DNA from: Mesodorylaimus sp. YZB2_4
Lineage: Eukaryota > Nematoda > Enoplea > Dorylaimida > Dorylaimidae
Length of the DNA stretch: 64,000 nt
Assembly: GCA_030248295.1 (NCBI GenBank)
Contig: JASANH010001018.1
Location: 682,001 to 746,000, forward strand
Reading direction: 5' to 3'
Made by a program: the position numbers and the translations under genes. Positions within the stretch are counted from its first letter, which is position 1, and each line of letters opens with the position of its first letter. The notes beneath the pieces were generated by a model. That model saw nothing but the letters and a program-made list of their open reading frames with translations. It made no database searches and had not been told where the DNA came from. Shown piece by piece: positions 1-64,000 of the stretch.

Positions 1-399
1 ATCACGTTGTCCATGTTCAAATCGAAGGCCTCTATTGAGGCAGGCTGCTAATCGAGTGGTAGTGTATATGCAAATTACAAGGTAGTGCGGTGATACCAGC
101 CCCTATCACAGTTCACAGTTGGTCAGCCTGTCTTGCTGAAAATATTCCAGCCACTGTGGAAACTGGCCTGCTTATTAGACTGGATCAGGGGCCTCAAACG
201 TAGTGGGGCATTGATGCCCAGTTTAGGCGGGGTCACTTCAACATACCGACTTGTGAGTTTCTTTTTAAATTTTATGAGTTGGGGCCGGTGCCAACCCCGT
301 CCCCACGGACCAGTTTTGCCTATTGCCGGCCAGCAGTCATGTTATGATAAGCGGGGCCGTGAGGTGACCTCTGTGTGTCTCCACTAGGATCACCTCCAC

Positions 400-880
400 A
401 CGAGGGCATCCTGTGCCAGCACCAGCATCCCAGGATGATATTGGGCGAGAAGGGAGGGACCTTTCCGACTGGTGCGGGGAACCAGTTTCCTGATTCTCTA
501 CTCGTTCGGCGTCATCCTCTTGACCGTACCCGGTGAGTCGCCCAGAGTCGGGTGTGCAAGGCCAGCGAAGGGACCTACTAAACTGCCGTCGAAGACCGGT
601 TCCCACTCTGAGAACGGGCTTGCTAAACTGCCGTCCTCAGCCGGAACAGAACTGCGGCCTCCCAGTCAGGGTTGCTGCCCCAACGCCTTGTAATACGACT
701 GGCTCCGTGTTACTGGAGGGAGTGACCGGTGGAGCTTTTGCACCAAGCCAAAACCTTGGGGCAGCCTACCAAACCAAGTCTTACGACCTAGTACATAGCT
801 GAAACATCACCCTGACGAGTGACGCTCCCAGCAGCCGGCTCCGTGCAGAGCAACGATTGCCAGTCCGCGGCTCTCTGACG
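400..880 (+). repeat. dispersed repeat family A, long copy
   Basis: About 480 bp of non-coding repeat. Its first half (about 430-690) is matched in reverse complement at 25950-26190. Its second half (about 685-880) is matched on the same strand at 38068-38255 and, inverted and shorter, at 60690-60895 and 62375-62465. Shared landmarks are a TGTAATACGACTGG block, a CACCCTGACG-GTGACGCTCCC block and a GCAGAG-CGAT-GCCAGTC end. The short open frames here are not protein-like. Copies differ by substitutions and truncations, as expected for an old SINE or non-autonomous element. I see no clear terminal inverted repeat or poly-A tail. Confidence 0.75.
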
Positions 881-1751
881 TGAGTTGCAGAGGTACTGCG
901 TGGTTTTCCTGCGGCTGATTTGGCATCTGCGGCGCTTCACTCTAAGGCACATTTCTACATACTGTTTTCGGCTTTGTGGCATTTTCGACCTCGGCTGGGT
1001 AAATCATTTTATGAACAATGATGATCTTTCATCCCCAAGTGCGCATCTTTGGACATGTGGTAGACGCAGATGACAAATGACTGAAAGGATTCTGGGGCCT
1101 TAAAAGTATGTCGCAGAGTTTTGAATCCATGACAAGACTTTGAATTTAAACCTGGCTCTTTCATCTTACGGTCAGTTTTCTCTGGACCACAGCGCATGCC
1201 ACTCTGTCGTTTTGTGCTCTAGAAAGAATTGACAAGCAGGCACTTTGCCTCCCCGGGGAACTTCTCGTCTTCATTTGCCTAGTTGAATATGCCATATGTT
1301 GATGCTGTCACATGGCTGCACAGCCTAAGAAACATTATACTGTACATATGCCCTATTCGAAGCCATGGCCATGGTGTTTCTGTGTACACTATGTATTTTC
1401 TGTGTCTCTAGCTCCTTGAGTGCATGTATTTGCTTGGGCGGTGAGTAAAATATGAGTACGGGTATGGTATGCCTTTCTCCTTCTAAACTTGTAAAGGTTG
1501 CCGAGTAAGGTGCATCAAAACACGAGACAGTCCGATTTCGTAGATTTATGAGTCGACAAAAAGGTCAGTTCGTCAAAAATCTCATTCGGGCGCCTGGACT
1601 CAATTCTAAATTGCTTTTTACTCTCATCAGAACTCGTTCCATTTTGCGCCACCTGGACACAACGAATTCAGGATGACCAGAGGACAACCATATTTTTATT
1701 CTCTGTGTGTTCCCTCGCATCGCCAGTCTCAGAAAGAGAGCTCAGGCAAGC
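881..1751. other. intergenic, upstream of collagen
   Basis: No coding exon or RNA gene recognised. A pyrimidine-rich AG acceptor (CCAGTCTCAG, ending near 1731) lies about 20 bp before the collagen ATG and could be a spliced-leader acceptor. Confidence 0.5.
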
Positions 1752-3148
1752 ATGACTGCCTTTGATGGGGAGCATCTCGGCATTAGCAGACAAACTCGGC
1801 TGGTGATGGTTTTGTCAATTATTTCTAGTGCGACGGCTGTATTCTCCTGCTTTCTCGCATTTTCGGTCACTGTAACTGCGATGCAGACTTTCCAAGTCCG
1901 TATTTCAGAACGAAGTAACTATTGTCAACGGGATGCCCTGAGTATGTGGAAGAGTGCAATGGAACTACACAAGGCCAAATGCGACGATCCTATCCGACAT
2001 AGTCGCCAGTCCCAGCACGCACTTCTCAGCAACTATGACCAGCAATATTCGCAAGGCAAGAAGACGGCCGTTTCTGGCCAGGGTAGAGTTACTTACGTCG
2101 GCGTGTCACTGGAGCAGAAGAGTGAGTGTCTTTATTTTGTTTTTAATTTATGCAAGAAAATTGAAGCCATGGCTGAGTTGGCAGATGCCTGCATTTATGG
2201 TCCAGCTGGTCGGCCGGGGTCTCCTGGTGCCGACGGTCCGCCTGGAAAGGATGGGAAAAACGGCATTGACGGGTCGAATGGAAAGGATGGCCGGGTAGTC
2301 GCGCCGCTTGAAAACCTGTACATTGGTCCGTGCGAGCACAAGTGTCCCGCGGGGCTGCCAGGACCCGCAGGACTGCAGGTACACACACTTACAGTAGGCA
2401 TGGCTGGGCTGTATCTTTTTGACTGAGCCAGACTGACTTTTTAGGGCGAGAAAGGGCAACCAGGTATGTGGACTCTCCCTTCATGTTTTGCAAACCACAA
2501 AACGAGGTATGTGCGGAAGCATAGCTACTAAACATATTCAGGCGAAAAAGGAATTCCAGGAGTAGAGGGCACGCCAGGCGATGTTGGCAAGCCTGGACTG
2601 CCAGGAAAATGTGGCCCTCCTGTAAGTGTTGCTTCGTTTCACCAAACGAACTGATACTCATTACAGCTGCTAATTGCAGGGTATTCCAGGAGTACCAGGG
2701 CCTAAAGGACAGCAAGGTGACCCAGGAACGGTCGTCACGCTAGTAAGTGCCTTAGCTTCTGTTTAAATATGCTATACGTACTGTATATACAGTTCTCATC
2801 CTTACTCTTTGTTTCAGCACACTAGAATACGAGGCCCACCAGGCCAAGCTGGCCCCGCAGGTGTCCGCGGCCCTACTGGTCCACCTGGAAAGCCTGGTCA
2901 TCCAGTAAGGGTTGTGGAACAAATAAACGTCGTTGGTCATCTTTACGATGAACGGCTTATTTTAGGGTCATAAGGGCCCTGCGGGAGGAAGCTATTATTC
3001 AGAGATTGGAGATGTCGGTCCACCAGGCAAACCGGGTTTGGATGGACAGCCAGGAGCTAGAGGTAGATCTGGTTTGCCCGGGAGCTGCGCCCATTGTCCG
3101 CCTCCTGAAAGTCTTCCCCATTACTTATCGTATGGCTCATATTTTTAA
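1752..3148 (+). CDS. col: nematode cuticle collagen, 7 exons
   Basis: Structural collagen of the nematode cuticle. Reconstructed exons are 1752-2121, 2185-2378, 2445-2463, 2542-2621, 2680-2742, 2818-2904 and 2966-3148. Phases agree throughout and give 331 residues. The N-terminal half has a hydrophobic segment (about residues 17-46) that serves as signal or membrane anchor in this family. Gly-X-Y blocks follow (starts ..GPAGRPGSPGADGPPG..), broken by cysteine-bearing spacers (GPCEHKCP, KCGPP), and the C-terminus contains CAHCPPP. Cysteine clusters around interrupted Gly-X-Y tracts are the signature of cuticle rather than fibrillar collagens. Introns are 56-78 bp. The start at 1752 is preferred because it directly precedes the conserved N-terminal block and has an AG acceptor about 20 bp upstream. 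The exact family member cannot be told from sequence alone. Confidence 0.92.
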
Positions 3149-4358
3149 ACTCCTTTTTGGGGCTTGGACTCATCGTGAGAGTGCGTGGATGAAAAATACT
3201 CACCGTTGCTGCCTTATGTCGACTAATAAGACTATGTGCTGTGTCGTACATCCTAGTACCGCCTTTCTAAAGAGAGAAGACAAATCTTCTATTGGGCGTT
3301 CATTGACCTTGCACAGTGCTAGGTTTGGGTGAGCTGATCGTGAGTGCTACGTTTTTTATCACATTACTTGCCGCCAGTTTCATCATTACACAATTCAAAG
3401 TAACTCGCGAGAGCCAATAAGCTGGTCTGGACGGTCTGCAATATTGTCTACCCATTCGTATTATATACTGCCCTTTTCTGTAATGCAAGGTTGTATGCGG
3501 ACACTGGTATGCCGACCCTAACTTTATGTTGCATAGCAGTGACCTTGTGTACCTGATCTGTACATTTAATTATATTATCGGTTATTCCAGTTGCACGTTG
3601 TAAGGCCGAGTTCGCGCAGCGCTAGCAGCCAGGTTTTCGACCCCCTGAACTGATACAGGGCTTCGCACAAAAAAACACCCTTTCGCACTGCAGCGGTTAC
3701 TCGGTTTCGGTTCTTGTGCGAACAGCCATGGCTTTTACGCAGCAATGACAAAGTCGGGACCCTGATCTCGACTTTGCTACAGCGGTCAGATCTGTCACAT
3801 ATACAGTCACGGAGATTTCTGACTGTTGAAACCTTATTTTGGCACTCTGTAGAGGCCACAGTATCTAATCGTAAGTAATGTTTAAATTATTGGTTTTAAT
3901 TTTTATAATGCTTGTATTTGCGGAAAGAATTGAGATATAATTTTGTATTTATCGTGTTATACTTGCAAGAATTTTCGTTGTCTTTGTATTCCACCAAGCA
4001 ATATGCTATTTGCTATTCACTCGTCCCGAACCCTAAGCACTTACTCGGGAGGACACAACAAAAGAAAAAACAGTAGGAAAGGAAGCAGAGAACAGAGGCA
4101 TTCTGTTGCGTTCCGTTTAACTACGTACATGAGGCAGTAATTGGTAGGGGACTACAATAACTTATGTGTTCCGTCCTAATGTCACACCAGGTCCCAATAG
4201 GCCTAGACACAGCTGCACTTCTGTCGTGACAGCCACATTTCATCCTGTATTGTCGGTCATTATCAAACTCATATAGCATCAGTCTTTCTACCTTGCGCAG
4301 AGGTAAGTCGAAGCCTGTCCGGAGAACGACGAAGGAAGTACAAACATCGAAAGCCACG
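3149..4358. other. collagen 3' flank and intergenic DNA
   Basis: Nothing convincing on either strand. The open frame at 3575-3859 (-) has no recognisable domain and no supporting splice structure. A strong acceptor-donor pair (GCGCAG then GTAAGT) occurs near 4297-4307 without a clear gene around it. Confidence 0.4.
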
Positions 4359-4679
4359 ATGGCTGATCGAGGTGCTCCCAAAAACCAGCGGTCCAACACA
4401 ATAGTCGTGGACTCTACCATCGCCGATATCGAAGAGCCACTTGCATCTTTGAAGTGGAGAAGACGGAGTGGGGTGTTAAAGCGTGCACAGACATTTGATA
4501 ACATTTTCAGGCAGCTACCGCGGGTTGCCTCCTCCTCACCAAGAATAGATTTGGTTGCAGAAAGTGGAAGGACGCATGAGTGCGAAAGTCCTGTGGTCAT
4601 CTTTCTCTCAGAAAAACTCATCGCCCCTATTGTTGAGCAGGGAAGCAGTCTGAAAAGCCACACCCAGTCTTGGGACTGA
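4359..4679 (+). CDS. candidate small protein, unknown function
   Basis: Open frame of 106 residues beginning MADRGAPKNQ and ending SSLKSHTQSWD. It is hydrophilic, with basic and Ser-rich patches such as RRRSGVLKRAQTFDNIF, which resembles a phosphorylation-prone regulatory tail. I do not recognise a family. The frame is open upstream to 4293, just after an AG acceptor, so it may be the last exon of a longer gene. The opposite strand also has a long frame (4121-4663), so coding status is uncertain. Confidence 0.35.
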   Translation: MADRGAPKNQRSNTIVVDSTIADIEEPLASLKWRRRSGVLKRAQTFDNIFRQLPRVASSSPRIDLVAESGRTHECESPVVIFLSEKLIAPIVEQGSSLKSHTQSWD

Positions 4680-5096
4680 GTTGGCGGCTAGTCAGCTATA
4701 AATAACGAATGCGCAAAGTCTCTCGTGACCTATTCCTTGTAAGAAACTCATCAGGTTGATTTTCCACTTTTAGAAGCAGTCAAGGCTGTGACTCGACCCA
4801 CGCAGCAGGAAGCGATGTACCAATAAGAAATCGAATTTTCAAGCACCCATTGTAAGAAACGGAAGGTCGTTACCGACTCTCAGAGGCCTTTATCGGCAGG
4901 GCCATATGAAGAGAACGTAGCCATAATCTATGCGAGCAGCAGGGGAACTATAGTTCCATAAGAAACTCGTAACTGCAGGGGAACGTTATCTAGGGAGGCC
5001 TGAGGAACTAGGGACTGCGGCTATACCTAATGTGACCTCCAATGTATCGGGCGAAGATCCTAAAGATAGGCGGTTGTCAAGAACAAGCTCCTGTAC

Positions 5097-6368
5097 ATGA
5101 TCATGGACGACTTACCGAAGGATTTGCGAATAGGAGTCATCGACGACGAGCCGTACACGAGCAGTTGTTCCTTCGACCCCGTTTGCCCTAATCGCGGTTC
5201 GGCTATGGAAATGGCCATAATTGTGTGCCAAGTATTACGCATGAATTGTTCTTTTAGCAAATTCGATTCTTTTGTTTATGGCACAGTGCTAGAAAACGGC
5301 ACTGTGACAGGCATTCTAGGCGCTATCGAACGAGGCGAATATGACACACACATTCCAAATCTGACCCCCAATTACGTTCGGTCTCAAGCAGTCGATTTCA
5401 GCCAACCTTACTATTACACCGATTCCATATTGGTCACCCGTACTTCACTGAGCAAAGAGACCACGGGATGGTCGGTGCTGAGTGCATTTCACTGGCACGT
5501 CTGGCTCCTATTCTCGATCGCCCTGATCTTCACATCAGCCTTGATCACCCTGTTTGTTCACAGTGAATTCGTACTGCATCCTGTCCACTTTGTCGGGTAT
5601 CTTATAGAAACTTGCGTTCGCCTCTCGCTCGTCAATGAACATCGCAAATTCTTTTTCCAGCATCGACACACCCGCGTGCTTTGCATTTTCTGGGGTTACA
5701 GTATTGCCATTTTGGCCAGCGCTTACAGCGGCGTCCTGTTTTCGCAGAAGATCGGAGCTGATGCGTCAGCACCGTTCACAGATTTCGAAGGTTTTATTCA
5801 ATGCGTGGAAAATAGGAAATGTGTCGTAGTCAGTCCGTTGCTATCAGTTTCGTTCATTCTCTTTCTGACTGCTCCTGGCAGTCCACACGCGCCCCGTTTC
5901 GAAAAAGCCTTCAAGAAAAATCCAATCAGGCTTGTAAAGAAAAATGAAATCCCTCAAGCAATATTGAGCGAACAAAGCCTTTATTTGGTCTGGGTCACTT
6001 CAAAAAATGAGATTTTTACAGTTATTAATGAGAAAACGCGATGTTCATATTTTATTGTGCCAATGCCGGAGGCAGATATCGGCGCATTTCCTTTGAGAAA
6101 AGGATCAAAAAAACTTATGAAAAGTCTGGATATTATGGCATCGACAGTGCATGAAATAGGATTGGCATTTGCGCTAAAACTAGAAGTCATGGATCAAACA
6201 TGTTCGAACTCTGTGGCAGCCTTTGAAGCAGTTCAAGCAAATAATAAGAAACTGACTAGTTTTGAGAAATCTTTGAAAATACCTTTCTATTTTTATTTAG
6301 CTGGATTGGGCGGAGCATTAACTGTCTTTATCTTCGAAAACCAATTCCCTACGACTTTTCACTTTTAA
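5097..6368 (+). CDS. divergent ionotropic glutamate receptor-like protein, copy A
   Basis: Predicted membrane protein of 423 residues with ligand-gated glutamate receptor architecture but no amino-terminal domain. Residues about 9-118 resemble the S1 ligand-binding lobe: LRIGVIDDEPYTS, then the NLTPNYVRSQAVDFSQPYYYTDS stretch, which matches the family 'R..vdFs.PY' motif. TM1 lies at about 131-155, the pore/TM3 region at about 193-217, the S2 lobe at about 225-385 and a C-terminal TM4 at about 394-418. The canonical SYTANLAAF motif of TM3 is replaced by SAYSGVLFS, so gating or ion selectivity cannot be assumed. The body is one uninterrupted exon. No signal peptide follows this ATG; the frame is open back to an AG at 5072, so a short 5' exon may exist. 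The downstream gene at 8847 is a tandem paralogue. Similar short receptor-like genes are expanded in nematodes. Confidence 0.85.
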   Translation: MIMDDLPKDLRIGVIDDEPYTSSCSFDPVCPNRGSAMEMAIIVCQVLRMNCSFSKFDSFVYGTVLENGTVTGILGAIERGEYDTHIPNLTPNYVRSQAVDFSQPYYYTDSILVTRTSLSKETTGWSVLSAFHWHVWLLFSIALIFTSALITLFVHSEFVLHPVHFVGYLIETCVRLSLVNEHRKFFFQHRHTRVLCIFWGYSIAILASAYSGVLFSQKIGADASAPFTDFEGFIQCVENRKCVVVSPLLSVSFILFLTAPGSPHAPRFEKAFKKNPIRLVKKNEIPQAILSEQSLYLVWVTSKNEIFTVINEKTRCSYFIVPMPEADIGAFPLRKGSKKLMKSLDIMASTVHEIGLAFALKLEVMDQTCSNSVAAFEAVQANNKKLTSFEKSLKIPFYFYLAGLGGALTVFIFENQFPTTFHF

Positions 6369-8846
6369 TTTTGAAACCCTATTTGTGAGCACTGTTATTT
6401 TGCTGTTACCCACTCGTGTTGAGGCGATGTTGCATTTCTGTCGCTTTGCAGCTGCTGCCTATTGCCATCTCATGTGACCGTAATTTAGAGATGCTTTTTG
6501 GATGAACCAACCATGCTCAAGCTTAAAAATTGTGATCCGGCCCCAGTTTTGGATGAGATGTCAATAGAGGTACCAAAATAGTCGAGCTGCACTTTGTCGT
6601 GCTGAAATATAGAGATATGCTGAGATGCAGTGAAGGCGACAACCGATTACTGATTTCAGCTGTGCTTACACTGGAGATCAGACAAACAACCAGTGCCCTG
6701 ACTGTACTGCTCAGATCACCACACATGTGCAGGAAATATGCATTTCAGCATTTTCGATTGTGGTGGGGTTAGAATCCATCTCGGATGCTCGTCAAGCAAA
6801 GCATCAGAGTATCCAGCAGAATGTTGACTATCCTTTTAGCTCGGCCATGATCCAGCCGGAGCCAGAGCTTTATTTATTCTGATTTTAAAATTACGAAATA
6901 GCATTGATTCGGATATACTGTAGCTTTGTGTGATTATGAGCGATTCAAATCTGCGATAACTAAAATATGCTCTTGAAAACTTATTTAATTTGTAACATGT
7001 TAATTTTTGTTTCGTGTCTGTACCTGCACGATTGCACGTCTAACGATAACTGCTGCAGGTATCAGTAAAATAATGATATTGCTGCGCCTGTTTTTTAATC
7101 AGTATGGAAACTAATTTTCCTGATAAACTGGGTTGCCTTCTCGCTCTTGCAGACCCCCACGTGACCCTCGCGGTTTCTGTCCTATCTACTGTACTTCGGT
7201 AGGTCATATCCTGTCCCACGTCCGCGAATCAGAGGATTGTACCACCACTAGAATGGCGCAGTGGCTCCTCATCGTACAGAAAGGAATCAATGAGACGCAC
7301 GTTAATTAGACTCGAGCGGCAGTTTATTACATTACCCCAACCTGCTCTAAAGACTTCGGCTGTTGTGCATTAGTCTGCAGCAGCTAAGCCCGACTGCGAC
7401 TGATAACTCCATATACTCCAATTTAAAATTTGTTTGAATATTGATGTAGAATTTCCCAAAAAAGCCAAGTTATTCTGTTTTGCCAACAACTGTGGCTGGA
7501 AGACATACTGTGTTGTAAACGTTAGCGCGTCCCTCGCATGGGCTCCCTCAAACATTCAAAGCTGAGCAGGGTGACGCCAGAACATGGCGAGCACCATTAA
7601 TGCAACAAGTCATTCGGCAAAGAACTCATCTCAGTGAGCCTCGTTTAAGGCCCATTTTTACTCTGATAAGTCACTGTGTAGCATAAACGTAAAACGCGAC
7701 CTAAACCCGCGCTGGGGCACGTCAAAATCGTGCACAAAATTGACGAATATCTCCACGTGTGCAATGCAATTTTATATCCTGTAATTTGTCGTCTGAAGCA
7801 TTTGGTCTTTAGAACAGGTTTCCCGCTAGATTTCGTCGTTGCTTGATATCATGTGCTCTTTTAGGGCTTTACTCATTGATAGAGTGGGCATGGGGCGCTA
7901 AGAATGCTTAGGAAGACTACCTGGGGAAGGGGGGTCAGGGAAGAAAAGACGTCAAGGCCGAGGTCTAGCCGACCATATTGAACATCAAACTAAAACTATC
8001 CTCTAATCCATCAAGTAGGACATAGGCGAACATCGAGTTGATGGGGGTTTCGCGAATTGATAAGACAACAGCAATCAAGCAATTACCAATCACGTAAAAT
8101 TAAACAAATCAGTAATCAATTTTGACGTATTTCCTGCCTCTTGACAGATTACACCAGATAAAAATTCTTTAATCTATCACAAAATGGGGCATGTCAAAAT
8201 TCGAAAGCTGTTGTATCATTGGCCACTTGTCATGACACACTCGAGTGACTGCCATTTTTTGCAGTAGAAGCATAAAACAGCCACAGCATATACCACGACG
8301 CGCATATTATGCAGTGTCACAGACATAAGTGGGACATAAATGGTGATATAGAACACGTTTCCGATGGATTGTGACCTCAAGCACGGTCGAAAGCTCTTGC
8401 TGACCTTCTATCAAGTAAATCTCGATGACGTGAATGGACGCAGTGGAATTAGTCTGTACCAACAAGTGAGTTACTTCCGTTTTCTTCGAGTTAACGCTCT
8501 GACATGCACACTCACAATCAGTTTTACAAATTCAAAGAAAACTGTTGACAGGGAATGTGAGCATATATTTTAGGATTTGAGGAGCTTTTGCTGTGCACCT
8601 GTTCGTACAAGACAGAAGCCGTGATTATGTAGGCGTTCATAATCCTGCAGATTAGGAAGAATGCAAGGGAAACTCTGGAAACCTCTCAGGATCTGTGCAA
8701 TGGGGTGCTCATATAAATAACTTTCTTTATGCTGATGCCAGAGGGTCGTATCAGTTGCGACTCATTGATATAGTATTCTTTATCTTTCCAGGAATAAACG
8801 AACAACTAAGAAATTTGTAAGAAAATGTGCTCCTAGCACGACGATC
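6369..8846. other. intergenic between the two GluR-like genes
   Basis: About 2.5 kb without a gene I can support. Open frames here are short and lack domains. A good acceptor (ATCTTTCCAG) sits at about 8791, and the frame from it into copy B is open, so the last 55 bp may be 5' coding or leader of copy B. Confidence 0.5.
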
Positions 8847-10103
8847 ATGAACTTACAACAGCGAGCCTTACGTATTGGCGTGATTGACGATCCCCCCTTC
8901 ACCAGTAAATGCTCATTTGACGATATCTGCCCAAATCGAGGTGCAGGCGTTGAAATTTCGATAATGGTATGCAAGTTACTTAATCTAAATTGCACATTCA
9001 TCAAATACGATACCGCGATTTATGGCACCGCATATGATAACGGTACTGCCACTGGCATTATTGGAGCTGTTCAGAAGGGCGAACTCGACACTCATTTACC
9101 AAATTTGACTCCGACTTTTGATCGTTCAAGGGCCATAGATTTCAGTCAGATGTATTACTTCTCGGAGGCGGTTGTGGTCACCCGCAATTCACCCAGAGAG
9201 GATGAATTGGGCTGGTCGGTACTGTACGCATTTCAGTGGAAAGTGTGGGTGATATTTGCAACAACTTTAATTTTGACAGCGGCTCTAATAACCATTTTTG
9301 CTCGAAAAGATAGCTTTTTGCATCCAGTGAAATTCATCATTTTCCTTCTCGAAACTTGTGTTCTGCTGTCCTTTGTCAATGAACATCGTAAAGTCTTCTT
9401 CAAACACCGCCCTACGTTGATATTATCCATATTTTGGGGGTACAGCATTTTAATTTTGGGCAGTGCCTATAGTGGCATTTTATTCTCGAAGAAAATTGGG
9501 ACAATTATCGACGCCCCGTATACTGATTTCGAAAGTTTTGTTACATGCGTGGAAGAAGGCAGGTGCGTGGTGGTCACAACCATGCTCTCCGTCTCGTTCA
9601 CTTTATTCCTGACAGCATCTGGAAGTCCCCACGCCCCTCGTTTCGAGAAAGCTTTTCGAAAAAACCCAATCCGGGTGATCAGCAGGGAGATAATTGGGCA
9701 GAAAATTTTAGACGAAAGAAATATCTATTTAACGTGGGTTACATCAAGAAACTCTTTCGCGGACATTATTGAAGACGAAAATCAATGTTCCTACTTCGCT
9801 GTTCCCATGCCTCTGATAGACGTTGGTGGGTTTCCAGTACGAAAAGGGGATACAAAACTGTTACAAGGGTTCGATATTATGGCATCAGTAATTCGCGAGT
9901 TGGGGTTCGCCTTCGAAATGGGATTAGAAACCGGACAGAAATCGTGTTTGGACTCGATGACGGCTTATGCCGCCGTTCAAGAAAATCAACAAAAAATGAC
10001 TAGTTTCCAAAAATTATTGAAAGTTCCCCTCTATTTTAATGTTTTTGGCTTATGCGCAGCTGTTATCGCGCTGATTATAGAAAAATACGTTAGTGTAAAG
10101 TAA
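8847..10103 (+). CDS. divergent ionotropic glutamate receptor-like protein, copy B
   Basis: Tandem paralogue of the gene at 5097: 418 residues, same domain order and no gap in the open frame. Shared landmarks include LRIGVIDD-PPFTS, CPNRG, YGT-NGT-TGIIGA, NLTPTFDRSRAIDFSQ, FWGYSILILGSAYSGILFS and SGSPHAPRFEKAF-KNPIR. As in copy A, the TM3 SYTANLAAF motif is lost. A single long exon is unusual beside the intron-rich neighbours. The frame is open upstream to an acceptor ending at about 8791, so a 5' exon may add residues. Both lobes and all hydrophobic segments are intact, so I infer it is functional. Ligand and physiological role are unknown. Confidence 0.85.
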   Translation: MNLQQRALRIGVIDDPPFTSKCSFDDICPNRGAGVEISIMVCKLLNLNCTFIKYDTAIYGTAYDNGTATGIIGAVQKGELDTHLPNLTPTFDRSRAIDFSQMYYFSEAVVVTRNSPREDELGWSVLYAFQWKVWVIFATTLILTAALITIFARKDSFLHPVKFIIFLLETCVLLSFVNEHRKVFFKHRPTLILSIFWGYSILILGSAYSGILFSKKIGTIIDAPYTDFESFVTCVEEGRCVVVTTMLSVSFTLFLTASGSPHAPRFEKAFRKNPIRVISREIIGQKILDERNIYLTWVTSRNSFADIIEDENQCSYFAVPMPLIDVGGFPVRKGDTKLLQGFDIMASVIRELGFAFEMGLETGQKSCLDSMTAYAAVQENQQKMTSFQKLLKVPLYFNVFGLCAAVIALIIEKYVSVK

Positions 10104-10740
10104 AAACCGCGTGAACATTTTTTCTTGCCTGCAAGCGAGTTTTCCAGATTTCACGAGTACTAATTTGCTTGAATCTTACGACAAATCAGACAGAAGGTTC
10201 GAATTTACTGGTATTCTTGGTCTGAGGATGTCACGCGGGCATTGTAACTTTGGTAATTGATGCACGAGCTGCTGAAAACCTGCCTGACTTTTTCCCTCTG
10301 AAAAAGGTTTTATTTTGTTCGATATTGCTTCTTTTAGGGCAAATTTGGCTACTCACTATCTACAGTACTTCACTTTCTGAAAACACTCCTTAGACTATGC
10401 TTCCAGCCTGCCACTTACCATTTGCAACAAAATAAATGACCGCTTCGCATTGCATTCATGATCCTTCTGTGGCATGTAGGACAAGAGTGGCGGCGTGCAT
10501 CCTAGCTCGGATTTTATGTCTTTCAGGATCCTCTCCGCAATGCACAGCACGCCCAATGAGTCATAGCAATCGAGGCTTTTCAACGAGGGCGGGTCGTCGG
10601 GTGACACGCACTGCCTCGACTCGACAATAAGCTTCGGATCTGCCAAGGTGATCAGGGCATCAGCACCCTCGGGGATGACCACTAGAGCCGATACAGGGGT
10701 GGGTAAGTAGTCCACATGCACGATGACGCCTTTAGATGTA

Positions 10741-10819
10741 TAACCTGTTTTCTTTGGGAATATACACGCCTGCCGCGTTAAAGAATAGTCCGCGTGTACA
10801 TTCCCAAATAAAACAGATA
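10741..10819. mobile_element. 79-bp palindromic MITE, copy 1
   Basis: Left end TAACCTGTTTTCTTTGGGAA is mirrored by the right end (CGTGTACATTCCCAAATAAAACAGATA), giving inverted arms of nearly 28 bp around a short centre. A second copy with the same arms is at 13385-13452. It sits at the junction where the DEG/ENaC pseudogene is interrupted. It has no coding capacity. Confidence 0.75.
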
Positions 10820-11539
10820 GTAGTGAGGTCATTCGAGTGTCGCGCACTTTTGATGTAAGCAGTTGCGTCTGCTGGAGCGCGTGTAGTTTGTAAGTTGCAC
10901 TCTGGGCGCTCAGGCTCACAGTCAGTGTTATCATCGCATTCGCCTAGTCTAATCGTCTGCAAATAAATCCACTAACGACCACTATGTCCCATCGCTTTCG
11001 TCCCTACCGTGCCATCCACAGAAGCCAAGGTTCCGTATTTAAGTGAACCTAATTACATTTGGGGCCACTCCGTTTAGGCTGTGTTGGATACTATCTGATA
11101 GACAGGGCGTTGGTCTCTGACAGGACCAACCCGTCCTCCAACAGAACATTGCCACGCTCGAAATTAGCTTCGAACGTCAGGCCAGTATTGGCCAGACTGA
11201 GTGGGTCCATGGATTCGCCGCCAGTGAGGTAACGAGTGTCATATACGTAGGTCGGAGATCATTGCAACCTGAAATACAGATTACGGCTCCGATTTTGTTG
11301 GCCACTTGACATTGTTTAAATTATCCCTGACCACACACGCCTATTGTCAGTACCGAGAGAAGGAGTTAGGGCGATAGATCATCAAGAATACCGTGCTTGT
11401 CTGATCACAGCAATGCATAGTGCCAGTTGGACTTCAAAAGTGTAGTAGACCTAATTAAGCAATGCAAAAAAGTGAGCTGTTTCTGCTTCCGGCTCTACCT
11501 GCTGCTTTTCCTGGTGAACCTGTGAGGATTGCACTAGGC

Positions 11540-11700
11540 TGGATAGTCCTGCATTGGAGAAGATACCGGGAAGGAGATGGTCTCATGAACCTACCAGGCA
11601 TGCCTCACTGGTCGTAGGAGTCAGAGACATCAACCTGACGGTTCTGCCTCGACTGGAGGAGTGCATCGAGTGGCCAACGAAGGCGACTGGCTTACAAGGC
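11540..11700 (+). repeat. dispersed repeat family B copy
   Basis: Shares long blocks with 27690-27860 (GTCGTAGGAGTCAGAGAC and ACGGTTCTGCCTCG-CTGGAGG) and weaker ones with 19540-19735 and 15540-15600 (CTGAAACATCAACC). Non-coding; probably an old SINE-like element. Confidence 0.55.
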
Positions 11701-12164
11701 GGCCGGTCAAGGCAACCACATACTCGACCGTCTCCACTGGCCGAACACACCTCCGTATTATGGGTACCCGCAGGATGGAAACCCCAAAGGGATCACATGG
11801 ACGTAAGGAGTGGGCGTGGTAGCTGCAGCATACTACACCCCTTCTACGGCGCGCAGGCAGAATACCTACAATAATGCCTGCCTACAGCAAGCCAATATGG
11901 GACTACTGTATGTGTCTCTACGTGAAGCATATCGGGAACATACTCCGTTTCCGAGCCAGGTCGCCGAACAAAGCCGTTTTGTTCGCCGACCGAACAAAGT
12001 CACACTTACACTGATCTGCAAGCACAGTCCGTGATGATTGACCAACTACTCCGCCACCGAACAGCAATTAAACTGATGCCCATGAAATTGGCAGTTGGTT
12101 AACACTTTTGGACAGGATGACGAAATGACGGTCTGAAATCCAAATGATAATGTACTCCAGAGTC

Positions 12165-12300
12165 CTGCACGGGTATGAAAATCGTACTCTACCCGTACCC
12201 GCTGGACGACCTGCGCACCCATACCCGGCGTACATTACCCATACCCATACCCGTAATTTTTCAAAAAATGTACCCATACACATACCTGTTCCCGGTTTTT
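12165..12300. repeat. degenerate ACCCGT/ACCCAT short-repeat tract
   Basis: Imperfect short units (ACCCGTACCCG, ACCCATACCC) clustered over about 130 bp after a CAGAGTCCTGCACGGG start. Subterminal degenerate microrepeats of this kind are known near hAT-type transposon ends. No matching opposite end was found, so this may be a solo end or a plain satellite. The rest of 12110-13735 holds no gene I can support. Confidence 0.45.
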
Positions 12301-13384
12301 CGATAAATGTTCGAATGGAGTACAAAAACAGAAAAGTAATCAATTCATGAAAATAATTACAGAAAATCAGAGTTTTCAAGGAAACTCGATCAATTTCTAT
12401 TCAAAAGTTCATTCACTATCGCAAGATGAAAGACTTTTTTAAAGCAGTAATCTGAGCCAAATGCTTTAGCGCTAAAAGCCTGAATAATGTCCATTTTGAG
12501 TGATGCATTTATTTTCTTATTCCTTTGGAAATAGACGTCTCAATTTAAACTTAAAAGCCTGAAGCTGACAACAACCTGACAGTATAAAACTCCGAATGAA
12601 ACTGCATTCATGTTGGAGAGAGTAACCAAGTTGAACTTGATAAGGAATGAGGAATGAGCAGGTGCCCTTTGATACTGAACCCAGATTCGTGACTCTGCTT
12701 CAAACGTGCTTTTCATTTGAGCGCTAGTGTAGCCTGTATGCAGGAGGTCAACAACAACTACTGCAGCTAAAACAAGCTAGTTTGTGTGCAGCAGCCAGTT
12801 TCACAATTTGATGAGACGTGTCTGATCGTGAGTCGCAGGACATGCATCCAAGAAAGTCCTATCCTACATCAAAGCGACATTGCTGTCCTAATCGAGGGAC
12901 CGCCGTATCTAAGAGTGAAAAAGACTTGGATCCTGCAAAGGGTCAAGGTTGCTGCACAGGTGCATATTTGTCATATACAAGTACGGACCCTTTTTTCCCT
13001 CGGCCCCCTCTTAGAAGCTCAGAAATATTCGTTTATCTTTTCTTCTACCTTGTTTCAAAGTTTTCTGACTGAAGATGCTCTATACTGCACTTTTATTTCC
13101 AGAAATTTTCACTTAAATCCAGCTTTTATAGCATTACTTTGTCTATGTTTTTTAAAATTTTTCTTGTCGCTGCTTTGATGGGACAGATAAGCAAGAAGCC
13201 AGTCATTCAGTCGTGTCGTGTGACACCCACCACTTGTCTTGCCGTTCTCCACGGTTGGCGCCTTAGCGCCTTTCCGACCTAAACCAGGTTCCTTTTTGCA
13301 GTGCACAACAATTTTCGAATCTCAAAAACGCTTACATATCCATGTCTTTTTATCAATATCTTGGTTGTGAAAAGATATAATATA

Positions 13385-13452
13385 TAACCTGTTTTCTTTG
13401 AGGATTAAACGCCCTTCACGTGCCGCGTGTACATTCCCAAAGAAAACAGATA
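13385..13452. mobile_element. 68-bp palindromic MITE, copy 2
   Basis: Same inverted arms as the copy at 10741 (TAACCTGTTTTCTTTG on the left, AAAGAAAACAGATA on the right), with a shorter centre. TA dinucleotides flank both copies, which would suit a TA target duplication. Confidence 0.7.
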
Positions 13453-13469
13453 ATAGATATGGATATCCC

Positions 13470-13551
13470 AAAAGATATAAATATGATTTCGATATCGATA
13501 TGTCAGATGATATCGATATCGATTAGATGTAGATATGGATATGGATATCAA
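13470..13551. repeat. GATATC/GATATG-type microsatellite
   Basis: About 80 bp of imperfect 6-bp units such as GATATC, GATATG and TAGATATGGATATG. Confidence 0.75.
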
Positions 13552-13735
13552 CAGTAGTCACAACTAGCCTCGAAGTAGCAGTCATCAGAACTGTTTCGCT
13601 AAAAACAGTCACGAAATGTATAAGATTTCAACATACAAGTAACTTTCCGTCCAGAATCTAAGGCTTACTGCTACAATTTTCAATTTACAGTAGAGATCAC
13701 ATTCTGTCGTATCAGTGAATCGCATCAAACAGCCA

Positions 13736-16687
13736 CTAGACTGTGCGCGCCTGCTCAACCCACTTCTTCCAACATATAATCAAACCGTAAGCAGGCACTT
13801 GGACGAGGGATATAATGGATAAGCCGAGGTAAACACCACAAACTCCGCCCAGCTCACAGAAGATCAGGTACGCTAAATTGGTCCGCTCCTCAGTGTGCAG
13901 CCTGTACGAAGCACTAGGGAAAAACACTTTCAGTCGGGTCGTAGACAAGTTGCTGTGAGTCTGATCCTGGTATTGCAGATAGCCGTAACTGGCGGCCAGG
14001 ATGGAGTACGACCATCGCGAGCAGTGGGGAAGGCACGAGCGGCCGTAAAATATTCGTCTGCTTGTTGCTCTCTGAAAATAAAGTCCATTTGCGCAGCATC
14101 TCTGGAAGGCTTGAGGGGCCGCCTACCAGCTCCTTTATTTTCTCTGCATTCTCTTTGCTATCTTCCAGTCTGCCGCCCACCATTTCCAGCAAGATAAATC
14201 CCCTCCTCGCATCACAGAAAGTATCGTTCTCTGGCATGTAGGACAAGAGTGGCGCCGTGCATCCTAGCTCGAATTGAATGTATTGCATGAGAAAATCGGC
14301 GATGCATAGCACGCCCGATGGGTCATAGTAATCGAAGTACTTCAACGGGGGCAGGTGGTCGGGCGACACGCACTGACTCGACTCCGCAACATGTTTCGGG
14401 TCTGCCAAGGTGATCAGGGCGTCGGCGCCCTCAGGGATAGCCACTGGAGCCGATACGGGCGTAGGCAAGTCGTCCACGTGCACGATGACGCCTTCAGAGG
14501 CCAACCCGTCCTCGAGCAGAACATTGCTGCTCTCGAAATTAGCTTCGAACGTTAAACCCGTATCGGCCAGGTTGCTAGGGTCCATGGATTCGCCACCAGT
14601 GACGAAGTGGGTGTCGTCCAGTTGGGGAATCCTTCCTGCCTAAAGGCAGATTTTTAGGTCATGGGCCTTTTAGGTCTTTGTCGAGTGTGGCTGGGTTTGG
14701 TGTGCTGGGTGAGCTCGATGAGGTGAGCTCTGGCGGGTGTTCGACTCGCGGCCGAGCAAGTCATTTTGTGTTTGCGCCTCGTGTGGGTGCTGTGAAACAG
14801 GAACAGTCATAGTCAGTATAACAGCAGAGCCAACAGTGAGTAGGCGCGGTTTATGTAAGCTCCGTTACGTAGATTTAAACAAGCTCTACTAGGATGCTCG
14901 CGATCAATTGCCTATACAGGCCATGCCTACAAACCGTTTTTACCTGGATCGTGGCTTGGCGGGTAACGGCGTCTGCCTCTTACGCTGGGTGCGCACTTAC
15001 AGGGGGTTCGACTCCCGGCCTCAGTAAAAAATGATTGTAAATACCTAGATATGTTCATTGGCCCTCGTGTGCGTTGTAGATATGCCTGGCTATGGCTAAC
15101 GTATGACATGACATGGTAATCATACATGCATACAACATGCCCTGAGGCCAGTCCCTGACGATGCTTGGGTTGGATGAATGGAGAACTGACTGGTGACAAA
15201 GCTTCTCACCAATGGCGGGTTGCCTCAGTGAGCATCTGCTTCTGGATGGCCAGAGTCAAGACACCGAGTCGGAATGTTATGTTGACCAGATGTTGACGCA
15301 CAAGAGAGAACGCTCAAAAAATGCGAATTTTCAGCTTCTGTCAGATTAGACATATGCCTTGGCGTGTAACTACCAAATAGTACAGGGTGAACACTGGGCA
15401 ATAATGGAACCTTTTGATGCACACATGTGCATCGCTAGAGCGCTCTTCCGTGCCTGCGTCTCACAATACACGTGAAGTGGGTGGCAGAGGCATCCCACGG
15501 CAGAAACCGTCCGATAGACGGACATGGGAGAGGATGTGAGCTGGAGCTGACTGGAACGAGGCATGTCTTGAGACTATACCTGAGGCTGAAACATCAACCA
15601 GTGTGGTCGACGGCTACGAGCCAGAGGTGACCGATAATCCTCTTTTTGAGGTGTTGACTAACCTGGACTAGTTCTCGATCTGCATCGGTACTAACATGTT
15701 CTCCGGTGCCCCCCCTCGGTATCTTTTGGTGGCCCTCTCATAATCAATCGACAGTCTGACCGCGTTAGTAAGCGGTGGGCTCTTCTGCGCCTTCCGGGTC
15801 TGCCTCTTATCGCGTGGTAGTGTTTGCAGGTTCACACTCTCCCACTCGCCATGGCCCGCATGACTGACGAGCGTCACATTACGACAGGAATATGCCTTGT
15901 TAGAGGACAGAGTCGCACTTACACTGATCTGCCAGCACAGTCCATGATCGATAGCCAAATATTCGGCAGCCGAGCAGCAATTGAAATGATGGCCATAAAA
16001 GTGGCAGTTGGTCAGCACTTGCGAACAACGAGGCAAGAGCATCGTTTGCGATCCAACCGACAGCCGCTTCTGCATTTCGTCCAAGACGCGCATGGCGATT
16101 ATGTTAAGGGCCTCATTCGTGTCCAGCTTGGTGACGTAGAAAGCCGATCCGTTGCTGACATAGTTGATTACGCTCTCCATGCTCACTCCAACCCGGGCCA
16201 TTCGTCGACGGAGCTCCTCCGAAAATGGAAAGTTGATCATGATATTTTCGACAGCCTGTCTACTTTCATGAAACATAGGAACACAAACGGAGATGTTGGG
16301 GAAGGGGGCGATCTGTCGCACGATCAGTATATCGTCGTAAACCCGCTGCTTTGACCCCATTTACCGACGAAACACTGCATAAGACCCGTAGGTCATGACC
16401 GTCAATGCCGTGATTATGACCATGATCCATATGCGTCGCTCCAATATGCTCTTGGCTTTATACGCGTCTTCCACTCCAGCCACCGAGATGCGGGAGGCGT
16501 ACTCTTCGAAGGGGTTCTTCTTGTGCACATCGTCCTCCTGATTGTCTTTGATCTCGACGGCAGGTATCTTACTCGATTTTTGATCACTCGGTCCAACCTG
16601 GCTCCTGCGTTGCTTTATCTTTCCTTTAGGCGTCATATCGGCTTGGGAAGATGCATTGGAAATCGTTTTGCTTCGCTCAGTGGCCAT
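13736..16687 (-). CDS. DEG/ENaC-family cation channel subunit with one in-frame stop
   Basis: Amiloride-sensitive-type sodium channel subunit of the plasma membrane. Blocks are 16687-15692, 14639-14127 and 14071-13736, joining in phase (about 613 codons). The N-terminal cytoplasmic domain holds a FEEYASRISVAGV stretch before TM1 (WIMVIITALTVMTYGSYA). Then come FPNISVC, the cysteine-rich ectodomain (NCHFYGHHFNCCS, HGLCW, GVIVHVDDLPTPVSAP, CLPHCSRWSY) and TM2 with ELGGVCGVYLGLSIISLV, matching the family 'GG..GL.LG.S..S..E' motif with Gln in place of the usual Glu. A TAA at 16363-16361 lies in frame between TM1 and FPNISVC. A 63-nt intron (16375-16313) could remove it, but that would also delete about 20 residues that family spacing says should be present. 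It is therefore either a recent pseudogene, a null allele or an assembly error. Intron 15691-14640 contains tRNA-like repeats. Confidence 0.85.
14951..15023 (+). repeat. tRNA-like, probable SINE fragment
   Basis: Contains a box A-like GTGGCTTGGCGGGTAAC and a good box B (GGTTCGACTCCC) about 47 bp apart, the layout of a tRNA internal promoter. The predicted arms pair poorly, so I favour a tRNA-derived SINE over a working tRNA. A second B-box-like piece (GTTCGACTCGCGG) is at about 14739. Both lie inside the DEG/ENaC intron. Confidence 0.4.
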
Positions 16688-17253
16688 CGACCTGCGCCTG
16701 ATTGAGACTAGAAAACCTATGAGAGCGCCAGAGCCTATTTGAGGCTGAGTGTAAGCTTCGCTGAAAAGAATAGTTCATGTCAAGTACTTGGGAGCTCGAT
16801 CCCCTGAGCGCCTCTGGCTAGCTCATTAGACGACAATCTCTCAAATTGGGGCTCCGCGTCGAGCTCTTGCCCGATGCTGTCGCTTATAATAGCTCACAAT
16901 CAGTCGACATAGAGAAAGCCACATCAACACGATCCTTCCACTCATACAGCATTTGCAGACATGTGGAAAGGAAAATCCGATCAATAAGCATGCACACTTC
17001 ATTGTCTCGTCGTCTTCATGGTGATAGTTCCCCTGAGGTTAGCTGTTTTGCTCGCACGACATAATGCCAATGATTCAACGAGGCGAACTAGCAAGACCCT
17101 CAAACCACCACACGAGAACTTTTTAGTCGGGTTACAAGCATGATTTGAAGACCAAATGAAATCGTAAAGCTCGAGGTCAATAACTTCATGAAAAACACCT
17201 GTATCAAAATTTTAGGATCTTCGCAATCACGTCACATTTTTTTTGAATATGGC

Positions 17254-17994
17254 CTACTTCTGTTTCATTAAAATGTAGATGCCGATGACGATTCCGGCCA
17301 CGACGCTGTACTCGATCAGCTTGCTCACGATATCTTTCGTCTGGCACTTGCATTTGCGGGGGCGAGAACGAGAAGTCGAGGCCCTGCGAGGCGTCCAGTC
17401 CTCATTGCGAAGTTGCAGCATGGTGTCTTCTTCGGGCTCGTAAGTTCCAACACGTTGCTGAAAGTAAACCTGTATCGTCCTTTTCTACGATTCATCGAAA
17501 AATATAGGAATCTTAGGCTCGACTTGTGGTATCTGGGTGATCGTACTCGGACTACGTATATGTATGTTACGAAAACTGCGCAAGACTTACTGGTTCCAAT
17601 TTTATGCACCGACGCTGCTCCTTTTTAACAGCATCAGTCTTATTGTAGTCAATACAGTTCTCGCAGTTGCAGCAGCAGTGGGCGGAATCGAGATGACGGC
17701 CACTGTCAGAACGACGGCGATCGTCTTGCGATTCGTCCGTGTCGCTGGCCGCACTTCCGCGCCGCTGGCTGCTTCGACGAAGAGACGATGCGCCGCGCTA
17801 AAATCGAGGGTTTCTGGTATTTGGTATCGAGAACCACAGGGTTTTCTTACCTGGCCTCGATTACCGAACATTTGCTCTCCTTCCGATTGATTCAGTTGTC
17901 GGCGCCCTTCGACCGAAGAGGTCGATCGGGATCGTCGTCGACCCAAACGCGTGCGTCCTCGCCGGCTTGGAGGAGACGGAATTTGCCTATCCAT
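17254..17994 (-). CDS. small tail-anchored protein with cysteine cluster, unknown
   Basis: Three exons (17851-17994, 17591-17797, 17254-17457) join in phase 0 with consensus splice sites to give 184 residues. The N-terminal 100 residues are Arg/Ser-rich and look disordered. A dense cysteine motif, HCCCNCENC, lies at about residues 88-96, and a second one (RKCKCQ) stands just before a single C-terminal helix, EYSVVAGIVIGIYILM, that ends in KQK. This topology fits a tail-anchored protein of the ER or outer mitochondrial membrane with its metal- or zinc-binding-like head in the cytosol. I do not recognise a family. The clean exon phases and balanced codons argue that it is a real gene. Confidence 0.65.
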
Positions 17995-18184
17995 ACGAAG
18001 TAAGTATGTGAAAAAATTTCGGCAGGAAAAGTGAATCAAATGACCAACGACGACGGGCGCAAGTAAGAAAATGACACTTCAGCATCAGAATACTGTACAG
18101 TGCCCGCGGTGCAGTGTAAAACGTCTGTGACAGGGGGAAATATCATTTGTGCTGTAAAGCCCCTCGGCTCTGCCATTATTAGGT

Positions 18185-18272
18185 CGAGGTCTCGAACTCG
18201 GAGACCGCATACTCGAAATTTGTCTGGCGAGTCAGTGTTGGTCGAATCGGCTGGCTCGGCCAACATGACCGC
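18185..18272 (-). repeat. degenerate Leu/Ser-type tRNA-like sequence
   Basis: On the minus strand a TTGGCCGAGCC box A, typical of Leu/Ser tRNAs, is followed about 65 bp later by GAGTTCGAGACC, a box B. The spacing suits a long variable arm. The stems are imperfect, so this is more likely a tRNA pseudogene or SINE head than an active tRNA. Confidence 0.35.
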
Positions 18273-18578
18273 GTAGCTCACGAATGACATTTGCTGGGCC
18301 AGAATGCACTATCAGTCTCTGCACTCCAGTTAGACTTCACCGAAGCCCCGTTTCAGCTTATTTTACATGCAAGCAAGGAGGAATTGAACTGCTCTCCACT
18401 CTATTTGAGCCTCCGCGTGAAACGCCAGTTCCCACACAAGTTTCGGAGGCTGGAAGCAAAGCGTCAGTGCAAATTCATGCTCATGTTTTACCACATCACC
18501 AAGGACTGTAGGACTCGAAGATATACGGGGCCGCGAGTAGAACACTCGCCCGTAAATGACATTTGTCGTGAGAGGCAG

Positions 18579-19320
18579 AGGCCTAACGGGTCTGTGCCAA
18601 CACCGCCCGTCCATCGTTGGATCGCGAGGTCAGCACTTGGAGAAACTCGCTGGCAACACCGCCCGCCGCCCCAAAGGGCCTTGCTGACCGCGTCCATCTC
18701 TTCTAACCCATTGGCCATTCTTGCCACTTCGATCACTAAGAAGACTTCTGATTAGTTGCTATTGAATCAGTTTTTTCGTTTCTCATTTTTTCGCTCGGCC
18801 ATTTAGGTTTTTTCTCTCCTCTCCCTTTAGCACGCAGATAAATGTCGTATTTTACTATGAGGGCTTCTCGCACGACAAAAAACAACCTGCTGAAGTGTCA
18901 GAATGCGGTTCTGAAGATGCACATTGCTTTGTGGAACTTCTTGTAGCCCTCTCACAATCAGTACGAGCAGTCAGATAGAGCCCTTGCGAAAGCTTCGGGT
19001 ATTAGCTAGCATTGAAGCTTGTAAGGACATATAAATGTATGAGGCAAATAAAAATATAGATGAGCATCTCAAGACTGATCCCACAAACTTCAATTTCTTC
19101 ATACTTTGTCCTCAAAATAGTTTCTGGACCGATGAAATTATCGTTGTGAAGAGTTTTTGGCATTGCTCAAGTGAGTAGGTTTATGTTTTTGCTTAGCAAA
19201 AATGCGGGCGCCCAGGAAGAATTGGGCGGCGGGCGGTGTTGACAGCGATTTTTCGTAATTGCTGACCTCGCGAGTCCAACAATAGACGGGCGGTGTCGAC
19301 GTTGAATCAGGCCTAACCCG
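18579..19320. mobile_element. fold-back (long inverted repeat) element
   Basis: Arms of about 100 bp at 18579-18675 and 19215-19320 are inverted relative to each other. Both contain CAACACCGCCCGTC, then GTTGGA-CGCGAGGTCAGCA, then CAACACCGCCCGCCGCC. I judge identity to be roughly three quarters. The 540-bp centre has no coding frame. It is a candidate non-autonomous DNA transposon; target duplication not resolved. Confidence 0.6.
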
Positions 19321-19539
19321 CCTGGCCATGCGCCCGGGACTTCAATTATTGATTTTTACCAGGAACACCTCGAAGGGTGGAATCCTGGGAACAGGGGAAC
19401 CACGCCCTAACGCTCAAACTTCTTGAATTTGGTGCAACAAATTCACTCTTTTCGAGTTTGTCCGTTGCGATCGAGATGGGCCAAACCATTGCACCATTGC
19501 AAGCCTCGATGGTGTATGCGTTTCATTCAATTTTATGCC

Positions 19540-19735
19540 AGTATTCAATGTGGATCCTCGCTTATCACCCTTGTTGCCAAGCCTGGCAGGCGCAGGAGGC
19601 AGGTGCGGAGGGGACAAAAACTCCGATTGGAGCAGGCAAGTCTTGCGATCACCTGCGGCTGAAACATCAACCCGAGGGGCTGACGTCTCCTAGTTAGAGG
19701 AGAGTATCGATTACTCTCTCCCACTCGCCATGGCC
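19540..19735 (+). repeat. dispersed repeat family B copy
   Basis: Contains CCTGGCAGGCGCAGGAGG, also found at 27715, and GGCTGAAACATCAACC, also found near 15590. Non-coding. Confidence 0.5.
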
Positions 19736-20002
19736 TACCAGGCGTGGGAGGGAGGGGGGGTTACACCCTGCTCATCGTCAGACCTCTTTGAAAAACCACC
19801 TACAGACCCAAGGTGTGTGTGCGGCGGCGGCGGTGGTGCAGCGGTTTGTGGAAGTGCTTCTGGTGGAGCACGTAGAGGAACGCTGCTGTGTGTGCTGGGC
19901 CCCACACAGCAGCCTATAAGGTAAGGTTGTGCCATAAGGCTTGACTGCTGGCCAGCTATAGTCAAAAACTGGCTTCGGTCCACAAAAATTAAAAAAGAAA
20001 AG

Positions 20003-20021
20003 GTGTGTGTGTGTGTGTGTG
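20003..20021. repeat. (GT)n microsatellite
   Basis: Run of alternating GT of about 18 bp. A similar short run occurs near 43735. Confidence 0.85.
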
Positions 20022-20536
20022 ACAGAAACACATTTGTCATAAGATACTGGTCACGTTGGATACCATTTTTTGGTTTCTTGTTTCATAATTTTTACTCGCA
20101 TATTATAATTTCCCCTCGCCATCACTAACGATAAGCGTATTGACTACAGACCTGTACATCACCAGTGCAGAGGCCTACAGCCATAATATAGGTATTTTTG
20201 TACGGAAACACATGCGCCGGACTTGTTCGACTCATATAACCACCCACTTTCATCCCCTGGACCAGTTGAACAAGCGAGGATGGCATACTGACGATGAGCT
20301 AAACTATTCTGTACTGCGCTGTATGGCAAATAAACATATGAACAGGCAGCACGCACTGTCTGTGTAGCCTGGTGGTTACTTGGTGGGCAAGAGGGTGAGC
20401 CTGGTTGCGTATGTATTTAGGACATATCTAGCTACGAAGTACGAATGTCTGGCGTCAAGTAAATCATACATATCTGACATAATTCTATCCTTGAACTCGT
20501 CAATCACATGCAGCTTATTGCTTTTCCACATGTACT

Positions 20537-21215
20537 CTAATGAATACAATCGCGTTCTTCTTTTCTCGGAATCAACTCCAGGTTCCAAGTACCGATGTCG
20601 ATGCCTTCTCCATTTTTTGTGTTGATGTACTTCTTGGGGATTTTCCATTTCCATTTGCGCTGGCATGGCTGAAATGGGTCTTTTTACCGTTTTAGGTTTT
20701 AACAAGTGGGAAAAGCTTACCAATCCGAGCAGGACTTTATCGATGCAATCGTGATAAATTTTTAGCCATGGATCAATGTTCCCAATTTCGCTTTCGGTGC
20801 CATCCAGGTTGAATTCGCCGTTGGCATTTGTGCGAGTGTGAGCCATTTCATCGTCGGGATCCGGGCCTGGAAGGACACGATTTTTTCAATGTTTTGTAAC
20901 TGCTGCACCTTATTGCTGGTTGCGTGCTCACATCGCGAATATGCACCACCCCATCTGTTGTTGTCATCATCTGCATGTACCAAGTGAATTCAAAACAATG
21001 CTTAAGAGTTCTCATAGATGTATCCTGATCAGCCCACAAGGCCTCTTACCCGTGTCCTCGTCGACCAATTTCACCAGCACATTGTTGGCAGGTTGGTTGC
21101 CACACAATAGTCGTCCTCTCACGATCACCCTTTGCTTCGACCCGAATATGAATGCATAGGATGGGGTCAAGGACACAGCCAGAGCCAGTAGCAGAATAGC
21201 AAGACGGGGCCTCAT
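20537..21215 (-). CDS. ttr: transthyretin-like (TTL/DUF290) secreted protein 1
   Basis: Small secreted protein of the nematode transthyretin-like family; some members bind phosphatidylserine or act in the body fluid, most have no known role. Exons 21050-21215, 20721-20866 and 20537-20668 give 147 residues. It has a signal peptide (MRPRLAILLLALAVSLTPSYA) and then the family landmarks: GRLLCGNQPANNVLVKLVDEDTG, DPDDEMAHTRTNANGEFNLDGTE, IDPWLKIYHDC, PCQRKWKWKIPKKYI and IGTWNLEL. The last donor used (GTAAGC at 20720) adds VLLGL before PCQRKW; a weaker GT earlier would give the more usual spacing. Tandem neighbour of the TTL gene at 22178. Confidence 0.9.
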
Positions 21216-22177
21216 GTTGAGGAGGCTGGACAGGAGTACTGTACAAGTTAAGTTCACTGCGCACAGACCCCGTCGAGGGTCTATATCAGGCTGTATTTGA
21301 CGAGCAGCCTTGTTGACACACACTGGATGGGTGGTGGGCCGTGTCAGGGAAGGAGGCGGCGATAAGGAAGCCCGTTTGTCAGTATCGCACAGTCCAAAGT
21401 CGCAGGCGGGTGTTTATAGGCGAGGGATGGCCTCGATGGCAAATATGGAGTGAGGCAGTTAAAAACAGAAAGTGATGACGGGAGGCGAAAACAGGGGCCT
21501 GTTGGGTTAGGCAATTGCCACACGGAAAACAGTGCCTCCCACTTTACTTTTCATTGACTTGAGGCCTGCGCTTGTGGAAAACAGAACCTGAATCATTATG
21601 ACATCGGGATAGCCGAATGGGGAGAAGGCGAAACAAATCGAAAAGAAGGGCCTGAACTCGCAAGACTTAAAAACAATGCAGGGCAGGGTCGGGTCACAAA
21701 TAATTGTCCACAGATTTGTCCGAAGATGCCTCTAAGCGTTAGCTTGGGAAAGCTGCATCTAGATTTGACGCAATTCGCTGCGACATTTGATCTTAACACA
21801 TTTTTTACTACTTGCAGCAACCAGCATTGTGTTGAAGTGCGCGCAACATGACCTCATTACCAGTTTGGTTTTGGGAACCTACCCTACAGTTTTCTGCAAC
21901 TGACACGCTCTTTTAGCTGTCCCTCAGTAGTCGATGTACCAAGTTCAAGAGATATTCGCCATAAGGAGGACCCAACTCCCCTGAATTTGCCGTTTCTCAT
22001 TTGACCAGTTCGCATTCTTCTGGCATGTTTTGCACACGGTGTCACATGCACTTTGCTTTTACTTCCCAGAAACAGTCTCGCTTCCGACAATTCCCATACA
22101 ATGCTACGAAGTTATTTCTACTAATTTGCACACTGTCACTTGAAACACACGGCAACTCGAGTCTACTACTCGTCAAT

Positions 22178-22761
22178 TTAATGAATGCAGTCACGCTCCT
22201 CATCATCGGCGATCATTTCCAAGTTCCATGTTCCGATGTCGATGACCTTGGATGTGTCGCCTTGAGTATTGATGTACTTGTTTGGAATCTTGAATCGCCA
22301 TTTTCTTTGGCAAGGCTGAAATAAGTGGTCATCAGATTGCTTTTTGGGCTCAACAGACACCTGACACTTACCATAATGCCGTCATTGCAATCGTGATAGA
22401 TCTGCAAAAAGGCAGTTATCAGAGAATAGTTTGTGCTGTTGTGACCACTCACCTTCAAAACTGGATCAATATTGGTCACTTCGGTTTCGGTACCATCCAG
22501 ATGGAATTCGCCATTTGAATTTGTACGCACATCAGCCATTTCATCGTCGGGGTCGGGCCCTAGAACAGCATACGTGGTCATTATCTGGCCGTCACTGCCC
22601 CTATCCTTACCGTCATCCTCGTCCACCAGTTTCACGTACACGTTGCTGGCTGGTTGTGTGCCACAGAGTAATCTACCCTTCGCGATCACTCTTTGCCTGG
22701 ACCCAAGGCCCAAGGCGATTGGCGCCAATGCCAGAATGAGCCCAGCCAACAGCACCTTCAT
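22178..22761 (-). CDS. ttr: transthyretin-like (TTL/DUF290) secreted protein 2
   Basis: Paralogue of the gene at 20537, 141 residues from four exons: 22611-22761, 22453-22559, 22372-22401 and 22178-22315. It has a signal peptide (MKVLLAGLILALAPIALG), then GRLLCGTQPASNVYVKLVDEDDG, DPDDEMADVRTNSNGEFHLDGTE, IYHDCNDGIM, PCQRKWRFKIPNKYI and IGTWNLEM, with two final cysteine-spacing residues conserved (RDCIH end). All phases agree. It has an extra intron splitting LK from IYHDC that copy 1 lacks; the 30-nt exon 22372-22401 is short but has good sites on both sides. Secretion is inferred from the signal peptide. Confidence 0.9.
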
Positions 22762-24246
22762 GGTTTCAGTAGTGTAGGGTGGTTGCACGCAGAGGTACAA
22801 TAGGTAGTGCTCCGGGCTGCGGGTGAAGACTGGCATGGGTTATGTACGCCTTGCGCTGTCCTCTGATAAGGCGCGCACACAATCTTATCAGCGTGTGTGG
22901 ACTTCCAAACAACGTTGGGAAACGGGTGAGCAGCGACAGCAACAAAACTAGGCTTGTCGACTGTTTTTTGTTTTTGAGTTGAGGAGATGAAATTCGTTTC
23001 TTCCTTGACCATGGGCGAACTGTTTTTAGGCACGAACCATGCTGCATAGTTTTTACTACGTCCCAAACTAGTTAGTAAAACTTACACCCTATTTTACCCC
23101 GTGTCCAAACAAAAATTAGTACAAATACCAGAAAACGCATTAGATTTAGTCGATAGCTCGATTATGCATGACATACTGGAATTATATTTGGCCACTGAAA
23201 ACATATTCTTCTGTAGCTTCACTCGTTACTCACGCCGGGTGCCTGAAACATGAATTATTGTGAGCTGATAACCATGACCCATACCCACACAAAGGCACGG
23301 GGTGTACATAGAGGCCCCCGGGGTCGGCCAGCTGTAAAATTGTTGAGGCCCACTGTGGATCTCATGAAGAGGCTGTCAAGGGGTACTCCTGCGCATGTTA
23401 CAAAATTCAAATTAAAAAATGGCGGGAAAATTTCAACGATGCGAATTACCCAATCAGCCCAACTTTCTCATAAACCTACAGTACGATTTCCCCTACATTT
23501 CCATGAGCAGATAACAAGATGTTCCTGCTCCAAGTTGAAGATTATACAAGAGATCCAATAAGGATCATCCAACACAGTGGCAGCAAACATTGCATGTGTT
23601 AATCGACCACCTGGCCCTGTTCACCCTGACGTCTTAGTAGCCCAGTCGGTACAGCCACTCCCGAGAACGTTCTCTCGCGTTAGTCAACCATTCCTTCAAC
23701 AGACTCGAGCAAACTTAAAACAGTGCTAGCAAGGTCGACAAGTCAGAATCTACAGGATGAGACTATCAATCCTTTCCGAGCCACACCAGCACCTACATTC
23801 GAGTCCTGTACAGGCGATTGGCAACCGCTAGGCAAACGACCGTACGGATGTTGGCCGCGTAGCAAATTCAAAGCTGCAGTACCAGCCCGTCGAATACTGC
23901 CCATCCTCGACATATTCGGCGTCCAAGCACTGCCCAATCCATTCATTTCGGGGCCTCCATTCACGACCAGCGCTAGCAGTGGTCTCGGTTGCAATGGCGT
24001 ACAGCCGCCTTGAGGTAGCAACAAGGGAACGGTGATCGAATATGCAAGTCATGAACATGCAAACCAGTGAGTGCAGTGCAGTAAAGACAAAACACAAAGG
24101 TTAGCATACAGTAGGGTTACGATCAGTCTTTCATACTGGCCAATAACAGAACACAAACACTAGCAAACACGCTACAGTCGTGCAGTCATCAACAAAACCT
24201 AAGAAATACTGGTCTCAGCATGCATCGAGCATTTTTACACATCCGT
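22762..24246. other. intergenic, TTL upstream and SOWAH 3' flank
   Basis: No gene supported. Frames at 23723-24097 on both strands look like mutual shadows without domains. Confidence 0.5.
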
Positions 24247-27200
24247 TTAAAGTCCAGCCGCCGTGGTATCCATTTCTTCTCCCACTCTCGCCTCCACTTG
24301 TATCATTATGTCGCGCTCAGAACGAACGGATGACTTCTTTCGCAGGGCGGACGTCCTCCAACTTCCCCTATTCTCAAAACGCGACCCTGGTGCCTCAGGC
24401 TCAAGCTCAGCCTGCGGAGACATGGTCAACTGGAAAGCGGTAGCTGTTAGTCGACGTACTGCATTAGCCTTTTGGAAATTGGGCGCAGACGTGGGCGTCC
24501 TTGCCAGTTTGTTAGCACGGCCATCACCGCTGTTACTAGAACCTGTCCCGAGAGGTCGTGCACATGCAACAGAATTATGCCCACATTTCTCCAAACGCTC
24601 ACCTGACCGCAATGCTGCTGGGCTCGATGGATGTCGTTCCGCCATCATTTCAGTCACAGTCAATCGGCGAGTGTTGAAGACATTGTTCAAATATTGGTCC
24701 GCAATACGTCCATTATTGTCACGAATTTGAGGATCGGCACCTGCAACAACAAATAATCGACCACATCCAGCACAACAAAGAAAACGCTTACCGTAAGTCT
24801 GAGTCAACAATTGCATAGCGCCCTTGTGATCTTGCATAGCCGCCATATGCAAAGGCGTGTAGCCCTGTCAAACACGCCTTTAAGATATGTAATCGACACG
24901 ATCGATCAAAGACTCGACTTACCCCCTGAAAAAAAAACATTCATCAAGAATTAATTAGGCTTGTCCTTGATTACAATGTGAAATTAGGATGGTTTTAACA
25001 TATTAAAACTGAAAAAGCTAGTGAAAAGGTTTCTTCGTTTTTGACATTCCGCCAGCACCGGCAAAAGACTGAGGGAATCATGAAAAGCTACAATGAGTTT
25101 ATGGCTGTCTGCTGTCACTATGTCGTACGATCCTGCCACGTGGTCCCCTGGATACCACGTGAAAACCAGTTTTCCCTGCTTCCATGTTGTTCAGGACACT
25201 CAAGCACAGGTCTAAATTCCCCCACTCCTATACGTACCTCATCATCTCGAACAACTTTCCCATCCACTCTCTAGATCACAAAACAAAAAATAAAGCCTAC
25301 TTACGTGCTGAAATTTAGAAAATCCTGTCACCCACTTCAATACGGCTTTCATTCTCAACGCTCCGAAAAAGAGCAGAACATTATCAAAGCCAAAAAAACA
25401 GGGCAAATCACTTACCGTTTTCTTATTAACATTTGCGTGATAGGTACCAGCCAACAATTTGATCGCGTTCAAATTACCTTTCTTCGCCGCCCAGTGTAAA
25501 GCAGCGTAACCATTAACAAAATTAACATGACTGGCCAATTCGGGACAGCTAAGCAGCATTTTAGACATTTGCTGATAATCGACCTTGGAGGAGACCAGAA
25601 TCCAACGCTTTTCCTGCTCGTTAAGCTGAAACGGGATGAGGGGTATAGAAATCCAGTTTAAGGCCCAGCATCGACCGGCCTGCCGATCCAGGCGAGATGG
25701 CTTTAGGGGAGCCGACCGAAGCTGTGGGTCGGTCGATGGAAACTTTGAACTCCCGCCAAAATATCTTTCTCTGGCGTTCGAGTATCCCTTCATGATCCCC
25801 TGCTTCTACAGTACATCGTATCTGGTAGATCTTTACAGTAGATTGGCATAGCGCAACTCAAACTGATCAACTAGCAACAGCGTAGTCCGCACTATTTTCG
25901 ACCTTCTGTCCGCATGTCCCTGTGGCTCACGATCAGTTGGTTAAGGCGTTAGTTCCGCATTGTTTGGGCCAGCAACACTGACTAGGAGGCCGTAGTTCTG
26001 TTCCGGTTGAGAACGGCAGCTTAGGAGACCCGTTCTCAGAGGGGGACCTGGCTTTGGGCGAGTCACCCAGTACGGTCAAGTGGCGGACGCTGAACGAGTA
26101 GAGAATCAGGAAACACCAGTCGGGAAGGACCCTCCCTTCTCGCCAAGTATCATCCTGGGTCGCTGGTGCTGGATCAGGGAGGGTCGGTTTGGCGGCCTCA
26201 CACCCGAGGCCGGTCGATGCAGATCGACGCATTGCACTTACCGTTACAGAAACCACAGAATAAGTATCACTGCTGTCGTCTTTCTGAAAAAAGCACCGCA
26301 AGTCAAAAGAGCAGTAAACATTAGCTTCCTCATTCAGCATCAGACCTTACCCACGCTTGCTCATAGTACACCGCTACCTGCCTAATTAGGAGCTTACTTG
26401 TTTGCCGAACTTGCCACTTTTGCCACTAGTCATCGATCCCGTCTTTGCTATAGGACGACTTTCCGGCCCCGAACCTTTTCCCATCGACTGAGTGTCTTGG
26501 TCCTTTTCGTAAACACGTGCTCGATCCTTCACGGACATCTTATACTGCACTGGGCGGGGACCAACAGTCGCATCGCCACCCGCGACGTTCTGGTCACTCT
26601 AAAACGAAGGCACTGCGAATTAGGGGATACAAAGCAGTAAGACCAGGGGAGGAATCAAGTACGCATAAGCCCGCACAAGCGCACTCATATTCTAGGCACG
26701 TATTCCCGTGCAAAAAAGGCATGATTCTGACGAGATAAGACATTGTTCATGTTCTAGCAGCTCATACAGTTTATCAAACAATAAACTTTTAGAGCCGATG
26801 AATCAGAAAAGAAAGTCGTAAAACCTGGAGCATGCAAGACTTCCCGTTAGATGCCTTGACGTCCAGGTTTTAAAAGGCGAGGCATCTAATCATTTATAGC
26901 TATTCCCAAGGGGGGAAAAAATTTATATTGCTTCAGAGTATGTTCCTTGCCAAATCTGCCTAAATTAAAAGAGAGTTCATCCGTTTTAACATAAATGTTT
27001 TAAGGCGCCGTATTGATTCTATTACAGCATCCTACTGCAATGTGCCCCAGCCTTATTCTGTTGCATCTCCAAAGGAGCCATCATAAAGAAGCATATTTTT
27101 TAATCGACTCTTATCAGACATGTAATCTGGTCATATACTGTACCAGAAAATCATTTTTGTCTGAATTTTCCAGCGAATTACAACGTCACTAATGAACTAC

Positions 27201-29903
27201 AGCAGCTTCCATCATAGCTGTTTCCTCACACCCAAGTATAGGCAACGGGGGGAGTAAGGGGGTAAACACCCTGTTGGGCTGGCCAGGACAATGAACCTGT
27301 CCTCTCAAATCCGGCCTACCTCAGGTCCAGCAGGAAGAAAGAAAAGGAAGGAAGCAAAAGCGATCGAATTGTATCTGGGACCACGACCTGACCTGACTGA
27401 CCAAGCCCTGGCCTCCAAGCACAGGCCAATTATCCAGCCAGCCTACAGTACTGTATGTAAACAGTCATACAACTCACTCACTTGACTCAAACCTGACCTG
27501 GCCTGACCTATCTCACACGCGATCAGATCAGGCTTAGGCGATCTGATCTGATCTCTACCCCCTCCCCCTCCTAAAACCCCCACCTAACCCAGCCGACCTT
27601 GCCCATACATACTTGCTTGTACCTAACAGTACAGCAGCTGCATTCTCCACTAGGTATCTTTCTAACTAGGGAAGAGGCCAGTACAACAGGCGTTGGAGCA
27701 GATATGTAATCCAGCCTGGCAGGCGCAGGAGGGAGTGTGGCACGAGGGTTACAGATATCGCTGGGAGCAAATGGCCTCAAGAACACTCCAGGCAGGCCTC
27801 CTAGTCGCAGGAGTCAGAGACCAAGCCGACGGTTCTGCCTCGCCTGGAGGTGTGTATTGTGGTGGGGCAACCATATTCTGCTCCATGCATAAGGCAGCCT
27901 TAATGCTAATGTTTTAAATATCATCTCTGAAGTTCGTTTTGACTCGTACTAGCTTGTTATTTTCTTGTTTCGGTTGGCTAAGCGCGCTCAGAGCGTTTGG
28001 CAGTAAATAAAGGTGGAATTGGAATCAAAGACACTATCTTCCCCACGAGCAAGCATACTTTTCCTATTGTATCACAACACCAATTTGTAAAGGCCCAGGG
28101 TGCGTTGCGACATGCGACAATCTACTTCCCTTATTTATCAAGGATTTCTCGAGTTTTTCGAACACTCCCAGGAGCAGCACTATTAAGTGAGACACCCATT
28201 TTTGCGAGACCAAGAAGGTTACACAAAAATGGTCGGGCACAGCCTTGGATACCATCTGGTCCCTCCGTTTTGACCTATACCCCCTAACAACGACCGATTT
28301 GATCCTAAACCTGCATCCGATCGAGATCTGAGCCAAGATTTGGACCAGCAGGACACCAACCTAATACACAAAAAATTTGCAGCAAGGATGATGATGTAAG
28401 TGGCAGCACGCCAAGTATGGGCAATGGGGTAGGAAGGTAAACTCCTCCCCTGTTGAACCGGCCAGGACATTAAACCCTTCCTCTCGAACCCCCCCCCCCC
28501 CTCAGGTCCAGCAGGAAGGGAGCAAAAGCGATCGAGTTGTTTGTATGTGGGCAGGACCAAGACTTGCCCTAAGCACAGGCCAATCGTCCAGCCAGCCACA
28601 GTACTCTATGTAAACAGTCATACAACTCATTCACTCGACTCGACCCAAACCTGACCTGGCCTGTCTCACACTGATTGGATCTTGCAGGACGCCCTCCTCA
28701 ACTTATGCTTCCTCGCAAACACCAGCAGGACATAGGAGGGCTAACCTCCCACTACCTTACCTCGCTGTGGGGGATGATTTGAGACGGCGTCGTTTCGACT
28801 AAGTTCAAATCGGGTTCGCTACGACTCGATTGCACGGCACTGCGGACGCAATCGGAAACCTCGTCATCATGGCCAGATGACGAACGAGGCTTGCTGCCCT
28901 CACTCGACTGATGAGCTGAAATCGTAAACTAAAATATTTGAACTAAAAAACAGATGACTAATGGCCTACTCAAATCCTGTTCCCCCACGTTCGTGTCAGT
29001 TTCCTTTGATTCCCGGCCAATGGTCTCGATTTCTTTGACCTCTTCCATCGCCTGCTTCGACTCATTGTCACATGTCGGCAGCGGCTCCAACATCCTAGCC
29101 AAGGAGGACGACTCGCTGAGACGGCGTATCGACTCGGCCACTCCATCGTCGCCTTCCTCCGCATTGACTAGCACCACATTGGCTCCTTCGTCCACGCTGC
29201 GCTTCCTAGTTTCTTCTTCCACCAAGCTCAGCAGATCGTCAGCCGACAGCCTAATATCAGAGGACGCCTTGGAAGAATGATTATCCAAGTCTACACTTCT
29301 GGATAATGCTTGGAAGATGGAAGACTTCAAACCGTGGACAGGCGATTCTTGAGGCAAACCACTTTCTGAACGATACTTTGGTTTCAACACCAGAATCCTG
29401 GACTCCTAAAAATATAGAAGTTAATCGATAGCAAAGCAGAATAAAGTGATTCTCCAGTTTTCACTTACCCCTTGCCGCTTCACACACGCCAGTTGACCGA
29501 CTACTCTCTTGAATTGGGCTTTATTCTCTTCTGAAAAGCACCCGAGACAACATTATCGCGCTGGATGGGAAGGTGGGGAGAGGGGCAGGGAGATAAAGAA
29601 ATCAATGCTCAATACATTCCTGCAGCAAGAACCAGTTTCAGGCCTGTTGGAACACAACGTTCCAAATTGCAGCGATGCACGGGCCTACGCTGCATGACGA
29701 ATGGCCGAACGGGATCTCCACAGGAGCCTATAGCCTAAAGGAGCCTATGCACACAAGAAGTGAAAGCATAAAAGTAGTAACTAACCTGATTTTTCGCCTT
29801 CAAGATACGAAGCAAAATGAGCGAAAAATTCCTTTTGTCCCAAAGTACCATTATTGTCGACCAGCAGTTGAAGCGCTTTTCGTTCCAATGCAACATCGTC
29901 CAT
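24247..29903 (-). CDS. sowah: SOWAH-family ankyrin-repeat protein
   Basis: Sosondowah-type ankyrin protein, probably a cytoplasmic or nuclear scaffold; molecular role unknown. Exons: 29786-29903, 29469-29530, 28970-29405, 28761-28915, 26398-26544, 26242-26283, 25416-25625, 25238-25270, 24792-24864, 24247-24740 (about 589 residues, phases consistent). Residues 1-75 match the SOWAH N-terminal winged-helix-like domain (ERKALQLLVDNNGTLGQKEF, FKRVVGQLACVK, SRILVLKPKY). A long Ser/Glu-rich linker follows. Then comes the SOWAH hallmark: EQEKRWIL, NGYAALHWAAKKGNLNAIKLLA, GYTPLHMAAMQDH and GADPQIRDNNGR, i.e. two to three ankyrin repeats, and a basic C-terminal tail. Two possible 3-nt microexons (25305-25307 and 24923-24925) lie in frame. 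The 2.2-kb intron 26545-28760 is filled with dispersed repeats. The ATG at 29903 has an acceptor (TATTCCAG) about 27 nt upstream. Confidence 0.88.
25950..26190 (-). repeat. dispersed repeat family A copy (inverted)
   Basis: Reverse complement matches 430-690 over most of its length, for example TTTCCTGATTCTCTACTCGT and CCGGAACAGAACT-CGGCCTCC, with an internal deletion. Lies in the SOWAH intron 25626-26241. A weak box A-like start (GTGGCTC..CAGTTGGTTAAGGCG) is at 25922-25952. Confidence 0.75.
27230..27560 (+). repeat. direct repeat family C, copy 1
   Basis: About 330 bp closely matched by 28410-28690 on the same strand: TCAGGTCCAGCAGGAAG, GCAAAAGCGATCGA-TTGT, AAGCACAGGCCAAT-TCCAGCC, GTAAACAGTCATACAACTCA, AAACCTGACCTGGCC. 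Ends in a GATCAGATC-rich tract. It is intronic in SOWAH and non-coding. Confidence 0.8.
27690..27860 (+). repeat. dispersed repeat family B copy
   Basis: Shares GGAGTCAGAGAC and ACGGTTCTGCCTCG-CTGGAGG with 11600-11665, and CAGCCTGGCAGGCGCAGGAGG with 19565. Intronic in SOWAH. Confidence 0.55.
28410..28690 (+). repeat. direct repeat family C, copy 2
   Basis: Second copy of the repeat at 27230, in the same SOWAH intron about 1.2 kb away. It carries a C homopolymer of about 14 at 28489-28502. Confidence 0.8.
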
Positions 29904-30212
29904 AATAAGACCTAGCTTGCACAGTTGCGCTGGAATATTGCCGCACAAAAATTACGACTTTCGTCGTCCAAAACTGGATCGAGGAGAGAAGAGGAAGAGG
30001 ACTGCCTAACTTGATAGACGGCAGGAAAGACAAATGATGGACGTAAGTAATATGCGGTCACCCGCTAGACGCAGACAGAACAGCACTTGATATAAGCAAA
30101 GGCGCCAAATTCAAACAGGACCACTGATGATGACTACTGAAATCTGGAATTAGTCCATCCAACGTCCCACGCATGATCTACGAATGCTGGTTTTGATTTT
30201 GCATTTGGATCG

Positions 30213-30479
30213 TTACTCAAGATTTTTTGATGTTAAGGCAATTATAAGTGGGCCGCCGTAGCCCGCCGTGCTAATCATAACCTTTGAAATGAACAAACTA
30301 AACTCGCCTTCATCGATCGGTCTTCTATGAACTGGGTCCGATCCGGAAGTTTCGAGATTTATCTTTCGTTGTCGATATGTCGATACTGATTCGGCATCAG
30401 TCGAAAAGGGTTTCAGTCGCACAGAATTAATCAAGCAGATAAATAAGCGTGACTTCAGTCCAAATGACGAACGGGCCAT
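30213..30479 (-). CDS. candidate small protein, possibly mitochondrial
   Basis: Open frame of 88 residues. The first 25 residues (MARSSFGLKSRLFICLINSV) are basic, Ser/Arg-rich and lack acids, like a mitochondrial targeting peptide. A hydrophilic stretch, RRPIDEGEFSLFISK, ends at a possible GT donor, so the frame may be a first exon with the remainder not identified. No family recognised. It lies just upstream of the SOWAH start on the same strand. Confidence 0.35.
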   Translation of the reverse strand: MARSSFGLKSRLFICLINSVRLKPFSTDAESVSTYRQRKINLETSGSDPVHRRPIDEGEFSLFISKVMISTAGYGGPLIIALTSKNLE

Positions 30480-31702
30480 TTTATCAGGAAGGAATGATAA
30501 GATAACAATTTCACAGTGACAGGATAGGATCTACTCTGCTCATAAGGTACCCCCGTGATGTACTACATCAGTATGTGGGGGCCCAGGGTTGACTGTACCG
30601 GAGGGTTGACTGCCCGAATGGCGCCGAAAAAACCTTCCCAGAACTATATAGACCTCGTTTGTAGCGTAAAGTACTGTACTTTTGTAGACCCGCGAGAACT
30701 ATCTTCTAGCACAGGCATCGTACAGTAGCTACTTGATGTTACTAACAGTTTGACCTGGGAAGGGAAAACATGGTTCCCGAAGTTATCTAGTGAGCCCCTG
30801 CAACTGTCAAATGGCTTACGCCCACCCAAAGTATACGTATAGCATTGGGAAACCGCTCCTCTAACATCAGCCGGGAAGGTCCTACCTGCTTATCCAGTAT
30901 GCCCTCGCGTGGAGGTGCTCATTGGAGATGTCTGAGGGAAGCTGCAGTGAGAGCTGGTCACCTCTAGGGACAGGTAGGGATCACCTTTTTCTTGGGATCA
31001 GGGCAATCCCGATCGGGATTTTTTGTTTGAGGTCGTACATTGTTTGCACACACGAAGGACATGAGTCTATTTTCCTCACTAAAGCCCACTTTGGTCATCC
31101 AGGTTTTTTTATGCTTTTTATCAAGTCGAGTTTCAGTCATTATAAATAAGCTGAATGAAATTGATGACTTCATTCGCAGTTTCGATACGCGTCCAGCGAG
31201 GTCAGCCTAGGTTAAGTAAAATCAGTGTTGCTATCATTATCAATTTGAGCCGATGTTGCTGTTGTCTCTTCATCGCTACTGCTTCATCGCAGATATGACG
31301 GATCAGAGTGCACCATGCGTATGCATAGCCGTATCATAATTATAAGCAGAATCCCGATGCCTCAATGTCAGGATCAGGACCATTTCGGATTTCCTCTTTT
31401 ATTGGACAAAAACGCGGTCATTTTGTTTGAGGTTTCGTTTTAGCTATAAATTTCTCTGTCCCTTTTACTTGATTATCTGGTCCTTCCTTTATTATCTTCA
31501 AAACTTCAATTTGAAAAATGGTTAAAAAGAAGTGACTTCTGAATATTTTGAAAATATCGGGTGCCATAAAGAATGACACTAACATAAATGGCTAGTTTTC
31601 TACGGAAGTAGTCGCGTTGTAGTAAACACTAACACAGAAAGATAGAGCATTTGCTTCATCGGGCAGTGCACTCACCAAATCAGTGTCCATAATACTGAAC
31701 AG
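30480..31702. other. intergenic with short hairpins
   Basis: No gene seen. It contains CCCCCGTGATGTACTACATC followed by AGTATGTGGGGG (30551-30582), a hairpin with the perfect inner palindrome TGATGTA-C-TACATCA. The palindrome AAAGTACTGTACTTT occurs near 30668. Confidence 0.5.
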
Positions 31703-32017
31703 TTGCCTGTACAACAAATGAAAAGTCAAGACCTTAGAAATTTAGTTACACCGCTGGTCATGTCGGGTGAGGTCACAGTCAATTATTCCGTTCATATGGA
31801 AATGGTTTGCCAGCAGCTGAGACATATGGAAGAAAGGTACTTGGGAACAACTGGACATCTCAGCAAGATGGCGCAAAGGCTCAAACGCACAAAGATTCAG
31901 AGAAACGGTGCAGGGATCACTTTCCCTGACTTTATCGAAGATAAGCGTTGGCCTCTGAATAGTCCCGATTTAAACCATGAGACTACTCAGTCTGGGAAGA
32001 ATTTGCTTATGCGATGA
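31703..32017 (+). mobile_element. Tc1-like transposase remnant
   Basis: The 104-residue open frame ends with FPDFIEDKRWPLNSPDLN, matching the Tc1/mariner transposase motif around the second catalytic Asp (WPPNSPDLNP). QRNGAG upstream resembles a decayed QQDGAP block, with the catalytic Asp replaced. The N-terminal DNA-binding part is missing. Inactive relic. Confidence 0.6.
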
Positions 32018-32314
32018 ACTAGGATCGAGTAAAGTCCGAAGCAGCTCAAAAAGCTGAGTTAAAGCTTGTCGAAACGAATTCGTTTGGATATTGTGAAAAA
32101 AGTTGTGACAGTTGGTACTTCGGCTATATCGCGTTTTAAAAACGAATGGTGAATTTAGTGGCTAGCAAGATAGGTCAAACTGACTCAGAATCGAATGCTT
32201 AACACAATGGTATCGAATTTACCGCGATTAAGGCTGGTAGAAGACGAAAAATTAGCGGGCCATTATTTATGGCACTCGATACAGATGATGATACTTAATG
32301 TAGGATGTGTTAAG

Positions 32315-32450
32315 GGTGAACATGGAAAATTCGGTTCAGTTCGGTAGGTAGGTTCGGTTCGGTCGGCTCGGTCCGGTTCGGTTCGGGCTCGGTGAGATTT
32401 GGAAAAAAGTTCGGTAAGGTTCGGTCTGGTGCAAAAACCGTGTTCGGTCG
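32315..32450. repeat. degenerate GGTTCGGT short-repeat tract
   Basis: About 130 bp of imperfect GGTTCGGTTCGG units. Like the tract at 12165 it resembles the subterminal repeats of hAT-type elements, but no opposite end was found. Confidence 0.5.
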
Positions 32451-32906
32451 ATCCTGGCCCCCGCCACAACTCGCCCCTGAGCCAAGTCATTAAGGACCAT
32501 CAAATGGTCAGCATTTGTGTCGAGTATCAAAGAGGCTATAGTTATGGGAGATCTTGACAACTGCCACATTTAGTTTCGAATCAGTAGGTTGTCTCTCTAA
32601 AAACTTTCTTAAAATACTGTTATTGGTAGCATGATTATTTCGGAAATGGTGAATTTTGACGCGGGAAAAAGCATTCGAAAGCCCTTTTCAAGGGCTTCAA
32701 GAGAGGCTGTTATTGATCAGTGCAAATGATCAACAGCTAAAATTACCGATTAGCTAAAATTGCCTTAAAAAAATTGTTATTGGCCATGTGCACAATTACT
32801 GTGATCCGTGGTTCAGAGGGTTGTATGCCTAATCGTAAGCTATTAGCATGCTGGCTCCACAGAGGCTGAACTTCCTGTTATAGTATCACTGGGTAGGTGC
32901 TGCAGA

Positions 32907-33645
32907 TACGAGGGGAGTCCAAAAAGTTTTTGCAACTGGCATATAAATGACAACGAATCAGGACAATACTCGGCGTTTTTTGGCATAATCGCCTGCCAAG
33001 TTATAATATTTATCCCATCTTTCTCTAAGTTAAAAAAAATCTTTATCTAAGTTCTTGCATTACGCCATGACAATAAGTTTTCAAGCCGCCATCAAGCCGA
33101 CTGCTTGCAACTCATTTTCATCAACGAATCTCTTCCCCCTCACAGTTGCTTTCAAATCTTTGAACACCTTGGAGTCAGAGGTTGCCAGGTCTGGTAAAAT
33201 GATGCGGGTGGCTCAATCAGGTCGAATGCAAGTCACTGGACGACGTCCTAACCACACCCGCGCAGTGAACTGGCGCATTGTCATCCAGAAGCAGCACATC
33301 CGTTCTCAATTTTCCTCGTTTTTTCTTCACCGGCTGCGCGTCGTGTCTTCGTCAAATTGGCGTGAAGCTGACCAATAATGGCCTTACCCTTTTCCAAAAA
33401 ATCAGCCAGCAGTCATCTCTGAGAATCGAAACACAGGATCTACATTGGCCCCTAGAGTTTTTTTAATTGGACCCGTCAGGTCCAATCCAAACTCTGTCTC
33501 CCTCAATGGAACCCGGCCATATACAAAGCGATAATGCGACATTGTGGGGATGAGTCACCATAAACTTTGCGTAAACCACTAAAGTCGCATTTTTGCCAAG
33601 TTCAGTCAGAAATTTAATGATGGCTCGAACCTCGACTTTGGACAT
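32907..33645 (-). mobile_element. mariner-like transposon, decayed
   Basis: Read on the minus strand, it begins with a mariner N-terminal helix-turn-helix piece (MSKVEVRAIIKFLTELGKNA, like 'eqR..IKFL..LGK.a.E'). It continues with the catalytic block DVLLLDDNAPVHCA (family HHDNAPAH) near 33300-33255. The far end carries TACGAGGGGAGTCCAAAAAG at 32907, a classic mariner terminal sequence. Frameshifts and stops break the frame, and the opposite terminal repeat is not visible. Confidence 0.75.
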
Positions 33646-34007
33646 TTTTCAAAGTTGATCTGATTCAAGATCAGTTTTTTCCCCGACTTACTCGACCTAG
33701 CCTAGTGCTGTTTCGCATGTATACTTCCAAAATCTTAAGGTCAACGGCCATGTGTATCAGATTCAAAGAGCAGCGATTTTATATGCCAGTTACAAGAACC
33801 TTTTTAACCTTTCCCCGTATGTACAGAACTCATGCTGTCACGACATGCAACCTACTGCAGCAAATCCTAACTGTTCCCCAAGTAAGTTTAAGACAACAGA
33901 AGGCAATCGTGTTCCAAAAACTACTAGCCCTCAGTTCGGTCACTCAGTAACCCACTCTTTAATTGTTTCATGACAACATAAATGTAATATAGAATGAGTC
34001 AGGGGCG

Positions 34008-34092
34008 AGCTGTGGCGGGGGCGAGTTGTGGGGGGGAGTTGTAAGGGGGGGGGGGGGGGCGAGTTGCATGGGGCCCCCATGCAACCCGCCCC
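34008..34092. repeat. G-rich repeat with perfect palindrome
   Basis: Imperfect GGGGCGAGTTGTGG units with a run of about 15 G, then GTTGCATGGGG-C-CCCCATGCAAC (34063-34085), an 11-bp perfect hairpin extended by GGGCG/CGCCC. Non-coding. Confidence 0.8.
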
Positions 34093-35563
34093 GAAGGTTA
34101 TTATTCTGGTGGGAAGTCTACATTTTGTAAAGCTGGCGAATGCAGTAAAACGGTGTAGACATGGTTAAGGTGCTGGTGCAGGAGTGCAGAAAATAAGAAT
34201 TTTGTTTTAAAACCCTGTTTTGATAATTGAGTCCATCCCGTGAATGATAGCATTCTTTGTTGTCCTTTGTACAGAGCGAGTGTTTTTTTCACTGCTTTTG
34301 TGGAAGCAACTTAGTTTATGAGAGGAGAAGCAATGAAGAACTGTTAGGCGTTTTTGCTGCTCGAGCATGAGTCTTTGCGCGAACTTTGTGCAAACACTGT
34401 GTGCATCGCCCGCTTGTCCCTTGTGCTTGATAAGCTTCGACTGATTGCATAGAATTTATCATCACTTTGCGCACTTGGGTTGGGTCTGTAATTAGCAGGT
34501 TCATAAACGCGCAGTCTCCAAGAAATGCTTGCTTTTGCCTGCAGCACTGTAGATGTACTGTACATATGGGCTCCGATTTCTGACCTGAGACACTCTAAGC
34601 TAGCTGGAAAACGAGCTCCCAAGCAAGGATCAAACGGGATCGCTTTGTCGCGAAGATACACTCGCGAGTTCTAGCGCACTTATTCCAGTTTCTTCTTTAT
34701 TGACATTATGTTGGACTACCTGCCCTTTGCCCTTGTAATAAGACCACCTATCCACCTCACCCTTTGATAATAGGAAATATACCGGTTTTCTTCGTCATGT
34801 AATTGCAGTAGGCCCTTGTTGATGGTTTGCTATTCACTGGTTACTTTGGGTTCGATAGCGAAAGGTTGCTTTCCAATCCACACGACGCACGGCATCCAGA
34901 CTATTCTGCTATGTCGTGTTAACAACATCTACTTCCACTGCGCCTACACGACACGCTTTGTACCATCATGAAGGTACGGTAATATCGCTTTACCTCAAGC
35001 ATGCTGGGACAAGCAAACTGTGATCTGATATGTCGATTCACGACAGCCGACGAGACGAGAGCAATGATAAAACCGACCTGTATTCGGGTTTGCATAGACC
35101 TCTTCAGCGTCAAAAAAGTTTGAAGCGATTGTGAAAGCTCGACTGCTTACGACAAATTGACATGTGCGAGCAGGTCTGTTTGATCTATCGATCCAAATTA
35201 GAGATTATCGCGGGCGGGTGTATAATGAAAATTCGTTTTCCAATTTTCTACAGCAACTCCTCACTTTTCTATCGTCGATAAATTTGCTACTAAACTAAAT
35301 ATTGCATACGATCGCGCACAGATCTTTGATCCTTGATATATTGTCATAAGCAGCCCAAGCGGGAATTTTGAATTTGAGGCTTATGAAGTGCGCTAAAAAG
35401 GACTATTTCGAGAAGCTCGAAATCTCTAAGCAATCTAACTTAAAGTCACTAGCAGCTGAATCAGCTTCGAAGTCAATGATTTTAGTCAATTATTTCCTCA
35501 TTGATGTACTTACTAAATAAAAGAAAATACGCGCACAAAAATTCCATAACTGCACTATCTTTC
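34093..35563. other. intergenic, no gene seen
   Basis: Short frames on the minus strand (34344-34661, 34101-34292) show no domain. From 35200 the DNA is AT-rich, as expected downstream of the glycosyltransferase gene. Confidence 0.5.
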
Positions 35564-37040
35564 TCAACATGTAAAATCACTCTTATTCATCATATGTTGA
35601 TAACGAACAGCTGGTAGGTCCTCATAGTAAGTCATATTCAAATTTACAATACATTTCTGACTCCTCGTGAACAAATCTTTGTGAAGGCAGTACAAAGCGG
35701 CTGGTTGAAAATCGAGATGAAACTTATGCGCGACCAATTCCGGTTGTTTCTTCAATCGAGCCAAATCACCGACTCCAAAAACACAGGAACCCCTTGTGAA
35801 GTGTCCTAAGCAGGGTCCATCGAGGTGCACCCAAGTCTGATATCGCGATATCCAGGATTTCTTGCTTTTTTCTAAGGTATGATAATCTAAGCACGTTCCG
35901 GGGAAGCCCCCTGGTTGATTCAGGTGAATATTATGAACCATAGTGGACCAGTACTGCTCTTCGGGTCCCCACATTGACCGCACGTATTCGAAGAACATTT
36001 TGGCATTTGAATCAGTCAGAAGATATTGGACGAAATCACGCGACAATGTGCCCGCAAAACTGCCCTTGTACACGACCAGACCATTGGGAGGCACAGGTCT
36101 CACTCCGAGGTCTAAAGCATCCTTACCATTGATGTGATGGTGACGCCACCGGCTTGCGTCGCCTGTCACCAATTCCACATCATTCGCTCCATCAAATAAT
36201 TTTAGTATTTTTACCATTTCTAAGTTTGTTCTAAGTGGAACATCGTTCCAGGACAAAATCTGGACGTATTTCCACGCACGAACTGATCGGTGTTCAATGA
36301 GGACATTCAGACAATCCATGCTGGCGTCGAGGATTGAGATATCGCCCCAGAAAATGTTTCGCTTCACCTTGGGTGTCCAAATATTTTCTGGGAAACATTT
36401 GACCACCGATTCCATGGCTTTGGCGAATACAGGACCACTGTCCAGATCATACGTCAAACAATACGCGTTTTGAGGTTGATAAATGGCCGATAATAATCGA
36501 ACAGTTTGTTCGGCTTCTTTCTCGGTTAAAAAAGTGAAAGCGAGCGGGAATATTGAGTCCTCTTCGTGAAAAAACGTGCCTGGAAAATTAAATCTGACCT
36601 TCATATCTGTGCAGTTCCGGGCGATTTGCGCAATTTCGTCATCAGTGTAGCTGCAAGGCGGTCTCCAGCGGGCGGCTCTTCTGACTTCGCTTGTATTTTT
36701 TCCGTCGAATAATAAGTCGCAATCGGGCATTTCATGTTCGTCGTCGGAAGGACACCACTGGAATTTTTCGCTGTTTGGTTTCGAGACCGTATTCTCGCCA
36801 TTTTGCTGAAAATCTTAAGAAAAAGGCAGAGAAGTTAAATTTTCTACAAGACCTTGAGATGCACAGCTTACTAAAAGGAGTTTGTACATCAACATGCACA
36901 ACGGCCGCCGCTGGAATGTTTTCTTCAAAGGCAAATTTCGAGATAATTTTGAAGCCTTCTTGTCTCAGTGCAAGCTCGTAGGCAATATATATTAGCATTA
37001 GAGTGAAAAGCAGGACAGGACACAAAAATCGGATGTTCAT
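35564..37040 (-). CDS. Core-2/I-branching beta-1,6-GlcNAc-transferase family (GT14)
   Basis: Golgi type II membrane glycosyltransferase that would transfer a sugar (GlcNAc or related) to O-glycans or proteoglycans. Exon 1, 36888-37040, encodes a short cytosolic tail and signal anchor (FLCPVLLFTLMLIYIAYEL). Exon 2, 35564-36805, carries the stem and catalytic domain; the total is about 464 residues, usual for the family. Motifs: WGDISILDASMDCLNVLIEH, WKYVQILSWNDVPLRTNLEM (family W-Y-inLsg-D-PL-TN-E), APs-VYKGS-like PNGLVVYKGS, MWGPEEQYW, and FTRGSCVFGVGDLARL near the C-terminus. The exon 1 donor is uncertain: GTACAA at 36887 keeps phase 0, while a better GTAAGC 13 nt further on breaks the frame. 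Confidence 0.88.
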
Positions 37041-37849
37041 TGCAAACGGCAAAATGAATCTGTTGCTCCGCTGTCCACCTTATGGGCGAAAACTCTTCCA
37101 GCAAGGAGGCGATGTGTCTCGCGAATATGAGGGTGGTTGCTGCTGTAAAGTACTGTATTCTTACTCTTGTCTACATGTGAGTGCGATCGATTGTACACTG
37201 TTTACAGTGCGCAGCGTGTCGGGCCAACTCTCCTTTCTTTGTGGCCGAGTGGACCAGCCTAAGCCCTGGTTCCACTGTGTGTGTTCATTGGCTGGTCTAA
37301 AAGTTTTTAGTCTGATAACAGACTTTTTGGGAATAATTTCCTACTAACCTCGCTTTGTTACCTTGATGTGCCTCGCCAAGTCCGCCAGGTGCTTTGGCTA
37401 TCGTTCGTCATGTCATGTCATTTACCCTCACCAAGAATTGTGAAACGCACTCAGGGGTGGAGCACACGAATACTATGCATAAATACAGGACCAAACGATA
37501 TCAAGATCAGAGGCAGTCATTTGTACTGTATGATAAAGAAGCCGCATGCAAGGATTTCTTAAAAGCACCATAGTCCTTTAGTCACAGTGTCAGATGGTAA
37601 AGAATTCCATACAAGCAAAGCGCTGTATTCAAAGGACTGCTACTGACAGTTCGGTGGCTTGGCACCACTAAAAAATGTGGCTCAATCACGGTGATGGCAC
37701 TTCTGCGCTGACCAGTATCTGACTGATGCTGAAAATGGCGATTGGGATAGGCCGTATGGCCGAAGTAGATTTTGTAGAATAAAAGGCCCGTGAAGTAGCT
37801 TCGACGCTTTCGCAAACTAGGCAGATGAAGCTGGAGCAATGCCTGTTTA

Positions 37850-38255
37850 TATGAAATTCTTCAAAAACCCAGGGCATCCAACCAAGTCTTCTGACGTATA
37901 GTACATGGTGGAATGTCACCCTGACGGGTGACGCTCCCAGCTCAGCAGGGTGATCACCCCCTTCTCGCCCGCAGACAGGCCCGAATGAGGACACCTGCAG
38001 AAGGACGTAGACGAGACGAGACCAGACCGGGATCACGAGCGGTGACCAAGGTCGGGTCCGCCGACGCACCAGTGTAATACGACTGGGTCTGTATTACTGG
38101 AGGGAGTTACCAGTGGAGCTTTTCCATCAATCCACAACCCAGGGCAGCCTATTAAGCCTTCCAACCTAGTACATGGCTGAATCGTCACCCTGACGGGTGA
38201 CGCTCCCAGCTGCCGGCTCCATGCAGAGTATCGATAGCCAGTCGAGCCTCTACAG
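37850..38255 (+). repeat. dispersed repeat family A, inserted in the LINE
   Basis: 38068-38255 matches 685-880 block for block. 37888-37945 repeats the CACCCTGACGGGTGACGCTC block again, so two copies or a duplicated end lie here. LINE coding resumes on both sides, which shows it is an insertion. Confidence 0.7.
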
Positions 38256-38356
38256 AATGACTGAACGGCGAATTTCTGTGCTCGCTCAATATCTTCGATT
38301 AGAGACTTTTGGATTGGCAACCAAGTCGTACATCCATAGTCCAAGCATGGTAGAAG

Positions 38357-38775
38357 CCAGCATTGACCGATCCGATCCTAGGCCTGGATCCCGTTTCTGA
38401 TCCGATCCAGGGTCTGGATTTGTCCGATCCTGATCCGATCTGGCCGATCCGCTTCAGAAAATACAAAATTTGTGTGGATGACGTCTTTAGACCGAGTTCT
38501 CACCAACCTGCCCTGTTTCCTCGCTGTAATTCTCTATCAGACTACATACTCCAGAGACAGGGAGGAATGGCCAGGGCCTAAAAGTGGGATTAATTGCTGA
38601 TTTGAGAGAAAGAAACGGGACTTTATCATTGTAGCATGCAACACTCTATCATTTTTTAGTAGGAAAAGCGCGAGAAATTTTAGTTGCCGATCTGACCGAT
38701 CCAGCCGTCGGATCGGATCAGGGACCGATCAACCCATCCCCTGGATCGGCGGATCGGTGGATCGGTCGATGCTGG
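38357..38775. mobile_element. hAT-type MITE with 8-bp target duplication
   Basis: 419-bp element with terminal inverted repeats CCAGCATTGACCGATCC (left) and GGATCGGTCGATGCTGG (right), identical but for one base. It is flanked by the perfect direct repeat GGTAGAAG at 38349-38356 and 38776-38783. Both ends carry subterminal degenerate GATCC/GGATC tandem units. It interrupts the LINE reading frame, which resumes on the other side. Eight-bp duplications are typical of hAT elements. No transposase is encoded. Confidence 0.9.
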
Positions 38776-39950
38776 GGTAGAAGACATTGCAAATACAGTA
38801 GATAATTTGAAGAATGCATGATGACAATTTTCCGAAACGACGCCTCGCACTGCCTATCATTGATCTCGCTCTTTTCAGTGCAGTTCCGCAATGCTCGGCG
38901 AACTGTAAGTTCGATGGTAGTAGTACCCCATTATATTTTACAACATTCTCAAAACGGAGTTGTTGACCTCGTAAAAATATGACTGGCGCGACCATAGCTT
39001 GTCGCGAGTATCGGAATATGCAAGCGGTTGTTTTTTTGGGTCAAGCGATAACGTTAATCACATTGATTGAGACGTAGTTGTCAATGTAGTGTACGCAATA
39101 ATCCAGGAAACTTTGTTGCAAAGTCATTCAATAATGGATCAATAGACGCGATAAACAGGGTTGGCGCTAAAAAGGAACCTCGAGGGACACCTGACGTGAC
39201 TGGCATTTTAATTAACTTGGCGTCATCCACGATCGTGATTTGAAATCGGTGGGATTAATAAGAGTGGCTAGCGTAGAAATTTTGCAGGCAGCTTGTGATA
39301 GCTTTCTAGCGTAGAAAGCAGTTTGGCATGCGACACCTGATCGAAAGCTTTCCAAACATCGAAAAATACTCCACCAACCAGCCAGAAATTGGGACAGTTC
39401 AGCCAGTTGTGAGTAGCTTAGTAATTCTGATCAAAGCCGTAGTGGTCGAATATCTAGGTCGGAATCCATGCTGGTGACAGCATAATTTTAGCCGAGGAAA
39501 CAAAAGTTGAATTCGTTTCTCAAGAATCTTTGATAGTATTAGCAAAAGATTGGGGAGATTGGGGAATACTAGATTGGGGAAAACTTATAAATTTATTGTT
39601 GATTCCCAGAATAAACAGGTGTATTGGTGCATTGATCACCATGGTCATCTGATTGGCTGAACCCAACATGAAGCTGCGGTTGAAATAGTATGATTTCACA
39701 AGCTTGAGTGTGGCTTCTTCGATGTGAAGCCACGGCCAGCAGTCGCTCGCGCTGTTGAATGAGTTGCGCGTGAACCAGAAGACTGGTAGGATCTTGTTAG
39801 GGGTGCTATTGCTATTTTTTGCTATTTTTACTCTTGCCGAAGCACATAAATGCGCACTCAGAACAGCAAGTACATGCAATTCAGAATTCAAATATATGTC
39901 AATAGAGTAAACAAATAAATGCAAAGATAAAAAGATAAAACCATTCTTCG

Positions 39951-40139
39951 TCAGTCAAACGTCAACTTCGATACGGATTCACGAAAAGATGCAAAACTGA
40001 GAGTAGTCACATCATATGGCAAGGAGTTCCCCGAATTTAAAACAGAATATAAGAAACTTTGCTTAAAACGCTCGAAATTTGGTTTTGAAACAATCAATTG
40101 ATGAGGAGCATTAATTCTGGAGCTCGCGGTGCAATTCAT
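39951..40139 (-). mobile_element. LINE 3'-end fragment
   Basis: The 62-residue frame (VSKPNFERFKQSFLYSVLNSG, NSLPYDVTT, SFASFRESV) resembles the C-terminal tail of jockey/CR1 RTs (F....WN.LP, F+..L). It lies upstream of another LINE's RT start, so it belongs to a separate, truncated copy. Confidence 0.6.
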
Positions 40140-41929
40140 GCTCCTCTAAAATCGAGATAAAAGCTTAGCTAGCTTTTACTTTACTTAAAAGTCGACATTT
40201 CTATTTCAAATCAAGAACAAGCTCTAATCTTGATCGTACAGCATAGTATTTGCTGTATGAAGAGAGGGTTTATATAGCAAAGGGAGTCATGATGGGGCCC
40301 ACAAATGAGAGGACAAGAAGGTTTTTGTATTTCCTTTACAAATGATAATTATTTTCCGAATGTCGAGGTCAGAATTAAATGAATTTTGTTTTGGCAGAGC
40401 GCTTATTGGACGTATATCTTTGTCGAATCTCTCCTGTACCGTAACGGAAATAATTATATTTCTGACGCGGCATTGAAAAATATTTTCAATTTTGTCTTTT
40501 CAGAAAATTCAATAATTTTTATCATCTCTGTTATAATGACGCACGTCTTTTCAGAACTCTGAATAATATGCGAGCAAAGAAGACAGTGCTGGCATATTTA
40601 GTATAAGTAAAGCCATAGACCACGGAGCCAGTACGATCGGCTCCCACCTCGACTACCCAATAGATCGAAGCATTCACATGAAAGCGCAAGCGGATGCTAA
40701 AAATACAAACGTACACGTCAAGATTGACAAGATTTTTTGTTTCTAAGATAAGATAAGCCAAGGGTGTGCAAATTGCGACATTGCGTTTAATAGCTTTGCG
40801 TTAACATAAGGGTGCATATGACAGCACCCAGGGACCAGGCGTAGGTCAGAGGTTTTTTGTGGATATTTTTTAGATATTACGAGTTAGTAGGGAAATAAAG
40901 ACCATTCACTGATTTTACATTTTGGAGAGCGAGAGAGGTGTAAACCGCGAGGGAGAAGAAAGGGGCTGCACACACAAATTCACGCACTACAAATACGATT
41001 CTCACACTTCTTGAAATTGTTGCAGCTGCCCCGGGGAGTGAGCAGCATGCCATTGGTACAAAAGGAAGCGCGTCAACACAAGCGAGACTTCCACTGGGGA
41101 GAACATAACGGAGTGGTACCGTCTTTGGGAGTAAATGTAGTACTTGCTAGAAGCAATGACATAGCCTTTTTGCTAACCGCATGTGGAAGTTCCCCAGTCA
41201 CGAGCCCAAACAACGAGTGGTCCGTTGTCCGTACCAAATTCACCAGTTCATGTCTCTCGAAGTCCTGCAGAACCCCTGACCAAACTGTGCTTGATCTCGG
41301 ACATGACACTAGCGTAAGCTCAATTGTATCTGATTCTGCTCCACTCGCGCAGCAGTCTGGGGACTCGTACACTCCCCACGAGTAAATCTTGGTGGGAGCA
41401 GCTAAGATCAGGACTTTAAATTGATACCATTTAAGACAGGCTTTCTCTAAGGTTCGACCCGTGAAACATAGGTTGCCAAGTGAAATTTTTTGACCCCTTT
41501 TTTTATGTGTGAATTACATGCATCCGTGAGTGGTGATAGCGACGCAGCAATGCTTTTTTGTGCACACTCGATTTTCACGGGATTATCCCAAAAGTTTTTA
41601 GATAGAATGGGAATTATTTATCGGAAATGACACTTTTCTCGGCCTGTGTCCTGCATTCAGGTATGTGTCTCCCGGGTACTGCATAAGTCCTTCTGTACTA
41701 CAGCGATGGGCTGCTGTGACGAACGATATCAGCCATTTGGTTTTCTGAAATTTGCTTGCTTTATTGCGTACCTGCTTCAGACCAAACAGTTTCGCGCCAA
41801 ATCATGAATGCAATAACCGCTTACGACAAAATCTAGCAGTTGTCTGCTAGTTCCTCTGTGGTAAGACTTAATTCGTTTGGACTACTTTGCACGTTTCTTG
41901 ACAAATTTTGTTTGTTTATCGAGGTCGCG
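40140..41929. other. intergenic upstream of PIH1D1
   Basis: Overlapping frames at 41011-41385 (+) and 41073-41372 (-) have no recognised domain. The last 200 bp should include the PIH1D1 promoter. Confidence 0.45.
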
Positions 41930-42814
41930 ATGGAGATTTTAAAGTCAGAACCTTTTTGGACCGTAAAACCGAAGCCGGCATTTTGCGTAAAATTGCGTCT
42001 CAAAGGTGAGGACGGCAAAGAAGAAAAGATTTTCCTTAATTTCTGCACTTGCGACGAATTACCACCTCCAGTCGACGACATCGATGAAGATCGATTAGCT
42101 CTGATTTTGGAATCATCCGATCCTACAAGTTATCGAATCCCGATCAGTGTCGGAGAAGCGCATGTGGAAGAAGATAATCGCGGTCAACCATGTTCCGCCT
42201 TCGATATAATCTTGAATGAACGTTTTTATTCGAAAAGAGTCATCAATAGTGAACTTTTTCGAGCATTTCTTATTCTGGTAGCTATCGATGCAGTGGAATC
42301 GAAACACGGGTTGCGTGGCATTGATCGACAGAACTGGGTAATCATGAAAAATCGGAAATGCATCGGTGAATTGCAACCGCAACGGATTCGAAAGCAGCCA
42401 AGACCATTGATCGAAGTAGTGGATGAAAACGACCAGAGAAATTCTAGCTTTTCAAAATCAGCCTCTGAAATCGTGAAATCTGAAAGCCAAGATCCAGAGC
42501 TTATGAAATTGTCGAAATCAGTTTCCGAAATAGCAGAAACCGTGGAAGCGCCACTTTTGGAATCAAGATACGAAATCAGGAAGGACCATGTTACGAATCC
42601 GACCAAAATCACCGCCACATTTCGACTGAAAGGCGTAAAGTCGATATCAGATATAGAATTAGACGTGGGTGAACACAGGATACGTGTAGTCGTGCCCAGC
42701 AGCCGATGTTGCGAGGATGTCTTCTTGCCCGTGTCCTTGGACCGTAAAGAAGCTAAAGCGAGGTTTCTTGCGGATGAGGAAAAATTGATCATCGAAATTC
42801 CCATTCAAAAGTAA
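41930..42814 (+). CDS. PIH1D1: PIH1 domain-containing protein 1-like (R2TP co-chaperone)
   Basis: Adaptor of the R2TP/HSP90 co-chaperone complex, which assembles snoRNPs, PIKK kinases and RNA polymerase. The 294-residue protein has no intron. The PIH1 domain spans about residues 5-150: KPAFCVKLRL, EEKIFLNFCTCDELPPP, YRIPISVGEAHVEEDNRGQPCSAFDII and NWVIMKNRKCIGE, all in family order. A Ser-rich linker carries two SKSxSEI repeats (FSKSASEIV, LSKSVSEIA) with acidic context. A C-terminal CS-like beta domain (about 210-294) matches other PIH1 proteins. The start ATG at 41930 puts the conserved EPFWTVKPKPAFC near the N-terminus. Its stop lies 304 bp before the LDHD start on the same strand. Confidence 0.87.
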   Translation: MEILKSEPFWTVKPKPAFCVKLRLKGEDGKEEKIFLNFCTCDELPPPVDDIDEDRLALILESSDPTSYRIPISVGEAHVEEDNRGQPCSAFDIILNERFYSKRVINSELFRAFLILVAIDAVESKHGLRGIDRQNWVIMKNRKCIGELQPQRIRKQPRPLIEVVDENDQRNSSFSKSASEIVKSESQDPELMKLSKSVSEIAETVEAPLLESRYEIRKDHVTNPTKITATFRLKGVKSISDIELDVGEHRIRVVVPSSRCCEDVFLPVSLDRKEAKARFLADEEKLIIEIPIQK

Positions 42815-43118
42815 AAAATATCGCATGGAAAGATGTTTTTTATGTGACCAGGCGAGCACGTGCCATATGTATCCCTTATACTGTAGAAGCTGGTGCTGGT
42901 TTTGCGGGCCATATACTGGGTGTCTTTATGAGGGAGGCGCGCCTTATCAGTCTTATCGCTTGGACGGAAGGACCTGTTCGTATTGCACGAGGTTGGAAGG
43001 CGGCAGAACTTGGCTGGAAGGTGTCGACCTCGTTTTGCATGCGCCATAGGCATTTTGGAGAAATTAGACGTCCTGGCTCAGAAAAGAACTATTTTTAGTG
43101 GTTATCTGCACTGATAAG

Positions 43119-46100
43119 ATGTTCCTATTTGCACGGACACTTGGTGCGGGTGCCGCGCACGCGTGGCGGAGATCGCTTTCGATTGTGGCCTCAGCATCGC
43201 TTAACCCATTTTCATGTTCGGACATTGATTCCTTGGCCATGGAATTACGAAAGAGTGTGGGTGATAAGCTGATATCAGTGAACGAAACTACCCGCCAGCA
43301 AAGATCCACTGATGAGTCCTATCACAGGTAAGGGTGCTGGCACCTTATCACTACTACACTGGCCCTGACGGTCTGTCAGCCCCATGCCAAACGTTTGGTG
43401 AGCATGGGACTAACGTAGCGAAACAGTACATTACACAGCAACTGTATGTAGCAGTGCTGTGGGAGGATACACAAGCATGGTCCTGTTGATAAAGGTGTCG
43501 GAATTGTTGGCGCCACTTTAGTATATTGGAATCGGAACTTTTACAACATGACAATTTACGTCCTGTGTGTGTAGGTATGTACGAGTAGACTGCTACAGAA
43601 GTATGCAGTACACTATACACTGCATTAGGTAGGTACGAGGCATATGCGCATACCTGTACAGTACAGGTATGCCATCTGGCATATGTGCATATGCATGGTA
43701 TAGTACAGGAATAGGTACTCGATTACCTGTAGGTGTGTGTGTGTGTATACCTGCTGGTTGTTGGTATACCACTGTATGTAACGTTACATACCTCTGGGAT
43801 ATATGTATCATAGTGTAATTACGTAATTTGTAACCCGCAGTGCGGCCTGGCCATGGAATGAATCTTGTAATGGACGCAGTCGAGGGCAGGATGTACAGTA
43901 CTCTACTTGCGGCTCAGCTGAGTTCGGCCAGTTCTAGTTTATTCACGTAGAAACATGGTCTTTGTAATTGGCGTATATGTCTTATCTGCACCTATCAGTG
44001 CACTGGTTCAAGCAGCCTGCTTCGCATAAGGTAGAGCCACACAAGAGACTGAGACCACATTCATTACAGTTGTGCCCAGGTGAAGATCAGAAGTCACTAT
44101 GCTATACCAGCAGCAAATATCGGCAGCCTCTACTGCCTATATATGTACTTATTTGGAATATGTTGTCTGCAGTTCCACTGAAATAATTTGTCCTCCTGGT
44201 TTTTTGTGCATTACGACTAGTCCGTACTTCTAGAGCAGAGTGTCGACTGCCAATCGAGCCTCTGCATCTGGTGACACTGTACTTTGTCGCAGCTCTTTAA
44301 ACATAGTTACTGTATTTCCAAGCTGAACTCTCACTCGCAGCCATGTATGGCTCATCAGCGTGACCAAGTGGTGCTACATTGTAGCCACGGCTACGCGTGG
44401 ATTGTTGTATCGCCGACAGAAGTGGAGCAGGTGGCTGCCACACTTCGCATATGCAATTCCCGTCACGCTCCAGTTATCCCATCCGGCTCTTGCACTGGTA
44501 TCGAAGGAGGAGTGACAGCACCATTTGTAAGTCAGTGTTCTGTCGGCGTATCTGAATCTCAGACCTGCTGTTTAGGGTGGTGTCTCCATCGACACAACAG
44601 GCCTGAACCAGATCATTGCAGTCAATGCGGAGGATTTCGATTGTACGGTGCAGGCTGGAGTGACCAGGAAATCACTGAATACCTACTTGAGGGACACTGG
44701 TCTCTGGTTCCCCATTGGTATGATGCAGCCATTGCCAAGTGTCTGGTACCTTGTCCCATGATAGTTCCACTTCAGATCCTGGTGCCGATGCCTCGCTGGG
44801 TGGAATGTGCGCTACCAGCGCCTCGGGTACAAATGCAGTTCGTTACGGTACAATGCAGCATAACGTGCTCAATCTGCAGGTGGTCTTACCATCGGGAGAA
44901 ATCGTGCACACGCGTGGGCGCGGCAGGCGTGCCAAGTAAGTGAGTGATGTTCATGATCAGTGGACATCTCCGAATGGACCGTTTCAGGAAATCATCTGCT
45001 GGTTATAATCTCACCAACCTGTTCATTGGATCTGAGGGTACATTGGGGGTGATCACGGCAGCAACGCTGAAACTGTATGGAAAACCAGAGTCGGTAGGGG
45101 TTGCTAGTGACCACTGCGACCTCAGGTTATCGTCATAACGTTATAAACAGTTCAAGCACACTGCGCACTAGGCGGCACAAAAGCGTAGCCACCTGAAATA
45201 ATGTAGAATATGTATATGAATGGTGGCACACAGTAGGTGGATGTGAACATTTTAAAGATATGTTTTCGAAAGTTACAATGAGCCCCAAACGACTTTGTCT
45301 GATAATGCATTCCACATAGACACATGCTATAAAATGCATGTGTGTATAGGCTTCTGTGCACCAGCGGCAAAATTCAGGTAATGTATTTACAAAGGCCTCT
45401 GGTTCGATACCCGCTCAGGGCGCAAGTTTTTACTTTTTGTTCAATTTCTTGTTTCGATTCAAAAAGCATATGCATGCACTGTCCTCACTTTCTTGTGAAC
45501 AGAAAATTTGTCAGAGTAACCCAGTCTGATGAGTTCCCCTCACTTCCACAAGTGGCTATTTCAGGTCGCTTCCGCAGTCTGCTCCTTTCCTTCTGAAAAA
45601 AATGCTGTCGACGCGGTTGTGCTCACATTGCAGTCCTGTATTCCTGTTGCAAGAATTGGTATGTTTTCAAAATTTTATGTCAGACATTTGACCTTAGTGG
45701 AGCCATTTCAGAATTTCTGGACGATATGCAAATGAAGGCTTGCAATGCGTTCAGTCACTTGAATTATCAAGTGGCCCCCACCCTGTTCCTCGAGTTCCAG
45801 GGGTCCCCGCAAGAAGTCACCTCGCAAGCCCAAGCTGTAGGTAAGTCGAGGGGGCGCCCACCCCAACTCGATCCATATATCCTTTTGTTTTCAGGCGAGA
45901 TATGTGAGGGGTACGGCGGGTCGGAGTTCCAGTGGTCGAAGGAAGAGTCAGAACGTAATCGATTATGGCACGCTAGACACAATGCCTATTATGCAGCTCT
46001 GGCACTTAGTCCCGGCTCCAAGGTACGCACCCTCGCTCCTCATTCACCTCATCTCATGCATGCCTTTCGTGTTTAGAATTACACAACTGACGTGTGCGTG

Positions 46101-49100
46101 CCCATTTCGAGACTGGCCGAGGCGATCGTTGAGGCGAAACGAGACATTGTTGCATCTGGTCTAATAGGTATGTCAATGACGAGGGCCACCCTCGGGTTCC
46201 CGTCATGTATAAATTTGAGAAGCGATGGAAAGTGATGCTAAAGTGCGAGGAGCTGAGGGAGGATGGTGGGTGCATATTGATTGCGTAACGCCCGAAGAAA
46301 AGTGTCATGATTTTAATTATATACCGCCCCCAGCCCCTGTATTTTTATTTAAAACTTGACTTAGATCTGATGATGAAACCAATGTACGACATATTGGCTT
46401 GATTAGGAATGCTGGTTTTCCACGCAAAATTTAATCCACATGCATTTTCTGCTTGCTTTCACTGATTGTCCAAAGAAACAGAATTAATGTTAATAGACCT
46501 TTGAAAATGCATAGTCGAGCTTTTTCTATGCTCAGGAGTTTTAATTTAGCGGCTCTTGGCTTGTTTTTCGCGCTCCAGGTTGGCTTTCTAGGATGCCCTT
46601 TCTATATCCTTTCCATCTCGACATATTCTTTTTGCTGCGGGCGGTGTTCGGAACAGGTGGTGGATAGATGAGAGTAGGAAAGCGCCGATATGTGACCCGT
46701 GGTCTGAATATGGATGGCACTTCTTCCACCCCCGTCCTCCGCCCCTGCTTCCCCAGGCCAGTGCAAAAATGGTTTTTAATTCTTAAACAGCTTCCATAGC
46801 CAGGACAATGAATGGCATGCTTGGACAATCCTTTTCGTGTTTTAGAGGACTGTTTTTCACTGTGCCGCCCCACCCAGCCCTTAGCTCACACTCTCAATAA
46901 TTAGCACCTCATTGTGTCCAGTAGCTTTGATCTCTAACGTCTTGTCCGTGCGTATGAGAAAGGCCTGTTTTATAGGCCAGATGCTAGCTATAAAATTGAA
47001 ATTGACGAGGGCATGATTTTTAGGCACGATCGTAGGTCATGTTGGTGACGGCAACTTCCACTGCCTGCTGCTGGTCGATCCAAACAGTGAGGACCAAATG
47101 CTTCGCGTTCGTCAGGTGTCCGATCGTTTAGTCAAGTAAGGAGAATACGGATGTGCTAATCCGCCTGAGGTGTATTTCGTCCGTCCGAGCTGAACTTTGC
47201 TCGAAAGACTTGTGTCTCGCGACTCCTCGGCAATCGGGCGAGCGAAGACCCGAAGTGCGAGTGAAAGAGGATCAAGGGTGTTTCATGGTTGACTTTTATG
47301 GGTCTGGATTGATTGTTATTGTGAGTGCGTAATTTGGTCGAGCTTATCAATCCGTCGACACGTTAAATTCGACCCGAGTTGATTCAACAGCCTGCCGACC
47401 GCCTCGAAGCTTTAAAAGGCTCGAACGAGGATTCCCGTGGGAAAAATGTATTGGCTGCTTTAGCATTCGAGCGTTCGGGTTTCGTTTGGTGGTGATGAGG
47501 AAACTAATACCGTTCTTGGAATATGCGCGGCGCTGGCCGGTGCTAGTGTTTTCGCCGCTTCAGTTTCTCGCCGCTCTGATGCGCGTATTTCCCATGCTGA
47601 CCATAGAAAACTTTTCTGCCGCCTGATGACTCCAGTGACAGCAAAGAACTTGCGCCATGGCGCCCAGCTAGTCGCCTATGAGCTTTAGCTGATTTGAATC
47701 GAGTTGTCGGGCTGTGTGGCTCCGGCTCCCACGGCGATGGTCGCGACGAAACGTGTCCCGCGGCAAATGGAAATTGATTGATTGCATTCAATATCCTCGT
47801 CCGTTCGTTACTCGGATATTTTGTTCTCGCTATTCGCTCACGTTCGCAAGGACTCCCAAACACAACTGTTTTAGTTCGAGTCATGGATAACAAAAGTTAC
47901 AGCGAGGCCTACGAGACATTGGAAGAATTCAACGCCTTCTACAAAGATGCTCATCCCTATTTCAGTATAGGCGTGTGTTTCTGCGGGATCCTATTCAACG
48001 TGTGCAATATGGTCGTACTGACCAGACCGACCATGGACTCGAACCCTATCAACGCCCTGCTAACTGTGATCGCCCTGTGCGACGCGGCCGTCATGATCTC
48101 CTACATCCCGTTCGCCGTGTGGAGCAGTCGCGACTACAGTTACTGCGCCATGCACTGGCAAACATTCGGGTGGGCTTGCTTCGTCCTGTTCAATTCGGCC
48201 TTGACCGTCATTTGTCACGCGGTCAGTATTTGGCTGACAGTGGCCACTGCTTTTATTCGGGCCGTCACCGTTCGCCAGCTTGCGTTCGCTACGATCTGGA
48301 CGGCTCGCAATTCCTATTTGCTCTCACTGATCACTTTCTGTGCAGTGGTCATTCTCTACGTCCCGGGTCTCTTGTCCTTTACATTGTCCAGTCGCCCGTT
48401 CGACCCCAGTCGCTGCCCTGATATGGTCTTGAACGGGTCCGCGGAGAACGGAAGCGTGTGGGTGGAACTCGTCTCGGCCAGTGCTGACGAGATAAGAATA
48501 TATAATACGATCGTTTCTAAAATTGGTCATTTGCATGACTATTTCTTATTGAAATTGGCATTTTGGATCAATGGTGTTTTATTCAAGATGGTACCTTGCG
48601 TCCTTTTGACCATATTCATCGGCGTCCTCTTACGTATTCTGACCGAAGTGAAAAAACGCAAAATTCGTTTACGCTCAAGTTCGGGCATTGGTGGCGAGTT
48701 GGGTACCAAGGAGACACTGACCAATTCAAGACCTAGAATCAGATCTGGTTCTTCGGCGCCCTCATCCGACCACTCTTATCACCGAGCTGACAGGACCACT
48801 TCCATGCTCGTTGTCTTGCTAGCTGTATTCGTATTGGCGGAATTGCCTCAAGGCCTGTTGTCCATAATTACGGGCTTGTCAAGCGCTGAATTCCGTACTA
48901 AAGTCTACATGAATTTAGGACCTTTGATGGATTTGCTGTCACTTTTAAACTCGGCTGCTAATTTTATTATTTATTGCTCGATGAGCCAAAAGTTCCGCGA
49001 AGTTTTCATTCGGTCTTTTTTGCCCCCTTCCTGCGCCGCTGCTTTACACATTCGTCATCACATTTACGAGACGGGCGATCCTTCGTTGTGCGCGACAGGG

Positions 49101-49872
49101 GGCGATCCACGAGGTCTGCAACGACGGGTCACCTCGCAGTGGGTCCAACGTAGTCCTCTAAAGGAGAGGCAAAGTCAGGGCGCAGATGCACCCTTGACAG
49201 CGAGCTCATATCATGAAAACGGGAATGACAAACTTTTGACGCCTGCATTCATTGGAAATAGAAAATTGGTCTCTGAATCTTTATCGCCGCTTTTGCAATC
49301 GCCGCCGGCTGACACCTTTTGCTAGGCTTTTTGGCATTCGTGTACAATTTTCTGACACTAAAGTACTGTAGCTTAGAGTAATGGTAACGTGTTGATCGTG
49401 CTGGCTTGATGTAGTTTGTTGCTTTTCTTGGATGAGCCTTTCTTGGAAGCATAAGAAAACATAACAGGCTTATAGCGAGTACTTCGTATCGACTGAAAAA
49501 AGCTCTTGTTTAGACCCTCAAGAGCCAATACATCTTCAGAAAGCATAATTTAAAAATCGAGAACACATGTTTCATTGACTAGCTCCGAAGCAGAAATAGA
49601 ATTGCCCTTTTCTAGACCTTTTTCAAATAAAAACCATTGATGGAAGCTTTTTTACATCCTCACGCTTGCTTCAAGCAATCTTTCCTTTTTATTGAAGACG
49701 AGCCTTGGCAGTTGGAGGCACGTGCACGGGCGAGCACGGGATCGGGATGGGAAAGAAGCACTATTTGAGTGAAGAACTAACCGAAGAGACTTTGGACATT
49801 ATGCGTGTCGTGAAGAAGGCCATTGATCCGAACGGTATTATGAATCCTGGAAAAGTGATACCGAACAAATAA
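43119..49872 (+). CDS. LDHD: mitochondrial D-lactate dehydrogenase (LDHD), FAD-linked
   Basis: Oxidises D-lactate and related D-2-hydroxyacids, passing electrons towards cytochrome c. Exons: 43119-43327, 44385-44526, 44576-44717, 44776-44935, 44997-45093, 45565-45658, 45712-45840, 45895-46022, 46077-46167, 47024-47135, 49698-49872; 492 residues, all phases consistent. The N-terminus is basic and Ser/Ala-rich with an expected mitochondrial presequence. The FAD-binding domain shows [72 protein letters not shown] and [20 protein letters not shown]. The C-terminal domain has [27 protein letters not shown] and [17 protein letters not shown], ending [22 protein letters not shown] acceptor about 19 bp before the ATG could take a spliced leader. 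The last intron (47136-49697) hosts a complete GPCR gene. Confidence 0.93.
43648..43672. repeat. perfect 12-bp hairpin
   Basis: GCATACCTGTAC-A-GTACAGGTATGC, in LDHD intron 1, followed by related GCATATG palindromes to about 43700. No known RNA structure recognised. Confidence 0.8.
47883..49325 (+). CDS. rhodopsin-like neuropeptide GPCR, dmsr/myosuppressin-receptor type
   Basis: Seven-transmembrane receptor of the plasma membrane, 480 residues, no intron. Extracellular N-terminus; TM1 with [14 protein letters not shown], the loop [14 protein letters not shown] (TM2), YIPFAVW, TM3 with [14 protein letters not shown] in the DRY position, and N-glycosylation sites (NGSAENGS) in extracellular loop 2. 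TM6 reads [22 protein letters not shown] and TM7 [25 protein letters not shown]. The ELPQG and NS..NFI.YC.MS..FR strings match invertebrate myosuppressin/FMRFamide-like receptors and nematode dmsr genes. It lies wholly inside the last LDHD intron, same strand. An acceptor (AACTGTTTTAG) ends 8 nt before the ATG, ideal for spliced-leader addition. An open frame extends upstream to 47778, but that extension is unlike the family. Confidence 0.88.
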   Translation: MDNKSYSEAYETLEEFNAFYKDAHPYFSIGVCFCGILFNVCNMVVLTRPTMDSNPINALLTVIALCDAAVMISYIPFAVWSSRDYSYCAMHWQTFGWACFVLFNSALTVICHAVSIWLTVATAFIRAVTVRQLAFATIWTARNSYLLSLITFCAVVILYVPGLLSFTLSSRPFDPSRCPDMVLNGSAENGSVWVELVSASADEIRIYNTIVSKIGHLHDYFLLKLAFWINGVLFKMVPCVLLTIFIGVLLRILTEVKKRKIRLRSSSGIGGELGTKETLTNSRPRIRSGSSAPSSDHSYHRADRTTSMLVVLLAVFVLAELPQGLLSIITGLSSAEFRTKVYMNLGPLMDLLSLLNSAANFIIYCSMSQKFREVFIRSFLPPSCAAALHIRHHIYETGDPSLCATGGDPRGLQRRVTSQWVQRSPLKERQSQGADAPLTASSYHENGNDKLLTPAFIGNRKLVSESLSPLLQSPPADTFC

Positions 49873-50091
49873 GGAGAAGTTTTTCCGCTAAGAAAAGTAA
49901 ATGCCAAAATGGAAATGCCTGGTGATTGAAAATCTATAAAATGTGAGAAGAAAGTGGGTTCAGTTTTCATGATTGCGTGTGCTTTTGCCTCAGCTTACTT
50001 CAGTTTGACAAAATCAACTAGTATGTGAAGTTTTTTTTCAGAAAATCTTCTCTGATAAGAAAATGACGTGTTCGTATTTCTATTTATTTAG

Positions 50092-50358
50092 TATTATGGG
50101 CATTACGTGACCACTGACGAACCTGAATTGGTGCAAGTACGTCAAGGGCGCATTGAGATGCCTAGTCGAGTCGGGTTATTTATAGAAGATTATATTTCTG
50201 TGCACTCGCCCAGTACAATATATGACGCACATAAAAATATTGTTTTGCATGCACACGGCATCGAAGAACTGGGAGCTAGCTCGAGCTTCAGTGAAGAATG
50301 GATGCTGGATAGGCAAGACTGGCGTAGTTGTCTTTTATGCTCCCGCAGTTTGATATAA
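50092..50358 (+). CDS. candidate terminal exon, unknown protein
   Basis: Starts after a strong acceptor (TATTTATTTAG) and stays open for 88 codons to TAA. The frame begins YYGHYVTTDEPELVQVR and includes MPSRVGLFIEDYIS and EEWMLDRQDWRS, with coding-like composition. No family recognised. It may be an alternative 3' exon of the upstream LDHD gene or part of an unannotated gene. Confidence 0.35.
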   Translation, partial: YYGHYVTTDEPELVQVRQGRIEMPSRVGLFIEDYISVHSPSTIYDAHKNIVLHAHGIEELGASSSFSEEWMLDRQDWRSCLLCSRSLI

Positions 50359-50568
50359 GAAAATCATGCATCGAAATGCACTTACATTTTAAAAACATGC
50401 ATTCGCAAAGCAATATTTTTTAATGGAATGTTTGCTGTTTTAGTGGCAATAACTGTCGTGTAACTTTCAATCAAAACACTCGCCTAGAACAGTGGATGAA
50501 CCCTAGTGAAATTAAAAAAAGGGCAAGCAAAGGTAGGAACAGGAGGGTTAGTTTCGAGTTGTGGTCGA

Positions 50569-53500
50569 CTAGAAATTATTCATTTCCTTGGCCATTTCTT
50601 TGAATGCTTCGAAAGTTTCTCGTCCAGTGGGCAATATGTACTCGGCTGGATACAGGAATCCGTGACTGTAATCTGCAATGCCAGGCGTAAATATAAGATT
50701 TCGAGGATTCCCTAGCTTAGTCCTGCTCATTTTTCCATGCTTGTTTATGTTTTGACATCGTGTGATAGTGCGTGCCAAATGCGCACTCTGACTGATCCTC
50801 GTTCGACACATAAAAACACGAAAAGACCCTGGACTCACCAGAATCCTCTGGTCGTAATTCTAACGCGATTGCGAATGGTATGCCCAAACTGTGAGCATAA
50901 TCCACACTCGTCCCCGACGCGGGATCTAGAAATAAATTGTAAAAAGAAATCAGCTTTTTTGTCAATAATTTCAAGTGAACAAAGCAGCATGGCTTACACA
51001 TGAGATCGGCGATAGTGCCAAAAGTATATTCGGTCTGATTAACTCGTCTCAGTGCCTCCAGTGCTTTCAAAGCCATTTGGCTCTTTTGTAATTAAAAAGA
51101 AACCTTGATTAAGCTTTCTTCTCGAGATGAGTTCAGGGAGGGTACCTGTCTCGGATAGTTATCAGGCTTTTGCGAGTGATATCCCCACGGCACTAGCCAC
51201 AATTGACCGTACGAATGCAAGGACACGTAAGCTTTCAAAGAGGGTGCCAAATGACGCAGTTTCGATGCTAGTGCTTCAGTTTCAATCTCAGAAAATGGAT
51301 GGGCGCCAGCGTAGATGTTCGAACATGGGTTCATCGTATTTGCACCAGCCTCTGACAAAATATGAAATTGAAGAGAAGGGAAGCCGAGTCATGCACACTG
51401 TACTGTACCTCCCCAATGGTAGTCAAAATTGCGATTGATATCCACCCCTCTGCACACATAATGGACGGAGGAGGGGCGACTGCGTGAATATACTGATCGT
51501 GATTTGCGCCACAGTCTGTCCTGCGTGAGAGAAGAGGAGTCGTGGAATTTCAGCTTTCTTTTGACGGTCAAAGTGGGCATGCAAATGCTTACTATAGTTT
51601 GGCTGTAGACATAGCCGTCAGGATTCGCGACCGGAACTGCAATGCAGATGGCGGTAAGAAAAGAGAGGATAGGGTGCAATAACTCACCAATATACCAATC
51701 GATATTTTGTAAAGCGAGTAAATCAGTGGCGTTATGCAATAGCTAAAAAAACCAGTGTAAGGCTCCTGCATACTAAGCGCGTGGACGCGTGCGGGCGTGC
51801 GAGCGCGCGTGCGTGAACGAAAATTTAGGTGGGCGTGGGCATCGTATCCAACTCATCCGTGCACTGGTGCCATGCTGGCCCAGGGCCAGACATGAGAATG
51901 AAACGTCGCTCGAGGTCACAGTTCCTGGTTGCAGGCAGGGAGGTAACTGGTTTTGAGTTCCCAGTCTGAATTGCATTCTAGGCAATTTTGGACTAGCGCC
52001 CCAGAGCCTCACTGACGGTTGACAAGTGGCTGCCCCTCGAATAGATCATTTCACTGTTTTTCAAAAGTCGCAGATTTGAAACTCGCGCGCGGAGGCTACT
52101 TACAGCAAATGGTAATGAAATCTCATCAAGCAACTCAAGCTGTTCGCTGGAAATTGCACCTTGGGAAAACTCCCATGTGCTCGTTGGGAAAACCCCTTTG
52201 TGGTTCGTGAATAAAAGATACAGAGATATCGTGGGCTTGGTGGAACTGCTCCTGCGACTTGAGCCTTCCTCTGGCTCGTCCTAATTCACCCTAGGACGGG
52301 TCAAGGATTTCACCAGGCCAGAAATCGTGAGCTGGCCATAAAGGAATTCTCACTTGTCTAATTATGTACAAGGCAGTGGCGTGAGATATCCATTCTCGGG
52401 CGTGCAGGCCGGCATCAATAAAAATGGCAGGTTTCTTCTCGCTAGCGTGACTATTTCTGGCAGACGAACCAATCTAAGAAAGATAAATGACTGTAAATGA
52501 ATCAAGTTGGGATTTTAAGTGGCACATTGTCCACCCACTTTCGCCAGCCATAATTGACGTCCTTCGGCAGTTGTGCCTATACTCGACAGATGGAAACGAT
52601 GGGGGTGTGATGAGTTCAGCTGACGAAGCCAGGTCTCTATCTGAGAAAAGTGCAAAGTGGCACTAGATATGAATGCCACTAGGCGCCTGATAATGGCTTG
52701 CACGAGCTGCTGTCGAGGCCTCCATTTCAAGTTAGGAGCTCGTTTCATTGTCAGTACCTGCTGTGCTGATACCTCAGTGACCGTTAGTCACTGCCTGTAT
52801 AGTACGCCTATCGAAGGACATATCTCTGCGCTACACACAAGTAACATGAGCTTTGAGCGGGATTCGAACTCAAGCCTTGTGATTCCTGTCCAATGTGCTA
52901 AGCATCCCGCCTGTGAATTCAATGAATCTGTCCCGCAGTCACAAACATACTCTTTCAAATGAATGATAATCATCCAATGGGAATGGTGGCGCTGCTTGAT
53001 GTGTTGTACTTGCACGCCTTCGCACTCTTTTCCCTTGACTGTACTTGATTTCCCTAGAAACAAGTTACTCGTATTGCAAAACCCTTCCTCAACAAAAGGA
53101 TCATACTGGCCAACATTTTTAATAACGATGTGGTAATCAAGGTGACTGCTTTTCAGTAATTTCGATAATGTGGGCAGGAAATCAGGTGAGACCAGGATGT
53201 CCATGAATGGGTTGTTCCTCGTGGGATAGCTCCAGACATCCACCTGCGAAAACATCATGACATGCTTCTGCACGGTACTAGACTCGCTGTACCTTCCGTG
53301 TGTCATCGTCTGATATTCGCTGGAGCCAGTCAACATCAAGCATATCGTTGACCTGTATCCGAAGTAGTTCATACCTGCAGTGGAAAGAATGTATGTCAGG
53401 CAACACCAGGCAACAGCCCTGGTGACCCAAGTTCTGGAGGCTCCCGACTGACTGACCAAGAGCGTAAAGTACTGGACACTATGTAGGCTCTCAATGCTTG

Positions 53501-53617
53501 CTGGGGCCCAGTCCAAGAGGGCAATTCTACACTGCCCCGGCTCACAATCAATGTGGTGTGCTGATGCAAAAGACTAGCAGGTTTGACCTGGCACCTGACA
53601 GCAAGCAACAGAAACAT
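50569..53617 (-). CDS. M14 zinc metallocarboxypeptidase (A/B type), secreted proenzyme
   Basis: Secreted zinc exopeptidase that removes C-terminal residues. Exons: 53595-53617, 53293-53374, 53010-53243, 52539-52640, 52354-52473, 51688-51742, 51593-51636, 51409-51520, 51146-51351, 50998-51082, 50839-50925, 50569-50672; about 417 residues, phases consistent. The activation peptide reads YELLRIQVNDMLDVDWLQRI and VDVWSYP. The catalytic domain has IGTTAEGRQLWLAKIG, zinc ligands His and Glu in AGLHAREWISHATA, VANPDGYVYSQTIDRLWRKSRS, GVDINRNFDYHWG, the third zinc ligand in YVSLHSYGQLWLVPWGY, and the catalytic Glu in PFAIALELRPEDS. The first exon (MFLLLAV) is too short for a full signal peptide, so the true 5' exon may lie further upstream. 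Confidence 0.92.
52851..52925 (-). repeat. tRNA-like sequence, probable SINE/pseudo-tRNA
   Basis: The minus strand reads box A-like ATGCTTAGCACATTGGA and box B GAGTTCGAATCCC at tRNA spacing. Arms pair only partly. It is intronic in the carboxypeptidase gene. Confidence 0.4.
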
Positions 53618-54313
53618 GCAGATTAGCGAGCACTACAGTAGAAGTGCTATTCAATAAGCTTTCTCATGACCAAAACTGTCACCCCACTCACCCATTATAA
53701 GACACTTTCCCATGACAATATATGCCACTAACAAAAAGGAACAAAAGATACACTTCCACGTTCATCGCCCTCTCCCAATTACCCTCAAATCACCAAAGCA
53801 GGTAGGAAGGAATCAGTGCACACACCACGCAAAATACTCCGCGTATAGGTTTAGGCCGAATTTGGCAGGACAGCGCAACCAGTTGGCCATGTTATCGTCC
53901 TGACAAGAGCTAGATAACGTAATAGCGGCACGTAGGCGACCCAGTTCATATTTGATAGGTTTACTTGCCGGCTTAAAAATGTCAATAGACTATCAGCACA
54001 CCGATATGATAAACTAGAACAGGCACTTTTTAAGAATAAGCAGTTAATCAGTTTTTCGCTTGTTTTTGTTCAAAAAAACTAAATAGACACTGAAATTATG
54101 TTATGCTTTATAATACCTTACTGACAGATAAATAACGTTTTAACTTTACCGCTGCAACTGTGATGCTCAGGTACGCTTGCTACCGACTTCAAATTGGTCT
54201 TATAGGGTGTGCGCAGACAAAAATTTCGGTCAAATACAGAATTTCACAAATTTTGGTTCAAAATTGTGAAAAAATTATTATAAATCTGTAAATTCAATTT
54301 AGATTCATTAAAA

Positions 54314-55453
54314 ATGGTATGGGTTGACTTTTTGCCGTCTTATTTCTCCGAAGAATTTTCGGTACCGCCTGAACAAGTCCTGATGATATTCTGTACAATT
54401 TCAGGCTCATTCTCGTTTTGTTGAAATCGGTCGAGTTGCGTTGGTCGCCGAAGGTCCCGACGAGGGAAAATTAGTCACGATCGTTGACGTTATTGACTCG
54501 AATCGCGTAAGATAATTTTTTATCCCGTAGGTAGGATCTTTTATTAGGCATGGTGGATAGTGAATGGCCTGATCTACGTAGGTACATGCAGTCTAGAGAC
54601 CCTGTAGGCGCTTGAATTTAGGCAGTGTCGAAATCGTCGAAGGCAACTAACGATAAGTCTGGTTTAGGTATGAGGCAGCTCGATGATGCGGAATCGTACG
54701 TGCACAATGAGATTACCCTAATGCCTATATACCCGTTTTCCAGAGCAGCCAATTTTTTTGAGATCGCAGGTTATTTAGCCATGGCTCTGTTACGTTCACT
54801 TTCATTCCCTTTGAAAATTTTCTTAACTGAATCAACGCAACGCATGGTTGTTTTTTAAGGCTTTGGTCGATGGTCCTAAGACCGGTGTCAAGCGACAAGC
54901 CGCCAACTTCAAACATCTGCATTTAACAAAATTTACGCTTCCTTTGCGCCCTAGCGCCCGAACGCGCACGGTGAAGAAGGCATGGGAATCCGCCAAAGTG
55001 AACGAAGAATGGGATAAGACCGTTTGGGCGAAAAAATTGAAGGCCAGGAAATTGGTAAGCAGTATGCTCTAGCTATTGCCGCCAAATTCTATGAGTTTTC
55101 GACTTTAGCGAGCCCAATTGACTGACTTCGATCGATTCAAGTTGATGAAAGCCAAGCAAGCTGTAAGTCGTTTTTTCTAGCTTCATTCATGGAAGGACTT
55201 TGTTGTAGTCTCATCTGCTTCTAGACAAATTTCTGGTCGTGAAGCTTATAAGGCAGCTTCTGTCTTCACATAGTCCTCTTCCTTTGAAAAATTTTCTAAA
55301 ATAATCCATTTTATCTCTTAAATTCTCTATTTTTAGAGGAACCGTTTGGTGAATGCGGAATTTAAAAAGTTATTGAAAGCCGCATCGAAGCAAGCTAAGC
55401 CCGCGAAGAAGACCACCAAGGCTAAGCCGAAAGGAAAACCAGCCAAGAAGTGA
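54314..55453 (+). CDS. RPL14: 60S ribosomal protein L14 (eL14)
   Basis: Component of the large ribosomal subunit. Exons: 54314-54316 (only the ATG), 54405-54506, 54860-55054, 55109-55162, 55337-55453; 156 residues. The protein begins [15 protein letters not shown] and continues with [53 protein letters not shown] and [14 protein letters not shown]. It ends in a Lys/Ala-rich tail ([11 protein letters not shown]), typical of eL14. The start codon stands alone at the end of exon 1, directly before GTATGG. All later introns are phase 0. An AATAAA is 93 bp past the stop. Confidence 0.95.
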
Positions 55454-55545
55454 ACACTGGACGATAAGTACGTAGGGCGGATAGCGGGCGTTCTTATGGA
55501 AAAAACGTTCTGTTTCGCGTGAAAATGTTTGATGGTTGTTTTGAA

Positions 55546-55551
55546 ATAAAT
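55546..55551 (+). terminator. polyadenylation signal AATAAA for RPL14
   Basis: Canonical AATAAA 93 bp downstream of the RPL14 stop codon, before the convergent NDUFB9 gene. Confidence 0.75.
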
Positions 55552-55738
55552 GGAGAAATTTATTTAGAGCACCGCATCCGGGCAGATTTCCTCAACTGAC
55601 TCAATTTTCATACACTTATCTGAAGCTGTCACATGCCTCGTGCAGATCGTTCATCTACCAATATCTACAAAATGAAATCTACTCTGATTCGACCCCCACG
55701 AAAAGAACAACTAAACTATATCATGCAAAGTGTGTCGT

Positions 55739-57747
55739 CTAAGCTTTTGGACGATTCTTGGGCAGCTGTTCCCAACTTTTTTCAATTTCTTCCCATTGAT
55801 CTAAAACTTCCTTTTTGCGTTGCTCGCGACGAGCGAAGTACTTGGGATATTGGTCACGTTCGAAGTAGGGCCACGTGTCCAGGGTCTAAAATAAAAGAGT
55901 AGAATTCACACAATCCCATTTATAAAATAGCCCTCATCGGGGTGCACATCACCAGAGTATTGTGTTTTTGAAGGCCAACCTTTTCTGAAACTAGCTTTAA
56001 GCTGATGTGTGGCGTCTCCGGTCGAGTGAAGGGAGATGCCGAAAAAGGAATACTGGACGTCCCATATAGCAGAGTAGACAGCAGATCAGATCAGATAGGC
56101 CACAATTAGATGCTGCCTCAGGTACAAGTTTAGAATACAGATGCACTCAAGTTGGAAAGATGCCCGAAGTTTTCTTTCCAAGAAAAGGACATCGATTCCC
56201 CGCACTGTTGGTGCTTCAGAGGGTGAAACCACCTGCGGGATAATTTTGTAAGACTCGCGGGCACGTGGCCTGAAGCTTTCGCGATGGACTAAACTCTCTG
56301 TTGAATGCCCCTCCCCTCTATCTTTTTGGCTTGCACGCTAGTTGTCCTGACGAAGACTGTGGGACACGGTCAGAACGTCCACTCCTAACTCATGGTTTTT
56401 GCTTCCGTATAGTGTTCGACCGAGGCCCCGATCCCGATCTCCGTCCCCGTCCACGCCCCCCAAAAAAATGTGTCGGGGATTCACCCCCGAAAACTTTCTC
56501 ACCTTCGACAATCGAAAAGACCCACTAAACGCAGCGAACGCTACTTCCGTGTCATGATTGCTAACCGAATGAATTCGTTCACCTTCTGCCCCATTACAGA
56601 GGCAATTCTGGTTCTAAGGTTCATCCTAATGTGGCCCTACGATGATGACACTGGTAACAGAAGGGTTGATGGGGTAATTTAACACCTTTAGTGAAACTCC
56701 GCGAGGAGCAGGGGCAATATAAGTACGAGGCAAATATACTGTACTTACAACGTCGGCAGCCATCGGTTCGCGATGATAAGCGGGACCAGCGACATCGTAC
56801 GGAGCTGAAACGTGAAACCTGTCAGAATCAGAATTCGAGAGGTAAAAACATGAAGAGTTGGAATGTCCCACAAAGGAAAGGGCATCAGCATTTAAAAGAT
56901 CCAACATGGATTTAAGATACCCAATGGAAAAGGTTATGACAGAATCCGCCTGTGGTGCGTTAACAGTGGTAGTTTATAGTAAACTATGACTGCAACCTCT
57001 TCCAAAACCCTGTAAGTTATATCTGATTCCCCCTGGCCCAGCTTTGGATGCTGCTGCCTCTCTCTGAGTAGTCCTTTTCTTACCCATGTATGGTTGGTGA
57101 TGGCGTTTTTCCCATAATTCTCGAACTCCATCCAAAAGCAACTTTTTCGCTTTCCGAGTGTCCTTCTCGTTTTTATGAGCATCGAATCTTGCTCGCAAAA
57201 TACGTTGATGAAAAGCCGTCTCCAACCTGAAGGTATGTACTGTAATTTAATAAATCGCAAGTAAGCTGTCTTGAAAGTACGATTTACGAAGCCCGACCGC
57301 CTGGGATAGAAGATGTGTATCCTATCACCGTGCGTCAAAATACTGGGGACGCCTGCACGGACCCACCCATCGTAAGTATGTACAAGTGCAAGGGCAAAAT
57401 TAATGACTTTAAGATTCGGCCAAGGGGATTTCACAGACTACACTCTCATAAAGCATAGGCATACGCCTTTTTAGCGGAAAGCGTTTATGTATAGATTTTC
57501 ACGCTTTCATACATACGCTTTAGCACATTTTTACGCTTTCGCATTTCATACAGCATACGCCTTGTAATCGGAAATGCAGGTACTGTCTGCTCAAAACAAA
57601 ATGCGAGGCGCTTGTACGTACTGATAGGCAGACTTACTCGTCAGGCATATACCAGTGCATGCATTCACGCATTGATCTCTTGAATAAACGTAGAACCTTT
57701 TGCCGGTGCGAAAGAGCTTTCGTAAAATACCAGCCAGGGGTCTCCAT
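55739..57747 (-). CDS. NDUFB9: NADH:ubiquinone oxidoreductase subunit B9 (LYR family)
   Basis: Accessory subunit of mitochondrial complex I. Exons: 57638-57747, 57084-57226, 57009-57041, 56749-56804, 55739-55885; 162 residues. The protein begins METPGWYFTKALSHRQKVLRLFKRS; LRLFKRS is the LYR-type motif. It continues with FHQRILRARFDAHKNEKDTRKAKKLL, ELWEKRHHQPYM and GPGGIRYN. It closes with TLDTWPYFERDQYPKYFARREQRKKE, the C-terminal signature (family YPdYFaKReqwkk). The two short middle exons were placed by phase and by the conserved PGG-Y; the donor after exon 3 is weak (GTTTTG), so that junction is the least certain. Convergent with RPL14. Confidence 0.9.
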
Positions 57748-58996
57748 CGCTTTGGACTTACACAGACACAAATTTACCGGAGATGCTTCGACGAGACGAC
57801 CAGGCTTCTTCCTTTTCCTTTTTCGGGAAGGCTGCAAGGTTACTGTAGTTTGAGGCGCCCGGCTCGCGCACACTTAAACAGGATCCAGTAATGCAAAAGA
57901 TGGCGCCAATTTCAAAACTTTGGCGCTTGCTGAGTAATTGGATAGCAGGCCCCCATAGTTTCAGACAGATGTATCACAAACTAAATTAAATTGGTTTGTG
58001 GAACTCTAGATAGCAGCGTATTAGAGGTGCTTGTTGTAATGGGTGCAGTTACATGGATACTTGCATTTTTAGTCTGGCCTCATAGGCCTTTTCGCATAGC
58101 GGTAAGTGTCATGTAGCTTAATTCGTCAAGCAGCCTTTGTCGGCAGGAGACTGCTTTGGCTGCAGTTTCTTCCATGATCCAGAAACTGATACCAACTGAT
58201 GACCAGATTGCATCATAACTGATCTTTAAACGCATCAATCACGATCAGGTGTCATTGTGGGTGCTGTAGGTGTACAGTTGTTTTGGTCAGCAGTGCGTAG
58301 GTAGTACGTGCCATGCCTAGTCCTATTTGTGTATTGCAAGTGGTGCGACGAAGGCGTCTCGTCAACATCGATCACTTGTGCGTGCATGGTGAAGTCCATG
58401 TTAAAGTAACTTGAGGTTGGGTTCTAGGTCCGACATGTTTATGCTCGTTCCACATGGGCTGTCGAAATGACGTTGCTCTCTAAGGCCTCCTTCCTACGGC
58501 CATCTGACTTTTATTTTTAACTGAATTTGATCTATAATAACTTTGCATCCCACTCTCCGCCCTGCCACATTCGTCGAACATAACGAAATTGGCATTGCCG
58601 AGCACCAACGTGTTCCGCATTTCTACCTGTGCACTCTGAGAGAAAACTAGTTTCAACGAAAACAAAACCTGAAAAGGTGCCGATGGTGGCCCTTGGCAGA
58701 TTACGCACTTGCCATTCTGCTCGTGTCAAATTGGACGGGGGTGCCTGTTGTGTTTGTACTGCATGGTGCCTTCTCACCCATCACTTTGTCGACAAAGTAC
58801 GAGCGAGTTGGTTTGAGTTGTGAGAGCGATTAGTGATGGGAGCAAAGCCGATTGCACTTCAGTTGTGCATATGGATATCCGCGCGTTGTGCACGTCACCC
58901 CAATCCGACGGCTACATAGCTAGATTGTGCAGTCGAGCTGGACACGACTCGATGTTTGCTCTCTGCTTTTCAGGTTATCAAGGATTGACTATCAAG
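57748..58996. other. shared upstream region of NDUFB9 and the TEP gene
   Basis: Divergent intergenic DNA of 1.2 kb. No exon or RNA gene recognised; it should hold both promoters. Confidence 0.5.
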
Positions 58997-61900
58997 ATGA
59001 TCGCAAGAGTGGCGATTCTGTTCGCCGCTGCTTTTGTTCTGGCTGATGCAAAGACCGAGAAGAGCAATTTGTAAGTAGACTCTGGAATGCCCTTGCAAGA
59101 CACTCGGTGTCGCTTCAAGCGCCTTGGTCCCCAAGCGTGCTCATGCTCATTCGGCATCACGCACCAAGGATACACTCTTTCAAATAGTGAAATATAGTGA
59201 AAAAGAGTATCCATGGCGCATGCATTAATCTATCCCAACAGTTACAGTAGTCCTGATTATGTGGAGCATTGCCACACACGGCAATACATGTGCCCTGGCA
59301 CGTGCACAGCACATGCTCTGAAACAAGCCTACTTCTGGAATTTTCCTCCTTGCGCCGGGTCATCCAGGCCAAACCCAGGCAAGTGGAAAACAGTTCCGTT
59401 AAGGCAATTATAGTTCAGCGGTTCAAGGCTGTTCTGCCAATGACAGCTTGCCACGCCTTGGAATTTGCTCAAGGTTACTTGGGAAGGGGGGTTGCCCTAT
59501 GATGTGATTACTGCACCCTGATGCAATAATTTTTCAAAAAGTAGAACTAGACTAAAGTAGTCTCTTGCTCCACTTTTTTCGCAAGCACCCTCCTTCGAGC
59601 CGTAACTGCATAATCGTCGATCCACTTCTAACATCAGTTAATCAGACGGACATGTTTAGTTCATCGCTCATCCTGCCTTCCAAGGCCTTCATGTAACTTA
59701 CGATAGCCCTGAGGCAACGTGTGCATTCGAACATGAAATTTTAAAAAGCACTTTACCGAGCGCGAAACCGGTTTTTCAAAAATTCTCTATTCTCGATAAT
59801 GGCATGACAAGGATTCTTCACAAACAACTTTTTTACTTTTGACAGTAGTTTACAATTGTGCAAGGGTTGTGAACTGAAAAACTACATTCTTCAAAGTTCT
59901 TGAGGGGGGCTTATGTAGACAATGATTTAATACTATGTGCAAAGTACAAAGACAATATGGGTACAGCATACAGTACACATGAGGAGCATGTGTACTGTAC
60001 TCAGTCAGCACAGCGCAGCATGTTTAGTCAGCCCCAATCAAAGCATGCCATCTTTTTAGCACGGGCAGCTATCTGATCATAGCCCCACGCACCATTCGCC
60101 CTTCCTTGCCTTATTCGGTCAGTGTAAACATTCTCGACGATGATCCGCCCGTCGTTGTTGACATGAGCATTCTGGACGAGAGAAACAACTCCGTCGCCCG
60201 CGCTCAAGGAGTGTCTGGGCGAGACTTCAGAGCAGGTACGTTAGGACGTGCGTTTTGGTGTTTTCCAGAAAATGTGTAACTTTATCATTTTAGGCCAAGC
60301 GCAAACTGTCAGCTTTGATAAGGTAAATGCTTCTTAAAATAAAATTCGCTAATTTCTGACGCTTTGTTTCCGTGTAGCTCCCAGCCACCATAAGTGGCGA
60401 ATCGCAATATCGACTGCGAGTGATTGGAAAGCAAGCTCAGTCTGGAAAGATCCTGTTCGAACAAGAACAGAACCTGCGAGCTGACTCCAAGTCGCGATCT
60501 ATATTTATCCAAACTGACAAGGCTATTTATAAACCTGGTGCAACAGGTATGGCAAATTGTGACTGCATTACTGCAGGTAGGAAAAACACCCTTTTTTGCA
60601 GTTCATTTTCGCGTGGTTGCCATCACCCCAGATTTGAAGCCCTACAAAGGAAAGGCAGATATCAAAGTTTCGGTAAGTGTGTTGCTGTTGCCTGGTAACA
60701 GTGCTGCGAGTCGCAATCACCATCAGTCACAGTGTAGAGGCTCGACTGGCAAACGATCCTCTGCAAAGAACCGGCAGCTGGATGCGTCACCCATCTGGGT
60801 GATGTTTCAGCCACGGACTAGGCCGAAGACTCCAGGGTCTCCTGGGTTTTTGACTACGTGCAAAAGCTCCATTGGTCGTCCCCTTCAGTAATACGGACCC
60901 AGACACATCACAACGGTCTCCCAGTGTCTGTCTTATTTTCATGCTTATTCAATACTAGCCTGCATTCAGTGCTGATTGTTTGCCTTCTCATTGCAGGACC
61001 CCAATGACAACGTCATCAAACAGTTCCTAAGTCAGCCACTCGAAGGAGGTATAATACCGTATTTTATCAAACAAGACTTGAGGGAGGGGGATCGAACATG
61101 TTTTGTCCGCCCCTGAGTGCCACTATAATTATATCCTTTACTTAGGAGTCTTGGGCAAGAATGACAAACTGTCAATTCAGCTGTCCGAAGAGCCACCATT
61201 GGGCGACTGGAAAATCAGTGTGGATGTGGATGGTCAAAAAGAGGACAAGTCTTTTACCGTGGACAAATATGTTTTGCCCAAATTCGATGTGAGTTTGCAG
61301 CCACCCCCGTACATCGGACTGCATGACGACATCGTGCTGAATGTGACTGCAAAGTAAGCGATGAAGCGTAGAGCTGCAGTGAGGCTCGAATGCAGTCCTT
61401 GTCATTTGCAGGTACACCTACGGAAAAGGCGTTGATGGAAAACTATTAGTAAGTCCCTGCACTGGTTTTAGAGTAGTCTGTGATAGATCCATCGATTGGG
61501 GATATTGTAAACGGGCCTTGATAATGCCAAGCGTGTGACGTAGCCTGACCATAGCCCAGTTAGGAATCCAGGCACAAAACCAGGGTAACTGTCATACTAC
61601 GCTTGGCTTCGGCCAATTGATCTGTTGAAGTTCCCTGGAAAGCGTCGAGGCACTGGCAGTGAGCGTGCAGCGTGGGGATTTCAACCATGTTCTACGTCAG
61701 AGCTAGTAAAAGTCCTGGAGTTTTTGATACAGCCTCATTTACGCGTTCAACGCGGGGTAGGACCCCCGAAAGGGATGTGTCCTCAACTGTGGGATAGTAT
61801 ACTCCCCCTTCGCTCGCGATTGTGCCACTAGTGATAACGTTCATTTTAGGTAGTCGTCTCGATTCCGTGGTATTACTACCCGCAACCACCATGGACGCCA

Positions 61901-63847
61901 GAGATGGCCAATCACCCACCGCCACCACCAGTCTCGCCCTCGTTCTCGAAGACTGTCGATGTATGTTCTTTCACGGAGTACATAACTCCGGAAAAAATAA
62001 CTGCCTTTTTCAGCTTGACAAGAGTGGAATCACGACAGTTCGCCTCACACGTGCTGAATTGGACGAGCACAAATTGAGCATCAGCGAGAAGGAGAGGGAC
62101 AGTTATTATGTCGACCTGACTGCATCCGTGACCGAGAAATTCAGTGGTAAGCAGTTTGTGAACGTGGCCCCAGTGCATTTCGGCTTTACTCCTGGCTTGT
62201 AGGTACTCAAAAAAATGCAACCGGCAGTGTGACCGCGTACAAGAATATTTATCGCGTGGAAACGAAAAAGCAAGTGGACACTTTCAAACCTGGATTGGAC
62301 TATAATATTTCGGTGAGTGGAAGAGGAAGAGTGGGGCTCTTGGGGCTTGCTACTGTAATGTAGTCATGTCACCCGTCAGGATGATGTTTCAACCGAGACC
62401 CAGCGAGGACTAGATTGACTAGTTTGTGATTTTGTCGCGATGCAGCTCCATTCCACGGACCCAAGCATATCGTATTGAAGCCACGAATATATTTTGGCTT
62501 TAGCTAAGAAAAACTTGCAGAATGCATCGCAAAATGTAGGTTTGGCCTTCCATTTTCAGATTTCTGTGGTCACTCAAGACGGCAAACCGTTGGCGGCCGA
62601 TGCTGACAGGACGATCTTTGTCACCGTCACATATCAAATACCTGTCGAGCTGACGACACCCGCACCGACTACACCCACCACCCGCAGCCCCAACTCGACC
62701 GCCCCCGTGGAGATCATTCCTGACTACCCAATATTTTTTGGGCCCGCCCTCACCACTGAACAAGAGGAAAAGCATACCCTCAAACTGGATCCCGATGGCA
62801 CTTACACTTTGACTCTCAATCCTCCACTGAATGCAACCAGTTTGCGATTGGCGGTAGTGCACTTTGCAGACACTCACTTATTATTTGGATGATGGTAAAA
62901 ACTAATTTGATTTTAGGTTCACTACGGCAAGAATGATTCTGACATCAGCGGATCAGAGTACGCCGACGCCTCCAAGTCCCCCACCGACAGCTACCTGCAG
63001 TTGCTCGCCAAGACACCTTCGGTTGCTGCCGGTGAAGACATCGCCTTCCAAATCCGCACGACAGCGCCTGTCGATTTCATCACTGTTCAGGTACACTCAG
63101 GTGTCGATACCTGAAGGTACCAGTTACTATACTGAATTTTACATGGTTCAGATCCTGTCGAAAGGTTACATCGCCTTGAGCAAGCAGGTCAAATTGAAGG
63201 GTCAAAATGGTGAAATCAGCATCACCTCGACCAACGACATGGCCCCCAAGTCTCGTATCATCGCCTATGCTGTTAGAGCAGACAACAAAGAAATTTTGGT
63301 GGACGCCATGGACTTCCGAGTTGAAGGCCTGTTCAAGAATAATGTAAGCTTTTCCCACTTCCAGTCGTTATAGTTCGAAAGTGCCCTTTCAGGTGTCGAT
63401 TGTGGTGGAACCAGGTCGTGTTGAACCAAACCAAACAGTGACATTTACTGTACATGGTGCTCCAGCATCCTATGTCGGCCTGTTGGCAGTCGACCAGAGC
63501 GTGCTGCTGCTGAAGTCAGGCAATGACATCACTGCCGATCAGGTACTTGGTCCCTTCTCCACGGTGCCGAACAAGCCTTACGTTGTGTCTCTCGTAGGTC
63601 GAAAACGATATCTCCAGCTACAGTAGCAGTGGCTACTACTACCCGTGGGGCCCGTTTGCTGCTCGTAGCAAGCGCAGTATTTGGTGCAGATGGTGTTGGT
63701 GGAACATCGGAGGACGAGACGCTGCTTCTGTCTTTGAGGTACCTCTCCTCTTGACCTTCCTCGATCCATCTCCAATTAGTGTTTTATAGAATTCCGGTGT
63801 CCTCGTGTTCACTGACGCCTATTTGTACAGGATCCCACCCCCACCAA
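58997..63847 (+). CDS. alpha-2-macroglobulin / thioester-containing protein (TEP/CD109-like), 5' part
   Basis: Secreted or GPI-linked A2M-family protein of innate immunity or protease control; runs off the window. Seventeen phase-consistent exons: 58997-59070, 60060-60235, 60294-60322, 60378-60546, 60602-60672, 60997-61048, 61146-61353, 61412-61448, 61850-61960, 62014-62146, 62203-62312, 62560-62853, 62917-63090, 63152-63343, 63393-63542, 63598-63738, 63790-63847. Signal peptide MIARVAILFAAAFVLADA. MG domains show YLIIAPRTIRP, RSIFIQTDKAIYKPG, GDWKISVDVDGQ-FTVDKYVLPKFDV and PASYVGLLAVDQSVLLLKSGND. A polybasic RSKR site in the bait-like segment precedes a Trp/Cys-rich stretch (WCRWCWWN), then VFTDAYLYR. 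A Thr/Pro-rich insert (TTPAPTTPTTRS) lies in exon 12. The thioester region is beyond the window. Confidence 0.9.
60690..60895 (-). repeat. dispersed repeat family A copy in TEP intron
   Basis: Reverse-complement match to 685-880 and 38068-38255 (AGAGGCTCGACTGGC, GGCAGCTGGATGCGTCACCC, AGTAATACGGACCCA). Lies in intron 60673-60996. Confidence 0.7.
62375..62465 (-). repeat. dispersed repeat family A fragment in TEP intron
   Basis: GTCACCCGTCAGGATGATGT and GCAGCTCCATTCCACGGACCCA match family A, but much is deleted. Lies in intron 62313-62559. Confidence 0.6.
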
Positions 63848-64000
63848 GTAAGTACCTCTCTTTCGGTATTGAATTGCAGTGTGCCATATTGCTGTGGGTT
63901 CCAAATTTATGATCAATCAGTCGGTATGGTGCTTGCGACCTGGTTGGGAAAATAGATAGATAAGTTTATGTGCGGTGGAACTCTGCCTGTCGCGCTCGCG

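Follow-up and report, generated by a model that had tools for sequence, protein, structure and literature searches.

A predicted rhodopsin-like receptor gene nested on the same strand within the last intron of a putative mitochondrial D-lactate dehydrogenase gene in the nematode Mesodorylaimus sp. YZB2_4

The window considered here is the whole analysed stretch of 64,000 nucleotides from Mesodorylaimus sp. YZB2_4, the draft genome of which comprises 145 Mb in 1067 contigs. The cuticle-collagen N-terminal family Col_cuticle_N, which marks nematodes, has 133 matches in this genome versus none in 14 control genomes. The locus contains two coding frames on the plus strand, one assigned to mitochondrial D-lactate dehydrogenase (LDHD) and one to a receptor located within the tenth LDHD intron, and is made up of the following features (all positions are those of the window).

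43119-43327, 44385-44526, 44576-44717, 44776-44935, and 44988-45093, plus strand: LDHD exons 1-5, from an in-frame splice model
45565-45658, 45712-45840, 45895-46022, 46077-46167, and 47024-47135, plus strand: LDHD exons 6-10, from the same in-frame splice model
43119-47135, plus strand: LDHD exons 1-10 with introns 1-9, from the splice model and the continuity with PDB 8jdc_A from residue 42 onward
47136-49697, plus strand: tenth LDHD intron (2562 bp, the longest of the ten), within which the receptor lies
47136-47882, plus strand: presumed receptor promoter and 5' UTR (747 bases), suggested by composition
47861-47874, plus strand: acceptor-like site cacaactgttttag, 8 nt before the receptor ATG, which scores no better than chance
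47883-49325, plus strand: receptor coding sequence (480 aa and a stop codon), a predicted Srw/rhodopsin-like GPCR, from its single open frame and Pfam matches
49626-49631, plus strand: AATAAA poly-A signal, presumed to serve the receptor mRNA, 66 bases before exon 11
49698-49872, plus strand: LDHD exon 11 including the stop codon, from the splice model, the PDB alignment, and a FAD-oxidase_C match

Large single-frame ORFs found elsewhere in the window include a PIH1-domain ORF (41837-42811), which is an uninterrupted frame in a CpG-rich stretch just upstream of LDHD, a Core-2/I-Branching ORF, and two plus-strand ORFs with ionotropic-glutamate-receptor-like ligand-binding matches (5070-6365 and 8769-10100), apparently a tandem pair. 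Long uninterrupted frames are therefore not rare in this window. Beyond LDHD, the minus strand carries a carboxypeptidase-like gene, of which a frame at 52791-53573 matches Propep_M14.

The LDHD model spans 43119-49872 and encodes a 495-aa protein in 11 modelled exons without an internal stop; the introns are of the GT..AG type, and one reading frame is kept across all 11 exons. Intron lengths range from 49 to 58 bp in six cases and are 471, 856, 1057, and 2562 bp in the other four. The best solved-structure match of the protein is PDB 8jdc_A ("Probable D-lactate dehydrogenase, mitochondrial"; E 3.4e-173, query residues 42-492), whereas the match to the D-2-hydroxyglutarate dehydrogenase D2HGDH (6lpn_A, E 1.2e-44) is far weaker. 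Such a full-length match to a solved LDHD supports the assignment of the host gene as LDHD rather than D-2-hydroxyglutarate dehydrogenase. The start ATG and the portion of exon 1 that precedes residue 42 are presumably as modelled. At the junction between exons 10 and 11, the donor after position 47135 (TCAA/GTAAGG, phase 2; the slash marks the exon boundary) is in frame with the acceptor before position 49698 (ATTGAAG/ACG), and the alignment with 8jdc_A crosses this junction gap-free. A 58-aa frame containing exon 11 matches the Pfam family FAD-oxidase_C to its end, and has a single full-strength place in the genome, the only other match being located on contig C30 (38% identity, E 6e-5). The gap-free alignment and the single place of exon 11 thus bear out the original prediction, according to which LDHD coding halts at the donor at 47135 and resumes at 49698 with matching phase.

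The receptor frame within intron 10 exceeds the curated cut-offs of two Pfam profiles, Srw PF10324 (E 2.6e-31, 109.6 bits, cut-off 22.2) and 7tm_1 PF00001 (E 3.3e-9, 37 bits, cut-off 30.5), and its product is accordingly classified as a predicted rhodopsin-like GPCR (Srw/7tm_1). A hydropathy scan recovered six helices (seven segments, two of them overlapping), with TM7 placed from the profile match alone. Among solved structures, the orexin and neuropeptide Y receptors are the closest by sequence, and the protein is probably a neuropeptide receptor. Its motif and TM7 stretch appear to resemble those of the DMSR/myosuppressin-type RFamide receptors, such as DMSR-1 of C. elegans (PMC5241116), with which the predicted receptor would also share the Pfam Srw and 7tm_1 assignment. 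The coding sequence is read in the same direction as LDHD and is wholly contained in the one intron, so that the 480-residue receptor frame and its same-strand nesting, as originally described, stand.

An alignment of the receptor with its closest paralogue, located on contig C3 (locus L024), covers 437 codons with 57% amino acid identity, and the nucleotide identities at codon positions 1, 2, and 3 are 0.65, 0.76, and 0.38, respectively. This codon pattern is as expected under purifying selection on the protein, to which it points, and by the same codon-position identities the receptor gene appears to be functional rather than a relic. In a genome search, the sequence of intron 10 has a full-length match at its own place only. 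A draft genome in so many contigs leaves room for an assembly artefact that put the receptor into the LDHD intron, but the window contains no N, both genes are intact, the splice sites are in frame, and the receptor DNA has no second full-length place in the genome; we consider such an artefact extremely improbable.

A total of 38 distinct loci of the receptor family (the receptor included) were compared with respect to the continuity of the 7TM region, which was scored as single-frame when one stop-to-stop frame covered query residues 60 to 360. In 34 of these loci, a single open frame runs from TM1 through TM7, a proportion that overstates the intronless share, since the family search favours uninterrupted frames; besides the receptor itself, this applies to 33 of the 37 other loci, the closest paralogue included. 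The loci failing the test are L036, L040, L048, and L051, and in-frame stops are present within the longer matches at three of the passing loci (L008, L018, and L035). The set derives from a search in which 89 of 140 candidates were scored; 12 matches with E-values of 8.9e-6 or weaker were left out, and two further loci, L022 (one gene with L009) and L016 (covered by L053), were dropped.

These comparisons bear on the origin of the nested copy, for which retroposition of a receptor mRNA had been proposed. A recent retrogene, in which a spliced receptor mRNA was reverse-transcribed into the LDHD intron and lost its introns in that event, would agree with the single coding exon inside an intron and with a 12-base repeat pair with one mismatch (47510-47521 and 49437-49448), of which one copy lies on each side of the coding sequence. 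However, with 33/37 of the other loci uninterrupted, no intron loss is needed at the nested receptor, and the loss of parental introns expected of a retrogene was not seen, no intron-bearing parent having been seen among the other 37 loci. No recent parent was found either, the best-scoring paralogue having just 51-57% identity to the receptor. Furthermore, at least one 12-base pair of this kind was obtained in 84 of 200 shuffles, which is chance level, and A runs in the 3' segment of the intron reach 6 bases at most, although such marks can decay. We therefore regard a recent retrogene as very unlikely: the absence of coding introns, being common in the receptor family, is no sign of retroposition for this copy, the proposal finds no specific support, and retroposition was not retained as the default explanation. 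Most likely, the receptor would have come by relocation or duplication, through any route, of an already intronless family member and not by fresh reverse transcription; retroposition may have taken place long ago, when the receptor family arose. The idea that members of this family are habitually nested was not supported at the one paralogue scanned, the closest one: its flanks, about 4 kb in either direction, gave no Pfam match in six frames, and therefore no host gene was recognised there.

The 747 bases that precede the receptor ATG within intron 10 are compositionally distinct from the three remaining long introns of LDHD, with a GC content of 0.509 and a CpG o/e of 1.37 versus 0.42-0.45 and 0.57-0.71, respectively. 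A CpG o/e of 1.37 is reached by 22 of 1266 sliding windows, located at two places besides the receptor 5' segment. In 33 other members of the family, the 700 bases preceding the open frame have a median CpG o/e of 0.98, and one of the 33 reaches 1.37. A receptor promoter is likely to be situated within the CpG-rich segment 47136-47882, as this composition weakly suggests. The best donor-like site in 47136-47874 has a score of 3.3, compared with 6.8-12.3 for the LDHD donors, the matrix having been built from the same ten LDHD donors with which the candidate sites were compared. With no donor-like site near the LDHD donors in strength, an unspliced receptor 5' UTR is thus the simplest arrangement.

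On the 3' side of the receptor, the AATAAA at 49626 is the single occurrence of this hexamer on the plus strand between 43001 and 50800, and it is intronic. No AATAAA was found after the LDHD stop codon on the plus strand (49873-50800), where the nearest ATTAAA is at 50511. The intronic signal fits a poly-A site of the receptor and would at the same time be a hazard for LDHD, in agreement with the earlier argument that LDHD splicing must skip a gene carrying its own poly-A signal. The top-scoring acceptor-like site of intron 10 is found at 49514-49553 (9.7, versus 8.7 for the real exon 11 acceptor), and joining of exon 10 to 49514 would give a short alternative LDHD C-terminus followed by a stop ahead of the AATAAA. 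This candidate terminal exon was set aside as a lead only, its score being at chance level (reached by 57/500 shuffles of the 3' segment and by 195/500 shuffles of the whole intron).

The receptor had also been credited with an acceptor of its own, 8 nt ahead of the ATG. The site is an ordinary TTTTAG, no better than shuffled sequence: it scores 3.9 and ranks 11th among the 120 AG sites of intron 10, and an acceptor-like site at least as good occurs in 481/500 shuffled versions of the receptor 5' segment. As the acceptor matrix was built from the ten LDHD acceptors only, with leave-one-out scores of 2.2-9.5, the test is weak, and the TTTTAG at 47874 could still be used. In the family acceptor test, the shuffle p of this site was 0.525. 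In the closest paralogue, the first ATG is preceded, at a distance of 66 nt, by a fairly good acceptor-like site (score 8.6, shuffle p 0.08), and members of this subfamily may accordingly have a spliced 5' UTR or a leader site. When the 150 bases preceding the first ATG were scanned, the top acceptor scored 6 or more in 14 of 34 family members versus 7 of 34 in the antisense control. A conserved 5' UTR intron or leader site throughout the family was rejected on these counts, which come from a weak test, and on the score of the receptor itself. Six single-frame members of the receptor family, encoded on a common strand, are clustered on contig C37 (about 289-343 kb), and five of the six have good acceptor-like sites (8.2 to 13.9) shortly before the ATG.

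Trans-splicing is common in nematodes. For H. contortus, the source cited includes a table of SL1/SL2 genes (PMC3156134). The canonical SL1 leader was not found here with up to 3 mismatches, nor by an Rfam SL1 search among the 50 of 31302 candidates that were scored, both searches having been run without a positive control. Separate SL capping of the receptor, a further element of the original prediction, is accordingly left unsupported by these searches and not refuted by them.

The two genes could alternatively share transcription, the receptor having no promoter of its own and the LDHD pre-mRNA being trans-spliced at 47874 or exon 10 being joined there. Such a scheme draws on the common strand, the TTTTAG before the receptor ATG, the frequency of trans-splicing in this phylum, and the stronger acceptor-like sites of the closest paralogue and of the five C37 members (8.2 or more), but it is opposed by the low score and rank of the receptor site, by its recurrence in shuffled sequence, and by the SL1 leader not being found with up to 3 mismatches. 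Exon 10 joined at 47874 would moreover read NSSHG and then a stop, yielding a bicistronic RNA with a truncated LDHD. We judge this sharing to be quite unlikely. It is very unlikely that LDHD and the receptor constitute one transcription unit, whether by intronic trans-splicing or with the poly-A site at 49626 ending a short LDHD isoform, such as one in which exon 10 is joined to 49514; were this the case, the choice between the two products would be a switch.

In our opinion, the locus is highly likely to represent two independent protein-coding genes, the receptor gene being nested on the same strand and having its own promoter and poly-A site. LDHD would be transcribed through 43119-49872, and intron 10 would be spliced out whole. 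A separate receptor mRNA would begin at a start of its own in the CpG-rich segment that precedes the ATG and would end at the AATAAA at 49626.

Nested genes constitute about 6% of all genes in D. melanogaster, 2.1% in C. elegans, and 0.5% in human (PMC3786989). The 567 protein-coding nested pairs given for C. elegans in PMC12274878 likewise represent genes within introns of a nematode, but they are opposite-strand pairs, whereas LDHD and the receptor share a strand; the parts of the nested-gene literature cited here contain no figure for same-strand nested pairs in a nematode. Retrotransposition is presumed by the authors for the LRRTM genes in the alpha-catenin introns of vertebrates (PMC3933685), which resemble the receptor in being nervous-system membrane-protein genes inside a conserved host intron and differ from it in lying on the opposite strand. 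Of the 158 protein-coding nested genes in one human set, 53 were classed as tandem, and 31 of these were judged genuine on re-evaluation; tandem nested genes are described as able to interfere with host splicing and poly-adenylation (PMC3192792). In the open-licence PMC literature, we found no paper on a D-lactate dehydrogenase gene with a nested gene in its intron and no on-subject paper on intronless GPCR retroposition in nematodes. The human gene KTI12 consists of a single exon. It is located in intron 2 of TXNDC12 in the same direction as its host, and the splicing of the host skips a gene with its own signals (PMC3192792), as is proposed for LDHD and the receptor; the gene families of the two pairs differ. 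The LDHD/receptor pair is a further example of this documented same-strand nested arrangement, and a clean, well-delimited one, in which splicing would have to compete with an AATAAA placed 66 bases before the last exon of the host; intronic poly-adenylation and transcriptional interference could be studied with this pair as a test case.
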